64,000 nucleotides of DNA from Roseovarius sp. THAF27 (GTDB lineage Bacteria > Pseudomonadota > Alphaproteobacteria > Rhodobacterales > Rhodobacteraceae), in assembly GCF_009363655.1 (NCBI RefSeq), contig NZ_CP045393.1, positions 248,001 through 312,000 on the forward strand, written 5' to 3'. Positions 1 through 64,000 of the stretch are shown here, in pieces. Below the pieces are notes generated by a model, which worked only from the letters and a program-made list of their open reading frames with translations, did not search any database and was not told where the DNA came from. A program made the position numbers and the translations under genes. Numbering within the stretch: position 1 is the first letter of the stretch; the number at the start of each line of letters is the position of its first letter.

Positions 1-730
1 AGACGCCGATCTTGTCGTCGAATTCGGTGGCGACGTTCACTGCGTCCTGGCCGGTGAGGCCGTCGACCACCAGCAGGGTCTCGCGCGGGTTGGCGACGTC
101 GCGCACCGCGGCGGCCTGGGCGATGAGTTCCTGGTCGATGTGCAACCGACCGGCCGTGTCGAGCATGTAGACGTCATAGCCGCCGAGGCCCGCCTGCGTC
201 TTGGCGCGCTTGGCGATGGTGACCGGATCCTCGCCCTTGACGATGGGCAGGGTGTCGACGCCGATTTGACGCCCGAGGATTTCAAGCTGTTCCATGGCGG
301 CGGGACGGTTGACGTCGAGCGAGGCCATCAGCACGCGCTTGCCGTCGCGGTCCTTGAGACGCTTGGCGAGCTTGGCGGTGGTGGTGGTTTTACCAGAGCC
401 CTGCAGGCCCACCATCAGGATTGGCGCGGGCGGGTTGTCGATCTTCAGCGCGCCGGGGTCCTCGGACCCGGTGAGCGTGTCGACGAGCGCGTCGTGGACG
501 ATCTTGACGACCTGCTGGCCGGGGGTGACGGAGCGGGTGACGGCCTGGCCGGTGGCTTGGTCCTGCACGCGTTTGACGAAATCGCGGGCGACAGGCAGGG
601 AAACGTCGGCCTCGAGCAGGGCGACGCGGACCTCGCGCAGGGCGGTCTTGACGTCTTCTTCGCTCAGCGCGCCCTGTTTGGTCAGCCGGTCGAAGACGCC
701 GGAGAGACGTTCGGAAAGATTTTCAAACAT
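1..730 (-). CDS. ffh: Signal recognition particle GTPase Ffh (3' end beyond window)
   Basis: Ffh binds the 4.5S RNA and signal peptides of nascent membrane proteins and delivers ribosomes to FtsY. About 243 codons from the start are visible. The four-helix N domain covers roughly residues 1-90. The G domain follows, with the P-loop GLQGSGKT at 108-115, a DVNRPAA stretch and the DTAGR motif near the left edge. The methionine-rich M domain lies outside the window. The ATG at 728-730 begins M-F-E-N-L-S-E-R-L, the usual start of the family, so the start is secure. The neighbour on the right is transcribed the other way. Confidence 0.97.
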   Translation of the reverse strand, partial: MFENLSERLSGVFDRLTKQGALSEEDVKTALREVRVALLEADVSLPVARDFVKRVQDQATGQAVTRSVTPGQQVVKIVHDALVDTLTGSEDPGALKIDNPPAPILMVGLQGSGKTTTTAKLAKRLKDRDGKRVLMASLDVNRPAAMEQLEILGRQIGVDTLPIVKGEDPVTIAKRAKTQAGLGGYDVYMLDTAGRLHIDQELIAQAAAVRDVANPRETLLVVDGLTGQDAVNVATEFDDKIGV

Positions 731-1094
731 GCCTCGGCCTCCTTCGCCGGTTTCTGTCATGCCGTCCCAACATAGGGATGACGGTTCAAACGATAAACGC
801 CCCCACGGCATTCAAACGAGAAGCGCCCCCACGGGCGACACTCGCTGGTGGGGGGCGATCCCGGGCTGCGCCCAAGGGACCGGAAGAGCGCTGTCTTCCG
901 TGATGTTGGGCGGCTGATAGGCTTTTGCGGGGGGCGAGTCAATATAGTGCAGCGCGTCGGGCCGGACTTGGCGGCACTGGTGCTGATGCAGGACCGCCAC
1001 CGCGCGAGGCCGGCTGGCGTCATGGACATGTAAAGCGTTGGCAGGGGGCGTCGGGCAGGAATAGACTTCGGCCATTGCTTTAGGGGATTTCGCG
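731..1094. other. Divergent intergenic region, no gene seen
   Basis: This 364-base region separates ffh (minus) from the membrane protein starting at 1095 (plus) and should hold both promoters. No frame here has convincing codon use. The decamer CGCCCCCACG occurs twice (about 799 and 825). The second copy, at 823-832, can pair with GTGGGGGGCG at 848-857 to form a GC-rich hairpin without a T run, so it is not a clear terminator. Confidence 0.5.
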
Positions 1095-2396
1095 ATGGAA
1101 GCGCTGGTTCTTATCTTTGCGGAGATCATCCTGGCGTGCATGGCGCCGGTGATCGCCATTTTGGGCGCCATCGTGGGGGCGGTGATCGAAGGCATCTTCC
1201 TGCTGTTCGGCGGGGTGTTCGCGGAATGGGTCCAGGCCCGGCGGGCGCGGCGTGCCTCTGCGAGGGGCAAATCCTCGCCGCCGCGCAAGCCTTTGATCCC
1301 GCGCAAGGTGGTGCATTGGGTGGCCGGCGGCAGCGCGGTGCTGGGCGTGCTGGGGGTCGTGGCGACATACGTCTTTTTCCAGCCGATCCTGCGAACGGTG
1401 ATCGAGACCGCGAGCGAGAAGGCCGGGATGCGCGTGAGCTATGCCGGGGCCAGCGGATCGCTTCTGGGAGGGCACGTGGTGCTGGAGGGGCTGGAAATGA
1501 CGCGGGCGCACGAGACCGGGCTGGCCTTTGATCTGGCTGTGGCGCGGGCGGAGGCGGATGTGGACCTGTGGAGCCTGCTGGGTGATACGTCGCGTCTGGA
1601 GCTGGGGCAGGTCGAGGGGGTGGAAGGATATGTCATTCCGCCGCTTCCCAAGGAGGGACAAGCGGCCGAGGATCTTGGCCTGCCCAAGCCGCGCCGGGCG
1701 TTCAAGGCTGATCGGCTGGCGGTCGAGGGTGTCGACGTGGAGATCCGGCCGCGTGGGACCGAGCGCTACACGCTGGCGATCGAGACCGGGGAGGTGGCGC
1801 CGTTTCGCAGCGGGCTGGCGCTCTTTGATCTGCTGTTCCGGTCGAACCTGAAGGCCGAGGTGGCGGGGCAGCCGCTGTTGGTGGAGACGCGCGAGATCAC
1901 CGAGCAGGGGCGCGAGACGCGCTGGGCTTTCGAGGATGTGGACGCGGCACAGCTGAAGCGGATGGTGCCGCGCGCGCCTCTGACATGGATCGAGACGGGC
2001 CGGGCGACGGTCATGGTCGAGGACCGCTGGAGCCTGTCGGAGGACTTCGTCGACATGGATTGGCGGCTGGCGGCGCGGGACATGAGTGTGAGCGTGCCGG
2101 AGGGGGCCGCGCGCACGGAGCGAATGCTGGCCGGGGGGCTAGGCAAGCTGGTGGCGGCACAGGGCGGCAATGCGGAGTTTCGCTATCAGTTGCAGCTGGA
2201 TGCCGAGGAGATGGCGCGGCTGCGCGAGGGGGACATCGACCTCTTTTGGGACACGGTGCTGGCGGGGGTGATGAAAGGCGGGATCGTGCGCGAGGACGAG
2301 ACGGCAGAAGAGGAGGGCGACACGACCGAGAACGACAAGCCGGGGGCCATTGACAGGCTGAAGTCGTTCTTCGAGAAGGACGACCCGGCGGACTAG
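1095..2396 (+). CDS. Membrane-anchored hypothetical protein, possibly AsmA-like
   Basis: 433 residues, not assigned to a named family. A very hydrophobic segment covers residues 3-32. A basic linker rich in Arg/Ala/Lys follows, then a second membrane segment at about 75-95. From about residue 105 the chain is soluble and alternates short hydrophobic strands with phrases such as GSLLGGHVVLEGLEM and DLWSLLGDTSRLELG. That rhythm resembles the beta-rich repeats of AsmA/TamB-type proteins acting in the cell envelope; this is inference only. The C-terminus is acidic and low-complexity. The ATG at 1095 follows GGGGATTTCGCG without a strong Shine-Dalgarno. The ProX-like gene follows 31 bases later and may be cotranscribed. 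Confidence 0.6.
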   Translation: MEALVLIFAEIILACMAPVIAILGAIVGAVIEGIFLLFGGVFAEWVQARRARRASARGKSSPPRKPLIPRKVVHWVAGGSAVLGVLGVVATYVFFQPILRTVIETASEKAGMRVSYAGASGSLLGGHVVLEGLEMTRAHETGLAFDLAVARAEADVDLWSLLGDTSRLELGQVEGVEGYVIPPLPKEGQAAEDLGLPKPRRAFKADRLAVEGVDVEIRPRGTERYTLAIETGEVAPFRSGLALFDLLFRSNLKAEVAGQPLLVETREITEQGRETRWAFEDVDAAQLKRMVPRAPLTWIETGRATVMVEDRWSLSEDFVDMDWRLAARDMSVSVPEGAARTERMLAGGLGKLVAAQGGNAEFRYQLQLDAEEMARLREGDIDLFWDTVLAGVMKGGIVREDETAEEEGDTTENDKPGAIDRLKSFFEKDDPAD

Positions 2397-2427
2397 CCGT
2401 CCGTGTCTGTTCAAGGAGCCTTTGAAT

Positions 2428-2964
2428 ATGGTCGATGCCACGTCCGCCTTTCAGGACAGTTTGCCGGTGAGTTCCGACGATCTGCTGGCGCAGATGCGCG
2501 CGGCGGGTGTGGAGTTCGAGCTTTACGAGCATATCCCGCTGCGCACGGTCGAGGACGCCAAGACGGTGCAGGGCGGGGCCGTGCCGGGCGGACCGGGGCG
2601 GATCGACATCAAGAATTTCTACCTGCGCGACCGCAAGAAGCGGAACCACTTGGTGGTGCTGGAACAGGACCGGGAGGTGGACCTGAAGGCGCTGGGCGCG
2701 CAGATGGGGGTGGCCGGACTGTCCTTTGGCTCGGCGGATCGGTTGATGGAGTTCTTGGGCGTGCGGCCCGGCGCGGTGAGCCCTTTGGCGATGGTCAACG
2801 GCGCAGGGACCGGCGTGCAGCTGTGGATGGACGCGGCGGTGAAGGCCGCGGATTTCGTCCATGCGCATCCGCTGGTCAATGACCGGACGGTGGCGATCCG
2901 GCCCGGGGACCTCGAATCGCTTCTGGCGGGGTGGGGCGCGGATATTTCGTGGCTTGAACCCTGA
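2428..2964 (+). CDS. ProX/YbaK-type aminoacyl-tRNA deacylase
   Basis: 178 residues across a single YbaK/ProRS-editing domain. Free-standing members hydrolyse mischarged tRNA, typically Ala-tRNA(Pro) for the ProXp-ala/PrdX type. Visible hallmarks are an N-terminal ELYEHIPLRTVEDA segment, the stretch around KNFYLRDRKKRNHLVVLE near residues 69-87, and a C-terminal half with GVRPGAVSPLAMVN followed by HPLVNDRTVAI, typical of PrdX-like proteins. I chose the ATG at 2428 because AAGGAG at 2413-2418 is ideally spaced for it. An in-frame TTG six bases earlier is too close to that site. The exact mischarged substrate cannot be read from sequence. Confidence 0.85.
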   Translation: MVDATSAFQDSLPVSSDDLLAQMRAAGVEFELYEHIPLRTVEDAKTVQGGAVPGGPGRIDIKNFYLRDRKKRNHLVVLEQDREVDLKALGAQMGVAGLSFGSADRLMEFLGVRPGAVSPLAMVNGAGTGVQLWMDAAVKAADFVHAHPLVNDRTVAIRPGDLESLLAGWGADISWLEP

Positions 2965-2981
2965 GGCCGGCGTCGGGAGTC

Positions 2982-3003
2982 GAGTATTCTTGGCAAGAAA
3001 AAG
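2982..3003 (+). repeat. Dispersed 3'-end repeat GAGTATT...AAGAAAAAG (copy 1)
   Basis: A 22-base element beginning GAGTATTCTTGG and ending CAAGAAAAAG lies just after the deacylase stop. A close copy is at 63247-63268 and a diverged one at 36485-36509. All three are intergenic. The rest of this 310-base gap holds no gene apart from a possible atp promoter near its right end. Confidence 0.6.
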
Positions 3004-3218
3004 CCGGGGGCAGGAACACCGCCGGACCCGTGCTGCGCGCGGCAATGCCGGGATGTCGCGTGTTTGCGGAACCATGAACCGGGGCGCGCGCGGGCAATCT
3101 CAACCGCCTGGTTGAATATGCGGAATCCGGTTTGCGGGGCCCGAGAGGCGCTGCGGCGGAGCGGCGCATCTTGGTAAATCGTAGACTTATCAATGGGTTG
3201 ACGGGTGCGGCCGCACGC

Positions 3219-3247
3219 TTGACTCGGGCGCGGGTGCGGCATAGCAA
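3219..3247 (+). promoter_or_regulatory. Possible atp operon promoter
   Basis: TTGACT at 3219-3224 is followed after 17 bases by TAGCAA at 3242-3247, 28 bases before the atpI start. The -35 hexamer is good and the -10 is weak. A second TTGACG lies at 3198-3203. The assignment rests on position in front of the first operon gene. Confidence 0.3.
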
Positions 3248-3274
3248 CAGCGCAACGGTTCCGGAGGGGCAGAG

Positions 3275-3637
3275 GTGGACGATCCTGACCGACACGAGCG
3301 GCTAAAGCGGCTTGAAGACAGGATCAACGCGCTGAAGGGCGTGGATGCACCGAAGCCCCATATGGAGAACCACTATTCCCAGGCGCAGCTGGCCTGGCGG
3401 ATGGTGATCGAGCTAGTGGCCGGTCTGGGGATCGGCTTTGGCATGGGGTACGGGTTGGATTACCTGTTCGGGACGATCCCGATCTTCCTCGTGCTGTTTA
3501 CATTGCTGGGCCTTGCGGCGGGCATCAAGACGATGATGCGCAGCGCCAACGAGATCCAGTTGAAGAACGCGGCGGAAACGCTGGACGCAGAGCGAGCCCG
3601 CGAGGGTGACGACAAGAGGATGACAGATGGCCACTGA
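3275..3637 (+). CDS. atpI: ATP synthase assembly protein AtpI
   Basis: 120 residues with a charged N-terminus and two transmembrane helices at about 46-70 and 75-95, separated by a short turn. This is the layout of the AtpI/AtpQ family. AtpI sits in the cytoplasmic membrane and helps assemble the c-ring and supply Mg2+ for F0. The start is a GTG at 3275, preceded by GGAGG at 3263-3267. The 3' end overlaps atpB by 11 bases, so the two are probably translationally coupled. This is the first gene of the F0 operon; the F1 genes are not in the window. Confidence 0.9.
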
Positions 3638-4406
3638 AGCGCATGGCGAAAGCGAAGGGCTGGTTTTCCACCCGATGGATCAGTTCATCATCAAGCCGCT
3701 GGCCGGCGACGGTCCGGTGGGCCTGTTCACGATCACCAACGTGACGCTTTGGATGGCGCTGACATGCCTGGCGGTGTTCGCGCTGATGGTGCTGGGCACG
3801 TCCGCGCGGTCGGTCATTCCGGGCCGCCTGCAGTCGGTGGCCGAACTGGCCTACGGCTTCATCCGCAAGATGGTCGAGGACGTGGCGGGCAAGGACGCGC
3901 TGCCGTATTTCCCCTATATCATGACGCTGTTCATGTTCATCGTGTTCGCCAACTTCCTCGGGCTTATCCCCGGCTCGTTCACCTCGACCAGCCATATCGG
4001 CGTGACCGCTGTGATGGCGATGATGGTGTTCATCGGTGTGACCGTGCTGGGCTTCGTCAAGAACGGCGCGAGCTTTCTGAGCCTGTTCTGGATCAGCTCG
4101 GCGCCGCTGGTGCTGCGGCCGATCCTGGCGCTGATCGAGGTGATCTCGTACTTCGTGCGCCCGGTCAGCCACTCTATCCGTCTTGCCGGCAACATGATGG
4201 CGGGCCACGCCGTGATGAAGGTGTTCGCCGCCTTTGCGCCGCTGGTGCTGATCTCGACCGGGGTGGGCCTTGTGGTCACGCCGCTGTCGATCCTGGCGAT
4301 CACCGCGGTCTACGGGCTGGAGGTGCTGGTGTCGTTCATCCAGGCCTACGTGTTCACCATCCTGACCTGCGTGTACCTCAAGGACGCGCTGCACCCGCAT
4401 CATTAG
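3627..4406 (+). CDS. atpB: F0 ATP synthase subunit a
   Basis: 259 residues, an integral membrane protein forming the two proton half-channels beside the c-ring. The decisive motif is [14 protein letters not shown] near residues 181-194. Arg185 in it corresponds to the essential arginine (Arg210 in E. coli). At least five hydrophobic helices are visible, and the N-terminal phrase [10 protein letters not shown] is typical of alphaproteobacterial subunit a. The ATG at 3627 lies inside the last codons of atpI. The 94 bases to atpE contain a small palindromic repeat. Confidence 0.97.
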
Positions 4407-4415
4407 GAGATAGCG

Positions 4416-4437
4416 TGGGTTGTCACCCACCCTACGG
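4416..4437 (+). repeat. GTGGGTT-hairpin repeat (copy 1, inside atp operon)
   Basis: The sequence begins GTGGGTTGTCACCCAC and continues with CCTACG, so GTGGGT and ACCCAC pair around a short loop. Two further copies with TTTT in place of TTGT lie at 49717-49738 and 49767-49788. Here it sits 9 bases after the atpB stop and 63 bases before atpE, where it could act as an RNA-stability or processing element. Confidence 0.65.
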
Positions 4438-4500
4438 TGTCGGTTTCCGGCGCCAGCAACGAACAACAGATCACTGAATTCCATCGTAAGGAGAAAAGAC

Positions 4501-4737
4501 ATGGAAGGCGATATCGCACAAATGGGTCAATTCATCGGCGCGGGCCTGGCGTCTGTCGGCATGGGCGGCGCGGCCGTCGGTGTGGGCAACGTGGTCGGCA
4601 ACTACCTGGCCGGTGCCCTGCGCAACCCCTCGGCCGCCGGTGGCCAGACCGCGACCATGTTCATCGGTATCGCGTTCGCGGAAGCACTGGGGATCTTCTC
4701 GTTCCTCGTCGCGCTTCTGCTGATGTTCGCCGTCTAA
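4501..4737 (+). CDS. atpE: F0 ATP synthase subunit c
   Basis: 78 residues forming the two-helix hairpin of the proteolipid that makes the rotating c-ring. Helix 1 has the glycine-rich stretch [17 protein letters not shown], the polar loop carries RNP (41-43), and helix 2 carries the proton-binding carboxylate Glu61 in the phrase [11 protein letters not shown] chose ATG at 4501, with TAAGGAG at 4487-4493, over longer in-frame starts because it gives the family's usual length and N-terminus. Subunit c is needed in about ten copies per enzyme. Hairpins on both sides of the gene could help raise its share of the operon mRNA. Confidence 0.97.
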
Positions 4738-4826
4738 GCCAGACGGGTTTCATCCTTACGGGCCGGGGCGAGGGGCGTGATGCCCGTCCCCCGGCGTCCC
4801 GTGAGGAAGATCCGGATGGCGCCGCG

Positions 4827-4843
4827 CCCGGCCCGAAGCCGGG
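4827..4843 (+). other. Hairpin between atpE and atpF'
   Basis: CCCGGC at 4827-4832 pairs with GCCGGG at 4838-4843 around CCGAA. No T run follows, so it looks more like an mRNA-stabilising or partial-termination structure than a full terminator. The atpE-atpF' gap of 210 bases is the longest in this otherwise compact operon. Confidence 0.4.
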
Positions 4844-4947
4844 GCATGGCGATACGACACGAACATTGAGCCTTGCGCGGCCCCGGTGACCGGACATGAT
4901 CCGGAAAACCTGATACAACATGGGCAGGCGCAACAAGGAGAACGCAG

Positions 4948-5499
4948 ATGGCGACCGATACCCTAGGAGAAGGTGCTGCCAGCGCTTGCGTCGACGCAGG
5001 CGGTGGGGCAATTGGCCTTCCCCAGCTTTGCCCGGACTGGATGGGCAACCAGATCTTCTGGCTGGTCATCGCGCTGATCGTGATCTTTTTCATCCTGTCG
5101 CGGATCGCGCTGCCGCGCATCGCGGCGGTGCTGGCCGAGCGCCAGGGCACGATCACCAACGATCTGGCCGCGGCGGAAGACCTGAAAGAGAAAGCCTCCG
5201 ACGCCGAGGACGCCTATAACAAGGCCCTGGCCGATGCCCGCGCGCAAGCGCAGGAGATCATTGCCGAGGCCAAGGCGGAGATCAACGCCGAGCTGGAAGA
5301 GGCCACGCAGAAGGCCGATGCCGAGATCGCGGCCAAGACCGCCGAAGGCGAAAAGGCCATCGCGGACATCCGGGCGAATGCCATGGAAAGCGTGAAGGAA
5401 GTGGCCAAGGACACCGCCAAGGAACTGGTCGCGGCGATGGGCTTCAAGGCCGATGCGCGGACCGTCACGAGCGCCGTCAATTCGCGGCTGAAAGGGTGA
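4948..5499 (+). CDS. atpG: F0 ATP synthase subunit b'
   Basis: 183 residues, the second copy of the peripheral stalk subunit as found in photosynthetic bacteria and relatives (also named atpX or atpF'). A single membrane helix lies at about residues 31-52, after a short cysteine-containing N-terminus. The remaining ~130 residues are an Ala/Glu/Lys-rich coiled coil that dimerises with subunit b and holds F1 still. The ATG at 4948 is preceded by AAGGAG at 4935-4940. The stop codon is five bases upstream of the subunit b start. Confidence 0.93.
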
Positions 5500-5504
5500 G
5501 CGCC

Positions 5505-6065
5505 ATGAAACAGTTGATCGCAACCCTGACCGCCATGGTCGTCGCCAGCCCCGCGCTGGCCGCCACCGGGCCGTTCTTCTCGCTGGGCAACACCAATTTC
5601 GTGGTGATGCTGGCCTTCATCCTGTTCATCGCGCTGCTGGTTTATCTGAAGGTGCCCGGCAAGATCGGCGAGATGCTGGACAAGCGGGCCGACGGCATCA
5701 AGTCGGAGCTGGACGAGGCGCGTGCGCTGCGCGAGGAAGCACAGACCCTGCTGGCCAGCTATGAACGCAAGCAGAAGGAAGTTCAGGACCAGGCCGACCG
5801 GATCGTGGCCCATGCCAAGACCGAAGCTGCCGAGGCCGCCGAGCAGGCCAAGAAGGACCTTGAACAGTCCATCAAGCGCCGGATCAAGGCGGCCGAAGAG
5901 CAGATTGCCTCGGCAGAGGCCAATGCAGTGAAGGACGTGCGCGACCAGGCCATCGCGGTGGCCGTGGCCGCCGCCAAGGACGTGGTCGCCAAGGCGATGA
6001 CCGAGGACGACAACAGCAAGCTGATCGACGAGTCGATCGCACAGGTCGACGCCAAGCTGCACTGA
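5505..6065 (+). CDS. atpF: F0 ATP synthase subunit b
   Basis: 186 residues. The N-terminus looks like a cleavable or membrane-inserted segment (residues 3-19, ending ASPALAA). A main membrane helix lies at about 28-48, and a long charged coiled coil runs to the C-terminus. The phrase SLGNTNFVVMLAFILFIALL is typical of alphaproteobacterial subunit b. The ATG at 5505 fits AAAGG at 5491-5495; a GTG nine bases earlier is too close. It is the last gene of the cluster and is followed by a strong terminator. Confidence 0.93.
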   Translation: MKQLIATLTAMVVASPALAATGPFFSLGNTNFVVMLAFILFIALLVYLKVPGKIGEMLDKRADGIKSELDEARALREEAQTLLASYERKQKEVQDQADRIVAHAKTEAAEAAEQAKKDLEQSIKRRIKAAEEQIASAEANAVKDVRDQAIAVAVAAAKDVVAKAMTEDDNSKLIDESIAQVDAKLH

Positions 6066-6091
6066 CCTGCGGACCAGGATGTAGTGAGATT

Positions 6092-6127
6092 GGCCCGGGC
6101 TCGGAAACGACCCGGGCCTTTTTCTTT
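6092..6127 (+). terminator. Rho-independent terminator of the atp operon
   Basis: GGCCCGGG at 6092-6099 pairs with CCCGGGCC at 6111-6118, followed by TTTTTCTTT. It lies 27 bases after the atpF stop. Confidence 0.92.
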
Positions 6128-6147
6128 AGGTGCCCGGCGATGGCTGC

Positions 6148-6179
6148 AAAAGAAAATGCCCGCTCGGTGGAGCGGGCAT
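6148..6179 (-). terminator. Rho-independent terminator of rpsO
   Basis: Read on the minus strand, ATGCCCGCTC pairs with GAGCGGGCAT around a four-base loop (6156-6179) and is followed by TTTCTTTT. It lies 28 bases after the rpsO stop. Together with the atp terminator it insulates two convergent units. Confidence 0.9.
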
Positions 6180-6207
6180 TCTTGTCAAACTCTGGTGATC
6201 GGTGCGA

Positions 6208-6477
6208 TCAGCGGCGGATGCCGAGACGCTTGATCAGGTCCTGGTACCGGCCTTCGTCCTTGCCCTTGAGGTAGTCCAGCAGCTTGCGGCGCTGGGCGAC
6301 CATTTTCAGAAGACCACGGCGACCGTGGTTGTCCTTCTTGTGGGTCTTGAAATGCTCGGTCAGGGTGGAAATGCGCGAGGTGAGGATTGCGACCTGAACT
6401 TCGGGCGAGCCGGTGTCGCCCTCTTTGGTTGCGAATTCTTTCAGCACCTTGGCTTTTTCTTCGACAGTGATCGACAT
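6208..6477 (-). CDS. rpsO: 30S ribosomal protein S15
   Basis: 89 residues, exactly the family length. S15 binds the central domain of 16S rRNA and organises the platform of the 30S subunit. Characteristic stretches are [14 protein letters not shown] at about 21-34, [12 protein letters not shown] at about 46-57 and the C-terminal RRKLLDYLK and LIKRLGIRR. The ATG at 6475-6477 is preceded by AAAGGAGACCCCG, giving an ideal Shine-Dalgarno, so the 11-residue upstream extension is rejected. rpsO is often followed by pnp, but no pnp is present here. Confidence 0.98.
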
Positions 6478-6574
6478 CGGGGTCTCCTTTGGTTGAAGGG
6501 TGAAGGGCACGAGCCGGGATGTCGTCCAGCAAGGTCCTGTGGAGATACCTGCCGATTTCAGCGGCAGATGCGGG

Positions 6575-6603
6575 CGTATAGGAGATTCCCGGACGTTTGG
6601 AAA
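6575..6603 (-). promoter_or_regulatory. Probable rpsO promoter
   Basis: Read on the minus strand, TTTCCA (6598-6603) is followed after 17 bases by TATACG (6575-6580); each hexamer matches consensus at four of six positions. A small hairpin, CTGCCG paired with CGGCAG (6549-6567), lies in the predicted leader, where S15 autoregulation structures occur in other bacteria. Confidence 0.45.
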
Positions 6604-6637
6604 GGGGGTATCGCCCGGTATGGACGCGAGGGCGGGA

Positions 6638-7645
6638 TCAGCCCGTGGTTTGCGGGATCAGCGTGATATGCGCGAGCGTCAGGGCAGCGTCGCTGGTGAC
6701 GTTGGCAATGACCTCGCCCCCCAGCAGCACGCGGTGCAGGTTCTGCGCGTCGGGGTCTTCTTCGATGGTCACGTCGGGAACGGTGCCGTCATCGTCGTAG
6801 AGCAGGACGAGATTGTCCTCGGCGGTGTTGAAATCGACGATCTGGCCCTGGTGATCGGCGTCCAGCCAATCGCGGAGAATGAAGCTGTCGGCGCCGGTGC
6901 CGCCGGTGGCAATATCGCCGGCGCCCAGCGTGATCTCGTCGTCGCCGGAACCGCCGTTGAGATAGTCCTGATCCTGCTCGGGCGCCGTGCCATCGGGCGC
7001 GACCCCGGTCAGCACGTCGTTACCGTCGCCGCCGAAGAGCGTGTCGGCCCCGGTGCCGCCATCGAGGGAATCTTTGCCGAGATAGCCGTGCAGCGCGTCA
7101 TCGCCCGTGTCGCCCATGAGCGTGTCGGCGCCTTCGCCGCCGACAAGGCTGTCGTCGCCGGCGTCGCCCGAGAGATGATCGTCGCCATCGTGGCCCATCA
7201 CGCTGTCCGATCCTGCGCCGCCGGTCAGGGTGTCGTCCCCGGCCTCGCCATGAAGGGTGTCGTCGCCGGCCTCGCCGTCAATCGTGTCGTTACCGTCGCC
7301 GCCGCGCGCGACATCGTCGCCGTCCCCCGACGCGATCCGGTCGTCACCATCGAGACCGTCGAGAAATTCACTGACCTCGCCGCCGGACAGCGTGTCGGCA
7401 TCGGCCGTGCCGCGGGCAATGCCGTAATCGTCGCCTTCGGGGTCGTCGTCGGTGGCGATATCGAGCAGCGAGTCTTGTGCACCGGAGTAGGCCGCGGTGC
7501 CGTTGTCATAGTCGGAGGCTTCATCGGATGCGTCGCCGGGCGTACCGATATCGTCACGGGCGTCGCTGGTGCCGAGGTCCTCGAAGCCCCACATCGCGGC
7601 GGTGCCAACGGCCACCATACTGATCAGACCTGCAAGAAACAGCAT
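6638..7645 (-). CDS. RTX (hemolysin-type calcium-binding) repeat protein with N-terminal membrane segment
   Basis: 335 residues. Residues 2-20 form one hydrophobic segment that looks like a signal anchor, followed by an acidic Asp/Ser/Gly region. From about residue 85 to 240 there are many GGxGxDxLxG nonapeptides (for example [20 protein letters not shown]), which fold into a calcium-binding parallel beta-roll. The last ~90 residues are non-repetitive. RTX proteins are usually exported by type I secretion using a C-terminal signal. This one instead starts with a hydrophobic anchor, so it may be Sec-exported and tethered. The gene stands alone; the only type I exporter seen is 53 kb away. Confidence 0.82.
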
Positions 7646-7804
7646 CGCGAATAATCCACCAGAAAACCCCTTATGACAAAGCCAGATTCGAGGGCGGATT
7701 TCAATTCAATCCGCCGGGCATGGTTAACGGCCTTGCGGGACAAGGCGGAGAATTGATGGATATTGGTTACGTTTCCATTAAGTTCCACGCCGGGTCGGCA
7801 TTGC

Positions 7805-7930
7805 TCAGGTCGCATGGCCGCGCGGGCGCACCCCGAATGCCGGTTCTTCGGGGTCGTCGTCGACCATTTCGGCGGGAAAGCCCGGCGCGGTGATGTCGAG
7901 GCCCGTGGCCTCTTCCAGGCGACGGATCAT
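7805..7930 (-). CDS. Possible small protein or gene remnant (41 aa)
   Basis: A short frame from ATG at 7928-7930 to TGA at 7805-7807 reads MIRRLEEATGLDI then PGFPAEMVDDDPEEPAFG. It has coding-like composition and continues open upstream of the ATG into the end of the LacI-family gene. No ribosome binding site is seen. It may be a real small gene starting upstream at a rare codon, or the 3' remnant of a lost gene. The rest of the 7646-8015 gap shows nothing. Confidence 0.3.
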   Translation of the reverse strand: MIRRLEEATGLDITAPGFPAEMVDDDPEEPAFGVRPRGHAT

Positions 7931-8015
7931 GTCGTCGGACTGCGCTCGCAGGATGGTGCGGTGTGAATGAGGTGGGGTCTGCTCTGTCCGCGACAGGCGA
8001 GAGGCGTGGAACGCC

Positions 8016-9044
8016 CTAAAGGCGGCGCAGGGTGTCGCCGTAGGTGAGCGTGGGCTCCAGGACGATGCGCGACGGCGCGCCCTGGCCGTCGACGCTGGCG
8101 GCGCGGGTCACGATCAGGTCCGCGGCGCGGCGGCCGATTTCCTGGCGGCAGGAATCCATGGTGGCCAGTTCGCGCGGCAGGCCCTTGATCAGGTCGACAC
8201 CGTTGAAGCCCGCAAGACCCACCTCGCCGGGAATGTCGACGCCCTGCTCGGTGAGGTAGAGCAGGCCGCCCGCGCCGATCAGGTCGTTGGAATAGTATAT
8301 GAAGTCGAGGTCGGGGCTGCGGGCCAGCACGTCGCGGGTCATCTCGCGTCCCTTCTTCAGCGCCGAACCGCCGGAGTAGAACTCGCGGTCCTCGATCTCG
8401 ATCCCGGCCTTGGCGAGGGTTTCGGTGAACCCTTCGAAGCGTTTGCGGGCGCGGTGGTCGAGCGGCATCTTGGTGCCGAGGAAGGCGATGCGCCGGTATC
8501 CGGCCTTGATGATCGCCTTGGCCATCTGCGAGCCGGCGCGGCGGTGCGAGATGCCGACCACCGAGTCGATCGCGGTGCCGTCCACATCCATGATCTCGAC
8601 CACCGGGATGCCGGAGGCACGCAGCATGGCGCGCGCCGCGTCGGAATGGTCCATGCCGGCGATGATCACGCCCGAGGGGCGCCAGGACAGCATTTCGTAG
8701 AGGACCTTTTCCTCTTTCTCAGGGCGGTAGCCGGTGACGCCGACCACGGGCTGCAGATCAGTCTCGTCGAGGGCCTCGGAGATCCCGGTCATGACCTCGG
8801 GGAAGACCATGTTGGACATCGAGGGAATGATGACCGCGACAAGGTTCACCCGCTGGCTGGCCAGCGCGCCGGCGATCTTGTTCGGCACGTAGCCCAGCGT
8901 CTTGGCGGCGGCGAGGACGCGGCTGCGGGTGGCATCGGACACGTCGCCGCGATTGCGCAAGACGCGGCTGACGGTCATTTCGGACACGCCCGAAGCCTCG
9001 GATACGTCGCGAAGCGTGAGCGGTCGGTTATCCTGTGACGTCAT
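8016..9044 (-). CDS. LacI/GntR-type transcriptional regulator
   Basis: 342 residues. The N-terminal helix-turn-helix, LTLRDVSEASGVSEMTVSRVL near residues 8-28, is the classical LacI-family DNA-binding motif. A hinge helix (GYVPNKIAGALASQR) and a periplasmic-binding-protein-like sugar-sensor domain follow. The sensor resembles the gluconate-type repressors (phrases FPEVMTGISEAL, GVTGYRPEKEE). No sugar catabolic gene is adjacent, so the regulon is probably elsewhere. I chose the ATG at 9042-9044 because the family starts a few residues before the HTH; a GTG 54 bases upstream is possible. Confidence 0.88.
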   Translation of the reverse strand: MTSQDNRPLTLRDVSEASGVSEMTVSRVLRNRGDVSDATRSRVLAAAKTLGYVPNKIAGALASQRVNLVAVIIPSMSNMVFPEVMTGISEALDETDLQPVVGVTGYRPEKEEKVLYEMLSWRPSGVIIAGMDHSDAARAMLRASGIPVVEIMDVDGTAIDSVVGISHRRAGSQMAKAIIKAGYRRIAFLGTKMPLDHRARKRFEGFTETLAKAGIEIEDREFYSGGSALKKGREMTRDVLARSPDLDFIYYSNDLIGAGGLLYLTEQGVDIPGEVGLAGFNGVDLIKGLPRELATMDSCRQEIGRRAADLIVTRAASVDGQGAPSRIVLEPTLTYGDTLRRL

Positions 9045-9113
9045 GGCGCGGGGCGTTCCTGTCAGGGGGTGCGCCGATTCTAGCCGAACCGGCGCCACCG
9101 CTGCAAGCAGGGC

Positions 9114-9656
9114 TTACTCTGCCTCGGTTTCCGGGTCGGGGTCGGTCTGCGCCTCTGCGGAGGGGTCCGGGGCGGGGGCAGATATGGGATCGAAAGCGCC
9201 CACCGAGATATCCAGCAGAACCCACCGCCGGCCTTCGTTTACCAGCACCATGTCAAAGCTGAAATGTTGTGGCCGGGTCGGAAAGTACCCTGTGAGCCGC
9301 ATCTGCTGACCCCCGGCGGCAATCTTGGCCTGGAGGATTTCAGGCTCGGTCACAAGGACCGGCAGCATGTCGAGACCGGCCTCGCGCACCGGCGTGAAGA
9401 GCCCGGCAAGCCGAGTCGGATCGTTCGCGGCGGAAAACTCGGGCGCGGCATAATCCCTCAGCACGGTATAATTGCCCGTCCAGTTGCCGTGATTCACGGC
9501 CGTCATGATGTCGCGTATCAGCGCGACGGCAAAGCTGCGCTCGACCTGCTCCTGTGCGGCCGCATGTCCGGTCATGAGCACTACGGCGAAAAGCGCCGCA
9601 ACGATCCGTTGCGACGCTCCCTTCTTGGCGTGACGTGTTGCCGTTACCAGGCCCAT
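9114..9656 (-). CDS. Secreted hypothetical protein overlapping the adhesin gene
   Basis: 180 residues. A signal peptide (about 1-34, ending GHAAAQ) precedes a soluble domain with alternating helices and strands (FAVALIRDIMTAVNHGNW, then FSFDMVLVNEGRRWVLLDI). The C-terminal tail is rich in Pro/Glu/Asp. The fold could be NTF2-like, which is only an impression. The ATG at 9654-9656 lies inside the last codons of the trimeric autotransporter gene (13-base overlap), so the two are almost certainly cotranscribed and coupled. Secreted helper proteins encoded beside trimeric autotransporters are known (SadB in Salmonella, TpgA in Acinetobacter). A helper role here is inference. Confidence 0.7.
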   Translation of the reverse strand: MGLVTATRHAKKGASQRIVAALFAVVLMTGHAAAQEQVERSFAVALIRDIMTAVNHGNWTGNYTVLRDYAAPEFSAANDPTRLAGLFTPVREAGLDMLPVLVTEPEILQAKIAAGGQQMRLTGYFPTRPQHFSFDMVLVNEGRRWVLLDISVGAFDPISAPAPDPSAEAQTDPDPETEAE

Positions 9657-11629
9657 GTCACCCCGACACGGCCACCGGTCTGGTTGTTGTCGAAACCGTG
9701 GGCGAGACCGGCGTCGAACTGCACGGAATCGCTCGCGCGGAACCCCATGTTGAGCGCGAAGGCGGTCTTGCCTTCGAAGGCGCCGACACCGGTGGACAAG
9801 GCGAAGGTCCGGTCGCTGGGCACGTAGGGCGCATCGAGGGCCATCGCCATCGCGATACCTTCCTTGTTGTTCTCGATGCCACGCGCGTTCGACGCAATCC
9901 CACGGGAGTTTGCCGCAATCGATCCTGTATTGGCCTGGACCGCGCTGGTCAGCGCCGCCGTCGGCAGCGCGGAATTGTCGACGGCCAGGTTACCCGCGGC
10001 GTCCGTCGTCAGGTAGCCGACGACGGCACCCTGCGCCGCGGTGCTTTCTGCGGAGTTGATGCCGGGCGTGGTATAGGTGTTCTGCGCGTTGCCGAGGACG
10101 AACTGGTTGGCGTTGGTGGCTTGGGCCCCGTCACCGATTGCGACCGAGTTGGTGGCCGTGGCCGTTGCCAGGTTGCCGAAGGACAGCGACCGCTCGCCGG
10201 ACGCGACGGCCCCTTCGCCGACCGCCGTGGACCGCACACCGCTTGCACGGGCAAGGTGGCCGAACGCTTGTGCACGCTCTGCCGTTGCCATGGCTTGCCA
10301 GCCCATCGCCGTGGCGCCGGGGCCGGTTGCGACGGTTTCGCCGCCGACTGCCGTGGTCGAGGGGCCGGTGGCCTGCGAGGTGTCACCGAAGGCAATCGAG
10401 TCGATGCCGTTCGCGATGGCCTTGTTGCCGATGGCGGTGGCGTTGTCGGTCTGCGCGTCGGCGTTTTCACCGACCGCGAGGCTGCGGACGCCTTGTGCCG
10501 TCGCAAGGTGCCCGAAGGCTTGCGCGCGTTCGGCTGTTGCCTGGCTTTGCCAGCCGATGGCGGTGGTGCCGGGGCCGGTCGCGACGGTTTCGCCGCCGAC
10601 TGCGGTGGTGGAGGGGCCGGTGGACTGCGAGGTGTCACCGAAGGCAATCGAATCGACGCCGTTCGCGATGGCCTCGTTGCCGATGGCGGTGGCGTTGTCG
10701 GTTTGCGCGTCGGCGTTCTCGCCAACGGCGAGGCTGCGGACGCCCTGTGCGGTCGCGAGATGCCCGAAGGCCTGTGCGCGTTCCGCCGTCGCCTGGCTCT
10801 GCCAGCCGATGGCGGTGGTGCCGGGGCCGGTCGCGACGGTTTCGCCGCCGACTGCGGTGGTGGAGGGGCCGGTGGCCTGCGAGGTGTCACCGAAGGCAAT
10901 CGAATCGACGCCGTTCGCGATGGCCTCGTTGCCGATGGCGGTGGCGTTGTCGGTCTGCGCGTCGGCGTTTTCACCGACCGCGAGGCTGCGGACGCCCTGT
11001 GCGGTTGCCAGATGCCCGAAGGCCTGTGCACGTTCGGCTGTTGCCTGGCTTTGCCAGCCGATGGCGGTGGTGCCGGGGCCGGTCGCGACGGTTTCGCCGC
11101 CGACTGCGGTGGTGGAGGGGCCGGTGGCCTGCGAGGTGTCACCGAAGGCAATCGAATCGACGCCGTTCGCGATGGCCTCGTTGCCGATGGCGGTGGCGTT
11201 GTCGGTTTGCGCGTCGGCGTTCTCGCCAACCGCGAGGCTGCGGACGCCCTGCGCGGTTGCGAGGTGCCCGAAGGCCTGTGCGCGTTCGGCTGTTGCCTGG
11301 CTTTGCCAGCCGATGGCGGTGGTGCCGGGGCCGGTTGCGACGGTCTCGCCGCCGACTGCGGTGGTGGAGGGGCCGGTGGCTGCGGCTTCGGACCCGATGG
11401 CGATGCCGTCGGTCGACGTTGCATCGGTCACCGACTGATCCCCGATGGCGACCGAGAAGTCACCGTTCGAGGTGCTGTTTTCGCCGCATTCGACGCTATT
11501 GGTGCCAGCGCCCGTGTTGCAGGGTGCGGTTGTGTCCGCCATCGCCGCGTGGCTGCCGGCGAGGACAAAGACGATGGCCGTGCCGCTGCGCAGCAGCGCA
11601 CGGCGTGGGGATTGTGTGATGGAGAACAT
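9644..11629 (-). CDS. Trimeric autotransporter adhesin (YadA family)
   Basis: 661 residues. An extended signal peptide (1-31, ending SHAAMA) is followed by a head of YadA-type motifs of the form SVAIGxxSxAxG. Residues 84-419 consist of four 84-residue units that are almost identical and contain phrases such as TTAIGWQSQATAERAQAFGHL and RSLAVGENADAQTDNATAIG. A partial fifth unit follows. After a short stalk, the last ~75 residues match the YadA membrane anchor (from GIAMAMALDAPYVP to the terminal VTWAW). Such proteins trimerise in the outer membrane and bind surfaces or host matrix. This is the first gene of a two-gene unit. No strong ribosome binding site is seen upstream of the ATG. Confidence 0.93.
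   Translation of the reverse strand: MFSITQSPRRALLRSGTAIVFVLAGSHAAMADTTAPCNTGAGTNSVECGENSTSNGDFSVAIGDQSVTDATSTDGIAIGSEAAATGPSTTAVGGETVATGPGTTAIGWQSQATAERAQAFGHLATAQGVRSLAVGENADAQTDNATAIGNEAIANGVDSIAFGDTSQATGPSTTAVGGETVATGPGTTAIGWQSQATAERAQAFGHLATAQGVRSLAVGENADAQTDNATAIGNEAIANGVDSIAFGDTSQATGPSTTAVGGETVATGPGTTAIGWQSQATAERAQAFGHLATAQGVRSLAVGENADAQTDNATAIGNEAIANGVDSIAFGDTSQSTGPSTTAVGGETVATGPGTTAIGWQSQATAERAQAFGHLATAQGVRSLAVGENADAQTDNATAIGNKAIANGIDSIAFGDTSQATGPSTTAVGGETVATGPGATAMGWQAMATAERAQAFGHLARASGVRSTAVGEGAVASGERSLSFGNLATATATNSVAIGDGAQATNANQFVLGNAQNTYTTPGINSAESTAAQGAVVGYLTTDAAGNLAVDNSALPTAALTSAVQANTGSIAANSRGIASNARGIENNKEGIAMAMALDAPYVPSDRTFALSTGVGAFEGKTAFALNMGFRASDSVQFDAGLAHGFDNNQTGGRVGVTWAW
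10373..11380 (-). repeat. Four tandem 252-bp coding repeats in the adhesin head
   Basis: Each 252-bp unit encodes 84 residues. The CGCCGCCGACTGC segment recurs at 10591, 10843 and 11095, exactly 252 bases apart. Units differ by scattered silent changes and a few substitutions, such as an Ala to Ser change between two units and Glu to Lys plus Val to Ile in the last. Mutual identity this high suggests recent duplication or gene conversion and predicts length variation between strains. Confidence 0.95.
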
Positions 11630-11782
11630 GTAAACCCTAACCTTGGTTGAACTGATACCTAGACCGAAACAATCTCGGCTATTCCACGATATGCGCCAAA
11701 CAGGCGTGGAGCAAAGCTATTCTTGCGTTTTTCTTGATGTCATCGCGCGCAGGCGCACTCAGAGAGACGTTTCATCCTCTTC

Positions 11783-11811
11783 GTGACACGCGCGGGCGAC
11801 TGGATTATGAA
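11783..11811 (+). promoter_or_regulatory. Probable promoter of tRNA-Arg
   Basis: GTGACA at 11783-11788 and TATGAA at 11806-11811 are separated by 17 bases. The predicted start lies a few bases before the mature tRNA 5' end at 11821. Confidence 0.5.
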
Positions 11812-11820
11812 CGCGGCAGC

Positions 11821-11897
11821 GGCCCCGTGGCTCAACTGGATAGAGCAGCCCCCTCCTAAGGGGCAGGTTGCAGGTTCGAATCCTGCCGGGGTCGCCA
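11821..11897 (+). tRNA. tRNA-Arg, anticodon CCT
   Basis: 77 bases fold into a complete cloverleaf with encoded CCA. The acceptor stem is GGCCCCG with CGGGGTC (one G-T pair) and discriminator G. The D arm is GCTC with GAGC. The anticodon stem is GCCCC with GGGGC around loop CTCCTAA, giving anticodon CCT (reads AGG, Arg). The T arm is GCAGG with CCTGC around TTCGAAT. The gene is followed 16 bases later by the inserted element at 11914. Confidence 0.96.
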
Positions 11898-11913
11898 GTC
11901 TTCCGCGTGCAAC

Positions 11914-12385
11914 GGCCAATGCACCATAAGCTTGCACGTTTGGGCGGTTTTCATGCCCACTGCCAGTCAAGGGGGAATTTTAAGTCCGACACAATCGGCC
12001 CAACTTCGAGGTATCCTGGCTGTTCATGCTAAGAGCTTGCTTAGCAGTCGTTCGTGTCCCGGCTGGCGAATGGCCGCATCGAGCCCTTTGCGGACAAGTG
12101 TGATCTATTTCCCCGAGCGCCATCGACGGGCCGCGGCGCGGCGATCCGACGGTAGTTCGGCAGCACTTTATCGAGGCCAAATCCGAAACAGGATGGAGCG
12201 ATTCACCGTACTTCACCCAATCGCCGGGCCGTGGGGGCGGCCCGTCGATGGCGCGGGGCCTGCGGCCTGTTTCCGCGCCGGGGCTGTAGATCAAACGTCT
12301 TTTATGTCCGCTGAGCCGCCATTCTCGAGTGCCATAAGCAATATCCTCGCACATCCGATCTGTACATGCTTATGGTGCGTTGGCA
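11914..12385. mobile_element. MITE-like non-autonomous element with target duplication
   Basis: A 472-bp segment without a plausible gene. Its ends are 24-base imperfect inverted repeats, 20 of 24 matching: 11914-11937 contains GCACCATAAGC and 12362-12385 contains GCTTATGGTGC. It is bracketed by the perfect direct repeat CGTGCAAC (11906-11913 and 12386-12393), which looks like an 8-bp target-site duplication. Inside, 12117-12134 and 12237-12254 form a perfect 18-base inverted repeat, GCGCCATCGACGGGCCGC and its complement, around a further partly paired loop. The right end stops one base short of the BCCT gene's stop codon. No transposase is present; the transposon family is not identified. 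Confidence 0.75.
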
Positions 12386-12394
12386 CGTGCAACG

Positions 12395-14005
12395 TCAGAA
12401 CTTCGTCAGACCGGGACGCTTGCCGATGGTGATGTGATCGATCTCCTCGTTGCGCAAGCCGAGGATCAGGGCGGGAATCATCAGGAACACCAGGCAGAAG
12501 ATCGGCAGGCCGACAACGGTGATGACCTGTTGCAGGGCCGTCAGTCCGGCGTCGCCGGCGAGGACGATCAGCATCGTGGCCACCAGCCCTTCGGAGACGC
12601 CCCAGAACACGCGCTGACGGGTCGGGCCGGGATCGGGGGAGCCGGTGCAGAGCATGTCGACCACCAGCGAGGCGGAGTCCGAAGAGGTTGCGAAGAAAAT
12701 CGCGACCACGAGCACGGCGATACCCTGTACGAGGTCGGCGAAGGGGAAGTTTTCGAAGAAGGCGAACATGGCGAGCGGCACCGACTCGGCCACCGCATCG
12801 CTGAGCGCGCCGGCCTGATCGCCCAGCGCCTCGCGCGCGGCGGCGCCGATGCCGTCGATTTCCATCGCCTGCCAGCCGAAGATCGAGAACCAGATCAGGG
12901 TGAAGAGCGAGGGCGCCAGAAGGACCCCGAAGACGAATTCGCGGATCGTGCGCCCGCGCGAGATCCGGGCCACGAAGAGGCCGATGAAAGGGGACCACGT
13001 CACGGTCCAGGCCCAGTAGAAGACGGTCCAGCCGCCCTGCCAGCCCCAGCCGTCGGAATCGGGGCCAATATCGGCCAGCATGTCGTTCCAGAACGCGAGG
13101 CGCGGAAGGTTGCCGAGGTAAAGCCCGACGGTTTCAACCATGCCGCGCAGCAGGAACAGCGTCGAGCCGCAGATCAGCACGAAGATCATCAGGCCCACGG
13201 CCATGCCGATATTGATGTTCGACAGCAGCTTCACGCCCTTGTCGAGGCCCGCTACGATGGAGACCACGGCCACGGCCGTCAGCACCGTGAGGATCGCGAC
13301 CTTGAGCATGACGCCGCTTTCCCAGCCGAACAGGGCCTCGAGCCCGGCGGCGATCTGGGACGAGCCGAGGCCGAGCGAGACCGCGACGCCGAAGAGCGTG
13401 CCGAGAACCGCAGCGATGTCGATGGCTTTGCCCCACGGGCCGTAGATCCGATCCTTGAGAAGGGGGTAGAAGACCGAACTGACCCGCACGGGCAGGTCGT
13501 AGCGATTGATGAAATAGGCAAAGGCCAGCCCCGGCAGGGCGAAGATCGTCCAGGTGTGCAGGGCGAGGTGGTAGGTGGCGATGGAGATCGCGTCTTGCGC
13601 GGCCTCCTGGGAGAAGGGCTCGACCCCGGGCAGGGGCGGGGTGGCGAAATGGCTCATGGGTTCGGCCACGCCCCAGAACATCAGCACCGTGCCGATGCCG
13701 CCGGCGAAGAGCATCGTGAACCAAGACAGGTTGGTGTAATCGGGGCGCGAATCGCGCGGGCCGAGACGGATATGGCCATGACGGCTCATGGCGGTCCACA
13801 CCAGGAAGCCAAGCCAGAGGTTCACCCCTAGGATGAAGAACCACCCCAGGTGAGAGACGATCCAGGCGCGCCCGGCAGCGAAGGCGTCGCCGATGGGTTC
13901 GGGGGCAATGACCAGTGCGAGGACGAAAACGAGGGTGAAGATTGCGGATACGGAAAAAATCACCGGATCGGTTTTCAGGCCCATCCGTTCAACCCACGTA
14001 GTCAT
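12395..14005 (-). CDS. BCCT-family betaine/carnitine/choline-type transporter
   Basis: 536 residues with about twelve membrane helices. BCCT carriers take up quaternary ammonium compounds such as glycine betaine, choline or DMSP with sodium or protons. Family hallmarks are LFAGGIGTVLMFWGVAEP near residues 99-116 and the conserved stretch FYWAWTVTWSPFIGLFVAR followed by ISRGRTIREF. The Trp-rich substrate box is present. The N-terminus is short, and the short C-terminal tail makes an osmosensing domain unlikely. The ATG at 14003-14005 is preceded by a GGGGG run. The mobile element sits immediately behind the stop codon. The substrate cannot be read reliably. Confidence 0.9.
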   Translation of the reverse strand: MTTWVERMGLKTDPVIFSVSAIFTLVFVLALVIAPEPIGDAFAAGRAWIVSHLGWFFILGVNLWLGFLVWTAMSRHGHIRLGPRDSRPDYTNLSWFTMLFAGGIGTVLMFWGVAEPMSHFATPPLPGVEPFSQEAAQDAISIATYHLALHTWTIFALPGLAFAYFINRYDLPVRVSSVFYPLLKDRIYGPWGKAIDIAAVLGTLFGVAVSLGLGSSQIAAGLEALFGWESGVMLKVAILTVLTAVAVVSIVAGLDKGVKLLSNINIGMAVGLMIFVLICGSTLFLLRGMVETVGLYLGNLPRLAFWNDMLADIGPDSDGWGWQGGWTVFYWAWTVTWSPFIGLFVARISRGRTIREFVFGVLLAPSLFTLIWFSIFGWQAMEIDGIGAAAREALGDQAGALSDAVAESVPLAMFAFFENFPFADLVQGIAVLVVAIFFATSSDSASLVVDMLCTGSPDPGPTRQRVFWGVSEGLVATMLIVLAGDAGLTALQQVITVVGLPIFCLVFLMIPALILGLRNEEIDHITIGKRPGLTKF

Positions 14006-14133
14006 ATGACTGTCCCCCTCTGGACGTTTTTCGTTCTTGAACGTTAAGGTTTTGAACGCAGTGGGGGTGCGGTGAGTTCCACAACTTTTGGTAGCGCGCC
14101 AAGCGAAACACGCGTCCTAGGGCGCGGGCGGCG

Positions 14134-14838
14134 TCAGATCACCCGGATGACTTTCTTGTCGATGGCCAGCATGTAGCCGCGCCGCGCGATGTTCTTGACC
14201 AGCAGTTCCGACACCATCTGGTTGCCCAGCGTGTCGCGCAGGCGCTTGATCCGAGTGGCGCCGGCGGCTTCTTCGCAATCGTCGGCGGAGCGGCCCGAGA
14301 TCACCGCCTCGATCTCGGCACCCGACAGCACGTCATCGTCCATCCGCGCCTCGGCCAGCACGGCGAGCGTTTCCATCGCCGCATCGGTCAGCTTGAACCC
14401 CATGTTGTTGAGATAGACGGCGTTTTCCTCGCGGCTGATGAGCAGCGAACTGACCTGGATGCCGGAATGTTCGATCTGCGCGAGGCGGCGATTCATGCCG
14501 GCGAGCATCACCAGGAACACCAGCGCGGCCACGAGGAGGGCCGTGGCGAAGACCAGCAGCACCAGGATGAGCATTCGGTAGCTGCCCAGGGTCTCGGAAA
14601 AGGCGGTGCCCGAGAGGGCGAGAATTTCCAGGAGCTTGATCTCGGCGTCCGAGGTGAGCGCGTCGTTCTCGGCGAAAATCTGCGCCACCTTGTCGTTGAA
14701 GGCGTTGGCGTCGGGCAACGTGAGCACCAGGAGGATGGCGGCACCGACGAGAATGGTGACGATGGCCGCGACGCCAAAGAGCACGATCCGGTTGCCGGAG
14801 CGGCGGGTGTCGGTGATGGAAGTGTCGAGATCCTGCAC
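14134..14838 (-). CDS. Membrane-anchored winged-helix protein
   Basis: 234 residues. Two membrane helices lie at about 18-41 and 89-113, with a ~47-residue loop between them predicted to be periplasmic. The C-terminal ~90 residues would be cytoplasmic and match the OmpR/PhoB winged-helix pattern: a helix starting LTDAAMETLAVLAEA, VLSGAEIEAVISG, then ATRIKRLRDTLG and the wing-like ARRGYMLAI. This mirrors ToxR/CadC-type one-component regulators but with the DNA-binding domain at the C-terminus and two membrane passes. The start is GTG at 14836-14838 with AGGGG upstream. The function is inferred from domain layout only; a signalling role without DNA binding is possible. Confidence 0.6.
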   Translation of the reverse strand: MQDLDTSITDTRRSGNRIVLFGVAAIVTILVGAAILLVLTLPDANAFNDKVAQIFAENDALTSDAEIKLLEILALSGTAFSETLGSYRMLILVLLVFATALLVAALVFLVMLAGMNRRLAQIEHSGIQVSSLLISREENAVYLNNMGFKLTDAAMETLAVLAEARMDDDVLSGAEIEAVISGRSADDCEEAAGATRIKRLRDTLGNQMVSELLVKNIARRGYMLAIDKKVIRVI

Positions 14839-14856
14839 GTGCCCCTGCCCCCTGCG

Positions 14857-15099
14857 CTAGCCTTCGCGGACCGACAGGACCTTGAGCAAGGTCAGGCCCT
14901 GTCCGGCAAGGCGGGCGCCAAGCTGGGCGGTGGCGTTGGCGACGGTACAGGGCCCGCTGACCTGCGCGACCTCGTAGATGAGCTCGAACGGGGTGTCGCG
15001 CTTGGCCTTGTACTCGGCATAGCAGGCGGCCTGTGCGGCGCCGGTCGTGGCGGTGGCAAGGCCGAGCGTCACGACGAGGGGAAGGGTTTTGCGTTTCAT
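14857..15099 (-). CDS. Small secreted protein, unknown
   Basis: 80 residues with a clear signal peptide (residues 1-24, MKRKTLPLVVTLGLATATTG then AAQA). The mature part of ~55 residues carries two cysteines (CYAEYKAK and SGPCTVAN) that could form one disulfide. It ends 18 bases before the GTG of the membrane winged-helix gene on the same strand, so the two may be one transcript. No family recognised. Confidence 0.6.
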   Translation of the reverse strand: MKRKTLPLVVTLGLATATTGAAQAACYAEYKAKRDTPFELIYEVAQVSGPCTVANATAQLGARLAGQGLTLLKVLSVREG

Positions 15100-15309
15100 G
15101 GCGCCAAGATGCGCGTATCCCTGCCGCTATTCAATATCGGGTTGGCGGGAAACGGCCTTTTGCGCCGTGTTATCGGATAGCAGGTGGCCGTTATTGCCTG
15201 TCTCGGCGGGCTGGACCCATCCTTGATGCATCGCCTGACCCGGGCCGACACGGTGACGTCATGACCGGGGTGGGGACCGATCAAGGCTCAAGCAGAGAAA
15301 GGACCTGAC

Positions 15310-15840
15310 ATGACACATCGGACATTCATATCGCTGATCCTGGCGGCGGCGCTCGCCGTGACGGGGATGACAGCCGCGCCGGCGCAGGCCGGTGACAAGG
15401 ACGTGGCCAAATGGGTGGCGGGGGCGGTCGCCCTGGGGCTGATCGGCGCGGCCATCGCCGACCAGCGCCGCGACGACCGCGCGGTGACGCGCCTTCAGGG
15501 CGGCCACGGGCCACGGTTCAACAACGGGCATCGCCGCGGGTACGACCGGTACGACAATCGCGGGCATCGTCGCGGGCATGACGGCTATGGTCATCGTGGG
15601 CGTCATGGCGATCGGTTTGCATTGCCGCAGCAGTGCCGCCGCGACGTGCGGGTCCGGGGCGGCGTGCTGCGCGGGTATGGGCGGCATTGCCTGCTGAAAA
15701 ATTATCCGCGGTTCAATGCGCTGCCGCATCGCTGCGCTGTGGAGACACGCGGGCACGGCCGGCGCGGCGTCATCTATGGCAGCCAGTGCCTGGAGCGGTA
15801 CGGGTTCAACGATCGCAGAAGCGACAAGTACCGCAAATAA
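15310..15840 (+). CDS. Secreted Gly/Arg/His-rich protein, unknown
   Basis: 176 residues. A signal peptide covers about residues 1-27 (AAPAQA), followed by a short hydrophobic stretch (WVAGAVALGLIGAAIA) and a strongly basic region with many Gly-His-Arg-Arg-Gly phrases between about 60 and 105. The C-terminal third has four cysteines (QQCRRDV, RHCLLK, HRCAVE, SQCLER), suggesting two disulfides. The AAAGGACCTGAC in front of the ATG at 15310 gives a good ribosome binding site. The gene has its own terminator. No known family is recognised; a cell-surface or periplasmic location is likely. Confidence 0.65.
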   Translation: MTHRTFISLILAAALAVTGMTAAPAQAGDKDVAKWVAGAVALGLIGAAIADQRRDDRAVTRLQGGHGPRFNNGHRRGYDRYDNRGHRRGHDGYGHRGRHGDRFALPQQCRRDVRVRGGVLRGYGRHCLLKNYPRFNALPHRCAVETRGHGRRGVIYGSQCLERYGFNDRRSDKYRK

Positions 15841-15867
15841 GAGCGCGGATACCGGTCGAGCAGTGAG

Positions 15868-15913
15868 GGGAGGCGCGCGGCTCGAAGCATCCTTCGTGCG
15901 CCTCCCTTCTTTT
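15868..15913 (+). terminator. Terminator after the Gly/Arg-rich secreted protein
   Basis: GGGAGGCGC at 15868-15876 pairs with GCGCCTCCC at 15898-15906, with CGAAG/CTTCG pairing inside the loop, followed by TTCTTTT. It lies 28 bases after the stop codon. Confidence 0.75.
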
Positions 15914-15945
15914 CCTTCCATGAAAACGCGACTACTGAAGGGCCC

Positions 15946-16588
15946 ATGAGCATAACCGTGCATGGGCCCCATTTTCAGTTCGAGACCGAGGCGCTGGCCG
16001 CTGGCGCGTTGCAAGTGGCCGGGGTGGACGAGGTCGGGCGCGGCCCTCTGGCCGGGCCGGTGACGGCGGCGGCGGTGATCCTGGCGCCCGGGCGCATACC
16101 CGAGGGGCTGAACGACTCCAAGATGCTGACGGCGAAGCGACGCGAGGCTCTGCACGACGCGATCCTGGAGGTGGCCGAGGTTTCGGTGGCCCATGCCAGT
16201 GTCGAGGAGATCGACGAGATCAACATCCTGCGGGCTTCGCATCTGGCAATGACGCGGGCGCTGGCGGGGCTGTCGCGCCCGCCCTGCCTGGCGCTGGTCG
16301 ATGGCAACCTTCTGCCCCGCGACATGCCCTGCGAGGGGCGCGCGATCGTCAGGGGCGACGCGGTTTGCCTGTCGATTTCGGCGGCCTCGATTATGGCAAA
16401 AGTGAGGCGCGACCGCATCATGTGGGATTTGGCGCAACAGTATCCGGGCTATGGTTGGGAGACCAACGCAGGGTATGGCTCGAAAAGCCACATGGCCGCT
16501 TTGCAAAATCTCGGGCCGACCCCACACCATAGACGTTCGTTCAAGCCGGTCCACAATATCTTGTATCAAGAAAAAAACCTAACCGACT

Positions 16589-16590
<2 letters not shown>
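15946..16590 (+). CDS. rnhB: Ribonuclease HII
   Basis: 214 residues. RNase HII cleaves the RNA strand of RNA-DNA hybrids and removes single ribonucleotides misincorporated in DNA. The catalytic DEDD set is visible: Asp28 and Glu29 in [12 protein letters not shown], Asp119 in LVDGN and a further Asp in [19 protein letters not shown] and AGYGSKSH are also family signatures. The ATG at 15946 gives the normal length. The gene is followed 93 bases later by ccrM on the same strand, an arrangement seen across alphaproteobacteria. The first GANTC site of the intergenic cluster overlaps the rnhB stop. Confidence 0.96.
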
Positions 16591-17796
<1,206 letters not shown>

Positions 17797-17858
17797 CCAG
17801 TCCCAGGACATTCAAGAACACCGCCGGTGCCTGTGGCCTGACACATGGCACTCACCTT

Positions 17859-17887
17859 GCCCCCGCCCCTGTTGGCGGGGGCTTTTT
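17859..17887 (+). terminator. Rho-independent terminator of ccrM
   Basis: GCCCCCGCC at 17859-17867 pairs with GGCGGGGGC at 17874-17882 and is followed by TTTTT. It lies 63 bases after the ccrM stop. Confidence 0.9.
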
Positions 17888-18298
17888 CATGGCGGTTACA
17901 CCAGGCGCGTGAGGCGGGTTCTGTGGCGGGGGGTCACTACACTTGGAGATGGCAGTTCAGAGGCCATCGTGAGACCCTGGTGTCGAGCGCCCAGCCGGTT
18001 AACAGCCGCGAAGCGGCCCGGCCATCGTCAGCCCCTCCCGTGGGCTGGCGATTTGGCTGAGGCTGGGTGCAACGATCATTCTGAGGATGTCTTTGGCAGA
18101 CATAAAGTGCTTCATAGTTGCCGTTGGATCGCCACCCCAGGGGCTGACGCTCGCCTCCGTCGTGAACCGCGGCATCGTCCCGCAATGGAGACCTTGATAA
18201 CCAGGCGCCCTGAGCGGAATCAGGGTGCCGATCGCTGCACCGTCGCACATCGCCGCGCCGCGACACGCCAACCTCCGGAATGGTCATTGTTCCGAGGC
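17888..18298. other. Unexplained structured intergenic region
   Basis: About 410 bases with no convincing gene on either strand. A nested inverted repeat is present: CGTCAGCCCCT (18026-18036) pairs with AGGGGCTGACG (18139-18149), and inside it TGGCGAT (18046-18052) pairs with ATCGCCA (18128-18134). Local hairpins such as GCCGC-GAA-GCGGC also occur. The style resembles the inside of the element at 11914-12385, but I found neither terminal inverted repeats nor a target duplication. It may be a decayed mobile element or an uncharacterised RNA. Confidence 0.4.
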
Positions 18299-19165
18299 TC
18301 AGAGAAGCCCCTTCAGATAGGCCCCGTAATTGGTCTTCTTGAACAGCCGCGCGCGCCGGGCCAGATCCTCGGCGTTGATCCAACCCTGCTCATATGCGAT
18401 CTCCTCGGGGCAGCCGACCTGCTGGCCCTGGCGTTCCGACAGCGTACGCACGAAGTTGCCCGCATCGAGAAGCGAGCCGTGGGTTCCGGTATCGAGCCAG
18501 GCATAGCCGCGGCCCATTTGCTGGACGGTCAGTTGCCCGTCGGCGAGGTACATGTCCAGAAGCGACGTGATCTCGAGCTCGCCACGCTCGGACGGCTGCA
18601 CCCTGGCGGCCCGTTCGGGGGCGGTGCCGTCGAGGAAGTAAAGTCCGGTGACCGCGTAGTTCGAGGGCGGTCTGGCGGGCTTTTCGATGATCGTCTTCAC
18701 CGTGCCGTCGGGGGCAAAATCGACCACGCCATACCGCTCGGGGTCTGCGACGCGGTAGCCGAACACGGTGCCGCCGGTTTCGATCGCGCTGGCCTCGGCC
18801 AGTTGTTGCGGCAGGCCGTGGCCGAAGAAGATGTTGTCGCCCAGCACCATCGCAGACGGGGCGCCGGCGAGGAAATCCCTGGCCAGGACATAGGCCTGGG
18901 CCAGCCCGTCTGGCGAGGGTTGCTCGATATAGGTCAGGCTGAGGCCCCACTGGGCGCCATCCCCCAGCGTGCGGATGAACTGGGCCTGATCCTGGGGCGT
19001 GGTAATGATGGCAATCTCGCGGATACCGGCCAGCATGAGCACCGAGAGCGGGTAATAGATCATCGGCTTGTCATAGATCGGCAGAAGCTGTTTCGAGACG
19101 CCCATCGTGATCGGGTAGAGCCGCGTGCCGGAGCCGCCGGCGAGGATGATGCCCTTGCGTGTCAT
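18299..19165 (-). CDS. rmlA: Glucose-1-phosphate thymidylyltransferase
   Basis: 288 residues. RmlA (RfbA) joins glucose-1-phosphate and dTTP to give dTDP-glucose, the first step to dTDP-L-rhamnose. Signatures are [16 protein letters not shown] near residue 4, [25 protein letters not shown] and WLDTGTH. The ATG at 19163-19165 is correctly spaced (7 bases) from GGAGG; the two upstream ATG/CCC codons are too close to it. It is the last gene of the rmlCBDA unit, 54 bases after rmlD. The unexplained region lies behind it. Confidence 0.95.
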
Positions 19166-19219
19166 GCGCATCCCTCCGGGCACGGGCCGGTCCCGCGGTC
19201 ACGCAGTTGCGTCGTCAGA

Positions 19220-20080
19220 TCAAGCATCTTGCGCCTCCTTCAGGGCCTTCAGAATGTCGTCGAGGCCGTCGCGCCAGTCGGGGCGTGACAGGCCGAATAC
19301 GCTTTCGGTTCTGGTGCAATCCAGCCGCGAGTTCAATGGCCGGGCCGCCGGGGTCGGATAGTCCGCGGTGGGGATGTCCGTGACCGCGCAGTTCAGCCCG
19401 GCCTTGTCGAAGATCGCGCGGGCGAAATCGGCCCAGCTGACATCGGGCGCACCCGAGAAGTGGAAGGTGCCCGACAGCGCAGGATCGTGGCGCAGCGCGT
19501 CGCCGATACGCAGGCAGGCCGTCGCGATGTCGCGCGCGGGCGTCGGCCCGCCCACCTGATCGGTGACGATGGTCAGCGCGTCCCGCTTGGCCCCGAGGCG
19601 CAGCATGGTCTTGACGAAATTCGCCCCGTGCGCCGACACCACCCAGGAGGTGCGCAGGATGGCGTGGACGCCGCCGGCGGCCCGCACCGCCTCTTCGCCC
19701 GCCAGCTTGGTGCGGCCATAGGCGTTTTGCGGCGCGGTCGCGTCGGAGGGTGCCCAGGGGCGGGTGCCGGTGCCGGCAAAGACGTAATCGGTGGAAATAT
19801 GAACGAAGGGCACGCCCAGCTCCGCCGCCGCGCGCGCCATCGCGCCGGGGGCGTCGGCGTTGATGACGTGGGCCAGCGCCTCTTCCTCCTCGGCGCGGTC
19901 GACGGCGGTGTAGGCAGCGGCGTTGATCACAAGGTCGGGACGGTGCGCGGCGATCGCGGCAGCGCAGGCGGCGGGGTCGGCCAGGTCTGCGCTGTCGCGT
20001 CCCAGAAACCTGGCGTCGGGTGCCGAGAGACGCAGTTCGGTTGCCACCTGGCCCGAGCTGCCGAAAACGAGTGTGCTCAT
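19220..20080 (-). CDS. rmlD: dTDP-4-dehydrorhamnose reductase
   Basis: 286 residues. RmlD reduces dTDP-4-keto-L-rhamnose to dTDP-L-rhamnose with NAD(P)H. The Rossmann nucleotide motif is GSSGQVA at 7-13. [16 protein letters not shown] is a strong family signature, STDYVFAG precedes the catalytic YGRTK (Tyr-x-x-x-Lys), and [10 protein letters not shown] follows. The ATG at 20078-20080 has GGAG eight bases upstream; long in-frame extension beyond it is not supported. It lies 91 bases after rmlB in the same direction. Confidence 0.95.
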
Positions 20081-20171
20081 CCGTCGTGCTCCAATTGCGT
20101 TGACCCGGCTGACGGGCCCCCGCGTCGATAGTCCCTGACGCGCGGTTCTGCCAAACGGTTTGTCCCGGGGC

Positions 20172-21221
20172 CTATCGCACGCCCCCTGCGCCAAGACGTT
20201 GCCCGACGCCGTCGCGGGTCTGCAATGCGCGCCACCACGCCTCGTTGTCCAGATACCACTGCACGGTCCGCTCCAGCCCTTCTTCGACGGTGACGGACGG
20301 GCGCCAGCCCAGTTCCTGCCGGATGCGCGTGGGGTCGATGGCATAGCGGGCGTCGTGGCCGGGGCGGTCGGTGACGAAGGTGATCTGATCCGCGTAGGAG
20401 CCGCTGGCCTTCGGGCGCTTGTCGTCGAGGATCGCGCAGAGAGACTGGACCAGTTCGAGATTCGTGCGCTCGTTCTCGCCACCGATGTTGTAGCTTTCGC
20501 CAACGACGCCTTTCGCCAGCACGGTCAGCAGGGCGTCGGCGTGATCCTCGACATAAAGCCAGTCGCGCACGTTTGATCCGTCGCCGTAGATCGGCAGCGG
20601 CTTGCCGGCCAGCGCGTTGAGGATGATCACCGGGATCAGCTTTTCCGGGAAGTGGTAGGGGCCGTAATTGTTGGAACAGTTGGTGAGCACCACCGGCAAG
20701 CTGTAGGTTTCGTGCCAGGCGCGCACCAGGTGGTCCGAGGCCGCCTTGGAGGCCGAGTAGGGCGAGCGCGGATCGTAGGGCGTGGTCTCGGTGAACATGC
20801 CGGTCGGACCGAGCGAGCCGAAGACCTCGTCGGTCGAGATGTGATGGAACCGGAAGGTCTCGGGGCGGCCCCGGACCTCCCAATAGTCGCGAGACGCTTC
20901 GAGCAGGGTGTAGGTGCCCATGACATTGGTATCGATGAACGCACCCGGTCCGTCGATCGAGCGGTCGACATGGGATTCCGCGGCCAGGTGCATGATCGCG
21001 TCGGGCTGGTGTTCGGCCAGGGCGGCATCGAGCGCGGGCCGGTCGCGGATGTCGGCCTGGACGAAACTGTATCCGGGATCGGAGGCCACGGGGGCCACGT
21101 TGTCCAGGCAGGCCGCATAGGTCAGGGCATCGAGGTTCACCACCGCGTGGCCGCGCGCGATGGCCAGGCGCACCACGGCCGATCCTATGAACCCGGCGCC
21201 GCCGGTCACGAGCAGCTTCAT
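20172..21221 (-). CDS. rmlB: dTDP-glucose 4,6-dehydratase
   Basis: 349 residues of the extended SDR family. RmlB converts dTDP-glucose to dTDP-4-keto-6-deoxyglucose using bound NAD+. Visible are the N-terminal [21 protein letters not shown], the active-site phrase [10 protein letters not shown] (Asp-Glu catalytic pair), [10 protein letters not shown] with the Tyr-x-x-x-Lys, and the [14 protein letters not shown] segment diagnostic of this enzyme. Its ATG overlaps the stop of rmlC by four bases (ATGA), implying coupled translation. Confidence 0.97.
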
Positions 21222-21784
21222 GGCGCACCCGTCCAGACGAAGGGGCTGTCGAACTCGGCCAGGCGCGGCGCGGCCGCGTCCTTTTCCGACAGGACCGCGG
21301 CGCCGGAAAGGTTCCAGTCGATGCCGATATCGGGATCATCGAAGAACACCGCGCCATCGCATTCGGGCGCATAGTAATCGCTGCATTTGTAGACGATTTC
21401 GGTGGCGGGCTCGCGCGTGGCGAACCCGTGCAGGAAGCCTTCGGGGATCAGAAGCTGCAGGCCGTTCTCGAAGCTGAGGTCGTAGCCCAGCCATTGCCCG
21501 TAGGTGGGGCTGCCCTTGCGGATGTCGACGACCACATCGAACAGCCGCCCGCGCCCGCAGCGCACCAGCTTGGCCTGGGCGTGGGGTGGCGACTGGAAAT
21601 GCAGGCCGCGCACCGTGTCGGTTTGCGCTGACAGCGAGTGGTTGTCCTGAACGAAGTCGATTTCGATTCCATGGGCCGCCAGCGTCTTGCGGCTCCAGCT
21701 TTCACTGAAGAAGCCGCGGGCGTCGCCGAAGCGGGCCGGCTCGAGCAGCAATACGCCCGGCAAGGCAGTTTCGGTGATGTTCAC
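21218..21784 (-). CDS. rmlC: dTDP-4-dehydrorhamnose 3,5-epimerase
   Basis: 188 residues of a cupin fold. RmlC epimerises dTDP-4-keto-6-deoxyglucose at C3 and C5. Signatures are [19 protein letters not shown], the active-site phrase [19 protein letters not shown] and PEGFLHGF. The start is GTG at 21782-21784 with GGAGG seven bases upstream; the in-frame extension of 19 residues is rejected because it lacks a binding site and family similarity. It is the first gene of the rmlCBDA unit. The 104 bases behind it separate it from manC. Confidence 0.95.
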
Positions 21785-21888
21785 AGGCGCGCCTCCGCTT
21801 GAAATCGTTCCGGTAGTATCAGCCGATCGGGACGATGTCACGACGCGACGATGGCACCTTTGCAGCGGTTAAGACGGCCGCTACGGGC

Positions 21889-23304
21889 CTATGACCGCGC
21901 ATATACGTCCTCGTAGCGGATGATGTCATCTTCGCCCAGGTAGCTGCCGGTTTGAACCTCGATCAGGACCATTGGCACCTTGCCGGGGTTTTCCATCCGG
22001 TGGACCGCGCCAAGCGGGATGTAGACCGACTGGTTTTCCGTGATCAGCTCTTCCTTGCCGTCGATCGTCACCTTGGCGGTGCCCTGGACCACGATCCAGT
22101 GTTCGGAGCGGTGGTTGTGGCTTTGCAGGCTGAGCGCGGCGCCGGGATGCACGTGGATGCGCTTGACCTGGAATCGCTTGCCACGCGCGAGGCTTTCGAA
22201 CCAGCCCCAAGGGCGGTGGTCCTTGGGAAACTGCGTTGCTTGCGCGGCGGACTTTTTCTTCAGCGCGTCGACGGCTTTCTTCACACTTTGAGCCTGCGAG
22301 GCGTGTGCCACCAGGACGGCATCGGGCATGGCGACGGCCACGATATCCTTGAGACCGATGCCGACCAGTTCGAGCCTGTCGGATTCAGAACGCAGAAGCG
22401 TGTTTTCGCACTCCAATGCCGTGGCGGGGCCACTGGTGGCGACACCTTTTTCATCCTGTGGGCTTTCGCGCCATATCGCGTCCCAGCCGCCAAGGTCCGA
22501 CCAGCCGTGCGACAGCGGAACCACCGACAGGTTCTTCGAGCGTTCCATGACAGCGAAGTCGATCGAGATGTCCTCGGCGCGCGCCCAGGGCTCGGGCGCG
22601 AGGCGAAGGAAGCCAAGGTCGGGCTGTGCGCCCTCCAGTGCCGCGCGAACGGGTTCCACGAGAGTCGGCGCACTGGCGTCGAAGGCTGTCAGGATATCGC
22701 TGGCGCGGAACAGGAAGATCCCGCCGTTCCACAGGTGACGTCCATCGGCCACCATCTCGGCTGCCCGCGCGGCATCAGGTTTTTCGACGAACCGCGAAAG
22801 GGCCACGGGGGTGGTGCCGTCCGGCTCTGCGGCAAGCTGGAGATAGCCGTAGCCGGTTTCGGCATAGCTGGGGGTGATGCCGAACGTGACCAGATCGCCC
22901 TTGAGCGCGGCAGGCACGCCGGCTTGCACGGTGGCGCGAAAGGCCTCCGCGTCGTTGAACGCGTGATCGCACGGCGCGACGAGCATCAGGGCGTCCGGGT
23001 CCTGTTTCGACAGGTAAAGCGCGGCGGCAAGTATGGCCGGAGCGGTGTTGCGCCCATCGGGTTCCAGCATGATCGTGCCGGGATCTATGCCGACCTCCTG
23101 CAACTGCTCCGCGACAATGAAGCGAAAATCGGATGCGGTGATCACCAGGGGCGCGGTGTAATCCCGGCCCGACAGACGCTGCGCTGTCCGCTGGAAAAGC
23201 GTGCCCTGATCCCAGACCGGCGCAAATTGTTTCGGGTAGGATTTCCGGCTGAGCGGCCAAAGCCGTGTCCCGGACCCGCCGCACAAAAGCACTGGTGTGA
23301 TCAT
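21889..23304 (-). CDS. manC: Mannose-1-phosphate guanylyltransferase / mannose-6-phosphate isomerase
   Basis: 471 residues, the length of the bifunctional type II enzymes (ManC/AlgA/CpsB). The N-terminal nucleotidyltransferase makes GDP-mannose (CGGSGTRLWPLSRKSYPKQF near residues 8-27; FVEKPD at about 172). The C-terminal cupin (about 350-471) isomerises fructose-6-phosphate to mannose-6-phosphate, with the family phrases RPWGWFESL, QSHNHRSEHW and GAVHRMENPG. Together with rmlCBDA it forms a nucleotide-sugar supply block for surface polysaccharide, though no glycosyltransferase is in the window. Confidence 0.95.
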   Translation of the reverse strand: MITPVLLCGGSGTRLWPLSRKSYPKQFAPVWDQGTLFQRTAQRLSGRDYTAPLVITASDFRFIVAEQLQEVGIDPGTIMLEPDGRNTAPAILAAALYLSKQDPDALMLVAPCDHAFNDAEAFRATVQAGVPAALKGDLVTFGITPSYAETGYGYLQLAAEPDGTTPVALSRFVEKPDAARAAEMVADGRHLWNGGIFLFRASDILTAFDASAPTLVEPVRAALEGAQPDLGFLRLAPEPWARAEDISIDFAVMERSKNLSVVPLSHGWSDLGGWDAIWRESPQDEKGVATSGPATALECENTLLRSESDRLELVGIGLKDIVAVAMPDAVLVAHASQAQSVKKAVDALKKKSAAQATQFPKDHRPWGWFESLARGKRFQVKRIHVHPGAALSLQSHNHRSEHWIVVQGTAKVTIDGKEELITENQSVYIPLGAVHRMENPGKVPMVLIEVQTGSYLGEDDIIRYEDVYARS

Positions 23305-23466
23305 GTCGCCTTACCTTATTTTCACCATTAAGGATCGTTCAGTCGAAACCGAAATCTTGCCGATCCGCTATTACAGCGCAAGACGTGACACTTACAGTCC
23401 GCGTTTTCGCTATTTTCCGTTCCCGTCGCGGCGGATTGGGGCACCGCACCGGGTTGACTTTGTGAG

Positions 23467-23485
23467 AATGACTTGCATAATCATT
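23467..23485 (+). promoter_or_regulatory. Possible metal-regulator site upstream of troA
   Basis: AATGA and TCATT flank CTTGCATAA, a 19-base imperfect dyad 30 bases before the troA start in an AT-rich stretch. Fur/Mur-type regulators often control such transporters in Rhodobacterales, but the match to a known box is loose. Confidence 0.35.
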
Positions 23486-23514
23486 TTAAGCGCCTCAAAG
23501 AGAGTTCTGAAATC

Positions 23515-24480
23515 ATGCAATTGTCTCGCCGAAATCTGTTGATCACCTCGCTGTCTGCCGCTGCTCTGGCCGGGACGCCGCTGCGGGCGCAAGGCGCGGC
23601 TCTGTCAGTGGTCGCCACAACCGGGATGATCGCCGACGCCGCGCGGCGTGTCGGAGGCGACCTCGTGGAGGTCACGGCGCTGATGGGTGCGGGTATCGAT
23701 CCGCATTCCTATCGCCAGACCCGAACCGACATCCAGGCCGCCCTGCGCGCCGACGTGGTTCTTTGGCACGGGTTGTACCTCGAGGCGCAAATGGAGGAGT
23801 TCCTGCTGAAGCTGGACGAACGCGGGACCGCGGTGCCGGTGGGCGAAAGCGTGCCGCGGGACCGGCGGATCGCGCATGAGGATTACGCCGACAAGTTCGA
23901 CCCGCATGTCTGGATGGTGCCCGAACTTTGGGCCTACGTGGTGAATGGCGTCCGTGACGCGTTGAGCGATGTGGCGCCGGATCACGCCGATCAATTCGCG
24001 GCGAACGCAGCCGCCTACCTGAAGGAACTGGACGCCCTGGCGTCCTATGCGCACCGCGTGCTGGAGACGGTGCCGTCTTCTGCTCGCGTCCTGTTGAGCG
24101 CGCATGACGCCTTTGGCTATTTCGGCGAGGCCTATGATTTCGAAGTCGTCGGGATTCAGGGCATCTCCACGGAGTCGGAGGCCGGGCTGAACCGGATCAG
24201 GACATTGGCCGATATGCTGGTGGAGCGCGGCATCGGGGCGGTGTTTGTCGAAACCTCCGTCAGCGACCGCAACGTGCGCGCCCTGATCGAAGGGGCGGCG
24301 GCGCAGGGCCACGAGGTGAAGATCGGGGGTGAGCTCTTTTCCGACGCGATGGGTGCGCCGGGCACGTATACCGGCACCTATATCGGGATGATCGACCACA
24401 ATGTCACGACCATTGCCCAGGCGCTGGGCGGCGAGGTGCCAGACCGCGGCATGCAGGGCAAGCTGGCGGAAGGGAGCTGA
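23515..24480 (+). CDS. troA: Metal ABC transporter substrate-binding protein (TroA-like)
   Basis: 321 residues of the cluster A-I metal-binding family (Mn, Zn or Fe). A twin-arginine-like signal is present (SRRNLLITS, cleavage near residue 27). Likely metal ligands are His64 (DPHSY), His131 (FDPHVW), His197 (SAHDAFGYF) and an acidic residue in ELFSDAMG. A histidine at the third position is as in TroA rather than the glutamate of manganese-type PsaA/SitA, so the metal is uncertain. I chose ATG at 23515 over an upstream one because the signal peptide begins there. It is the first gene of a four-gene operon. Confidence 0.9.
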   Translation: MQLSRRNLLITSLSAAALAGTPLRAQGAALSVVATTGMIADAARRVGGDLVEVTALMGAGIDPHSYRQTRTDIQAALRADVVLWHGLYLEAQMEEFLLKLDERGTAVPVGESVPRDRRIAHEDYADKFDPHVWMVPELWAYVVNGVRDALSDVAPDHADQFAANAAAYLKELDALASYAHRVLETVPSSARVLLSAHDAFGYFGEAYDFEVVGIQGISTESEAGLNRIRTLADMLVERGIGAVFVETSVSDRNVRALIEGAAAQGHEVKIGGELFSDAMGAPGTYTGTYIGMIDHNVTTIAQALGGEVPDRGMQGKLAEGS

Positions 24481-24484
24481 GGCG

Positions 24485-25279
24485 GTGACCGTGAAGGTGG
24501 TAACGACCGAGGCCGAGCGCGAGGATCGCGATGCGCTGGCGGCAAGCCCGCTCGCGGTGCGTGGCCTGACCGTGTCCTACGGGGAAAAGCCTGCCGTGTT
24601 TTCCCTGGATGCGACGTTTCAGCAAGGCGCGATGACGGCCATCATCGGGCCGAATGGCGCGGGCAAGTCGACAATGCTGAAGGCCGCGCTGGGGATCGTC
24701 AAGCCAGTCTCCGGGCGGGTCACGGCGTGGGGCGAGGCGCTCGAAAAGATGCGGGCCCGGATCGCCTATGTGCCGCAACGGGCCAGCGTGGACTGGGATT
24801 TCCCCGCGCGGGTTCTGGACGTGGTGTTGATGGGCCAATACCGGGACCTCGGCCTGCTGGGGCGGATAAGAACCAAGCACATGCAAGCCGCGCTGCACTG
24901 TCTCGAGCGCGTGGGTATGGACGGCTTTGCGGACAGGCAGATCGGGCAATTGTCCGGCGGTCAGCAACAGCGGGTGTTCCTGGCGCGAGCCCTGGCGCAG
25001 GATGCGGACCTCTATCTTCTGGACGAGCCTTTCGCGGGGGTCGATGCCGCGACCGAGACGGCGATAATCTCCGTGCTGAAGGACCTGCGCGGACTGGGCA
25101 AGACGGTGGTCGCGGTGCATCACGACCTGTCGACGGTCACCGAGTATTTCGACCGCGTCTTCGTCATCAGCACCAGCAAGATTGCCGAAGGGTCGGTGGC
25201 CGATGCCTTTACCCGCGCCAACCTTCAGGAGGCGTATGGCGGACGGTTGGCCACGGCCCAGATGGGCGCCTTGGGATAA
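24485..25279 (+). CDS. troB: Metal ABC transporter ATP-binding protein
   Basis: 264 residues. It provides ATP hydrolysis for the metal importer. Walker A GPNGAGKST at about 55-63, the Q-loop phrase YVPQRASVDWDFP, signature LSGGQQQR, Walker B YLLDEPF and the H-loop VHHD are all present. YVPQR..VDWDFP is typical of metal-type importers. The start is a GTG at 24485, four bases after the troA stop, with GGGAG upstream. The ~20-residue Glu/Arg-rich N-terminal extension is unremarkable. Confidence 0.92.
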   Translation: MTVKVVTTEAEREDRDALAASPLAVRGLTVSYGEKPAVFSLDATFQQGAMTAIIGPNGAGKSTMLKAALGIVKPVSGRVTAWGEALEKMRARIAYVPQRASVDWDFPARVLDVVLMGQYRDLGLLGRIRTKHMQAALHCLERVGMDGFADRQIGQLSGGQQQRVFLARALAQDADLYLLDEPFAGVDAATETAIISVLKDLRGLGKTVVAVHHDLSTVTEYFDRVFVISTSKIAEGSVADAFTRANLQEAYGGRLATAQMGALG

Positions 25280-25285
25280 TTCGCG

Positions 25286-26485
25286 ATGGTTTGGGACGCA
25301 CTGACGCTGCAACTTGGATACAACGCCACGCTCGTGACGCTTGGCGCCGCCTTGCTTGGCATGGCCGCCGGCGCCACGGGCACGTTCCTGTTTCTGGGCA
25401 AAAGGGCGCTGGTCAGTGACGCGATCAGCCATGCGACCCTTCCAGGGGTCGCGCTTGCCTTCGTCGCGATGGTGGCACTGGGTGGAGACGGCAGGGCGCT
25501 GCCGGGCCTTCTGGCGGGATCGGCCCTTTCGGCGGCGGTCGGCCTCTTGTGCGTCAGCGCCCTGACCAACAGGACGCGGCTGTCGGAGGATGCGGCGATC
25601 GGCGCCGTCCTGTCGGTGTTCTTCGGGTTCGGTATCGTTCTTCTGACGGTGATCCAGTCGATGAGTTCCGGGCGGCAGGCGGGGTTGGAGAGCTTTCTGC
25701 TGGGGTCGACGGCAGGAATGTTGCGGCAGGACGCGGTGGTGATTGCGTCCGGCGGCGCGATCGTGCTGCTGCTGGTTGCCGCGCTCCGGCGGCCCATGAC
25801 GATGGTTGCGTTCGACCGCGTGTTCGCGGCGAGCCTGGGGGTCAATGTTCCGCGGGTCGAGCTGGCAATGATGGGCCTGGCGCTGGCGATCACCGTCGTG
25901 GGTCTGAAGGTCGTGGGATTGATCCTGATCGTCGCGCTGCTGATCATTCCGGCGGTCGCGGCACGGTTCTGGACCGACCGGGTCGGACGGGTCGTGATCC
26001 TGGCCGGCGTGATCGGCGGGCTGTCCGGTTACGCGGGCGCGGCATTCTCGGCCACGGCGCCGGCACTGCCCACGGGACCGATCATCGTCCTGGTGTCCTT
26101 CGCCCTGTTCACCCTGTCCCTGTTCGCGGCGCCCAATCGCGGCGTTCTTGCCGCGGTGCTGAAACATCAGCGGTTCCGGGCGCGGGTCCATGAGCGGCAG
26201 GGCTTGCTGGCCCTGGCGCAGGGGCAACCGATCTACGAGGGCCTGACGCTGCGCCTGATGCAGCGCCGGGGGCTGATCCGGGCGGATGGCGTGGCGACCG
26301 AGCTGGGACAGGCGCAAGCGGCACAGGCCCTGCGCGACGAGCGACGCTGGCAGGTGTTGCGCTCGAACCCGGCCTATGAGGAAGCGGCGGCAAGCTATGA
26401 CGGGCTGACACCGCTGGACGATGTCCTGACGCCGGATCAGCTGGGTGCGCTGGACCGCGAGTTGCGGCCGAAGGGAGTGTCGTGA
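25286..26485 (+). CDS. troC: Metal ABC transporter permease with C-terminal DtxR-like extension
   Basis: 399 residues, about 110 more than an ordinary ABC-3 permease. Residues 1-285 hold eight or so membrane helices with the family phrases SDAISHATLPGVAL and VGLKVVGLILIVALLIIPA. From about 290 the chain is soluble: a helical segment RQGLLALAQGQPIYE, a winged-helix-like LTLRLMQRRGLIRADGVATEL and ERRWQVLRSNPAYE, recalling the DNA-binding half of DtxR/MntR repressors as in some TroC proteins. A regulatory cytoplasmic domain is inferred. It starts 6 bases after troB and overlaps troD by one base. Confidence 0.85.
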   Translation: MVWDALTLQLGYNATLVTLGAALLGMAAGATGTFLFLGKRALVSDAISHATLPGVALAFVAMVALGGDGRALPGLLAGSALSAAVGLLCVSALTNRTRLSEDAAIGAVLSVFFGFGIVLLTVIQSMSSGRQAGLESFLLGSTAGMLRQDAVVIASGGAIVLLLVAALRRPMTMVAFDRVFAASLGVNVPRVELAMMGLALAITVVGLKVVGLILIVALLIIPAVAARFWTDRVGRVVILAGVIGGLSGYAGAAFSATAPALPTGPIIVLVSFALFTLSLFAAPNRGVLAAVLKHQRFRARVHERQGLLALAQGQPIYEGLTLRLMQRRGLIRADGVATELGQAQAAQALRDERRWQVLRSNPAYEEAAASYDGLTPLDDVLTPDQLGALDRELRPKGVS

Positions 26486-27414
26486 TGGGCGAGGAATTCG
26501 TTGTTCTGTCTCTGGCGCCGATGCTGATCGGCATCTTTGCCGCCGTGGCCTGCGCGATACCCGGCAATTTCCTGTTGCTGCGGCGACAGGCGCTGATCGG
26601 CGATGCGATCAGTCACGTGGTTCTGCCGGGGATCGTGGTGGCCTTCCTGGTGACCGGCGTGGTCTCGGCCTGGCCCATGATGCTGGGCGCGGGCGGCGCA
26701 TCGCTTGTGGCGGTCGGCCTGATCGAAGCGATCAGGCGGCTGGGCGGGATCGAGCCGGGCGCGGCGATGGGCGTGGTGTTTACAGCGATGTTCGCAGGCG
26801 GTGTCCTGTTGCTGGAACAGTCGGACACCTCTTCGGTACATCTTGATGTCGAACACGCGCTTTACGGCAATCTTGAAAGCCTGATCTGGCTGGATGCGCA
26901 GGGTTGGGCGTCGCTTTGGGACATCGGCGCGTTGCGGGGCCTTCCGCCCGAGTTGTCCCGGATGGCCCTGACCCTGGTGCTGGTGATCGCGCTGACATGG
27001 GTTTTCTGGCGACCGCTGAAACTGTCGACCTTTGACGAAGGGTTTGCCCGCACGATGGGCCTGCCCGTCAGCCTGATCGGGTTGGGACTGGTCGTGGTAG
27101 CAGCCATCGCGGCGGTCGCGGCGTTCGACGCGGTCGGCTCGATAATCGTGATCGCCATGTTCATCTGCCCGCCCGCGGCCGCACGGATGGTCACCAACGG
27201 CCTTGAGGCGCAGGTGGCATGGTCGGTCGGTTTCGCCGTGGTCTCGGCGGTGTTGGGCTACGTGCTGGCAGGCTACGGGCCGCTCTGGTTGGGATTCGAC
27301 GATGCGGTCAGCGCGGCAGGCATGATCGCGACAGTTTCAGGGGCCATCCTGGGGCTGGCCGCCGCGTTCGGCCCCTGCAGCCACCGGAGCGGCGCCAGCG
27401 CGTCGGCATCTTAG
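26485..27414 (+). CDS. troD: Metal ABC transporter permease (second)
   Basis: 309 residues with about nine membrane helices and the ABC-3 signatures IGDAISHVVLPGIVVAFL near residue 37 and AFDAVGSIIVIAMFICPPAAA near 213. It pairs with TroC to form the membrane channel. The ATG at 26485 overlaps the troC stop (TGATG), with AAGGGAG 8 bases upstream; a GTG three bases earlier is less likely. The stop codon overlaps that of the convergent dgoK, leaving no room for a terminator. Confidence 0.9.
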   Translation: MGEEFVVLSLAPMLIGIFAAVACAIPGNFLLLRRQALIGDAISHVVLPGIVVAFLVTGVVSAWPMMLGAGGASLVAVGLIEAIRRLGGIEPGAAMGVVFTAMFAGGVLLLEQSDTSSVHLDVEHALYGNLESLIWLDAQGWASLWDIGALRGLPPELSRMALTLVLVIALTWVFWRPLKLSTFDEGFARTMGLPVSLIGLGLVVVAAIAAVAAFDAVGSIIVIAMFICPPAAARMVTNGLEAQVAWSVGFAVVSAVLGYVLAGYGPLWLGFDDAVSAAGMIATVSGAILGLAAAFGPCSHRSGASASAS

Positions 27415-28133
27415 CCGTCTGTCAGCCCCAGCGCGCGGCTCAACGCCGCAAGCCCGGATGCGACGAGATCGCCGGGCGCCAGCGCTGTGGCAGGCACCCC
27501 TTGTGCGGCAAGGGCGGTCATGTGTGGCGCAGGTTTGGCAGAGATCACCAACACTTCCTGTCCCAGCCAATAGGGTCGGGTGGCGGCCAGTTCCGCGCCC
27601 AGAAGATGACCTGTCAGCGCCGCGCGGTCGCCCGAGATTTCCGCCTGACGCAGATGCGCGGCAAGGCGCTCTGGCCGGCTCAGCGTGTCTGCAAGTGCAT
27701 CGGGATCGGCTGATGCGGTACCGCCGAGCGCGGTCACGAGGCGTGGGGTGAGAACCGTCTGGACGCTGACCGCTTCGCCGGCGCTGATGTGGATCCAGTG
27801 CGTCACGTCGGATTGCGTGGCGCATATCACGCCGTCCCAATGCACGCGGCTTGCCAGCGCACCGGCGATCCACAGACGCACGCTGGCGCTGATGATGTCG
27901 GGCGGGGTGGCCTGTTCGAGCGCGCTCAGGGTATCGCCGGTCTTCGGCAGGATGCCGGTGGGCAGCCGATCGGGAGGTCCGTCCCCCAGCCGTACCATGC
28001 GCGGTGGGTCGCCAAGCTCTGCCAGCACCGCCTCCTCGGAGGATCCGGTGGCATGTCTCAGGACGCGGTCGCCCTCGACAAGGTATCCGCACTGGCCGGC
28101 ATTATCGGGAACGAGCGCGATCCAGCGGGTCAT
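27411..28133 (-). CDS. dgoK: 2-dehydro-3-deoxygalactonokinase
   Basis: 240 residues. DgoK phosphorylates 2-keto-3-deoxygalactonate in the De Ley-Doudoroff galactose pathway. The N-terminus lacks the usual long phosphate-binding loop, but the C-terminal half with HLRQAEISGDRAALTGHLLG, GQEVLVISAKPA and LVASGLAALSRALG is typical. It is somewhat shorter than the ~290-residue family norm, so it may be a diverged kinase. Neither the aldolase DgoA nor other galactonate genes are next to it. Its ATG overlaps the stop of the upstream DUF442 gene by four bases. Confidence 0.72.
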   Translation of the reverse strand: MTRWIALVPDNAGQCGYLVEGDRVLRHATGSSEEAVLAELGDPPRMVRLGDGPPDRLPTGILPKTGDTLSALEQATPPDIISASVRLWIAGALASRVHWDGVICATQSDVTHWIHISAGEAVSVQTVLTPRLVTALGGTASADPDALADTLSRPERLAAHLRQAEISGDRAALTGHLLGAELAATRPYWLGQEVLVISAKPAPHMTALAAQGVPATALAPGDLVASGLAALSRALGLTDG

Positions 28134-28546
28134 CGCGCCTGCATCTGGCGCACCAGCGGGGCCACGTCGTATCCCGCCTTGGCGGCGCGGTCGATGATCT
28201 CGCTGTCGTCGCGACGACCGTGTTCGACCGCGGCCCAAAGCATGGTGCAGCGCGTCCCGCTTCGGCAATAGGCCAGGATGGGCTTGGGCAGGTCCTTGAG
28301 CGCCGCGTCGAATTCGGCCAGCGCTTCGGGGGTGATCATGCCTGAGATGATCGGAATGCTGCGGATTTCCAGGCCCTCGGCCTTCGCCGCCTGCTCGATT
28401 GCCTCGAACTCTGGCTGGCCGAATTCTTCGCCATCGGGGCGGTTGCACAGGATCGACTGGAACCCGGCGCCGGCGATCTCCTTGATATGGGCCGCGTCGA
28501 TCTGTGGCGAGACCGCGAATTCCTTGGTCAGGGGGCGAATGTCCAT
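28130..28546 (-). CDS. DUF442 / Blh-type phosphatase-like protein
   Basis: 138 residues of the TIGR01244/DUF442 family, a diverged cysteine-phosphatase fold often linked to sulfide oxidation or fused to Blh beta-lactamase-like proteins. The active loop C-R-S-G-T-R is at 94-99, after a hydrophobic strand (PILAY). The N-terminal phrases VSPQI and ILCNRPDGEE are characteristic. The ATG at 28544-28546 has AGGAG upstream. It is coupled by a 4-base overlap to dgoK, an odd partner. The substrate is unknown. Confidence 0.8.
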   Translation of the reverse strand: MDIRPLTKEFAVSPQIDAAHIKEIAGAGFQSILCNRPDGEEFGQPEFEAIEQAAKAEGLEIRSIPIISGMITPEALAEFDAALKDLPKPILAYCRSGTRCTMLWAAVEHGRRDDSEIIDRAAKAGYDVAPLVRQMQAR

Positions 28547-28704
28547 GGCTTGGCTCCTGTTCCGATGGGCCCATATGGGCGCAAACGGGGGCGGATTTCA
28601 ATGCTGGCCTTGGATGTTTGCGGCCTGTCGGCACGCACGCCCGATCCGTGCTATAGTCCGAGTCTCACGGTCATTGACCGCACTGAATGGGAGGATCGAC
28701 CAAC

Positions 28705-28992
28705 ATGACGGACAAGGACGCCTACACCAAGAAGCTAGAGGCCCAGATGAAGGAATGGCAGGCCAATATCGACAAGCTGCGGGCGCAGGCCGAGAAGGCG
28801 CAGGCCGATTCCCAGATCGAGTACGAGCGACAACTCAAGGATCTGCGCAGCCGCCGCGATGAACTTCAGGAAAAGTTGAGCGAGTTGCAGAAGAACCAGT
28901 CCGCGGCCTGGAACGACATCAAGGCCGGTGCGGACAAGGCGTGGGACGACATGTCCAAGGCGATGCAGGATGCGTGGAAGCGGTTTGGCTGA
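28705..28992 (+). CDS. Small coiled-coil protein
   Basis: 95 residues, almost entirely one charged heptad-patterned helix (from KLEAQMKEWQANIDKLRAQA to LQEKLSELQKN), followed by a short Trp-containing tail (AWNDIKAGADKAWDDM). No signal peptide or membrane segment. Similar short coiled-coil proteins with repeated AW-D motifs are common in proteobacteria and are of unknown, perhaps stress-related, function. The ATG at 28705 has GGGAGG upstream; earlier in-frame starts are not supported. Divergent from the DUF442 gene and convergent with cioB 20 bases away. Confidence 0.75.
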   Translation: MTDKDAYTKKLEAQMKEWQANIDKLRAQAEKAQADSQIEYERQLKDLRSRRDELQEKLSELQKNQSAAWNDIKAGADKAWDDMSKAMQDAWKRFG

Positions 28993-29012
28993 CCTGTCGC
29001 GGCGCGCCCGGG

Positions 29013-30023
29013 TCAGTCGTAGCGCAGATCGGTCGCCTTGCCGCGAAAAACCACGTAGGACAGGACGGTGTATCCGATGATCATCGGCAGCACGAGGAGC
29101 GTGCCGACCAGGATGATCATCAGGCTTTCCGGTGCGCTGGCCGACTCGTAGAGGGTCAGACGCTCGGGCACGACGTAGGGATAGAACGAATACGCCATGC
29201 CGACGAAGCCGAGCGTGAAAAGCGCAATTGTGAGGCTGAAAGGCAGGAACGAAAGCGCGTCGTTTTCCCTGGGAAGCGTTCTGAGGACCCACCACAGCGC
29301 CAGGAGCAGGCCCGCGGAAACAAGTGGCAACGGCGCAAGCAGGTAAAGCTCGGGGAAAGAGAACCATTTTTCGAAGATGCGGGCGCTGACATAGGGCGAG
29401 CCCAGCGACACCGCCCCGAGCCCGAGCACGACACCCCAGATCCCGCGTCGGGCCCAGTGGATTGCCTTGACCTGAAGGTTGCCTTCGGCCTTGAGGATCA
29501 TCCACGTGGCCCCGATGAAGGAATAGGCCACCGTCAGAAAAACCGCGGTCGTCGCGGCGAAGATCAGGGTAAACGGGCTGATCACAAGGCCCATGACGTA
29601 AAGGCCCAGCATGAAGCCCTGCGACAGCGAGGCCATGAGGCTGCCCCAGAAGAACGACAGGTCCCAGAGCCGCTTGCGCCGCGCCGGCGCCTTGGCGCGA
29701 AACTCGAACGCCACGCCGCGCAGGATGAGCCCCACCAGCATCACCGCGACCGGCAGGTAGAGTGCCGTCAGGATGACCCCGTGGGCGGCGGGGAACGCGA
29801 CCAGCAGGATCCCGATGGCCAGCACCAGCCAGGTTTCATTGGCGTCCCAGAACGGCCCGATCGAGGCCACCATCCTGTCCTTCTCGGTGTCCGTGGCAAA
29901 GGGGAACAACACGCCGAGGCCCAGGTCGAAGCCGTCCAGGCAGACATATACCAGGATAGAAAGCCCCATCAGGCCTGCGAAGGTGAAGGGCAGCCAGGTT
30001 GCCGGGTCTCCGAAAGCGTCCAT
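29013..30023 (-). CDS. cioB: Cytochrome bd-type quinol oxidase subunit II
   Basis: 336 residues with eight or nine membrane helices. It is the non-haem-ligating partner of CioA/CydA. Family phrases are VYVCLDGFDLGLGVLFPF near 26-43, FWDANETWLVL near 59-69, FPAAHG, and the C-terminal MIIGYTVLSYVVFRGK. The Asp-Gly-Phe-Asp and Trp-Asp-Ala-Asn-Glu motifs are strictly conserved in the family. It starts 5 bases after the cioA stop, so it is cotranscribed. No cydX/cydC/cydD is adjacent. Confidence 0.94.
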   Translation of the reverse strand: MDAFGDPATWLPFTFAGLMGLSILVYVCLDGFDLGLGVLFPFATDTEKDRMVASIGPFWDANETWLVLAIGILLVAFPAAHGVILTALYLPVAVMLVGLILRGVAFEFRAKAPARRKRLWDLSFFWGSLMASLSQGFMLGLYVMGLVISPFTLIFAATTAVFLTVAYSFIGATWMILKAEGNLQVKAIHWARRGIWGVVLGLGAVSLGSPYVSARIFEKWFSFPELYLLAPLPLVSAGLLLALWWVLRTLPRENDALSFLPFSLTIALFTLGFVGMAYSFYPYVVPERLTLYESASAPESLMIILVGTLLVLPMIIGYTVLSYVVFRGKATDLRYD

Positions 30024-30028
30024 GGGGG

Positions 30029-31405
30029 CTACTCCGCCGGGGTCGGGTTCATGCCGGGCACGTCGGGCCGGCCGCGTTTCTTCGCATAATGGCCGTTCCG
30101 GGCGAGGTAGAACAGCACGCCGATATAAGCGACCAGAAGCGCGACATAGACCGTCAGGTAGACTGCCAGCGTCGTGGCGACCATCGGGCTGGGGACATCC
30201 GCCACTGCCTGCTCGGTGGTCATGACGCCCGTCACCAGCCAGGGCTGCCGGCCGATCTCGGTCGTGTACCAGCCGGCGAGGGTTGCAATCCAGCCGGAGA
30301 AGGTCATCGGGACCAGCGCCCAGAGAAGCGGTTTCGGCAGTCCCTCGGGACCGCGACGCCGATAGATCATGAAGGCGGCCGCGGACCAGCTGAGGACCAG
30401 CATCGTGAGGCCGGTGCCGACCATGACGCGGAAGGCATAGAAGACGGGCGCGACAGGCGGGTGGGTTTTCGCGCCATCGTCGGTGACGAACTCATTCAGA
30501 CCGGGCACGACGCCATCCGCGTGATGCGTCAGGATAAGAGAGGCAAGGTTCGGGATGGCGATCTCGTAATGGTTCTCGCGCGCCATCTCGTCGGGGATGG
30601 CGAACAGCACGAGAGGGACGTTCGGCCCGGTCTTCCAGTTGGCCTCCATCGCGGCGACTTTGGCGGGCTGGTGTTCAAGCGTGTTGAGGCCGTGGAAGTC
30701 GCCGGCAAGGATCTGCAAGGGGATCAGCAGGGCACCCAGCCCGATCCCCGTGACCACGGCGGTACGCACGTCCCCGGCCCGGTCCCCGCGCAACCAGCGA
30801 TAGGCGGAGATACCGGCCAGCAGAAAGGCGACCGTCAATCCAGAGGCAAGAAGCATGTGCACGACGCGATAGGGCATCGACGGGTTGAAGATGATCGCCC
30901 ACCAGTCGGTTGCGTGGGCCACGCCATCTCGAAGCTCGAACCCGGCGGGGGTATGCATCCAGCTTGACAGAACCAGGATCCAGAAGGCCGACATCGTGGT
31001 GCCGAAGGCCACCAGGAACGTGGCCAGCGTGTGCAACCATCCGGGCACGCGCGACATGCCGAACAGCATGATGCCCAGAAACACCGCCTCGAGGAAGAAG
31101 GCGGTCATCACTTCGTAGGCCAGCAGAGGTCCGGCGATGTTGCCCACGGTTTCCATGAAGCCGGGCCAGTTGGTGCCGAACTGGAAGGACATCGTGATAC
31201 CCGACACGACGCCCAGACCGAAGCTGAGGGCGAAGACCTTGACCCAGAAGCGATAGGCGTCCATCCAGCGGTCTTCCCCGCTGCGCGTATATCTGAGCTT
31301 GAAGTACAGCAGCACCCATCCCAAGGCGATCGTGATCGTGGGGAACAGGATGTGGAAGGAAATGTTTGCGCCGAACTGGATGCGCGAAAGTATGAGTGTG
31401 TCCAT
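30029..31405 (-). CDS. cioA: Cyanide-insensitive bd-type quinol oxidase subunit I
   Basis: 458 residues. It oxidises quinol and carries haems b558, b595 and d, reducing oxygen to water with high affinity. Recognisable are LSRIQFGANISFHILFP at the N-terminus, FQFGTNW, AFFLEAVFLGIMLFG, WMHTPAG and the GRQPW motif near 395. The periplasmic Q-loop is short, which together with the length points to the CIO subgroup instead of the longer E. coli CydA. First gene of the two-gene operon; 181 bases upstream of it show no clear motif. Confidence 0.94.
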   Translation of the reverse strand: MDTLILSRIQFGANISFHILFPTITIALGWVLLYFKLRYTRSGEDRWMDAYRFWVKVFALSFGLGVVSGITMSFQFGTNWPGFMETVGNIAGPLLAYEVMTAFFLEAVFLGIMLFGMSRVPGWLHTLATFLVAFGTTMSAFWILVLSSWMHTPAGFELRDGVAHATDWWAIIFNPSMPYRVVHMLLASGLTVAFLLAGISAYRWLRGDRAGDVRTAVVTGIGLGALLIPLQILAGDFHGLNTLEHQPAKVAAMEANWKTGPNVPLVLFAIPDEMARENHYEIAIPNLASLILTHHADGVVPGLNEFVTDDGAKTHPPVAPVFYAFRVMVGTGLTMLVLSWSAAAFMIYRRRGPEGLPKPLLWALVPMTFSGWIATLAGWYTTEIGRQPWLVTGVMTTEQAVADVPSPMVATTLAVYLTVYVALLVAYIGVLFYLARNGHYAKKRGRPDVPGMNPTPAE

Positions 31406-31586
31406 TGTCCTCGCGATGCCTACATGCTTGCAGGCCGCCCTGGCTGTGTTGTCACAGACCTAGGGCAAAAACCGCGGATTTCCGCTGGTTGCGACCAGAG
31501 GGCGCAGCAGGCGACGGAACCTGTGCGAATGGCGCCGGCAAGGCGGCAGGTGCAGCTTACGGCAGGCGCTGGCCTGCACGCTTGGG

Positions 31587-32936
31587 TCAGGCTGCCGCAA
31601 AGCCCGTGTCCAGCGCGGAAAGAACCTGGTCGATTTCGGCTTCCGTGATGATCAGGGGCGGTGACATCAGAAGGTTGTTGCCGCCGATCCTCACCATCGC
31701 GCCGGCCTCGTACGTGGCCTGGTGGACCTTCTTGACGGTCGCCGCGTCCATCGGCGTTTTCGCGGACCTGTCGCTGACCAGTTCGATCCCGGTCATCAGG
31801 CCGTGGCCGCCGCGGACATCGCCGATGATGTCGTATTTCTCCATCAGGCGCTGCACGCCCTCGAACAGCTGTGTCCCGCGCTCTGCGGCGTTCGTCTTGG
31901 TGTCCAGCCGCGTCGTCTCGGACAGGCAGGCCACAACGGCGGCGGCGCCCACGGGATGTGCAGAATAGGTATAGCCGGTCCAGATTGCCCCACTGGCGTC
32001 GGCGGTCTCGAACACGTCCGCGACCTTGTCGCTCAGCAACACGCCGCCCACGGGGAAATAGGCGCTGGTGATGCCCTTGGCGACGGTCATCATGTCGGGC
32101 TTCACGCCCCAGTGGCGGGCCCCCGACCAGTCGCCGGTGCGTCCGAAGCCGCAGATCACCTCGTCCGAGATCATGAGGATGCCATAGCGGTCGCAGATAT
32201 CTCGCATGTGCTTCATGAAGCTGGCGTCGGGCACGATGACGCCGCCCGCGCCCTGAATCGGCTCCATGATGAAGGCGGCGATGGTGCTGGGGTCCTGAAA
32301 CTCGATCTCGTCCACCATGGCGGCGGCGATTTTCTCGGCGAGCTTGGCCGGGTCGGTCTCATGGTAGGGGTTGCGATAGGTGTAGGGGCTGGGCAGGTGG
32401 AAACAGCCGGGCAAAAGCGGCTCGTAGGTGATGCGGAAGCGGTTGTTGCCGTTCACCGACGCGCCACCCCAGTGGGTTCCGTGATAGCCCTTTTTCAGCG
32501 ACAGGAACTTGGTGCGCGTAGGCTCGCCCCGCAGGCGGTGGTACTGGCGCGCCATGCGCAGGGCCGTGTCGACCGCGTCGGACCCGCCGGAGGTAAAAAA
32601 GACGCGGGCCATGCCGTCCTCGGCGAAGAATTCCTGCACGGCATAGGAGGCCTCGATCGCGGGCGGGTTCGAGGTGCCGGCGAAGGCCGAGTAATAGGGC
32701 AATTGCCACAGCTGATCGGAAATGGCCTGCTTGATGGCGTCGTTGGAATAGCCAAGGTTCGTACACCACAGCCCGCCCACGGCATCCACCACGCGATGCC
32801 CTTCGATATCGGTGATCTCGACACCCTCGGCGCTCTTGATGATGGTGGGCGCGTTCTGTTGCTGCTCGCCGGGATGGCCCATGGGATGCCACAGGTGGCG
32901 TGCGTTCATCTCGCGCAGGAAATTGTCGTCTTTCAT
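31587..32936 (-). CDS. Class III PLP aminotransferase (omega-amino acid:pyruvate type)
   Basis: 449 residues. It transfers amino groups from omega-amino compounds (beta-alanine, taurine, polyamines) to pyruvate or 2-oxoglutarate. PLP-binding features are SGGSDAVDTALRMARQYH near 116-133, Asp258 in ISDEVICGFGRTG and the Schiff-base Lys287 in TVAKGITSAYFPVGG. LWHPMGH near the N-terminus and the C-terminal NNLLMSPPLIITEAEID are typical of the omega-aminotransferase branch. I chose ATG at 32934-32936; an in-frame extension reaching 33056 has no family similarity. The precise amine substrate is not determined. Confidence 0.88.
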   Translation of the reverse strand: MKDDNFLREMNARHLWHPMGHPGEQQQNAPTIIKSAEGVEITDIEGHRVVDAVGGLWCTNLGYSNDAIKQAISDQLWQLPYYSAFAGTSNPPAIEASYAVQEFFAEDGMARVFFTSGGSDAVDTALRMARQYHRLRGEPTRTKFLSLKKGYHGTHWGGASVNGNNRFRITYEPLLPGCFHLPSPYTYRNPYHETDPAKLAEKIAAAMVDEIEFQDPSTIAAFIMEPIQGAGGVIVPDASFMKHMRDICDRYGILMISDEVICGFGRTGDWSGARHWGVKPDMMTVAKGITSAYFPVGGVLLSDKVADVFETADASGAIWTGYTYSAHPVGAAAVVACLSETTRLDTKTNAAERGTQLFEGVQRLMEKYDIIGDVRGGHGLMTGIELVSDRSAKTPMDAATVKKVHQATYEAGAMVRIGGNNLLMSPPLIITEAEIDQVLSALDTGFAAA

Positions 32937-33022
32937 GGGAGCCCCCGTCACTGAGTCGCGGATTTGATCAAACGTGGCACCACGGCGGGGTTCTGTCCAG
33001 TGACCCCAAAGGGTGAGGGGCG

Positions 33023-33052
33023 CAAAAGAAAGGGGGCCGTTGGTTCGGCCCC
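33023..33052 (-). terminator. Rho-independent terminator, minus strand
   Basis: On the minus strand GGGGCC (33047-33052) pairs with GGCCCC (33033-33038), followed by CTTTCTTTT. It lies 440 bases after the solute-binding protein stop, which suggests a transcript or small gene in between. Confidence 0.65.
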
Positions 33053-33078
33053 TCATTCCCTCCTGCCGCGTTGTAGGA

Positions 33079-33222
33079 TCACCGCGCCGGGTGTGTTTCT
33101 TCCCGTCCGGTCGTGGTGTGCCGCGATATGTGGATCGCGGCGAATTCGCATGGTGGTTGGATGTTGCCGCGGCGCGTGACCAAGGCGGTATCGCCTGACC
33201 ACATGGTCGCGGGCCGGATCAT
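33079..33222 (-). CDS. Possible 47-residue small protein
   Basis: A frame from ATG 33220-33222 to TGA 33079-33081 reads MIRPATMWSGDTALVTRRG and continues NIQPPCEFAAIHISRH. It ends 27 bases before a good terminator on the same strand. Upstream GGAAG is a weak binding site. It could be a real small gene or a non-coding RNA with an accidental frame. The rest of 32937-33491 shows nothing I can name. Confidence 0.3.
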   Translation of the reverse strand: MIRPATMWSGDTALVTRRGNIQPPCEFAAIHISRHTTTGREETHPAR

Positions 33223-33491
33223 GCCGCTTCCGCCGCGTGGGTGCGCGGTGCCGTTATGAAAATGTGCCCCAGTGCCGTCCGCAACACGGCGTCCCCCGAT
33301 GCCGGCACGGGTCAAGTCCCTGTCCCCGTGCGTTGGAATGCAGTTTTACAAGGTATAGGCGAAGCGATTCGTTTCGGTCAATCGTCGGCGATTCGTTTTT
33401 CCCGCGGTTTCGGCTAAGCGGTGGGCGCGACTCGAAAAAAAGTTTCGAGCTTCGGAACTTCGCCGAGGCGCGCGCGACGCTCAAGGAGCGC

Positions 33492-35123
33492 TCAGGTGTC
33501 GAGCCAGACGGTCTCGAACTGCATTTCCCGGGCCTGGTGCACATGGTCGTTCTTCACATGCTTTGCGAAATGCTTGGTCTGATTGCGCCAGAACGGTTGG
33601 ACGATCACGCCGCTGTCGCGCAGGCGGGTCTGCAGAATGGCGGAGTACTCGCGCCGTTTCCGCGCGTCGAAGACCCCGAGCGCCTGGTCGAGGATGGCGT
33701 CGAAGTCCGGGTCGGAATGCGCGGTCTCGTTCCACGCCGCGCCCGATCTGTACGCGAGCGCCAGAACCTGCACGCCCAGTGGGCGGGGGGCCCAGTTGGT
33801 GGTCGAGAACGGGTATCGCGTCCAGTCGTTCCAGAAGGACGACAAGGGGACCACCCTGCGTTTGATGTTGAAGCCCGCCTCGGACAGCATCGCGCCGATG
33901 GCGTCGGCGGTCGCGGTGCGCCAGTCGCCGTCGACCGAGATGAGCTCCAGTTCGGTGTCGCCGTGCCCGGCGGCGCGGGCCATCTCGATGGCCGCGGCGG
34001 GATCGGGGGCCTTCGCGGGGATCGCGGCATACTCGGGATGAAATGGCGCCACGTGATGGTTCTGGGCGACGAGACCATCGCCGTCGATACCCAGTTGCAG
34101 GACAAGGTCGTTGTCCACGGCCAGCTGGACCGCGTTGCGCAAGTCCTTCGAGGTGTAGGGCGCGGTGTCCATGCGCATCCGGGCCACGATGGTGGCGGCC
34201 GTGGGCATACTGCTTCTGACGAGGTCGAGATCGTCCAGCGCAGTGGCGATATCCTCGGTGGTCTCGTCGTTGACGTCGATCCGGCCCGCGTCGAAGGCCG
34301 TGACCATGGCCGCGCTGTCGGTGCCGAGGTCGATGAACCGGATACCGTCGAGATAGGCCTCGCCGCCCCACCATGCACCGTTTTCGCGGCGCTTCACCTC
34401 GGCCCCCGCGCCGGCATCGAGCGAGACCAGTTCGAACGGGCCCGTGCCGATGGGGCTTTGCGCCAGGTCGCTGTCGTCACCGTGGCTGCGGTGCACGATC
34501 AGGGCGGGATAGTCCGCCATGCCGGCAATCAGCGAGATGTCGGGGCGGGGCAGGGTCAACCTTATGGTGTGGTCATCGAGCTGCGCCATCACGCCATCGG
34601 CCAGCCGGCCCGTGTCGCTGTCGATCAGCGCGGCCATGGGGGCCGCCATCGCGTTGCCTTCGACCGAGGTGTCGCACCACCGGGTGATGTTGTGAACGAC
34701 GTCCTCGGCGGTGAAATCGTCGCCGTTGTTCCAGGTCACGTCCCGGCGCAGGTGGAGCGTGTAGGTGCGCGCGTCGTCGGACACGTCCCAGCTCTTCAGC
34801 AGGAGGCCGGAGAAACTGTAGTCGGCATTCCAGCGCACCAGCGGCTCGCAGAACTGCCGGGCGAGATTGCCTTTCTCGGTCCAGTCGAACTTGCGCGGGT
34901 CGGTGATGTCGAGCACGCGCATCGCTACGCGCAGAACGCCGCCTTTGCGGCCCTCGCCTTGCCTTGCCAGCGCGGGGCGCGCTGCACCCAGCAGGCCATG
35001 GGCGGTGGCGGCACTGGCCCCAAGGGTCGAGGCAAGCGTGATGAATTCGCGGCGGTCCATCAGGCCGGCGCGGGTGTCGCGGGCCAACTGGCGCAGGCGG
35101 CACTTTCGGGTCTTGCCCGTCAT
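33492..35123 (-). CDS. Family 5 extracellular solute-binding protein (peptide/opine type), Tat-exported
   Basis: 543 residues. It captures peptides or similar solutes in the periplasm for an ABC importer. A long basic N-terminus precedes a twin-arginine signal [10 protein letters not shown] (about 23-32), with cleavage after ARPALARQ near 54. Family 5 hallmarks are [18 protein letters not shown], the phrase [20 protein letters not shown] near 123-142 and [11 protein letters not shown] near 232. No permease or ATPase genes accompany it, so it is an orphan receptor. The ATG at 35121-35123 has GGAA upstream; a start at Met22 just before the RR motif is an alternative. Confidence 0.88.
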
Positions 35124-35295
35124 GGGGGCGTTCCTTGGTCTGCTGGGCGGGCGGCTTCAATGGCCTGCCCTACTATGAGGCGCCATGGCGGATTGTAAAT
35201 CGGCGACGCGCCCCGGGGGCGCTGTGCCATGCGCCGCGAATTCGCTTGAGACGGCAGGGGCGCACGGGTAGATCAGGCGCCAAAGGAGGAGCCGC

Positions 35296-36399
35296 ATGAG
35301 CCTCAATACGTTCGGACATCTGTTTCGCGTCACCACCTGGGGCGAAAGTCACGGGCCCGCCCTTGGCGCGACCGTGGATGGTTGCCCGCCGGGCATCGCC
35401 GTGGACGAGGCGTTTTTGCAGCAGTTCCTCGACAAGCGCCGCCCGGGGCAGAGCAAGCACACCACGCAGCGCAAGGAACCCGATGCGGTGAAGATCCTGT
35501 CGGGGGTGTTCGAAGGGCAGACCACGGGAACGCCGGTGCAGCTGATGATCGAGAATACCGATCAGCGGTCCAAGGACTACGGCGAGATCGCCCAGACCTT
35601 CCGGCCCGGCCATGCCGACATCACCTATCACCAGAAATACGGGATCCGCGACTATCGCGGAGGCGGGCGCAGTTCTGCGCGCGAGACGGCCGCGCGGGTG
35701 GCTGCGGGCGGGCTGGCGCGGGCCGCGCTGGCAAGCCTTGCGCCGGGCCTGGAGGTCAAGGGCTACATGACCCGGATGGGCGAGGTGACGATCGACCGGG
35801 ATGGGATCGACTGGGCCGAGATCGACCGCAACGATTTCTTCCTGCCGGACGCCGGGGCGGTGCCGGTGTGGGAAGATTACCTGCAAGGGATCCGCAAGGC
35901 GCAGAACTCGGTCGGCGCCGAGATCGAGGTGGTGTGCCGCGGGGCGCCCGCCGGGCTGGGGGCGCCGGTCTATGGCAAGCTGGATACGGATCTGGCCGCC
36001 GCGATGATGAGCATCAATGCCGTCAAGGGCGTGGAGATCGGCGAAGGCATGGCGGCGGCGCGGCTGACCGGCGTCGACAATGCCGACGAGATTTTCATGG
36101 GCGAGAATGGCCCGGAATACGGCAGCAACCATGCGGGTGGCATCCTGGGCGGGATCTCTACCGGGCAGGACATCGTGGTGCGCTTTGCCGTCAAGCCCAC
36201 CAGCTCGATCCTGACGCCGCGCTGGTCGATCCGGATGGATGGCAGCGCGACCGAAGTGGTCACCAAGGGGCGGCACGACCCCTGCGTCGGCATCCGCGCG
36301 GTGCCGGTGGCCGAGGCGATGATGGCCTGTGTCGTGCTCGATCACCTGCTGTTGCATCGCGGGCAGGTCGGCGACGGGCCGCGCGGTGTGATCGGATAG
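35296..36399 (+). CDS. aroC: Chorismate synthase
   Basis: 367 residues. It makes chorismate from 5-enolpyruvylshikimate-3-phosphate using reduced FMN, the last common step to aromatic amino acids. The three family signatures are present: [18 protein letters not shown] at about 15-32, the [15 protein letters not shown] segment near 130-144 and the C-terminal [17 protein letters not shown]. The basic [13 protein letters not shown] segment also fits. The ATG at 35296 is preceded by AAAGGAGGAG, a near-perfect binding site. Stand-alone gene. Confidence 0.98.
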
Positions 36400-36433
36400 C
36401 TCAATTGTGCGGCTGCGCCGCGCAGGTTTGATT

Positions 36434-36509
36434 GGGTGAGGGGCTTCGCCCCTCGCGCCGAAACGGGGTTTCGACGCTCACCCCAGGATATTTCCGGCCA
36501 GAGGAAGAG
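36434..36509 (+). repeat. Palindromic repeat with three-way folding potential, plus diverged 3'-end repeat
   Basis: GGGTGAG (36434-36440) can pair with CTCACCC (about 36478-36484), enclosing two further hairpins, GGGGC-TTC-GCCCC and CGAAAC-GGG-GTTTCG. Directly behind, AGGATATTTCCGGCCAGAGG (36485-36504) is a diverged copy of the GAGTATT repeat seen at 2982 and 63247. The block lies between aroC and the convergent EamA gene and may terminate both. Confidence 0.6.
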
Positions 36510-36521
36510 ACGGGCCGGTGC

Positions 36522-37391
36522 TCAGGTATCTTGCTGGCGCGACAGTTGCACGGCGAGAATGCCTGCGGTGACGACCAGCACGCCGATTATATCCCAGAAC
36601 CCTAATGCTTCGTTAAGCACGAGGGCGGCGATGGTGACGCCGAAGAACGGGGTAAGGAAGTGGAAGGTGGCGGCCTTGACCGCGCCGATGCGGTTGACCA
36701 GCGCGAACCAGACCAGCGTGGCGGCCAGGCCCGGGATCAGCGTGGTGTAGACGAAGGCGGCGATGAAGGGCCAGGACCAGGCGATTTCGAGCGTTTCGGT
36801 CGACAGCCCGACAATGCCCAGTGCAACGCTGCCGACCAGCATTTGCAGGCCGACGATCATCAGGAAGTTGCCGCCCGAGGTGGCGCCGCGCACCATCAGG
36901 GTGGCGAAGGTGAGGGCCACGACGCCACCGATGCAGAGCATGACGCCGTAGAGGTCGGCGCCGCCCTGAAGCCGTGTGCCCATGATCAGCGCGACGCCGG
37001 CCATGCCCGCGGCGAGGCCGGCAAAGCCAAGCGCGCTGACGCGCTGGCCGAGGATCAGCCAGCTGGCGAGGCCGACGAGCAGCGGCATGGAGGAGGCGAT
37101 GATGGCGGCAAGCGAGGCCTCGACCGTCTGCATGGCGACGAAGTTGAGGCCGAGATAGAGCGCGTTCTGGCACAGGCCGAAGACGATCGTGGCGCGCCAT
37201 TGCGCGGGCGTCAGGCGCCAGGACTGACCCAGGGCGCGGGCGATCAGGACGCCCAGGAGGCCGGAGATCAGGAAGCGCAGGGCGAGCGCCGTCACGGGGG
37301 GCGCGGCGGCGACGATGATGCGCGCGGAGGTGAAGGCGCTGGACCACATCACTGCAAAGGCCAGCCCCATGAAAAGCGCGCGAAAATCCAT
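36522..37391 (-). CDS. EamA/DMT-family permease
   Basis: 289 residues with ten predicted membrane helices in two EamA halves (residues ~5-140 and ~150-285), the RhaT/YdcZ-type drug/metabolite transporter design. Phrases AVMWSSAFTSARI near the N-terminus and FHFLTPFFGVTIAALVLNEAL in the second half are typical. Such carriers export amino acids, metabolites or drugs; the substrate cannot be assigned. The gene ends within the palindromic repeat region shared with aroC. Confidence 0.88.
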   Translation of the reverse strand: MDFRALFMGLAFAVMWSSAFTSARIIVAAAPPVTALALRFLISGLLGVLIARALGQSWRLTPAQWRATIVFGLCQNALYLGLNFVAMQTVEASLAAIIASSMPLLVGLASWLILGQRVSALGFAGLAAGMAGVALIMGTRLQGGADLYGVMLCIGGVVALTFATLMVRGATSGGNFLMIVGLQMLVGSVALGIVGLSTETLEIAWSWPFIAAFVYTTLIPGLAATLVWFALVNRIGAVKAATFHFLTPFFGVTIAALVLNEALGFWDIIGVLVVTAGILAVQLSRQQDT

Positions 37392-37412
37392 GATTTACTC
37401 GTCCTCGAACTG

Positions 37413-37440
37413 AAAAGGGCTGCCGGTGGGGCGACCCTTT
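37413..37440 (-). terminator. Probable terminator of the HU gene
   Basis: On the minus strand AAAGGGTCGCC pairs with GGCAGCCCTTT around CCACC (one mismatch, one G-T), followed by TCAG. It lies 25 bases after the HU stop and just upstream of the EamA start. Confidence 0.55.
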
Positions 37441-37464
37441 CCGAAACCTGGCAGGATTACAAGG

Positions 37465-37752
37465 TCAGCCGTTGACGCTGTCCTTGAGGGCCTTGGCGAT
37501 CGTCATCTTGACGACCTTGTCGGCATCCTTGTGGATCTGCTCGCCGGTGGCGGGGTTGCGCACCATGCGGGCCGGGCGCTCGCGGCAGTAGATCTTGCCG
37601 ACGCCGGGAAGGGTGACGGCGCCGCCGTTGGACACTTCCTTGGTGATGATCTCGATCATGGAGTCGAGGGCGCTGGTCGCGGTTTTCTTGTCGCTGCCCA
37701 TTTCTTCGGCGAGGGCCGCAACGAGCTGGGTTTTGGTCATCGGTTTTGCCAT
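37465..37752 (-). CDS. hupB: HU-family DNA-binding protein
   Basis: 95 residues, the standard HU length. HU dimers bend and compact DNA. The N-terminal helices (MTKTQLVAALAEEMG) are followed by the beta-arm region with the signature GVGKIYCRERPARMVRNPATGEQI; RNPATG is the DNA-intercalating tip motif. A Cys in the arm is unusual but tolerated. The ATG at 37750-37752 has GGAGACC upstream. Single gene with an AT-rich upstream region. Confidence 0.95.
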   Translation of the reverse strand: MAKPMTKTQLVAALAEEMGSDKKTATSALDSMIEIITKEVSNGGAVTLPGVGKIYCRERPARMVRNPATGEQIHKDADKVVKMTIAKALKDSVNG

Positions 37753-38098
37753 TTTCTGGTCTCCTTCAACTGCCCGTTTCTTGGGCCTCCTGCGCGGGAT
37801 TTAACTGTATCTTGTAGGCAAACACAACAAATAGTGTAGCAAAACAAGGCCGATTTCGGCTGTTTGGGCCTGTTTTTTTGGTGTCCGGACCGTTTTACAC
37901 AAGATTCAGGGACCTTCAACGCGCAAACGGCGATGCCGGATGCCGGGCGGGGAATCGCCAATGAAACATGGTTATAGCGGCCGGGAGGGCCGAAAACCCA
38001 TGTCGGTATAGCGTCGGTATCCGGGTGGTATCGCGACGGTGCGCCTGTCGTGATCTGCCGGGGTTAACGGGCCGGACGCGGTTGACGGGAGGCTGAGG
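37753..38098. other. Intergenic region upstream of HU
   Basis: About 346 bases without a gene. The 100 bases nearest HU are AT-rich (ACAACAAATAGTGTAGCAAAAC) and likely hold its promoter; I cannot fix the hexamers with confidence. The remainder towards arsJ shows nothing recognisable. Confidence 0.4.
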
Positions 38099-39379
38099 CT
38101 AGGTGGCGGGGCGTTCCTGGCCCAGGCCCGGATCGAGGCGACCGGAGGCCAGCGCGGCGCCTGCGACCATGGCGGTCGCGGTGCCGAGCATCAGGGGCAG
38201 GCCACCCGTCTGGTAGGTGAGGCCCGAGAGCACGGTTCCTGCAAGGCGACCGCCGGCGTTGGCCATGTAGTAGAAGCCCACGTCCATCGTCACCCGCTCG
38301 GCCCGGGTGAAGGCGAGGATGAGGTAGGAGTGCAGCGAGGAATTGAGCGCGAAGACGCCGCCGAAGACCAGCAGGCCGGCGACAAGGGTGACGGTCAGCC
38401 ATGGCTGCGGGCCGGAGGACGCGAGCGCGGCGACGGTCAGGATGGCGGGGACGGCGGCCAGCGCCCAGGCCCAGGAGCGGGCGGCGGAGACCAGATCGGC
38501 CTCGGGTCGCGAGGCGGCGCGCAGGAGGCGGGGGGCGGCGGCCTGTACCGCTCCGTAGAGGATGACCCAGACGGCCATGAACGTCCCGATGAGGAAGAAG
38601 GCGGCGCGGTTGCCCTCCTCGGTGCCGTCCGACAGCACGGCGTAGAAGTAGATCGGGATGCCGACGACGAACCAGACGTCGCGGGCGCCGAAGAGGAAGA
38701 CGCGGGCCGCCGACAGCCAGTTGACGTTGGGCGACTTGGAAAACACCTCGGTGAACTTGGCGCCCTTGCGGCCCCTGGGCAGGCCCGGGGGCATGGCGAT
38801 GAGGACCGCCACGAGGATGAGGGCGAGGATGGCGGCCATGCCGAGCACCGCGCCGGTGAAGCCGATGAGAGCCAGGAGGGCTGCGCCCAGCAGGAAGCCC
38901 AGCCCTTTCACGGCATTCTTGGAGCCGGTGAGCACGGCAACCCAGCGGAAGAGGCCGCCGCCCGTCGTGGGGGCGAGGAGTTTGACGGCGGATTTGGAGG
39001 ACATCTTGGCGAGGTCCTTGGCCACGCCGCTGGCGCCTTGCACGACCATGACGAAGGCGACCGAAAGGCCGATGGCCCAGTCGGGATCGAGCTGGGTGAG
39101 GGCCAGGAGGGCCAGCACCTGTATCCCCAGACCGGCATAAAGGGTGGAGGTCAGGCCGAAGCGGGCGGCGATCCAGCCGGCGGCGAGGTTGGTGACCATG
39201 CCGGCGATCTCGTAGAGGACGAAGAGATAGGCCAGTTGGACAGGGGAAAAACCAAGCGTGTGGAAATGCAGAAGCACCAGCATCCGCAACGCTCCGTCGG
39301 TCAGCATGAAGGCCCAGTAGGCCGCGGTGACGGCGATATAGGCCGAGAGGCCCTCGGGGCGGGCGGAGGCCTGTGTCAC
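38099..39379 (-). CDS. arsJ: Organoarsenical exporter ArsJ (MFS)
   Basis: 426 residues with about twelve membrane helices. ArsJ exports 1-arseno-3-phosphoglycerate, which breaks down to arsenate outside, completing an arsenate-resistance route with the neighbouring GAPDH. The N-terminal [21 protein letters not shown] and the loop [21 protein letters not shown] near 130-150 are characteristic of ArsJ and not of general MFS carriers. The start is GTG at 39377-39379, overlapping the GAPDH stop by four bases. It is the last gene of the operon. Confidence 0.92.
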
Positions 39380-40374
39380 AGCGAGGCGCCGACCATCAGG
39401 GCCACGTCGACGAGGCGGTGGGCATAGCCCATCTCGTTGTCATACCAGGCGTAGATCTTCACGTGGGTGCCGTTGACGACCATGGTGGAGGGCGCGTCGA
39501 CGATGCCCGAGCGGGTGTCGTTGGTGTAGTCGGCGGAGACGAGCGGGCGTTCCTCGTGGCCGAGGATGTTTTTCAGCGAGCCTTCGGACGCGGCCTTGAA
39601 GAAGCTGTTGACCTCTTCGGCGGTGGTCTCGCGCTCGACCTCGAAGACGCAGTCGGTGATCGAGGCGTTGAGGAGCGGCACGCGGACGGCGTGGCCGTTC
39701 AGGCGGCCCTTGAGTTCGGGGTAGATCAGCGTGATCGCGGTGGCGCTGCCGGTGGTGGTTGGGATCATCGAGTTCAGCGCCGAGCGGGCGCGGCGCAGGT
39801 CCTTGGCGGGACGGTCGACAATGGTCTGCGTGTTGGTGACGTCGTGGATCGTGGTCATGGAGCCGTGTTTGATCCGCAGGTTCTCGTGGATGACCTTGAC
39901 CACAGGCGCGAGGCAGTTGGTGGTGCAGCTGGCGGCGGTGATGATGCGGTGGCGGGCGGCGTCGTAGATGTCGTGGTTGACGCCCATGACGATGTTGGCG
40001 GCGTCGCCGTCCTTGACCGGGGCGGAGACGACGACCTTTTTCACGCCGGCGTCGAAATAGGGGGCGAGCTTGGCCTCGGTCTTGAAGACGCCGGTGCAGT
40101 CGATCACCACGTCGACGCCATCAAGAGGCAGCGCCGACAGGTCCTTGGTGCCGATGAAAGACAGGCGGGTGCCGTCGATGGTGACGCTGTCGGAATCATG
40201 GGCAAATTCGGCGTCCCAGCGGCCGTGCACGGTGTCGAATTCCAGAAGGTGCGCGTGCATCTCTGCATCGCCCACGGCGTCGTTGATCCAGGCAATGTGC
40301 GCACCGCGTTCCAGCAGAGGTTTCAGGATCAGCTTGCCGATGCGGCCCAGCCCGTTGACGGCGTAGGTGGTCAT
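39376..40374 (-). CDS. Arsenic-associated glyceraldehyde-3-phosphate dehydrogenase
   Basis: 332 residues. In ars operons this enzyme uses arsenate instead of phosphate to make 1-arseno-3-phosphoglycerate, which ArsJ removes. GAPDH features are NGLGRIGKL at 7-15, the catalytic Cys150 in [20 protein letters not shown] and [14 protein letters not shown] at the C-terminus. The ATG at 40372-40374 overlaps the stop of the ArsR-ArsC fusion by four bases, and its own stop overlaps arsJ. Expression is therefore tied to the ars operon and it is not the housekeeping glycolytic gene. Confidence 0.93.
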
Positions 40375-41216
40375 GCGGAGGCCCCGCTGTTGATGTTGGC
40401 GATGTCGTCCACGGCCTTTTGTAGGGAAATCCGGTCGAGACTGTCGAGTGACAAGCTTGTAAACGCCTTGATGCGGTTCTGAAGCGCGCCGTAGGCCTGT
40501 TGGAAGGCGAGCGCTTTTTGCGCGTCGGTGCCTTCGGCTTTCACCGGGTCGGGCATCCCCCAGTGGGCGCTGACGGGCTGGCCGGTCCAGGCCGGGCACT
40601 CCTCGTTCGCGGCCTGGTTGCAGACGGTGAAGACGAAGTCGAATTGCGGGGCGTCGGGCCCCTGGAAGACCGAGACGTTCTTGGCCTCGAGCACCGAGGT
40701 GTCGTGGCCTTTCTGTTCCAGCACATCGAGGGCGAAGGGGTTTAGTTCGGACCGGGGTTTGGTGCCCGCCGAATAGGCGTTGAAGCGGTCGCCCGCCTCG
40801 GCGCGCAGGAGGCTTTCGGCAAAGATCGAGCGGGCGGAATTGCCAGTGCAGATGAAGAGCACGTTGTATTTGCGGTCGGTCATTTGGGGAACTCCGAGAA
40901 GGGTGTGGAGGGAGGTGGTGGAACAGGCATCGGGGCGGCCGCGGCAGCAATCGCCGATGAGATAGTCGAGGGTTTGTCGCATCGCTGTCATGTCGACGCT
41001 GTAGCGCAGGGAGGTGCCCTGCCGCGTGCGCGTGATCAGCCCGGCCTGCGCCAGTGCGTTCACGTAGGTGGACAGCGTGTTGGGCTTGAGGTCGAGCGCA
41101 TGGGCCAGTTCGGTCGCCGGGACGGCATCGGGGTAGCGCCGCATCAGAAGACGGAAGACCGCCATGCGCTGGGGATGGCCGAGGGTGGCGAGCCGGTGGG
41201 GAATCAATATTTCCAT
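40371..41216 (-). CDS. ArsR-ArsC fusion: arsenic repressor and arsenate reductase
   Basis: 281 residues joining two proteins. Residues 1-100 are an ArsR winged helix ([16 protein letters not shown], recognition helix around [18 protein letters not shown]) ending in Cys90, Cys91 and Cys98, the CC-x6-C type of arsenite sensor known from atypical ArsR proteins. Residues 116-250 are a low-molecular-weight-phosphatase-like arsenate reductase: P-loop CTGNSARS (Cys123, Arg129), with resolving cysteines Cys199 and Cys207 in [11 protein letters not shown]. The ATG at 41214-41216 lies inside the palindromic operator and has no Shine-Dalgarno, so the mRNA may be leaderless or start at a nearby TTG. First gene of arsRC-gapdh-arsJ. 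Confidence 0.92.
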
Positions 41217-41234
41217 ACTTCATGAAGTATTGAA
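41211..41234 (-). promoter_or_regulatory. ArsR operator palindrome
   Basis: ATACTTCATGAAGTAT at 41215-41230 is a perfect 16-base palindrome, extended by TTC/GAA to 24 bases with one mismatched pair. It covers the start codon of the fusion gene and lies between divergent promoters. TGAAGTA also occurs twice in tandem (41223, 41231). Binding would block both RNA polymerase and translation initiation. Confidence 0.8.
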
Positions 41235-41326
41235 GTAATGAGCGGGATGCAAGGCGTGTCTTGCGGCCCGCGACCCGATCCCGGCCTGGCGGTGAACCAT
41301 GGAGCTGTGCCGTGCGTTGGCCCGAC

Positions 41327-42040
41327 ATGTCGTTTGCAACGAACAACAGGGTCTTGCGCTCTTTGAGCGCGTCGACGCGGGAGGCGGTGGGCGCGCGGTG
41401 CGAACCTGTGACGCTGGAGGCCGGCGATGTCCTGCACCGGATGGGCGATGTGACCTCGGCTGTCTATTTTCCCGAGACCGCGGTGATTTCCACGCTGGCG
41501 TCCTACAGCGACGGGAGCGGGGTCGAGATGGCGAATGTGGGACGCGAGGCGTGCAGCGCGCTGAACCTGATCCTGCGACATCCAAGGCAACTGGCCGCGG
41601 ACGAGGTGCAGATCGCGGGCCGGGCGCTGCGCTTGCCGGCAGAGCGGTTCCGGGAGCTGAAATCCGAGTATCGGGATTTCGAGAACGCCCTCTTTTCGGT
41701 CGTGCAGTCGGTTCTGTACCAGGCGATGGTCTCGGGCGCGTGCAACGCGGCGCATGAGGCCAAGCCGCGGCTGGCGCGGTGGCTGCTGACGATGGGGGAC
41801 CGGACCGACGGCAACGAGATGCGGCTGACCCACGACTTTCTGGCGCAGATGCTGGGCGTGCGGCGGGCGACGGTGACCAACGCCGCGCTGGACCTGCAGT
41901 CGCAGGGGCTGATCAAGTATGCGCGCGGGCGCCTTGAGATCACCGATATCAAGGGGCTGCGCGGGGCAAGCTGCGAGTGTTACGACTTGGTGCGTTCGGC
42001 CAATGCGGAACTGCTTCCCGATAAGAGGAGCGGTGATTGA
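41327..42040 (+). CDS. Crp/Fnr-family transcriptional regulator
   Basis: 237 residues. An N-terminal cyclic-nucleotide-binding-like barrel (about 20-130; phrases [25 protein letters not shown]) is followed by a C-terminal winged helix with the recognition segment [23 protein letters not shown] near 181-203. No Fnr-type cysteine cluster is present, so it does not bind an iron-sulfur centre in the known way. I chose ATG at 41327. It is divergent from the arsenic operon, 110 bases away, but a link to arsenic is only positional. It resembles the stress-related Crp regulators common in alphaproteobacteria. Confidence 0.85.
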
Positions 42041-42151
42041 CCTGTGGATTTGAGGTGCGGTAGCGTACAGAAAGCGAACGATCCATCCTGTAAGCTTGAA
42101 GGAGCTTTTCCTGTTGCTTCAGGATGAAGCGGTTTGGAGAGAAGCGACAGG

Positions 42152-43222
42152 ATGAAGCCGGAAGACATGGAAATGGGCGAAAACGAGGTCGAGCAGGCGA
42201 TACGGCTTTCGCCGTTGTCCATGGTGCTGACCGATCCGCGGCTGGACGACAATCCGATCACCTATGTCAATTCCGCCTTCGAGTCCCTGACGCTTTACAG
42301 CCGACGGTACGCGATCGGGCGGAACTGCCGTTTCCTGCAGGGTGAAGAGACCGATGCGGCGGATGTCCAGAAGCTTCGGTCGGGGCTGGATTCGGCAGAG
42401 GAATTCGAAGTCGTGATCACCAACCACCGGGCCGATGGCACGGCGTTTCGCAACCAGTTGCTGGTGGCGCCGATCCACGGCAGCGACGGTGCGCTGACCG
42501 GGTTTTTCGGCCTGCAGCGCGAAATCCCGCAGACCGTGACGATGCCGGAGCAGGATGACGCGACGCTGGGGCTGCTGCGCGAGTTGCAGCACAGGGTGAA
42601 AAACCATCTGGCGATGATCGTCAGCATGATCCGCATCCAGGCCCGCCAGGACGTCACCGAGGAGTCGCTGAAGGCGATCGGCCGCCGGATCGAGGCGCTG
42701 TCGGTTCTGTATGACGAGCTGCTGAGCGGCGGAAACAGCGAAAAGATAGAGACCGGCGCCTATCTGAGCCGGATCGCCTCGGTGGTGTCCAGCCTGGAGC
42801 CGCGCGGGGCGATACGGGTGAACGTGGAATGCGACGAGGTGTCGTTGCCGGTCGACCAGGCGGCGCGGCTGGGGCTGCTGCTGTCGGAGTTCCTGACCAA
42901 TGCGTTCGAGCACGCCTTCGCGGGCCGGTCGACCGGCACGGTCGAGGTGCGGTTCCAGCGGACCGGCGCGCAGGGCTTGCGCCTGTCGGTCGAGGATGAC
43001 GGGATCGGGTTGCCGGAAGACAGCAACTGGCCGTTCGGCGCGGCGAGCATCGAGACGCAGCGTGAGCGGGCGGAGGATCACGACGGGGCGCTGGATACGA
43101 CCGGGGACAGCGGCAAGCCCGGCGTGGGCGGCAGCATCGTCGTGGCGCTGACGCAATCGCTGGAGGCGGACCTGTCGGTCGAGACGCTGGAGCAGGGCAC
43201 GCGGGTGACGGTCGAGGTGTGA
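42152..43222 (+). CDS. LOV-domain blue-light sensor histidine kinase
   Basis: 356 residues. Residues 15-125 are a complete LOV photosensor: NPITYVNSAFESLT, the photoactive Cys59 in GRNCRFLQG, NHRADGTAFRNQL and GFFGLQREI, i.e. all flavin-contact positions. Residues 140-355 are a HisKA_2/HWE-type kinase with phospho-acceptor His147 in ELQHRVKNHLAM, an N-box around LTNAFEHAFAG and a G-box VEDDGIGLP. Light should form a Cys-flavin adduct and change autophosphorylation. The partner response regulator is not adjacent. I chose ATG at 42152 with GGAGAG upstream; a TTG 18 bases earlier is possible. Confidence 0.93.
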   Translation: MKPEDMEMGENEVEQAIRLSPLSMVLTDPRLDDNPITYVNSAFESLTLYSRRYAIGRNCRFLQGEETDAADVQKLRSGLDSAEEFEVVITNHRADGTAFRNQLLVAPIHGSDGALTGFFGLQREIPQTVTMPEQDDATLGLLRELQHRVKNHLAMIVSMIRIQARQDVTEESLKAIGRRIEALSVLYDELLSGGNSEKIETGAYLSRIASVVSSLEPRGAIRVNVECDEVSLPVDQAARLGLLLSEFLTNAFEHAFAGRSTGTVEVRFQRTGAQGLRLSVEDDGIGLPEDSNWPFGAASIETQRERAEDHDGALDTTGDSGKPGVGGSIVVALTQSLEADLSVETLEQGTRVTVEV

Positions 43223-43522
43223 CCGGGTAAGGCGGCGGCCCGGGGCTTGGGCCGGACGGGGATGTCGAGATGGTGCCGGATGCAAGGGCGTCTGCATCGA
43301 CATCGGTGCACTGGGTCTGCCCACGCGGCACGTCCGTTTTGCGGTTGCGGAGTCAACGGAGCGCCGCGACGGTTTGGGCGACCGTCTCTGCCACGTTCTG
43401 TCGCCGGATATCATGGCAATGAGCCGGGTCAGCGTGCGCCGTTTCCTTTGCGGGTCGCCGCTTTGTCGGACCGGGGCCCGGAGGGCGTGCGGCCCTGTCC
43501 GGCCGCACGCATTGACCCGTAT
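43223..43522. other. Convergent intergenic region with hairpin
   Basis: 300 bases between the LOV kinase (plus) and zinT (minus) hold no gene. GCGTGCGGCC (43485-43494) pairs perfectly with GGCCGCACGC (43501-43510), 13 bases behind the zinT stop. It has no T run, so termination is uncertain. Confidence 0.5.
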
Positions 43523-44212
43523 TCAGTGGGCCATCATTTCTTCAGCCACGTCCTCGCCGCTGAGTTCGGCGGGGTAGTAGGTTGGCCAATTGGTGACTTC
43601 CTCGAGCAACTTCGCCCGGTCGTCGCCCCAGTAGAGGTGGAAGTGCCCGGCATCCTGCGGCGCGATGGCATGGTCGCTGAACTGGATGAACGCGGGCGCC
43701 CCGGCATCGCCACCGCTCTTTTCGAAGATGTAGCGGACACCGCGGTTGCCGGCCTTGTAGGTCAGCACTTCGTAGCCGTCGTTGGCATAGCGGCCCTGCA
43801 GCGGGGTGCCGTCCTCGAAGAAGGTCACGCTGTCACCTTTGATGAGAATGCGGTCGACCTCGGTCGCATAGCCGGTCTTGTAATAGTCGGTGTATTCGGC
43901 CGCTGTCTTGTCGCCGTGCTCGGCCTTGTGCGCCATGACGGGGTCGAGCGTTCCGTCCTGCAGCAGCGGGTAGACCGATTGCCAGTCTCCTTCCCAGTCC
44001 GAGAGGGTGCGGTCCTCGATCTGGTCATCCTCGAAGTAACCTTTGTAGACCTTGTCGTCACCGTGATCGTGCTTTTCGGAGTGATCGTGTTCTTCGGAAT
44101 GATCGTGATCGTGGTCATGTGTGCTGTCGCTTTGGGCGAACGCCGGCGCGGAAAGCACGAGCAATGCGCCGGTGGCGACGGCGGCAACGCACTTGGCGAA
44201 TGTCTGTTGCAT
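43523..44212 (-). CDS. zinT: Periplasmic zinc-binding protein ZinT
   Basis: 229 residues. ZinT (YodA) scavenges zinc or cadmium in the periplasm and hands it to zinc importers. A signal peptide (1-27, APAFAQ) is followed by a His/Asp-rich metal-collecting segment at about 32-50 (HDHDHDHSEEHDHSEKHDH). The calycin-like domain has WEGDWQSVYPLL, the metal-ligand phrase FQFSDHAIAPQDAGHFH-like near 193-205 and WPTYYP. The ATG at 44210-44212 has GGAG upstream. A Zur-type palindrome lies 47 bases before the start. Confidence 0.93.
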   Translation of the reverse strand: MQQTFAKCVAAVATGALLVLSAPAFAQSDSTHDHDHDHSEEHDHSEKHDHGDDKVYKGYFEDDQIEDRTLSDWEGDWQSVYPLLQDGTLDPVMAHKAEHGDKTAAEYTDYYKTGYATEVDRILIKGDSVTFFEDGTPLQGRYANDGYEVLTYKAGNRGVRYIFEKSGGDAGAPAFIQFSDHAIAPQDAGHFHLYWGDDRAKLLEEVTNWPTYYPAELSGEDVAEEMMAH

Positions 44213-44258
44213 GAGAGGCTCCTGTGTTGACGGGATCTGCGACCCCATGAATATAGAT

Positions 44259-44271
44259 GTTATTACATAAC
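44259..44271 (-). promoter_or_regulatory. Zur-type palindrome upstream of zinT
   Basis: GTTAT-TAC-ATAAC forms a 13-base dyad inside GATGTTATTACATAACGG, close to the Zur consensus of alphaproteobacteria (TGTTAT with ATAACA arms). Zur would repress zinT when zinc is plentiful. The remaining bases from 44272 to about 44506 show nothing further. Confidence 0.7.
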
Positions 44272-44506
44272 GGTTTGTCCCTAACTGACGGATTTTGCTT
44301 TGACAACCGGGTCACGCAGTTGAAGGCCTGTTCGGACGCGAAAGACTGCCGAACGGCACGTGCCGCCGCGCGCCGGTCCGTTGCATGTGCAAGCCCGGTA
44401 CAGCGAACCGCGATGGAACCGCACGTTGTGCGTGGGTCGCTCGCAAGGTCTGTTGGCCTGGCGTGAAGGCAAGTCCGCGCCTTCTGGCACTGGCAGGCAG
44501 CCAATG

Positions 44507-44539
44507 CAAAACCGCCCCCGCAGAGCCTGCGAGGGCGGT
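44507..44539 (-). terminator. Terminator of the AGCS symporter gene
   Basis: On the minus strand CCGCCCTCGCAG pairs with CTGCGGGGGCGG around GCT (one T-G pair) and is followed by TTTT. It lies 41 bases after the stop codon. Confidence 0.85.
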
Positions 44540-44579
44540 GTCGTTGGTGGGACGGTCCCCGGTCAGGGGACCTGCGCGC

Positions 44580-46124
44580 TTACTTGTACTTCTTGATCTC
44601 GCCCGAGCGCAGGCGCGCGGCGTAGCTGTGCAGCTCGCGCTTGACGATCGGCATCAGGAAGTAGAGGCCCAGCACGTTGACCACCGCCATGGCGAAGATC
44701 GCGGCGTCGGAGAAGTCGATCACCGGGCCGAGGCTGGAGGCCGCGCCGATCACCACGAAGAGGCAGAAGATCAGCTTGAAGATCAGCTCTTTCGTCTGGC
44801 CCTCGCCGAAGAGGAAGGTCCAGGCCTTGAGGCCGTAATAGGACCAGCTGAGCATCGTGGAGAAGGCGAAGAGGATCACCGCCAGCGCCAGGACGTACTT
44901 GAACCCGTCGATCGAGGACGAGAACGCCGCCGACGTGAGCGCGACGCCGGTGTTGCCGTCGACCGTCTGGACCGCGTTGCCTGCCTCGTTCAGCACGAAG
45001 AGGCCGGTTTCGGGATCGGTGATCAGCTGGTCGGTGATGATGATCACCAGCGCGGTCATGGTGCAGACCACCACCGTGTCGATGAAGGGTTCCAGCAGCG
45101 AGACGAAGCCTTCGGTGATCGGCTCCTTGGTGCGCACCGCCGAGTGGGCGATGGCGGCAGAGCCGACGCCCGCCTCGTTCGAGAAGGCGGCGCGGCGGAA
45201 GCCCTGGATCAGCGCGCCGACCATGCCGCCGGCGACGCCGAGGCCGGTAAAGGCGCCCTCGAAGATGCGCCCGAAGGCGGTGCCGATCTGGTCATAGTTC
45301 ATCGCGATGATGATGAGCGCGGTGCCGACATAGAGGATGCCCATGAAGGGCACGACCTTTTCGGTGACCTTGGCGATGGATTTCAGGCCGCCCACGATGA
45401 CGGCGAAGACGACCGCGGCCATCACGAGGCCGGTGATCCAGCCGGGGTAGTCGCCCAGCACGTTGGAGAGCTGCGCGTGGGCCTGGTTGGCCTGGAACAT
45501 GTTGCCGCCGCCCAATGCGCCGAGGATACAGAAGATCGAGAAGAGCACGGCCAGGATGCCGCCGCCGAAGATGCCGCGTTCCTTGAAGCCCTTGGACAGG
45601 TAGTACATCGGGCCGCCCGAGACCTTGCCGTCGGGATATTCATTTCGGTATTTCACGCCGAGCGTGCATTCGGTGAACTTGGACGCCATGCCCAGAAGGC
45701 CCGCGAGGATCATCCAGAACGTCGCCCCCGGACCGCCGATGCCGACGGCCACCGCGACGCCCGCGATGTTGCCCAGGCCCACCGTGCCCGACAACGCCGT
45801 GGCGAGCGCCTGGAAGTGGCTGACCTCGCCGGCGTCGTTGGGATCGGAATAGTCGCCCTTCACGAGCGCGATGGAGTGGCCGACCCAGCGCAGCTGCACC
45901 ACGCCGAAATAGACGGTGAAGACGGTGGCGGCGATGACCAGCCAGCCGACGATCCAGGGGAAGCTTGTGCCGGGGAAGTCGGAGAAGATCAGGCTGACGA
46001 ACCAGCCGGTGGAATTGGCGAAGATCTCGTTGACGGTTTCGTCGATGGATTGCGCCAGGGCCGGGGCGCTGAGCGCCAGCAGGGCGAAGAGCGCCGCCAG
46101 GGGCGTCTTGAATGCATGTTTCAT
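44580..46124 (-). CDS. AGCS-family sodium:alanine/glycine symporter
   Basis: 514 residues with about eleven membrane helices. It takes up alanine or glycine with sodium. Family signatures are ATALSGTVGLGNIAGVAVAV near 107-126, GGPGATFWMILAGLLGM, the SGGPMYYLSKG stretch and RRAAFSNEAGVGSAAIAHS. Unusually, the first 25 residues look like a cleavable signal peptide (ALSAPALAQS) followed by a ~30-residue external segment. This is often seen in marine bacteria but not in the classical enzymes. The ATG at 46122-46124 has GAGGG upstream. uspA-like gene lies 41 bases upstream in the same direction. Confidence 0.92.
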   Translation of the reverse strand: MKHAFKTPLAALFALLALSAPALAQSIDETVNEIFANSTGWFVSLIFSDFPGTSFPWIVGWLVIAATVFTVYFGVVQLRWVGHSIALVKGDYSDPNDAGEVSHFQALATALSGTVGLGNIAGVAVAVGIGGPGATFWMILAGLLGMASKFTECTLGVKYRNEYPDGKVSGGPMYYLSKGFKERGIFGGGILAVLFSIFCILGALGGGNMFQANQAHAQLSNVLGDYPGWITGLVMAAVVFAVIVGGLKSIAKVTEKVVPFMGILYVGTALIIIAMNYDQIGTAFGRIFEGAFTGLGVAGGMVGALIQGFRRAAFSNEAGVGSAAIAHSAVRTKEPITEGFVSLLEPFIDTVVVCTMTALVIIITDQLITDPETGLFVLNEAGNAVQTVDGNTGVALTSAAFSSSIDGFKYVLALAVILFAFSTMLSWSYYGLKAWTFLFGEGQTKELIFKLIFCLFVVIGAASSLGPVIDFSDAAIFAMAVVNVLGLYFLMPIVKRELHSYAARLRSGEIKKYK

Positions 46125-46165
46125 CTGTGTCCCTCGATTATTGTCGTTGAATGCGTGGCGCATGA

Positions 46166-46600
46166 TCACGGTACGATGGTGACCGGCACGGGGGCGGCCT
46201 GTGCCAGGCTGCCCGCGACCGAGCCGAAGAGGCGCGACGACAGCGCCGAGTGGCCGGTGCGGCCGATGACGATCATCTCGGCGTTGTTTTCCTTGATGAT
46301 GTCGACCAGCGTGTCGGCGATATGGCCGTAGCGCAGGACCGTCGTCGCGGTGATGCCGGCGTCGGACAGTCTTTTCAGGACAGGCTTGAGCAGCGCGTCC
46401 TCGGCGCGGGCCAGTTCCTCCTTGCGGCGCATGTGCCGTTCCTCGAGTTCTTCCTTGGTGAGAAAGGAATAGGGGGACCATTCCAGCACATGGGCGACGA
46501 TGACTTCCGCACCTTGTGCCTTTGCCAGGGTGGTTGCGAAGTCGAGAGCCGCCTTGGCGCTTTCACTGTCGTCAAATCCCAGGACCAGTTTTTTTGACAT
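46166..46600 (-). CDS. Universal stress protein (UspA family)
   Basis: 144 residues in one Usp domain. The N-terminal KLVLGFDDSESAKAALDFA and the C-terminal ATP-binding signature GRTGHSALSSRLFGSVAGSL (Gly-x2-Gly-x9-Gly-Ser) indicate the nucleotide-binding subtype. The ATG at 46598-46600 has AGGAGAG upstream. It precedes the AGCS symporter and is probably cotranscribed with it. Usp proteins placed beside transporters often modulate them; that link is inference. Confidence 0.9.
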   Translation of the reverse strand: MSKKLVLGFDDSESAKAALDFATTLAKAQGAEVIVAHVLEWSPYSFLTKEELEERHMRRKEELARAEDALLKPVLKRLSDAGITATTVLRYGHIADTLVDIIKENNAEMIVIGRTGHSALSSRLFGSVAGSLAQAAPVPVTIVP

Positions 46601-46758
46601 TGTTCTCTCCTGTCGTGTCATTCCGGATCGGAATTCGATCAGCGTAGACGCAAAAGGCGAGTCGGCGCGAGTTTTTTCAATTTATGTTGGCAGAACGGTG
46701 CCGTAGGGGGTTTGCGGCTCTCCGCCCCGTGTTCACCGGATGCGCAAACGGCAGAGAG

Positions 46759-46779
46759 GTCCCGGATCGGGTCCGGGAC
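46759..46779. repeat. CCCGGA-TCRGG-TCCGGG hairpin repeat (copy 1)
   Basis: GTCCCGGA (46759-46766) pairs with TCCGGGAC (46772-46779) around a five-base loop. A similar hairpin is at 49791-49811. Both sit directly behind the stop of a minus-strand gene, here amn. A run of T follows only on the plus strand. Confidence 0.6.
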
Positions 46780-46805
46780 GGGTGTTTTTCGTGGTCTGGG
46801 GGAGC

Positions 46806-48290
46806 CTAGAGGAACGCGGTCTCGTCGAAGCTGCGCAGCTTGCGGCTGTGGATGCGTTCCAGCGGCATGTCGCGGATATGCTCCATCGCGTGGATGCCGA
46901 TCATGAGGTGGCGCGAGACCTGGGTCTTGTAGAAATCGCTGGCCATGCCGGGCAGTTTCAACTCGCCGTGGAGCGGCTTGTCCGAGACGCACAGAAGCGT
47001 GCCGTAGGGCACGCGGAAGCGGAAGCCGTTGGCGGCGATGGTGGCGCTTTCCATGTCGAGCGCGATGGCGCGGGATTGCGACAGGCGCTGGACCGGGCCG
47101 GACTGGTCGCGCAGTTCCCAGTTGCGGTTGTCGAAGCTGGCGACGGTGCCGGTGCGCATGACACTCTTGAGCGCGTAGCCTTCCAGCTCGGTTTCGGCGG
47201 CGACGGCCTTTTCCAGCGCGATCTGCACCTCGGCCAGCGCCGGGATGGGCACCCAGGCGGGCAGGTCGGCATCGAGCACCGCGTCCTCTCGCAAATACGC
47301 ATGGGCGAGAACGAAATCGCCCAGCGACTGCGAGTTGCGCAAGCCCGCGCAATGGCCGACCATGATCCAGGCATGGGGGCGCAGGACGGCGATGTGGTCG
47401 GTCGCCGTCTTGGCGTTGGACGGGCCGACGCCGATATTGACCAGGGTGATGCCGGCACCGTCCTTTCGCTTGAGGTGGTAGGTGGGCATCTGCGGCAGCT
47501 TGGAGGTGGGGCGCAGCACCTCGTCGGGGCCGGTGATGGTCGCGTCGCCGGGGCCGACGAAGCTGTCGTAGCCGCTGTCGGGATTGGCGAGGACCTTGCG
47601 GGCATAGGCCTCGAACTCGGCCACGTAGAATTGGTAGTTGGTAAAGAGGACGTGGTTCTGGAAATGCTCGGGCGCGGTGGCGGTGTAATGGGCGAGCCGC
47701 GCGAGCGAATAGTCCACGCGCTGCGCCGTGAAGGGGGCGAGCGGCGCGGGGCTTTGCTGCATGACGGTATAGGTGCCGTTGACGATGTCGTCATTGGTGG
47801 TCGACAGGTCCGGCACGTCGAAATAGTCGCGCAGGGTAAAGTCGGCTGCGCCCTGTTGCGGGACGGTGATGGAGGCGTCGTTGGCGACGGCGAAATGCAC
47901 CGGCATCGGGGTGTCGGACACGCCGATTGTCAGCGGCACATCGTGGTTGTGGAGCAGAAGGCCGATCTGCTGTTCGAGGTAGTTGCGGAACATGCGCGGC
48001 CGGGTGACCGTGGTGGCGTAGGTGCCCGGTTCGGCCAGGTGGCCAAAGCTGAGGCGGCTGTCGATCTTGGCGTAGCTGGAGGTGCTGATGCGGATCTCGG
48101 GGTAGAAGGCGCGGACGGGGCGCGAGGGCTGACCGTTCAGCATCGCGGCCTGGAACGCCTCGCACAGGAAGCTTACCGCGTCGTCGTAGAGCGCCACCAG
48201 GTGATCCACGGCCGTCGCGGCCTCGGTGAAGTTCTGCGGCGCCGGGGCCTCTGGACTGTGGTAGCGGCCGTCATCGGCGGTCTGAGCCAT
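46806..48290 (-). CDS. amn: AMP nucleosidase
   Basis: 494 residues, matching the bacterial enzyme. It splits AMP into adenine and ribose-5-phosphate and helps control adenylate pools. The N-terminal regulatory domain (about 20-190; YPEIRISTSSYAKIDSRLSFGH) is followed by a nucleoside-phosphorylase-like catalytic domain with VNIGVGPSNAKTATDHIAVLRP, MVGHCAGLR and the ALDMESATIAANGFRF motif. The ATG at 48288-48290 gives the normal length; long in-frame extension further upstream overlaps the VOC gene and is rejected. Divergent from the VOC gene by 96 bases. Confidence 0.95.
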   Translation of the reverse strand: MAQTADDGRYHSPEAPAPQNFTEAATAVDHLVALYDDAVSFLCEAFQAAMLNGQPSRPVRAFYPEIRISTSSYAKIDSRLSFGHLAEPGTYATTVTRPRMFRNYLEQQIGLLLHNHDVPLTIGVSDTPMPVHFAVANDASITVPQQGAADFTLRDYFDVPDLSTTNDDIVNGTYTVMQQSPAPLAPFTAQRVDYSLARLAHYTATAPEHFQNHVLFTNYQFYVAEFEAYARKVLANPDSGYDSFVGPGDATITGPDEVLRPTSKLPQMPTYHLKRKDGAGITLVNIGVGPSNAKTATDHIAVLRPHAWIMVGHCAGLRNSQSLGDFVLAHAYLREDAVLDADLPAWVPIPALAEVQIALEKAVAAETELEGYALKSVMRTGTVASFDNRNWELRDQSGPVQRLSQSRAIALDMESATIAANGFRFRVPYGTLLCVSDKPLHGELKLPGMASDFYKTQVSRHLMIGIHAMEHIRDMPLERIHSRKLRSFDETAFL

Positions 48291-48386
48291 GGTGTACCCG
48301 ATACATTCAACTTTTGCGGGGCACGTTGACAGAGCGGGGGACGGTTCGCAAGCTGGCGCGGATGTGTGGGCGCAAGGGAGAGGGTC

Positions 48387-48830
48387 ATGGATTTCGAGAC
48401 GGTCAAGCCGGAGGTGTTCGGCGCGTCGCTGCGGGGGATGGGCCTGAACCTGCTGGTGCGGGACGTGGCGCGCGAGGTGGCGTTCCTGGAGGCGGTGTTC
48501 GGGATGAAGGCCCACCGCGTGAGCGGGGATTTCGCGATCATGGTCTATGGCGATCAGCTGATGCAGCTGCATGTCGATGCCACCTATGGCAGCCATCCCG
48601 CGCTGGGGCTGTTGCCCGAAAGCGGCCCGCGCGGGGCGGGGGCGCAGATCCACCTGTTCGACAGTGACCCGGACGAGGCCGCCAGACAGGCCGAGGCGGC
48701 GGGCGGGCACGTGTTGCAGCCGCCGACGGACAAGCCGCATGGCCTGCGCGAGACCACCATCCTGTGCGAGAACGGCTATGCCTGGGTGGCGTCGCGGCCG
48801 CTGCAGGATATATCTGGCGGAGAGCCATAG
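48387..48830 (+). CDS. VOC/glyoxalase-superfamily protein
   Basis: 147 residues with one pair of beta-alpha-beta-beta-beta modules. LNLLVRDVAREVAFLEAVFGM near the N-terminus, HVDATYGSHP and IHLFDSDPDEAARQAEAAGG in the second half are typical of the vicinal oxygen chelate fold. A His and Glu suitable for metal binding are present, but I cannot assign a substrate. The ATG at 48387 has AAGGGAGAGGG upstream. Nine bases separate it from the SDR-like gene downstream, indicating one operon. Confidence 0.82.
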   Translation: MDFETVKPEVFGASLRGMGLNLLVRDVAREVAFLEAVFGMKAHRVSGDFAIMVYGDQLMQLHVDATYGSHPALGLLPESGPRGAGAQIHLFDSDPDEAARQAEAAGGHVLQPPTDKPHGLRETTILCENGYAWVASRPLQDISGGEP

Positions 48831-48839
48831 GAGAAACGC

Positions 48840-49706
48840 ATGGGCAAGGTGTTGCTGTCCTTCGGGCACGGGTTTTCGGCGCGGGCGCTGGCGCGGCGGC
48901 TGGTGCCGCAGGGCTGGCGGGTGATCGGCACGACCCGAAGCGCCGAGAAGGCCGAGGCGCTGCGGGACGAGGGCGTGGAAGGCGTGGTCTGGCCCGGAAG
49001 CGACCTGTCGGAGGCGCTGGGGGCGGCGACGCATCTGCTGACATCCGTCAGCCCGGGCGAGGAGGGCGACCCGGTGCTGAACGCGCTGGGCGAGGACATC
49101 GCGGCCATTGCGGGGCGGCTGGACTGGGCCGGGTACCTGTCGACCACGGGGGTCTACGGCGATCACGAGGGCGACTGGGTGGACGAGGACAGCCCGCTGG
49201 AGCCGTCGACCGAGCGGGGGCAGAAGCGCGTCGTCGCCGAGGCCGCGTGGGCGGCGATACCGGGCCTGCCGCTGCATATCTTCCGGCTGGCGGGGATTTA
49301 CGGCCCCGGGCGCGGGCCGTTCGAGAAGGTGCGCCGCGGCACGGCGCGGCGGATCATCAAGCAAGGCCAGGTGTTCAGCCGCACCCATGTGGAGGATATT
49401 GCGCAGGTGCTGGAGGCGTCGATAAACCGGCCCAATCCGGGCGCGGCCTATAACGTCTGCGACGACGATCCGGCGCCGCCGCAGGACGTGATCGGCTATG
49501 CGGCGGAACTCTTGGGCCTGCCGTTGCCGCCGGCGGTGGATTTCGAGGAGGCGGAGATGAGCCCTATGGCGCGGTCGTTCTATGCGGAATCGAAGCGCGT
49601 GGAGAACAGCCGGATCAAGGACGAGTTGGGGGTGGTGTTGAAGTATCCCGATTACAAGGCGGGGTTGGAGGCGTTGTTGGCCGAGGAGAATGCGCGCGAG
49701 GGGTGA
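48840..49706 (+). CDS. SDR-type NAD(P)-binding epimerase/dehydratase-like protein
   Basis: 288 residues of the YeeZ-like atypical SDR group. A diverged nucleotide-binding start (LLSFGHGFSARALARRL), STTGVYGDHEGDWVDED near 100-116 and FRLAGIYGPGRGPFEK near 144-159 support the family. The classical Tyr-x-x-x-Lys is not evident at the expected place, as in other YeeZ-like proteins, so catalysis is uncertain. The ATG at 48840 has AGGAGAAACGC upstream. The last codons lie within the first unit of a 52-base tandem repeat. Confidence 0.78.
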   Translation: MGKVLLSFGHGFSARALARRLVPQGWRVIGTTRSAEKAEALRDEGVEGVVWPGSDLSEALGAATHLLTSVSPGEEGDPVLNALGEDIAAIAGRLDWAGYLSTTGVYGDHEGDWVDEDSPLEPSTERGQKRVVAEAAWAAIPGLPLHIFRLAGIYGPGRGPFEKVRRGTARRIIKQGQVFSRTHVEDIAQVLEASINRPNPGAAYNVCDDDPAPPQDVIGYAAELLGLPLPPAVDFEEAEMSPMARSFYAESKRVENSRIKDELGVVLKYPDYKAGLEALLAEENAREG

Positions 49707-49788
49707 GGCGTGGTGCGTGGGTTTTCACCCACCCTACGCGATGTTGCGCGAGGGGTGAGGGGCGTGGTGGGTTTTCACCCACCCTACG
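49694..49788 (+). repeat. 52-base tandem duplication carrying two GTGGGTT hairpins
   Basis: The segment starting GCGCGAGGGGTGAGG at 49694 is repeated from 49746. Each unit ends in GTGGGTTTTCACCCAC followed by CCTACG (49717-49738 and 49767-49788), the same element found inside the atp operon at 4416. The first unit includes the stop codon of the SDR-like gene. Confidence 0.75.
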
Positions 49789-49790
49789 AG

Positions 49791-49811
49791 GCCCCGGATC
49801 AGGTCCGGGGC
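49791..49811. repeat. CCCGGA-TCRGG-TCCGGG hairpin repeat (copy 2)
   Basis: GCCCCGGA (49791-49798) pairs with TCCGGGGC (49804-49811) around TCAGG, immediately behind the folC stop. It shares its loop pattern with the copy behind amn at 46759. Confidence 0.6.
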
Positions 49812-49822
49812 GGGGGTAGAGA

Positions 49823-51097
49823 TCAGCCGTTTTCGCGCAGGATGGCGCCGGCGAGGTAGAGCGAGCCGCAAATGAGGATGCGGGCGGTGGGGTCTTTCGC
49901 GGCGATATCCTCGATGGCGGCGCGGGCGCTGGCGGCGGTGCCTGACGGCAGGCCGGCGTTGGCGGCGGCGGTGGCGGTGGCGTCGGCGGGCAGGGTGTTG
50001 GCCTCGCCAGGAATCGAGATGGCGGTGAGGCTTTGCGCGGCGCCGGCGAGTGGGGAGAGGTAGCCCGAGATATCCTTGGTGTTGAGCATGCCGCAGACCA
50101 GGTGCGTGGGGCGAGGCGGCAGCGAGGCCAGGTGCGCGGCAAGCGCGCGGCCCGCGGCGGGGTTGTGGCCGCCGTCGAGCCAGAGTTCGGCCTGCGGTGC
50201 GGCCTCGGCCAGCGGGCCGGTGGAGAGGCGCTGCATCCGGGCGGGCCAGTGGGCCTGGGTCACGGCGGCCTCGAGCGCGGCATCGCCAAGTTGCAGGTGG
50301 CGCAGGGCGGCGATGGCGGCGCCTGCGTTCTCGTACTGGTGCGCGCCGGGCAGGTTGGGCAGGGGCAGATCGCGCAGGCCGGTTTCATCCTGGTAGATGA
50401 GACGGCCACGTTCGGTGGTGACGTGCCAGTGCTGGCCGTGGGCCCGAAGGGGGCTGTGCGTGCGCTGGGCGGCGGCCTCGATGGCGTCCATGCCTTCCTC
50501 GTCCTGCGGGCCGACGACGCATGTGACGCCGCGTTTCAGGATGCCGGCCTTTTCAGTCGCGATCTTTGCCAGCGTGTCGCCGAGATATTGCTCGTGGTCC
50601 ATCGAGACCGGGGTGATGATGGTGAGCGCGGGGGTGGCGACGACATTGGTGGCGTCAAGCCGTCCGCCCAGGCCGACCTCCAGCAGGGTGTAGTCTGCGG
50701 GGGTGCGGGACATGGCGAGGATCGCGGCGCAGGTGGTGATCTCGAAATAGGTGATCGGTTCGCCACCGTTGGCGGCGTAGCATTCATCGAGCACTTCGGT
50801 CAGGTGCGGTTCGGTGATCAGTTCGCCCGCCAGGCGGATGCGTTCGTGAAAGCGCGCGAGGTGGGGCGAGGTGTAGGCGTGGGCCGTCTTGCCCGCGCCT
50901 TCGATGCCCGCGCGGATCATCGCGAGGGTGGAGCCTTTGCCGTTGGTGCCGGCGATGTGGATGACCGGGGGCAGGGCGTCCTGCGGGTTTCCCAAAGCGT
51001 CCAGCAGGCGCCAGACGCGGTCGAGCGTGAGGTCGATGATCTTGGGGTGCAGGGCCATCATCCGGTCGAGGATGACGTCCGATGTGGGGGCGGTCAT
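49823..51097 (-). CDS. folC: Bifunctional folylpolyglutamate/dihydrofolate synthase
   Basis: 424 residues. FolC adds glutamate to dihydropteroate and to folates. The Mur-ligase-type P-loop is [15 protein letters not shown] near 47-61; [16 protein letters not shown], the phrase [14 protein letters not shown] and [10 protein letters not shown] follow, and the C-terminal domain has [14 protein letters not shown]. The ATG at 51095-51097 overlaps the accD stop by four bases. accD-folC is a standard alphaproteobacterial pair. Two repeat types lie behind the stop codon. Confidence 0.95.
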
Positions 51098-52056
51098 TTG
51101 TCGGTGTCGTCCGCTGCCTGCTCCTCAGCCGTGTCCGGTTGCGGTGCGCTCTCAAGCTCTTCCTCGATTGGAAGTTCAGGCGCGGGGAGGTCGGCGGTGA
51201 CGGCGGGCGGCAGGTTCAGCAGCATGCGCAGGATGGTGATGAGTTCATTGCGCATCTCGCCGCGGGGAGTGACGCGGTCAAGCATGCCGTGATCGAGCAG
51301 GTACTCGGCCCGCTGGAAGCCCTCTGGCAGTTTTTCACGGATGGTCTGTTCGATGACGCGGGGGCCGGCGAAGCAGATGAGCGCGCCCGGCTCGGCGATG
51401 TGCACGTCGCCCAGCATGGCGTAGGACGCGGTGACGCCGCCGGTGGTGGGGTGGGTCAGCACGACGATATAGGGCAGGCCCGCCTCTTTCAGCATCTGCA
51501 CGGCGACGGTGGTGCGGGGCATCTGCATCAGCGACAGGATGCCTTCCTGCATACGCGCGCCGCCGGCGGCGGAGAAGAGCACGAGGGGGCGGTTGAGCTT
51601 CACGGCCTCCTCGGCGGCGGCGATGATGGCGTTGCCGACATACATGCCCATGGAGCCGGCCATGAACGAGAAATCCTGGGCCGCGGCCACGATCGGGGTG
51701 CGGCCGATCTCGCCCGAGGCCACCAGCATCGCCTCGGTCTCGCCGGTCGCCTTTTGGGCGGCGCGCAGGCGGTCGGGGTACTTCTTCTGGTCGCGAAAGT
51801 GCAGCGGGTCGGCGGTGGGCTGGGGCACGGACACTTGGGTGAAGGTGCCGCCGTCGAACAGCGCGGTGAAGCGGTCGCGCGGGGTGATGGCCATGTGGTG
51901 GCCGCAGGAGGTGCAGACGTTGAGGTTTTCGCGCAATTCGCGGTGGAACAGCATGGTTCCGCACTCGTCGCACTTGGTCCACAGGTTCTCGGGGATCTCG
52001 CGGCGCGAGAAGATCGAGTTGATGCGCGGACGCACGTAATTGGTGATCCAGTTCAT
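51094..52056 (-). CDS. accD: Acetyl-CoA carboxylase carboxyltransferase subunit beta
   Basis: 320 residues. Together with AccA it transfers the carboxyl group from biotin to acetyl-CoA, starting fatty acid synthesis. The N-terminal zinc ribbon is visible as CDECG at 24-28 and CTSCG near 43-47. The crotonase-like core has the phrases [32 protein letters not shown] and [14 protein letters not shown]. The Pro/Glu-rich C-terminal tail of ~45 residues is not conserved. First gene of the accD-folC unit. Confidence 0.97.
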
Positions 52057-52117
52057 CGGTGGCCCAGTTCCCGTTGCAAATCGCCCTTGAGATAAGCCGT
52101 GCGCGGGGGAAATGCAA

Positions 52118-53014
52118 TCAGACGCGCAGGGCGAGGCGCGCGGTGAGCCAGCTGACCAGCAAGAGCATCAGGTCGAGCGGGGCCCAGACCCAGAGCGCAT
52201 CGGTGTCTCCCACGGCGAAGGGGTAGGTGTAGAGCGCCAGGCCGTCGAAATTGCCCGCGGGGGCGGCGACGAGGATGGCGAAGAAATTGTTGACGAAATG
52301 CAGGCCGAGAGCGGCGCCGATGGTGCCGGTGCGGGCCGTGAGGTCGGCCGCGGCGATGCCGAAGAGCGTGGCCCAGCCGACGATGAGCCAGGTGGCGTCG
52401 CCGTTGATCGCGGGGTCGTAGTGCAGCAGGCCGAAGAGGATCGCGGGGACGATGATCCAGATGCGGGGATTGGCGAAGCGGGCGGCGAGCTGGCTTTGCA
52501 GGTAGCCGCGAAACACCAGTTCCTCGGCCCCGGTCTGAACCAGGATGGCGGGCAGGGCGAGGGGCAGGAAGACAAGCCAGCTGGACGGGGCGAGGTTGGC
52601 CTCGGGCGTCAGATCGGGCGTGGCGGGCAGCAGGATGGAAAGCGCGAGGTGCAGGCCCACCATGTAGAGGCAGACGCGGCCGAAATGCTGGCGCGCGCGA
52701 CGCCAGTCGCCGACGAAGCTGGGCAGGGATCGGTCGTGCACGGCGCGCCCGGTGATGGCCAGCGCGAGGATGATGAAGCCGAAGATATAAAGGTTGGCCA
52801 GGACGCCGTAAGGGGTGCCGCCGTTGGCCAGCGCGGCGGCGGTTTCGTCGAGCGGTGCGCCGGGCAGGACCAGGTTGAGCAGCGTCGAGGCGGCGAAGAT
52901 CGTCGACAGGAACAGCACCGCCAGCATCACGCCGCCCAGCACGAGACGCACGAGAGACGCCGTGCGGCGGGCCGGGGCGACCAGGGCTTCAAACGGGCGA
53001 TAGGCGTCGGACAT
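52118..53014 (-). CDS. CPBP-family intramembrane glutamic endopeptidase
   Basis: 298 residues with about eight membrane helices. CPBP (Abi) proteases cut membrane substrates and include Rce1. The three motifs are visible: [15 protein letters not shown] (Glu-Glu-x3-Arg) near 169-183, FGLLHYDPA and [11 protein letters not shown]. The second motif has the expected His. The ATG at 53012-53014 gives this length; a TTG six bases upstream is not favoured. The gene is separated from accD by 61 bases in the same direction. The substrate is unknown. Confidence 0.85.
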
Positions 53015-53070
53015 GGGCAAGAGCTAGGGCGCGGGGAGGGGGACCGCAATGGCGAAGGGTCCCTGCGCCG

Positions 53071-53101
53071 AAAGAAAAAACCCGGGCGCGAACGCCCGGG
53101 T
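53071..53101 (-). terminator. Terminator of the glnK-amtB unit
   Basis: On the minus strand CCCGGGCG pairs with CGCCCGGG around TTCG (53081-53100), followed by TTTTTTCTTT. It lies 39 bases after the amtB stop. Confidence 0.93.
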
Positions 53102-53139
53102 CAGGGTCAAGGGTCGGGAGGACCCATTCCGATTTGGTC

Positions 53140-54483
53140 TCAGCCTTTCGAGAACTCGGGGTAGGCTTCCATCCCCAGTTCCGACATGTCGAGGCCGTTG
53201 ATCTCGTCCTCTTCGCTGACGCGGATGCCCATGACAGCCTTGAGGATGAACCAGATGATCAGGCTGGCCACGAAGGTGAACACACCGTAGGCCACGATGC
53301 CGGTCAGCTGCGTCATCAGGTTGGCGTCGCCGTTGTAGAAGATCACGGCGATGGTGCCCCAGATCCCGGCGAAGAGGTGCACCGGAACGGCGCCGACCAC
53401 GTCGTCGATCTTCAGCTTGTCGAGCATCGGGATGGTCAGGACCACGATCACGCCACCGACGGCACCGATCCAGAGCGCGCCGAAGAGCGTGGGCGCCAGC
53501 GGTTCGGCGGTGATCGAGACGAGACCCGCAAGAGCACCGTTGAGCACCATGGTAAGGTCAGGCTTCTTGTACATCACCTGGCTGAGGATCAGCGCGGTCA
53601 CGGCACCGGCCGCCGCGGCCATGTTGGTGTTGGCGAAGATGCGGCTGACGTCCGAGACATCCCCCACGGTGCCCATGGCCAGCTGCGAGCCGCCGTTGAA
53701 GCCGAACCAGCCGAGCCACAGGATGAACGTGCCCAGGGTGGCGAGCGCCAGGTTGGAGCCGGGCATAGGGGTGACCTTGCCGTCCTTGCCGTACTTGCCC
53801 AGGCGCGGGCCCAGCACGATGGCGCCGGCGAGAGCCGCCCAGCCGCCGACGGAGTGCACGACGGTCGAGCCGGCGAAGTCCTGGAAGCCGGCGGCGTCGA
53901 GCCAGCCTGCGCCCCATTTCCACGAGCCCGAGATCGGGTACATGAAGCCGGTCAGGATGACGACGAAGATCAGGAACGGCCACAGCTTGATCCGTTCGGC
54001 CAGCGCGCCCGACACGATCGAGGCGGTGGCGGCGACGAACACGAGCTGGAAGAAGAAGTCCGAGCCGATCGACGCGTAATCAAGCGCCGCATCGGCTGCG
54101 GCGACGCCGACCGGATCGAGCACGGTCTGCCCGCCGATGGCGAAGTAGCCGTTGAAGTCGCCCGGGTACATCGTGTTGAAGCCGACGAGCCAGTACATGA
54201 TCGCGGCAATCGAGAAGAGCGCGATGTTCTTGGTCATCTGCATGGTCACGTTCTTGGAGCGCACCAGCCCGCCTTCGAGCATGGCAAAGCCCGCGGCCAT
54301 GAAGAACACCAGAAAGCCTGCCATGCAGAACAGCAGGGTCGTCATGATGTAGGGGCCGATCTCGTCAAAGCCGGGTGCGGCGGCCTCGGCTTCGGCGGCT
54401 TCGGCCGCTTCCTGAGCAAAGCCGAGTTGGGGCAGGACCGCGATTGCGGTTGCGGCGAGCCCCAGATGAATAAAGCGTTTCAT
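53140..54483 (-). CDS. amtB: Ammonium transporter AmtB
   Basis: 447 residues with a cleavable signal peptide (1-23, QLGFAQ), an acidic Ala/Glu-rich linker and eleven membrane helices. Amt trimers conduct ammonium. Family signatures are FMAAGFAMLEGGLVRSKNV near 62-80, DFAGSTVVHSVGGWAALAGA (first pore His) near 187-206 and VGAVPVHLFAGIWGT (second pore His). The ATG at 54481-54483 is chosen; in-frame codons upstream show no signal peptide. It follows glnK by 28 bases, the usual order for PII-gated transport. Confidence 0.96.
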   Translation of the reverse strand: MKRFIHLGLAATAIAVLPQLGFAQEAAEAAEAEAAAPGFDEIGPYIMTTLLFCMAGFLVFFMAAGFAMLEGGLVRSKNVTMQMTKNIALFSIAAIMYWLVGFNTMYPGDFNGYFAIGGQTVLDPVGVAAADAALDYASIGSDFFFQLVFVAATASIVSGALAERIKLWPFLIFVVILTGFMYPISGSWKWGAGWLDAAGFQDFAGSTVVHSVGGWAALAGAIVLGPRLGKYGKDGKVTPMPGSNLALATLGTFILWLGWFGFNGGSQLAMGTVGDVSDVSRIFANTNMAAAAGAVTALILSQVMYKKPDLTMVLNGALAGLVSITAEPLAPTLFGALWIGAVGGVIVVLTIPMLDKLKIDDVVGAVPVHLFAGIWGTIAVIFYNGDANLMTQLTGIVAYGVFTFVASLIIWFILKAVMGIRVSEEDEINGLDMSELGMEAYPEFSKG

Positions 54484-54511
54484 AGTGATGTTATCCCTTC
54501 TATCGCGCGTC

Positions 54512-54850
54512 TTAAAGCGCGTCATCGTTGGTTTCGCCGGTGCGCACGCGCATGGCCTGTCCGATATCGAGCACGAAGATCTTGCCGTCGCCGATCTTGC
54601 CGGTGCGCGCGGTCGTCGCGATGGTCTCGACCACCTGGTCGACCATGCCGGCGGTGACGGCGATCTCGAGCTTGATCTTGGGTACGAAATTCACGGCGTA
54701 TTCCGCGCCGCGGTAGATCTCGGTGTGACCCGATTGAGAGCCGAAGCCCTTGATCTCGGTCACCATCATGCCGCGCACGCCGATCCCCGTCAGCGCTTCG
54801 CGCACATCTTCAAGCTTGAACGGCTTGATGGTTGCAATGATGAGTTTCAC
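54512..54850 (-). CDS. glnK: Nitrogen regulatory PII protein GlnK
   Basis: 112 residues, exactly the PII length. GlnK senses 2-oxoglutarate and ATP/ADP, is uridylylated on Tyr51 of the T-loop (GHTEIYRGAEYAVNFVPK) and plugs AmtB when nitrogen is sufficient. MKLIIATIKPFKLEDV at the start and TARTGKIGDGKIFV near 83-96 are diagnostic. The ATG at 54848-54850 has AAAGGGACATCTG upstream. First gene of the glnK-amtB unit. Confidence 0.97.
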   Translation of the reverse strand: MKLIIATIKPFKLEDVREALTGIGVRGMMVTEIKGFGSQSGHTEIYRGAEYAVNFVPKIKLEIAVTAGMVDQVVETIATTARTGKIGDGKIFVLDIGQAMRVRTGETNDDAL

Positions 54851-54960
54851 AGATGTCCCTTTCGGTTGCTTGGGCGAGGTTGATTTCGCTGATGCAGAAA
54901 GTGACGGAGATGCGGCGGGCGGGAAGAGTGAGCGCCGGGGAAGCGGGCGGAAATCGTCGG

Positions 54961-54982
54961 ATTATGCACAAATTATGCGCAA
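54961..54982. promoter_or_regulatory. Tandem 11-base repeat in the glnK / PBP intergenic region
   Basis: ATTATGCACAA is followed directly by ATTATGCGCAA, one helical turn apart, 111 bases upstream of glnK and ~200 upstream of the PBP gene in an AT-rich stretch (continuing ATTCATCATTAATGAC). I saw no sigma-54 promoter or standard NtrC box in the 329-base gap. The spacing suggests cooperative binding of a regulator. Confidence 0.4.
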
Positions 54983-55179
54983 TTCATCATTAATGACTAA
55001 TAAATAGGCAGATAAGAATCGCATTCGGGCGGGCTGCGCTTCGGCGACATGCCGCCGGTGGCGGGGCGGATGGCGGGCCGACGTGACGCGACGCAGCAGG
55101 CCCGGAGATGCATTTCGGGGGTCTACTTTCGGTGACAGGACCTGTAAACTGCAACAAAAGAGGTCCGAGCAGGTAGGGC

Positions 55180-57372
55180 ATGGGAAACCAGGGGCGAAAA
55201 GCGCCGCGACTCGTTGCAGACAGGCGATACGGCAAGACAACCAAGACACCGGCAAAGAGCCGGGCCAAGACGGCTGCCCGCAAGCCGGCGAAACCGGCGC
55301 GCACGCGGCGGAAGAGCGGTGGCGGTTCGGGCGGCGGGCGCGGCCCCGTGGCGTGGATCAAGCGCCTGTTCCGCTGGATCCTGCGGCTGTTCTGGGTCGT
55401 GACGTGGCGCGTGACCGCGGTGGCGCTGCTGGTGACGGCCCTGGCGGTGGCCTATGTCTATGCGGGGTTGCCGGATGTGCGCGCGCTGCTGGACGGGCGG
55501 GCGCGCGGGTCGGTCACGATGCTGGACCGGGAGGGCGACGTCTTTGCCTGGCGGGGCGACCAGTTCGGCGGCGTGGTGACCGCCGATACGGTCAGCCCGG
55601 ATCTGCGCAACGCGGTGCTGGCCACCGAGGACAAACGGTTCTACCGGCATTTCGGCCTGAGCCCGCGCGGCATTGCCAGCGCCATCCGCATCAACCTGAG
55701 CGAGGGGCGCGGGCCTTTGTCGGGCCATGGCGGGTCGACCATCACGCAGCAGACCGCGAAACTGTTGTGCCTGGGCGTGGAATACGACGAATCCGAGTGG
55801 GAGAGCGAGGCGGAGTACGTCCGGGACTGCCGCCGCGGATCGCTGGGCCGGAAGGCCAAGGAAGCGGTCTATGCCATGGCGATGGAGGCCAAGTATTCCA
55901 AGAACGAGATCCTGTCGATCTACCTCAATCGGGCCTATTTCGGCGGCGGCGCCTTTGGCGTGGAGGCCGCGGCGCAACGCTATTTCGGGGTGAGCGCGCG
56001 CGAGGTGAACGCGGCGCAGTCGGCGATGCTGGCGGGCCTGCTGACCGCGCCGACGCGGCTGGCGCCGACGACCAACCTGGAACGGTCGCAGAACCGCGCG
56101 GCGACGGTGCTGCGGCTGATGAACGAGCAGGGCTACCTGACCGACGCCGAGGCGCAGGCCGCCCAGGACAATCCCGCCACCCTGTCGGAGGCCGCCGCGG
56201 CGCAGGCGGGGGGGTATTTCGCGGACTGGGTGATGGACAGCGGGCCGGAACTGTTCACCCGCGACACGACCGAGGACGTGATCATCCAGACGACGCTGGA
56301 CCAGCGGATGCAGCGGGCCGCCGAGGAGGCACTGGACTGGGTGTTCGAGAACAAGGTCAGCGACGGGTCCGAGGCGCAGGCGGCGATCGTGGTGATGAGC
56401 GCCGACGGCGCGGTGCGGGCCATGGTGGGCGGGCGCAAGTCGCGCGTCACCGGCGCCTTCAACCGGGCGACGATGGCCAAGCGGCAGACCGGCTCCGCGT
56501 TCAAGCCGTTTGTCTATGCCACGGCGCTGGAACTGGGCTATGAGCCCACGTCGATGGTGGTGGACGAGCCCTATTGCCGCAACATTGCCGGGTCGGGCCA
56601 ATGGTGCCCGGAGAACTATGACAAGAAATTCCACGGCCGCGTGCCGCTGATCCGGGCGCTGGCGCAGTCCTACAACATCCCGGCGGTGAAGGTGGCCGAG
56701 AGCGTGGGGCTGGACCTGGTTCGCCGGGTCGCCAGCGATTTCGGCATCGACAACGACCTGGCCGAGGGGCCTGCGCTGGCGCTGGGCACGTCGGAAAGCA
56801 CGCTTCTGGAAATGACCGGGGCCTATGCGGGCATCCTGAACGGCGGATCGTCGGTGACGCCCTACGGGCTGGTCGAGCTGAAGCTGCTGGGCGACGACGA
56901 CCCGCTGATGCGCAAGAGCGGCGGCATCGGCGAGCGCGTGATCCAGCAGGAGGCGGCGCAGAAGCTGACGGGCATGATGTACGAGGTGGTGCAATCCGGC
57001 ACCGGCGCGCGCGCCAAGCTGCCCGACCGTCAGGCCGCCGGCAAGACCGGCACGACGCAGGCGGCGCGGGATGCGTGGTTCCTGGGGTTCACGGCGGATT
57101 ACGTCACCGGCGTCTGGATGGGCTACGACGACAACACCCCGCTGAAAGGCGTGACCGGCGGCGGCCTGCCCGCGGATATCTGGCGCGAGACGATGGTGCG
57201 GGTGAACGAGGGCGTGCCGGTCAGCGACCTGCCGATGATCTTCGTGCAGCCCGAGCCGGAGCCGCAGGTTCAGCAGCAGTGGCCGCAACAGCAACAGCCG
57301 CAGGGTGGCCGGGACAACACGATCAACCGGATGCTGGAAGAGCTGTTGGAGGGGACAGGCAACCGAAGGTGA
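55180..57372 (+). CDS. Class A penicillin-binding protein (PBP1-type)
   Basis: 730 residues. It polymerises glycan strands and cross-links peptidoglycan. A basic, Lys/Ala/Arg-rich cytoplasmic tail (1-65) precedes a membrane anchor at about 80-98. The glycosyltransferase domain has catalytic Glu150 in LATEDKRFYRHFG and GGSTITQQTAK. The transpeptidase domain has Ser439 in GSAFKPFVYA (Ser-x-x-Lys), SYN in AQSYNIPA and K622-T-G-T-T. The TP tail ends in a Gln/Pro-rich linker. The ATG at 55180 has AGGTAGGG upstream. It stands alone, convergent with yihY. Confidence 0.94.
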   Translation: MGNQGRKAPRLVADRRYGKTTKTPAKSRAKTAARKPAKPARTRRKSGGGSGGGRGPVAWIKRLFRWILRLFWVVTWRVTAVALLVTALAVAYVYAGLPDVRALLDGRARGSVTMLDREGDVFAWRGDQFGGVVTADTVSPDLRNAVLATEDKRFYRHFGLSPRGIASAIRINLSEGRGPLSGHGGSTITQQTAKLLCLGVEYDESEWESEAEYVRDCRRGSLGRKAKEAVYAMAMEAKYSKNEILSIYLNRAYFGGGAFGVEAAAQRYFGVSAREVNAAQSAMLAGLLTAPTRLAPTTNLERSQNRAATVLRLMNEQGYLTDAEAQAAQDNPATLSEAAAAQAGGYFADWVMDSGPELFTRDTTEDVIIQTTLDQRMQRAAEEALDWVFENKVSDGSEAQAAIVVMSADGAVRAMVGGRKSRVTGAFNRATMAKRQTGSAFKPFVYATALELGYEPTSMVVDEPYCRNIAGSGQWCPENYDKKFHGRVPLIRALAQSYNIPAVKVAESVGLDLVRRVASDFGIDNDLAEGPALALGTSESTLLEMTGAYAGILNGGSSVTPYGLVELKLLGDDDPLMRKSGGIGERVIQQEAAQKLTGMMYEVVQSGTGARAKLPDRQAAGKTGTTQAARDAWFLGFTADYVTGVWMGYDDNTPLKGVTGGGLPADIWRETMVRVNEGVPVSDLPMIFVQPEPEPQVQQQWPQQQQPQGGRDNTINRMLEELLEGTGNRR

Positions 57373-57388
57373 GGCGAGGTTGAGGCGC

Positions 57389-57405
57389 TCTGCCGATCCG
57401 GCAGA
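57389..57405. terminator. Shared hairpin between convergent PBP and yihY genes
   Basis: TCTGCCG (57389-57395) pairs with CGGCAGA (57399-57405) around ATC, midway in the 38-base gap. No T run, so it is at best a weak bidirectional terminator. Confidence 0.4.
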
Positions 57406-57410
57406 TCGAT

Positions 57411-58397
57411 TCAGTCTTTGCCGGGCGCCGCGCCGGGCGTCGCCTGGGTGCCGGCATCGGGAAAGGTATCGGATTTGACCGCGCCGCGCTGGCCTTCGGG
57501 GCGTGAGGGTCCGGTGGTGGTATCCCGGCGGGTCTGATGTTCCAGCTCGGCATTGAGCTTGGCCCCGGCCAGCACGATGAAGGACGACAGCCACAGCCAT
57601 GTCAGCAGGATGATCGCGCCTCCGAGCGTGCCGTAGGTTTCATTGTAGCTGGCGAAATTCTGGGTGTAGACCGAAAAGGCGACGGTGCCTGCCAGCCAGA
57701 GGATCATGGCGACCACCGCGCCCGGGGTGATCCAGCGCCACCTTGCGTTGCGGCGCGAGGGACCGAACCGGTAGAGCACGCCGAGACCGAGGACGGCGAG
57801 ACAGCCCAGGACGGGCCATTGCAGCCAGAGAATCGTGGTCTCGAGGGTCTCGGACAGACCCAGATAGCCGATCACGGCGGGCAGCACGATCATCAGGCCC
57901 AGCGCCGACAGCACCCCGACGATAATGAAGAGCGTCAGGGCAAGGCCGGTAGCGTAGAGCCTGACGAAGCCGCGCTTTTCCTTTTCGCCATAGGCGATGT
58001 TCATGCCTTCCATCAGGGTCATCATGCCCTTGGTCGCGCCGTAAAGCGCGAGAAGAAGACCCAGGAGTGCGGCAAGGCCGGTCGCCGCCTCGTCGCCGCC
58101 GGTGACTTTCATGATCTGGTCCTGGATGATCGCCGCCGCGTTCTCGGGCAGGATGGCGATGATCTGTTCCAGGTTGTTCGCCACGTCCTGCGGGTTCAGC
58201 AGGAAACCCGCGATGGAGATCAGGGCGACCACGGCCGGGAAGATCGCCAAGAGGCCGAAAAAGGCGACACCGGCCGAAACGACCGACATGTGGTCGGACG
58301 CGATGCCGTCCTTGAGCCGCAGGACCACGTCCCACCAGCCATGTCGCGATATGTGGTGCGGATGGTCCGCCGTGTGCCCCCGGCCTTTGTCCGGCAT
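57411..58397 (-). CDS. YihY/BrkB-family inner membrane protein
   Basis: 328 residues with six or seven membrane helices between about 40 and 275, and hydrophilic ends. Signatures of the family are VSAGVAFFGLLAIFPAVVAL near 40-59, LYGATKGMMTLMEGMNIAYGE and the C-terminal GGAIILLTWLWLSSFIVLAGAKLNAE. The old label ribonuclease BN is not supported; a transport or envelope role is likely but unproven. The C-terminal ~45 residues are polar and unrelated. The ATG at 58395-58397 is the first in frame. A hairpin lies upstream. Confidence 0.88.
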   Translation of the reverse strand: MPDKGRGHTADHPHHISRHGWWDVVLRLKDGIASDHMSVVSAGVAFFGLLAIFPAVVALISIAGFLLNPQDVANNLEQIIAILPENAAAIIQDQIMKVTGGDEAATGLAALLGLLLALYGATKGMMTLMEGMNIAYGEKEKRGFVRLYATGLALTLFIIVGVLSALGLMIVLPAVIGYLGLSETLETTILWLQWPVLGCLAVLGLGVLYRFGPSRRNARWRWITPGAVVAMILWLAGTVAFSVYTQNFASYNETYGTLGGAIILLTWLWLSSFIVLAGAKLNAELEHQTRRDTTTGPSRPEGQRGAVKSDTFPDAGTQATPGAAPGKD

Positions 58398-58441
58398 GTC
58401 AGTCTCCCGTTTGTCTTGTCCTGTTCGGGAAACGCGCGGAG

Positions 58442-58473
58442 CGGCGGAAAAGATCGTTTTTCCGCCGTTTTTT
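58442..58473 (+). terminator. Strong hairpin with T run, oriented against its neighbours
   Basis: CGGCGGAAAA (58442-58451) pairs perfectly with TTTTCCGCCG (58458-58467), followed by TTTTTT. By shape it terminates plus-strand transcription, yet both flanking genes (mlaC, yihY) are on the minus strand. It may stop antisense transcripts or work poorly in reverse for mlaC. Confidence 0.6.
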
Positions 58474-58528
58474 CCGGGAGGGCCGTGTTCGGGCCAGGAC
58501 CGGGGAAGGCCCGGGCCGGGGCACGGGA

Positions 58529-59131
58529 TCAGCCCGCGCGTTGCACGTCGGCGATCAGCGCGTCGATATTGCCGCCGTTGCGATCCAGCATGGCGCCGAT
58601 CTCGGTGCGTTCGGTGAGGCGCAGGCTGACGCCCTCGATCACCATGTCGAAGAAGAGATCGCGGCCGGAGCGGTCGGAAACGAGAAAGAGCACGGTGAAG
58701 GGCGACTTGCCGCGCAGTTTCACGTTGGCGCGGACCTCGTGCCAGGACTTGACCTGGCGCACCCCGGTCACGCTGACCTGACCGCCGACGAATTCGCGGA
58801 ACCGCTTGCCGTACTTGCGGGCGATATAGCCCTGGAAGGCGGCGGTGAAGGCGCGCATCTGGCCTGAGGAGGCGCGGCGCGAATCGGCGCCCAGGGTCGA
58901 GCGGGCGATGATGTTGACGTCGGCGTAGCGCGCGAAGATGCGTTCGAAGTCGCGGATCATGGCGCTCGTGGATTTGCCCGAGCCGATGACCCGGTTGATG
59001 TCGGCCACGACCTGGTCGATCAGCGCGCGGGCACGGCCCTCTGTCAGGGCGAGGGCGGGGGTTGCGGCGGCGGGCAGCAGCGTGAAGGCCGCGCCCGCAC
59101 CGATCAGGAAACGTCTGGACATGTCATTCAT
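58529..59131 (-). CDS. mlaC: Phospholipid-binding protein MlaC
   Basis: 200 residues. MlaC carries phospholipids across the periplasm between the outer-membrane VacJ/MlaA and the inner-membrane Mla ABC transporter. It begins MNDMSRRFLIG with a twin-arginine-like signal and cleavage near TPALA (about 28). The family phrases RARALIDQVVADINRVI, FERIFARYADVNIIARSTLG and YGKRFREFVGGQVSV are clear. The ATG at 59129-59131 has GGAGG upstream and overlaps the vacJ stop by eight bases, so the two are coupled. The Mla ABC genes are not in the window. Confidence 0.92.
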   Translation of the reverse strand: MNDMSRRFLIGAGAAFTLLPAAATPALALTEGRARALIDQVVADINRVIGSGKSTSAMIRDFERIFARYADVNIIARSTLGADSRRASSGQMRAFTAAFQGYIARKYGKRFREFVGGQVSVTGVRQVKSWHEVRANVKLRGKSPFTVLFLVSDRSGRDLFFDMVIEGVSLRLTERTEIGAMLDRNGGNIDALIADVQRAG

Positions 59132-59921
59132 CGTATGGGTCCTCCGGCAGCGCGCCGAGTTGCGCGTCATATGGATCTTCCAGCGCTCCGCCCGATCCAC
59201 CGCCGAGCTTGAAACGCCTGTTCTGACTATAGAGCGAACGCGCCTGGGCGTAACTGTCGGCGCTTTCGTAAAGGATGGAATCGATCGTGTCCGCGTACCG
59301 GCCCCGGTCGGACAGGCCCGAGGCGGCCGATGCGGCCGGGATGGCGTAGTTCGCGGGCTCGTCCAGCACGTAGCTGAGCGGGTTGGTGAAGAGATCCACC
59401 ACCTTGCCCGCGGCGGCGCGTTCGGTCGAGGGGCCGAGCAGCGGCAGTTCGAGATAGGCGCCCTCGCGGACACCCCAGACATGGAGTGTCTGGCCGAAAT
59501 CGGCATCGGTGGCCTGGGGCATGTTCAGTTCGGTCGCGGTGTCGAAGAGGCCGCCCAGGCCAATCGTGGTGTTCACGACAAAGCGATACGTGTCCTCGGT
59601 CGCGCCTTTCATGTTGCCTTGCAGGATGTTGTTCACCACCGCGCCCGGGATCGACAGGTGAAAGGCGAAGCGGCCGATCATGTTTTCGACATCGTCGGGG
59701 ATGAAGCCGGACGCGCCCTTGCCGGCGGGCCGGAGCAGCTTGCGGTCGAGCGCCCGGTTGAAGGCGTGTGTCCGGCGGTTCTCGTCCTCGTAAGGATCGA
59801 AAACCTCGCCGGGCGGGTGGCCGGCGGGCGTTGGCGTACAGCCCGAAACAGCAAGGCCGACCGCGAGGAGGAGGCCGGCCACGAGGCGCTTGGGGCGACG
59901 GGAAGAAGAGAAATTCGGCAA
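59124..59921 (-). CDS. vacJ: VacJ/MlaA outer-membrane lipoprotein
   Basis: 265 residues. VacJ (MlaA) extracts misplaced phospholipids from the outer leaflet. A lipobox LAVSGC places the lipidated Cys at 28. Family signatures are DPYEDENRRTHAFNRALDR near 42-60, VVNTTIGLGGLFDTA near 115-129, DFGQTLHVWGV and the conserved ELPLLGPSTERAAAGKVVD. The C-terminal Gly/Asp/Pro tail is variable. The ATG at 59919-59921 is the first in frame. First gene of the vacJ-mlaC unit, divergent from the type I secretion genes. Confidence 0.94.
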   Translation of the reverse strand: MPNFSSSRRPKRLVAGLLLAVGLAVSGCTPTPAGHPPGEVFDPYEDENRRTHAFNRALDRKLLRPAGKGASGFIPDDVENMIGRFAFHLSIPGAVVNNILQGNMKGATEDTYRFVVNTTIGLGGLFDTATELNMPQATDADFGQTLHVWGVREGAYLELPLLGPSTERAAAGKVVDLFTNPLSYVLDEPANYAIPAASAASGLSDRGRYADTIDSILYESADSYAQARSLYSQNRRFKLGGGSGGALEDPYDAQLGALPEDPYDE

Positions 59922-60088
59922 CGGTCAGACTTTGGTTAAACTATGCGGGTATACCTAAAGCATCGGTTCGAGATGCCCAGACACCGCGAATTGTCGGCGT
60001 AACCCTGTGGCAGATCAGTGACAACGCATGTAAGGCGGATTCGGGGAGTCGTTCAAGCGATGATGCGGCGGCGGGCGGGAAAGACGGG

Positions 60089-61825
60089 ATGCAACTGAGC
60101 AAGGCGAGACTGGACGCGGGGCGCGAGGAACTGCGCGCCGCCCGTCGCGAAAGCCGCACGCTTTACTGGTTCGTCGGCGTGCTCAGCTTTTTCGTCAACC
60201 TGCTGATGCTGACGGGTCCGCTGTACATGCTGCAGGTCTATGACCGGGTGCTGGGCAGCCGGTCGGTCGAGACGCTGATCGCGCTGAGCGTTCTGGTGGT
60301 GTTCCTCTACGGCATGATGGGCCTATTGGACTACGCACGGGGCCGGATCATGGGCCGGGTCGCGGCGCGGTTCCAGGCGCGGCTGGACCGGCGCGTGTTC
60401 GACGCGGTGATCCGCAAGGCGGCGCTGGCCCCGGACGAACATACGCAGACCGGCCTGCGCGACCTGGAAGCGGTGCAGCGGCTTATGGCCTCGCCGGTGC
60501 TGATGGCGATATTCGACATGCCGTGGACGCCGGTCTTCCTGGCCGGGATCTGGCTGTTCCACCCCTGGCTGGGGGCGCTGGCGCTGATCGGCGGGGGGAT
60601 CATCATCCTGGTCACCTTGGTCAACCAGATGGTCACCCGCCAGCCAGCGATGAAATCAGCGCGCGCCACCGGCGCGGCGGAGGCGTTGTCCAGCCAGATC
60701 CGCAACGAGTCAGAGATGGTGCAGGCGATGGGGATGCGCGACCAGGCGTTCTCGCGCTGGCAAAAGGCCCGCGACGAGTCGCTGAAATCGCAGATCGCGT
60801 CGTCGGACCTGGTGGGCACGTTCACCACGACGACGCGGACCTTCCGGCTGTTCCTGCAGTCGGCGATGCTGGGCCTGGGGGCCTACCTGGTGTTGCAGAA
60901 CGCGCTGACGCCCGGTGCGATGATCGCGGGATCGATCCTGATGGGCCGGGCGCTGGCGCCGATCGAGCTGGCCGTCGGACAGTGGGCCCTGGTGCAGCGG
61001 GCGATGCAGGGCTGGGACTCGCTGGCCCGGTTGCTGGCCCTGGTGCCGCCCGAACAGCCGCGCACGCCGCTGCCCAAGCCCAAGGCCCTGCTGGAGGTCC
61101 GGCAGGTGACGGTGGTGCCGCCGGGCGACCAGCAGGCGGCGTTGAAGACCATCAGTTTCACCGTCGGGCCGGGGCAGGCGGTGGGCGTGATCGGCCCATC
61201 GGGCGCGGGCAAGTCGACGCTGGCGCGGGCGCTGACCGGGGTCTGGCGGCCCGCGGGCGGCAAGATCCGGCTGGACGGCGCGTCGCTGGACCAGTTCGAG
61301 CCGCGGGTGCTGGGCGAGCATATCGGATACCTGCCGCAGCGCGTGCAGCTGTTCGAAGGCACCATCGCCGAGAACATATCGCGCCTTGCCGAAGAGCCCG
61401 ACCCCGCGAAGATCGTCGCGGCGGCGCGGAAGGCGGACGCGCATGACATGATCCTGAAGCTGCCCGACGGGTATGACACCCGGATCAGCGCCGGCGGCGG
61501 GCGGCTGTCGGGCGGGCAGATGCAGCGGATCGGGCTGGCGCGGGCGATGTATGGCGACCCGGTCCTGGTGGTGCTGGACGAACCCAACTCGAATCTCGAC
61601 AACGAGGGCAGCGAGGCGGTGAACCACGCGATCCGGCAGTTCAAGGCCGAGGGCAAATCGGTGCTGATCATGGCGCATCGCCCGGCGGCGATCCGCGAAT
61701 GCGACCTGCTGCTGATGCTGGACGGTGGCGTCGTGCGGTCCTTCGGGCCCAAGGACGAGGTGTTGAGGGACGTGGTGAAGAACGCCGAGGAGATCGGCCA
61801 CGCCCGGATCGGAGGCGTGCAATGA
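60089..61825 (+). CDS. Type I secretion ABC transporter (PrtD/RaxB-type, no peptidase domain)
   Basis: 578 residues. It powers export of RTX-type proteins directly out of the cell. Six membrane helices occupy about 25-310 (YWFVGVLSFFVNLLMLTGPL and YMLQVYDRVLGSRSVETL are characteristic of the PrtD branch). The ATPase has Walker A GPSGAGKST at 369-377, LSGGQ at 473-477 and Walker B VLVVLDEPNSNLD. No C39 peptidase domain precedes it. The ATG at 60089 has GGGAAAG upstream. It overlaps the HlyD-type gene by four bases. No substrate gene or TolC homologue is adjacent. Confidence 0.93.
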   Translation: MQLSKARLDAGREELRAARRESRTLYWFVGVLSFFVNLLMLTGPLYMLQVYDRVLGSRSVETLIALSVLVVFLYGMMGLLDYARGRIMGRVAARFQARLDRRVFDAVIRKAALAPDEHTQTGLRDLEAVQRLMASPVLMAIFDMPWTPVFLAGIWLFHPWLGALALIGGGIIILVTLVNQMVTRQPAMKSARATGAAEALSSQIRNESEMVQAMGMRDQAFSRWQKARDESLKSQIASSDLVGTFTTTTRTFRLFLQSAMLGLGAYLVLQNALTPGAMIAGSILMGRALAPIELAVGQWALVQRAMQGWDSLARLLALVPPEQPRTPLPKPKALLEVRQVTVVPPGDQQAALKTISFTVGPGQAVGVIGPSGAGKSTLARALTGVWRPAGGKIRLDGASLDQFEPRVLGEHIGYLPQRVQLFEGTIAENISRLAEEPDPAKIVAAARKADAHDMILKLPDGYDTRISAGGGRLSGGQMQRIGLARAMYGDPVLVVLDEPNSNLDNEGSEAVNHAIRQFKAEGKSVLIMAHRPAAIRECDLLLMLDGGVVRSFGPKDEVLRDVVKNAEEIGHARIGGVQ

Positions 61826-63129
61826 GCGAGCAGACGCGCGACGGCTGGTCGGTGCGCGCGCCGATCATCGTGGGGCTGACCGGGCTGATCCTGCTGCTGG
61901 GCGGGTTCGGAAGCTGGGCCGCGGTGACGCAGATCTCGGGCGCCGTGATCGCCAGCGGGCAGATCGTGGTCGACCAGAACCGGCAGGTGGTGCAGCATCC
62001 CGATGGCGGTGTCGTGGCTGCTATCGAGGTCGACGAGGGCGACACGGTGGAGGCCGGGCAGGTGCTGCTGCGGCTGGATGCCACCGCCTTGCGCTCGCAA
62101 CTTGCGATCACCGAGAACCAGCTGTTCGAACTGCAGGCGCGGCGCGGCCGGCTGGAAGCGGAGCGGGACGGCCGGGAGGAGATCGAGTTTCCCGACCTCG
62201 TGCGCGAAATGGCGGCCCGGAGCGCCGAGGTGGCCGGGCTGCTGGACGGTCAGCGGCGGCTGCTGAGCGCGCGCAACGAAACCGTGGCCAGCGAGATTTC
62301 GCAGTTGGAAAAGCGCCGCGGGCAGATCGCCGACCAGATTGGCGGGATCGAGGCGCAGCAGAAGGCCATGAACGAACAGCTGGCGTTGATCGAGAGGGAA
62401 CTGGCCGACCAGCAATCGCTTCTGGACCGGGGCCTGGCGCAGGCGTCGCGCGTGCTGGCGCTGAAGCGGGAGAAATCGCGGCTGCTGGGCCAGCTGGGCG
62501 AACTGGTGGCGCAGGCGGCGCAATCCGAAGGCCGGATCACGGAGATCGACATCGAAGTGCTGAAGCTGGGCACGCGGCGCCGCGAGGAGGCGATCACGAC
62601 CCTGCGCGACCTGCAGTTCCGCGAGCTGGAGCTGCTGGAGGAGCGCCGTGCGCTGATCGAGCAGATGAGCCGGCTGGACGTCACCGCGCCGGTGGGCGGG
62701 GTGGTGTACGGCTTGCAAGTGTTTGCGCTGCGGTCGGTCATCCGGCCGGCCGATCCGATCCTCTACGTGGTGCCGCAGGACCGGCCGCTGATCATCGACG
62801 CACGGGTCCCGCCCACGGATATCGACAAGATATATGTCGGCCAGGAGGTGACGCTGCGATTCTCGGCGCTGGACCAGCGCACGACGCCGGAACTGGTGGG
62901 ACAGGTGATGCAGATTTCGGCCGATGCGTTCCGGGACGACGCCACGCAGCAAAGCTATTACCGGGCCGAGATCGCGCTGAGCGAAGGCCAGCGCGAGCGT
63001 CTGCCGGAGGACGTGACGCTGATTCCCGGCATGCCGGTCGAGACCTTCATCCGCACCGCCGACCGCACGCCGCTGGCGTATCTGACGAAACCGCTGACGG
63101 ACTACTTCGCCAAGGCGTTTCGCGAGTAA
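61822..63129 (+). CDS. Type I secretion membrane fusion protein (HlyD/PrtE family)
   Basis: 435 residues. It links the ABC exporter to an outer-membrane TolC. One membrane helix lies at about 14-36, then a barrel half (VIASGQIVVDQNRQVVQHPDGG), a long coiled coil at about 90-290 rich in Glu/Leu/Arg and Gln, and the second barrel half with VTAPVGGVVYGLQVF and LIIDARVPPTDIDKIYVGQ. The C-terminal phrase PGMPVETFIRTADRTPLAYLTKPL is diagnostic of type I fusion proteins. It starts within the ABC gene's stop (ATGA). Confidence 0.94.
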   Translation: MSEQTRDGWSVRAPIIVGLTGLILLLGGFGSWAAVTQISGAVIASGQIVVDQNRQVVQHPDGGVVAAIEVDEGDTVEAGQVLLRLDATALRSQLAITENQLFELQARRGRLEAERDGREEIEFPDLVREMAARSAEVAGLLDGQRRLLSARNETVASEISQLEKRRGQIADQIGGIEAQQKAMNEQLALIERELADQQSLLDRGLAQASRVLALKREKSRLLGQLGELVAQAAQSEGRITEIDIEVLKLGTRRREEAITTLRDLQFRELELLEERRALIEQMSRLDVTAPVGGVVYGLQVFALRSVIRPADPILYVVPQDRPLIIDARVPPTDIDKIYVGQEVTLRFSALDQRTTPELVGQVMQISADAFRDDATQQSYYRAEIALSEGQRERLPEDVTLIPGMPVETFIRTADRTPLAYLTKPLTDYFAKAFRE

Positions 63130-63246
63130 GCGGAGCGCCTGCGGCGCGCAGGCTTGTCTCGGCGTCCCTGCGGGACGTCTCGGGGCGCGTGGCGGGCGTG
63201 ATGCGCGGGGGCGAGGGACGGGGCGCGTGGCCGGCGACGGCATAGT

Positions 63247-63268
63247 GAGTATTTATCGCAAGAAAAAG
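63247..63268 (+). repeat. Dispersed repeat GAGTATT...AAGAAAAAG (copy 3)
   Basis: GAGTATTTATCG followed by CAAGAAAAAG matches the copy at 2982-3003 except for three positions. It lies in the 217-base gap between the secretion genes and the RidA-family gene, which also holds small GC hairpins without T runs. Confidence 0.6.
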
Positions 63269-63346
63269 CACGGGCCTGTTTTTGCGGTTGCATCGGTGCC
63301 CGGAGCGTCTAGCGTGCGCGGCAACGCAACCGAGGAGGTCGGGACC

Positions 63347-63808
63347 ATGGGAAAATTCGAGGACAAGCTGGCCGAGATGGGCGTGACCCTGCCCGAGGCG
63401 GCGGCGCCTGCGGCGAATTACGTGCCGTACGTGCTGGTGGGTGACATGCTGTTCGTCTCGGGTCAGTTGCCGAAGCTGGGCGACGAGATGATGATCGGCA
63501 AGCTGGGCGACGACATGGACGTGGCCGCGGGCGCCGAGGCGGCGAAGGCCTGCGCGATCAACCTGCTGGCGCAGGTCAAGGCGGCCTGCGAAGGCGATCT
63601 GGACCGGCTGAAGCGGGTGGTGAAGCTGGGCGGGTTCGTGAACTCGACGCCGGATTTCACCCAGCAGCCGCAGGTGATCAACGGTGCGTCGGATTTCATC
63701 GGCGAGGCGCTGGGCGAGGCGGGCAAGCACGCCCGCGCCGCGGTGTCGTCGCCGGCGCTGCCGTTCGGCGTGGCGGTCGAGATCGAAGGCGTATTCCAGA
63801 TCGGATGA
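63347..63808 (+). CDS. RidA/YjgF-family protein
   Basis: 153 residues, slightly longer than the ~128-residue enamine deaminase RidA. The family removes reactive enamine/imine intermediates; some branches have other roles. LFVSGQLPKLGD near 48-59, AINLLAQVKAACEGDLDRLKRVVKLGGFVN near 84-112 and the C-terminal ARAAVSSPALPFGVAVEIEG with the conserved Arg are visible. It belongs to the longer YjgF subgroup with an N-terminal extension. The ATG at 63347 has GAGGAGG upstream. Its stop overlaps the next gene by four bases. Confidence 0.9.
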   Translation: MGKFEDKLAEMGVTLPEAAAPAANYVPYVLVGDMLFVSGQLPKLGDEMMIGKLGDDMDVAAGAEAAKACAINLLAQVKAACEGDLDRLKRVVKLGGFVNSTPDFTQQPQVINGASDFIGEALGEAGKHARAAVSSPALPFGVAVEIEGVFQIG

Positions 63809-64000
63809 CGCGGCTCGACCCGGAGTTTCTGCGTGCGCCGCTGGCGCACCGGGCGCTGCATGACGTGGCGGATGGCCGGCCGGAGAATTCGCGGGCGGCG
63901 ATCTCGGCGGCCATGGCCCATGGCTATGGCATCGAGATCGACCTGCAGCTGAGCCGGGACGGTGCCGCGATGGTGTTCCACGACTATGACCTGAAGCGCC
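63805..64000 (+). CDS. Glycerophosphodiester phosphodiesterase (5' part)
   Basis: 65 codons are visible before the window ends. The family cleaves glycerophosphodiesters to glycerol-3-phosphate and an alcohol. The active-site beginning is clear: LAHRALHD (His-Arg), PENS (Glu-Asn), GIEIDLQLSRDG (Glu-x-Asp) and VFHDYDL (His-Asp), in the normal order and spacing of GDPD. The ATG at 63805 overlaps the RidA-family stop (ATGA), so the two are coupled. Confidence 0.88.
   Translation, partial: MTRLDPEFLRAPLAHRALHDVADGRPENSRAAISAAMAHGYGIEIDLQLSRDGAAMVFHDYDLKR

Follow-up and report, generated by a model that had tools for sequence, protein, structure and literature searches.

What occupies the interval between a tRNA-Arg gene and the gene of a BCCT-family transporter in Roseovarius sp. 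THAF27 (own genome, G000), and how did it come to lie there? Within the window, i.e. the complete stretch of 64,000 nucleotides that was analysed, ARAGORN and the Rfam tRNA model place a tRNA-Arg gene with anticodon CCT at 11821..11897 on the plus strand. The transporter gene is convergent with it (12395..14005, minus strand; an open reading frame with a DNA match to an annotated BCCT family transporter). Between the two lies a segment of 472 bp (11914..12385, plus strand, left end toward the tRNA) in which three marks are found: 24-base imperfect terminal inverted repeats that match in 20 of 24 positions, a perfect 8-bp direct repeat CGTGCAAC on either side (left copy 11906..11913, right copy 12386..12393), and a perfect internal inverted repeat of 18 bp (12117..12134 and 12237..12254, plus strand). 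A sequence-only reading of the locus had taken these marks as three independent signs of a MITE-like element. All three are present, but their independence did not survive, as the 18-bp repeat belongs not to the transposon but to a palindrome of about 235 bp that is separately dispersed in the genome.

That the 472-bp segment is a real insertion with target duplication follows decisively from an empty site in a relative of the same genus (G006), the very check that the sequence-only reading had proposed. G006 carries TTCCG-CGTATAAC-GTCAG, or with longer flanks GCCAGGTTTCCG-CGTATAAC-GTCAGAATTTGG, where the window carries GCCAGTCTTCCG-CGTGCAAC-(472 bp)-CGTGCAAC-GTCAGAACTTCG. Read onward from the tRNA-Arg gene, G006 has GGTTTCCG-CGTATAAC-GTCAGAATTTGG followed by the BCCT gene, and the window has GTCTTCCG-CGTGCAAC-(472 bp)-CGTGCAAC-GTCAGAACTTCG; the single copy CGTATAAC of G006 differs from the window repeat CGTGCAAC in 2 of 8 bases. 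A scan of the window for inverted pairs of 24 bp (at least 20 matches, span 300-700 bp) returned 6 matches, two of which are neighbouring registers of the 472-bp element, and no other match than this element is flanked by a perfect 8-bp repeat. In 12 first-order Markov shuffles of the window, 23 such pairs arose in total, again none of them so flanked. It is the right repeat that lies one base from the BCCT stop codon (12395-12397, minus strand); the element proper lies nine bases away, and the suggestion that it supplies the 3' coding end of the gene is contradicted by G006, where the gene ends at the same stop although the element is missing. A search of 11800-12500 for terminator-like sites found none.

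The tRNA-Arg/BCCT junction (window 11897-12395) is an integration hotspot: empty in G006, it holds about 2.3 kb in G012, with a fragment of a tRNA 3' end among them, and between the same two genes 17.5 kb lie in G016 and 61.9 kb in G035. On the other side of the tRNA gene, at 9644-11629 (minus strand), lies a 661-aa open reading frame with repeated motifs such as NATAIGNEAIANGVDSIAFGDTS, which seem to resemble those in the head of trimeric autotransporter adhesins.

The kinship of the ends was established by a pattern scan of genome contigs for 17 bases of the terminal repeat, which gave 79 stretches, many of them chance matches. Most matches within the Rhodobacterales extend inward as TGCCAATGCACCATAAGCTTGCACG.TTTGGCG...CATGCACACCCCCTGTCAAG, and pairs of facing ends were found 22.9 kb apart in Rhodovulum (G108), 12.7 kb in Pseudodonghicola (G110), 11.9 kb in Tropicimonas (G113) and 30.6 kb in Salipiger (G120). 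The Pfam gene scan, which among these four long elements covered those of G108 and G110, recovered inside the G110 element: TniQ (PF06527, E 8.1e-19), a TniB-type ATPase (PF05621, E 3.2e-10) and a protein of 757 aa that matches rve weakly (PF00665, E 4.6e-4, under the curated cut-off), a transposase for which no sequence match was found in the PDB. A 263-aa protein of G110 overlaps the start of this transposase, in the position where TnsA is expected; as a candidate TnsA it found no match in Pfam or PDB, and that identity was set aside. The low rve score and the missing matches of these two proteins count against the Tn7-like reading. Near such ends, Rhodovulum has both TniQ and TniB, Thioclava and Pseudodonghicola have TniQ, and Rhodobacter sp. 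TJ_12 has an rve match, so that the search for a transposase with the same ends, which had also been advised beforehand, succeeded in other Rhodobacterales. The ends of the 472-bp element are thus related to those of elements that encode TnsB/TniA, TnsC/TniB and TnsD/TniQ, and the element itself carries no gene for a transposition protein (ORF list). Judged from these sequences, it is very probably a non-autonomous derivative of a Tn7-like transposon. The ends are rare: they occur within 2 mismatches in 11 of 395 genomes of the family, own genome included, and the reversed pattern matched in none of those 11. In the own genome only the two ends of the element itself match within 2 mismatches, and a genus-wide search for TniQ found there one distant homologue with 30% identity (G000:C1:964403-965419, L291). 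This homologue has an open frame of 612 aa, and another TniQ element may be present in the own genome.

These results bear on the alternative that the segment is a MITE of an insertion sequence family unrelated to Tn7. Families such as IS66, IS1595, IS256 and ISL3 make 8-bp duplications, and both the perfect 8-bp duplication and the short terminal repeats would suit such an origin. It is nevertheless highly improbable, given that matches to the ends and to the left arm next to them occur in elements with TniQ, TniB and an rve transposase, that the tips of relatives are found past tRNA genes in a single orientation (see below), and that the ends have no other copy in the own genome. Of the MITE-like label we retain the lack of autonomy and of a transposase, the target duplication, the terminal repeats and the place beside tRNA-Arg, but not the multicopy character. 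What the sequence-only reading missed is a miniature Tn7-like element placed past a tRNA gene like its relatives, with an interior that serves as an apparent cargo slot for a dispersed palindrome.

The position of the element argues in the same direction. Tn7-like transposons (CASTs of types I-B2 and I-D, and related elements) home to tRNA genes via TnsD/TniQ, according to two studies (PMC11406308, PMC10293859). A scripted search of the loci collected, allowing 4 substitutions, gave 62 distinct tips, 33 of which are of the left type (31 recognised by their inner motif, plus the left tips of the window and of Sulfitobacter G119b, which that motif missed). A tRNA 3'-end motif precedes 22 of the 33 left-type tips by 10-19 bp (16 bp from the 3' end of tRNA-Arg(CCT) in the window), and 1 of the 29 other tips, which are of the right type or chance matches in unrelated bacteria. 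Tn7-like homing predicts just such a fixed orientation past a conserved attachment gene. Against this reading we count 11 left tips that have no tRNA motif upstream, 4 of them at one plasmid site, 3 abutting another end and 4 elsewhere. ARAGORN called a tRNA beside 20 sites: 19 are tRNA-Arg (15 TCT, 3 CCT with the window included, and 1 CCG; 18 at left tips and 1 at a right-type tip) and one is a tRNA-Gln, next to an element that is more distantly related (its TniQ is 46% identical); at 3 of the 22 tRNA-side left tips the 3'-end motif is all that was found. The tRNA-Arg(CCT) gene at 11821..11897 is presumed to be the homing (attachment) gene of the element. The sole case found of a right-type end facing tRNA-Arg is at 12150 of L298 (G209:C1), and the ends of two Tn7-like elements sometimes lie a few bases apart (L215:1725-1734, L209:395-403, L278), as if inserted adjacently.

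In the details of its termini the element departs from its presumed family. A 5-bp target duplication is given as characteristic of Tn7 and its relatives in PMC11406308, and the 8 bp of the window count against membership. Comparison of 11 end pairs, with a twelfth (G289) read by eye, showed a perfect 5-bp duplication in 4 of the 12 (G110, G120, G118 and G119a, the latter two at one site), 7 bp in G112, 8 bp in the window, 6 of 8 matching bases in G108, where a second element abuts, and no duplication in 5 (G113, G119b, G122a, G122b and G289). The duplication of the window could be due to a longer stagger, or to 5 bp (CGTGC) followed by AAC; the longer stagger, which requires a single T to G change in the left tip, makes for the simpler history. 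The termini are not of the TG...CA form either, as the right end reads TG and the left end GG. Each end carries a single site-like motif, which by our interpretation represents a transposase site, where several are typical of Tn7-like elements. When such motifs were counted in the first 150 bases of 11 right ends (up to 1 mismatch), five elements had three of them (positions 12, 108 and 129), three had two (12 and 33) and three had only the one at 12: the window, SM26-46 and the 11.9-kb element of G113. A series of three, two and one motifs is what deletion between direct repeats would produce, and since the long G113 element also has one motif, a one-site right end neither proves inactivity nor is limited to mini-elements.

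We then turn to the interior. The palindrome extends over about 235 bp (12078..12316, plus strand; limits approximate, from BLAST matches, profile limits and the fold, with an overlap of a few bases with the arms), and an alignment and consensus fold of 25 copies place both arms of the 18-bp repeat in its stem. A BLAST search of the own genome gave 44 further matches to it, nine of them close copies; the 44 come from 40 of 72 first-look candidates that were scored and are neither a full nor a strict copy count. A 489-bp query matched 25 of 60 genomes, own included, of which 24 were among 35 relatives of the same genus, and none of 24 genomes of other families; copies of the palindrome also occur in Sulfitobacter and on plasmids of Pseudosulfitobacter and Salipiger, and close forms with the ends included were among the matches listed, in G000, G006, G012 and G035. 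The palindrome folds as a long hairpin (-115.5 kcal/mol for 239 bases, plus strand), and among the 31 consensus pairs of the 25-sequence alignment, 10 have changed on both sides with pairing preserved, with a small covariation term (-2.85); DNA palindromes can show such changes without any function as RNA. Clusters of palindromes sometimes alternate in orientation, and a second dispersed repeat family of about 230 bp (L010:1723-1964) follows directly after 6 of the 9 close copies (by eye), with many copies at 82-91% identity in G006, G012 and G035.

Several other identities were tried for the palindrome and for the element, and were set aside. A known structured RNA received no Rfam match, either in the window at gathering scores or at 5 loci with E up to 1. 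A REP/REPIN/RAYT system would come with a Y1 transposase, for which the own genome gave no match (the control matched in 5 of 14 known genomes). Coding capacity is contradicted by L015, one of the nine close copies, which has no open frame on either strand, so that no frame is open in all. A plasmid origin of the whole element was dismissed, as the matches cover palindrome positions only, among the 20 listed of 93 matching records, and a phage origin found no match.

The surroundings of the palindrome become clearer from the small relatives of the element. The left arm of the window (11914..12086, plus strand) runs from the terminal repeat with its single site-like motif through a GAGCCC junction at element position 168, and the right arm (12310..12385, minus strand) comprises the 76 bases between a GCTGAGCC junction and the end of the element, including the right terminal repeat with its single motif. 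In Aquimixticola (G122b), a 900-bp element beside tRNA-Arg has arms 82% and 81% identical to those of the window (the left across 173 bp), and its interior holds an open reading frame for a GNAT acetyltransferase (PF00583, E 4e-12). In Sulfitobacter (G119b), an element of 471 bp beside tRNA-Arg holds a palindrome 73% identical to that of the window, in the opposite orientation relative to the arms; the right arm of the window is about 80% identical to those of G119b, G119c and G122b. A single insertion site with the duplication CTTGG contains three types of cargo: in Pseudosulfitobacter DSM 26824, H46 and SC1-67, elements of 903, 903 and 901 bp with an open reading frame annotated as cbb3-type cytochrome c oxidase subunit I (COX1, E 9.7e-11); in Pseudosulfitobacter SM26-46, an element of 1447 bp with a 288-aa hypothetical protein; and in Sulfitobacter sp. 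20_GPM-1509m, one of 400 bp with apparently another palindrome (by eye). Arms and flanks are 96-97% identical between these types, save for one stretch of 87% where right-arm lengths differ. The cargo at one site thus differs between shared arms. GAGCCC is found at position 134 or 167-169 in all 6 mini-elements examined. In 4 of the 6, GCTGAGCCGCCATTC (allowing 3 mismatches) lies 76 or 97 bases inward of the right end; G119a lacks it, and G122b matches it only at a different place. These observations suggest that the stretch from GAGCCC to GCTGAGCC serves as a cargo slot that now holds the dispersed palindrome, and cargo may be exchanged by recombination at repeated motifs.

A competing account of the interior, which leaves the ends untouched, is that the palindrome is a mobile repeat that inserted into the mini-element by itself. 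Its 44 further matches, the similar limits that the nine close copies share, its reversed orientation between the arms of G119b and the absence of copies beside orthologous left-hand genes (two loci in three relatives, where the flanking genes are not adjacent) speak for it. Against it stand the lack of a clean empty site or target duplication for any copy, which carries little weight as the flanking genes at the two tested loci are separated in the relatives, and again the lack of a Y1 transposase in the own genome, and we consider this account quite possible, at somewhat less than even chances.

The same relatives bear on the question whether the element arrived small. A full-length Tn7-like transposon that inserted here and lost its genes in place would agree with the single copy in the own genome, with the shortened right arm and altered left tip, and with degraded TniQ genes, which do occur next to such ends (G090). 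The same arm layout and junctions are, however, seen at tRNA-Arg in other genera (G119b, G122b) and at a plasmid site, and independent decay would have to reproduce this shared layout across sites; we hold decay in place to be the less likely account, though far from negligible. Taken together, the element is, with good confidence, a single-copy, transposase-less miniature Tn7-like (TniA/TniB/TniQ) element beside tRNA-Arg(CCT), and we lean toward the view that it moved here already as a mini-element. In the history that we propose, the TniQ of an autonomous relative would have recognised the tRNA-Arg gene, TniB would have bridged, and the transposase, acting in trans, would have joined the mini-element ends to the site. 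Deletion between direct repeats may have shortened the right arm. From its sequence the element is probably immobile now, because of its changed left terminal base, its one-site right end and the detection of no more than a distant TniQ in the genome.

In a wider and distinctly speculative extension, mini Tn7-like elements at tRNA-Arg genes and on plasmids of marine Rhodobacterales would be frames whose cargo (palindromes, small genes) is swapped between junction motifs, GAGCCC on the left and GCTGAGCC on the right, which resemble those beside the palindromes genome-wide, recombination at these repeats loading new DNA into a frame that homes to a safe site: a cassette system without an integron integrase. 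Such movable, refillable frames, if real, would account for part of the variation beside tRNA-Arg in roseobacters, and if movable in trans they would allow small genes or hairpins to be placed at a harmless chromosomal site without transposition genes. The 8-bp duplication, if it stems from one transposition event, would bear on how rigidly Tn7-like transposases keep to a 5-bp stagger.

In the parts of the literature covered by our search, mostly non-subscription, we found no description of a Tn7-derived miniature, of tRNA-Arg homing in Rhodobacterales or of this palindrome (PMC11406308, PMC10293859, PMC8649781, PMC10969869, PMC3281130, PMC4133298); miniature transposase-less forms are described there for insertion sequences and Tn3, and none for tRNA-homing Tn7-like elements. 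Unusual here are the duplication of 8 instead of 5 bp and the cargo that varies between shared arms. Like REP/REPIN sequences and other dispersed palindromes of bacteria (PMC2817692), the palindromes are dispersed and sometimes clustered in alternating orientation; unlike REP/REPIN sequences, the palindrome measures about 235 bp and its own genome is without Y1 transposase. With MITEs and MICs, as outlined in PMC3281130, PMC4133298 and PMC10969869, the element shares its shortness, its terminal repeats and its lack of a transposase, and its gene-carrying relatives resemble MICs. It differs from them in its single copy (only the interior is repeated) and in ends that are Tn7-like and not those of an insertion sequence, and from MITEs also in its 472 bp, against the approximately 30-300 bp of their definition in the same sources. 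TIMEs are likewise miniature, transposase-less, usually present in single copy and able to carry other DNA, but derive from Tn3-family transposons, whereas the ends of the window element are Tn7-like and its site is a tRNA gene. Compared with the tRNA-homing Tn7-like elements themselves, it is without genes, its group is found mostly at tRNA-Arg, its duplication is 8 bp, no Cas gene stood out on casual inspection of the G110 ORFs, and the distance past the tRNA is 10-19 bp versus the 30-33 nt reported for CyCAST in PMC10293859; what it has in common with them is the TniQ-type target selector of its relatives and an insertion just past the tRNA gene in a fixed orientation.
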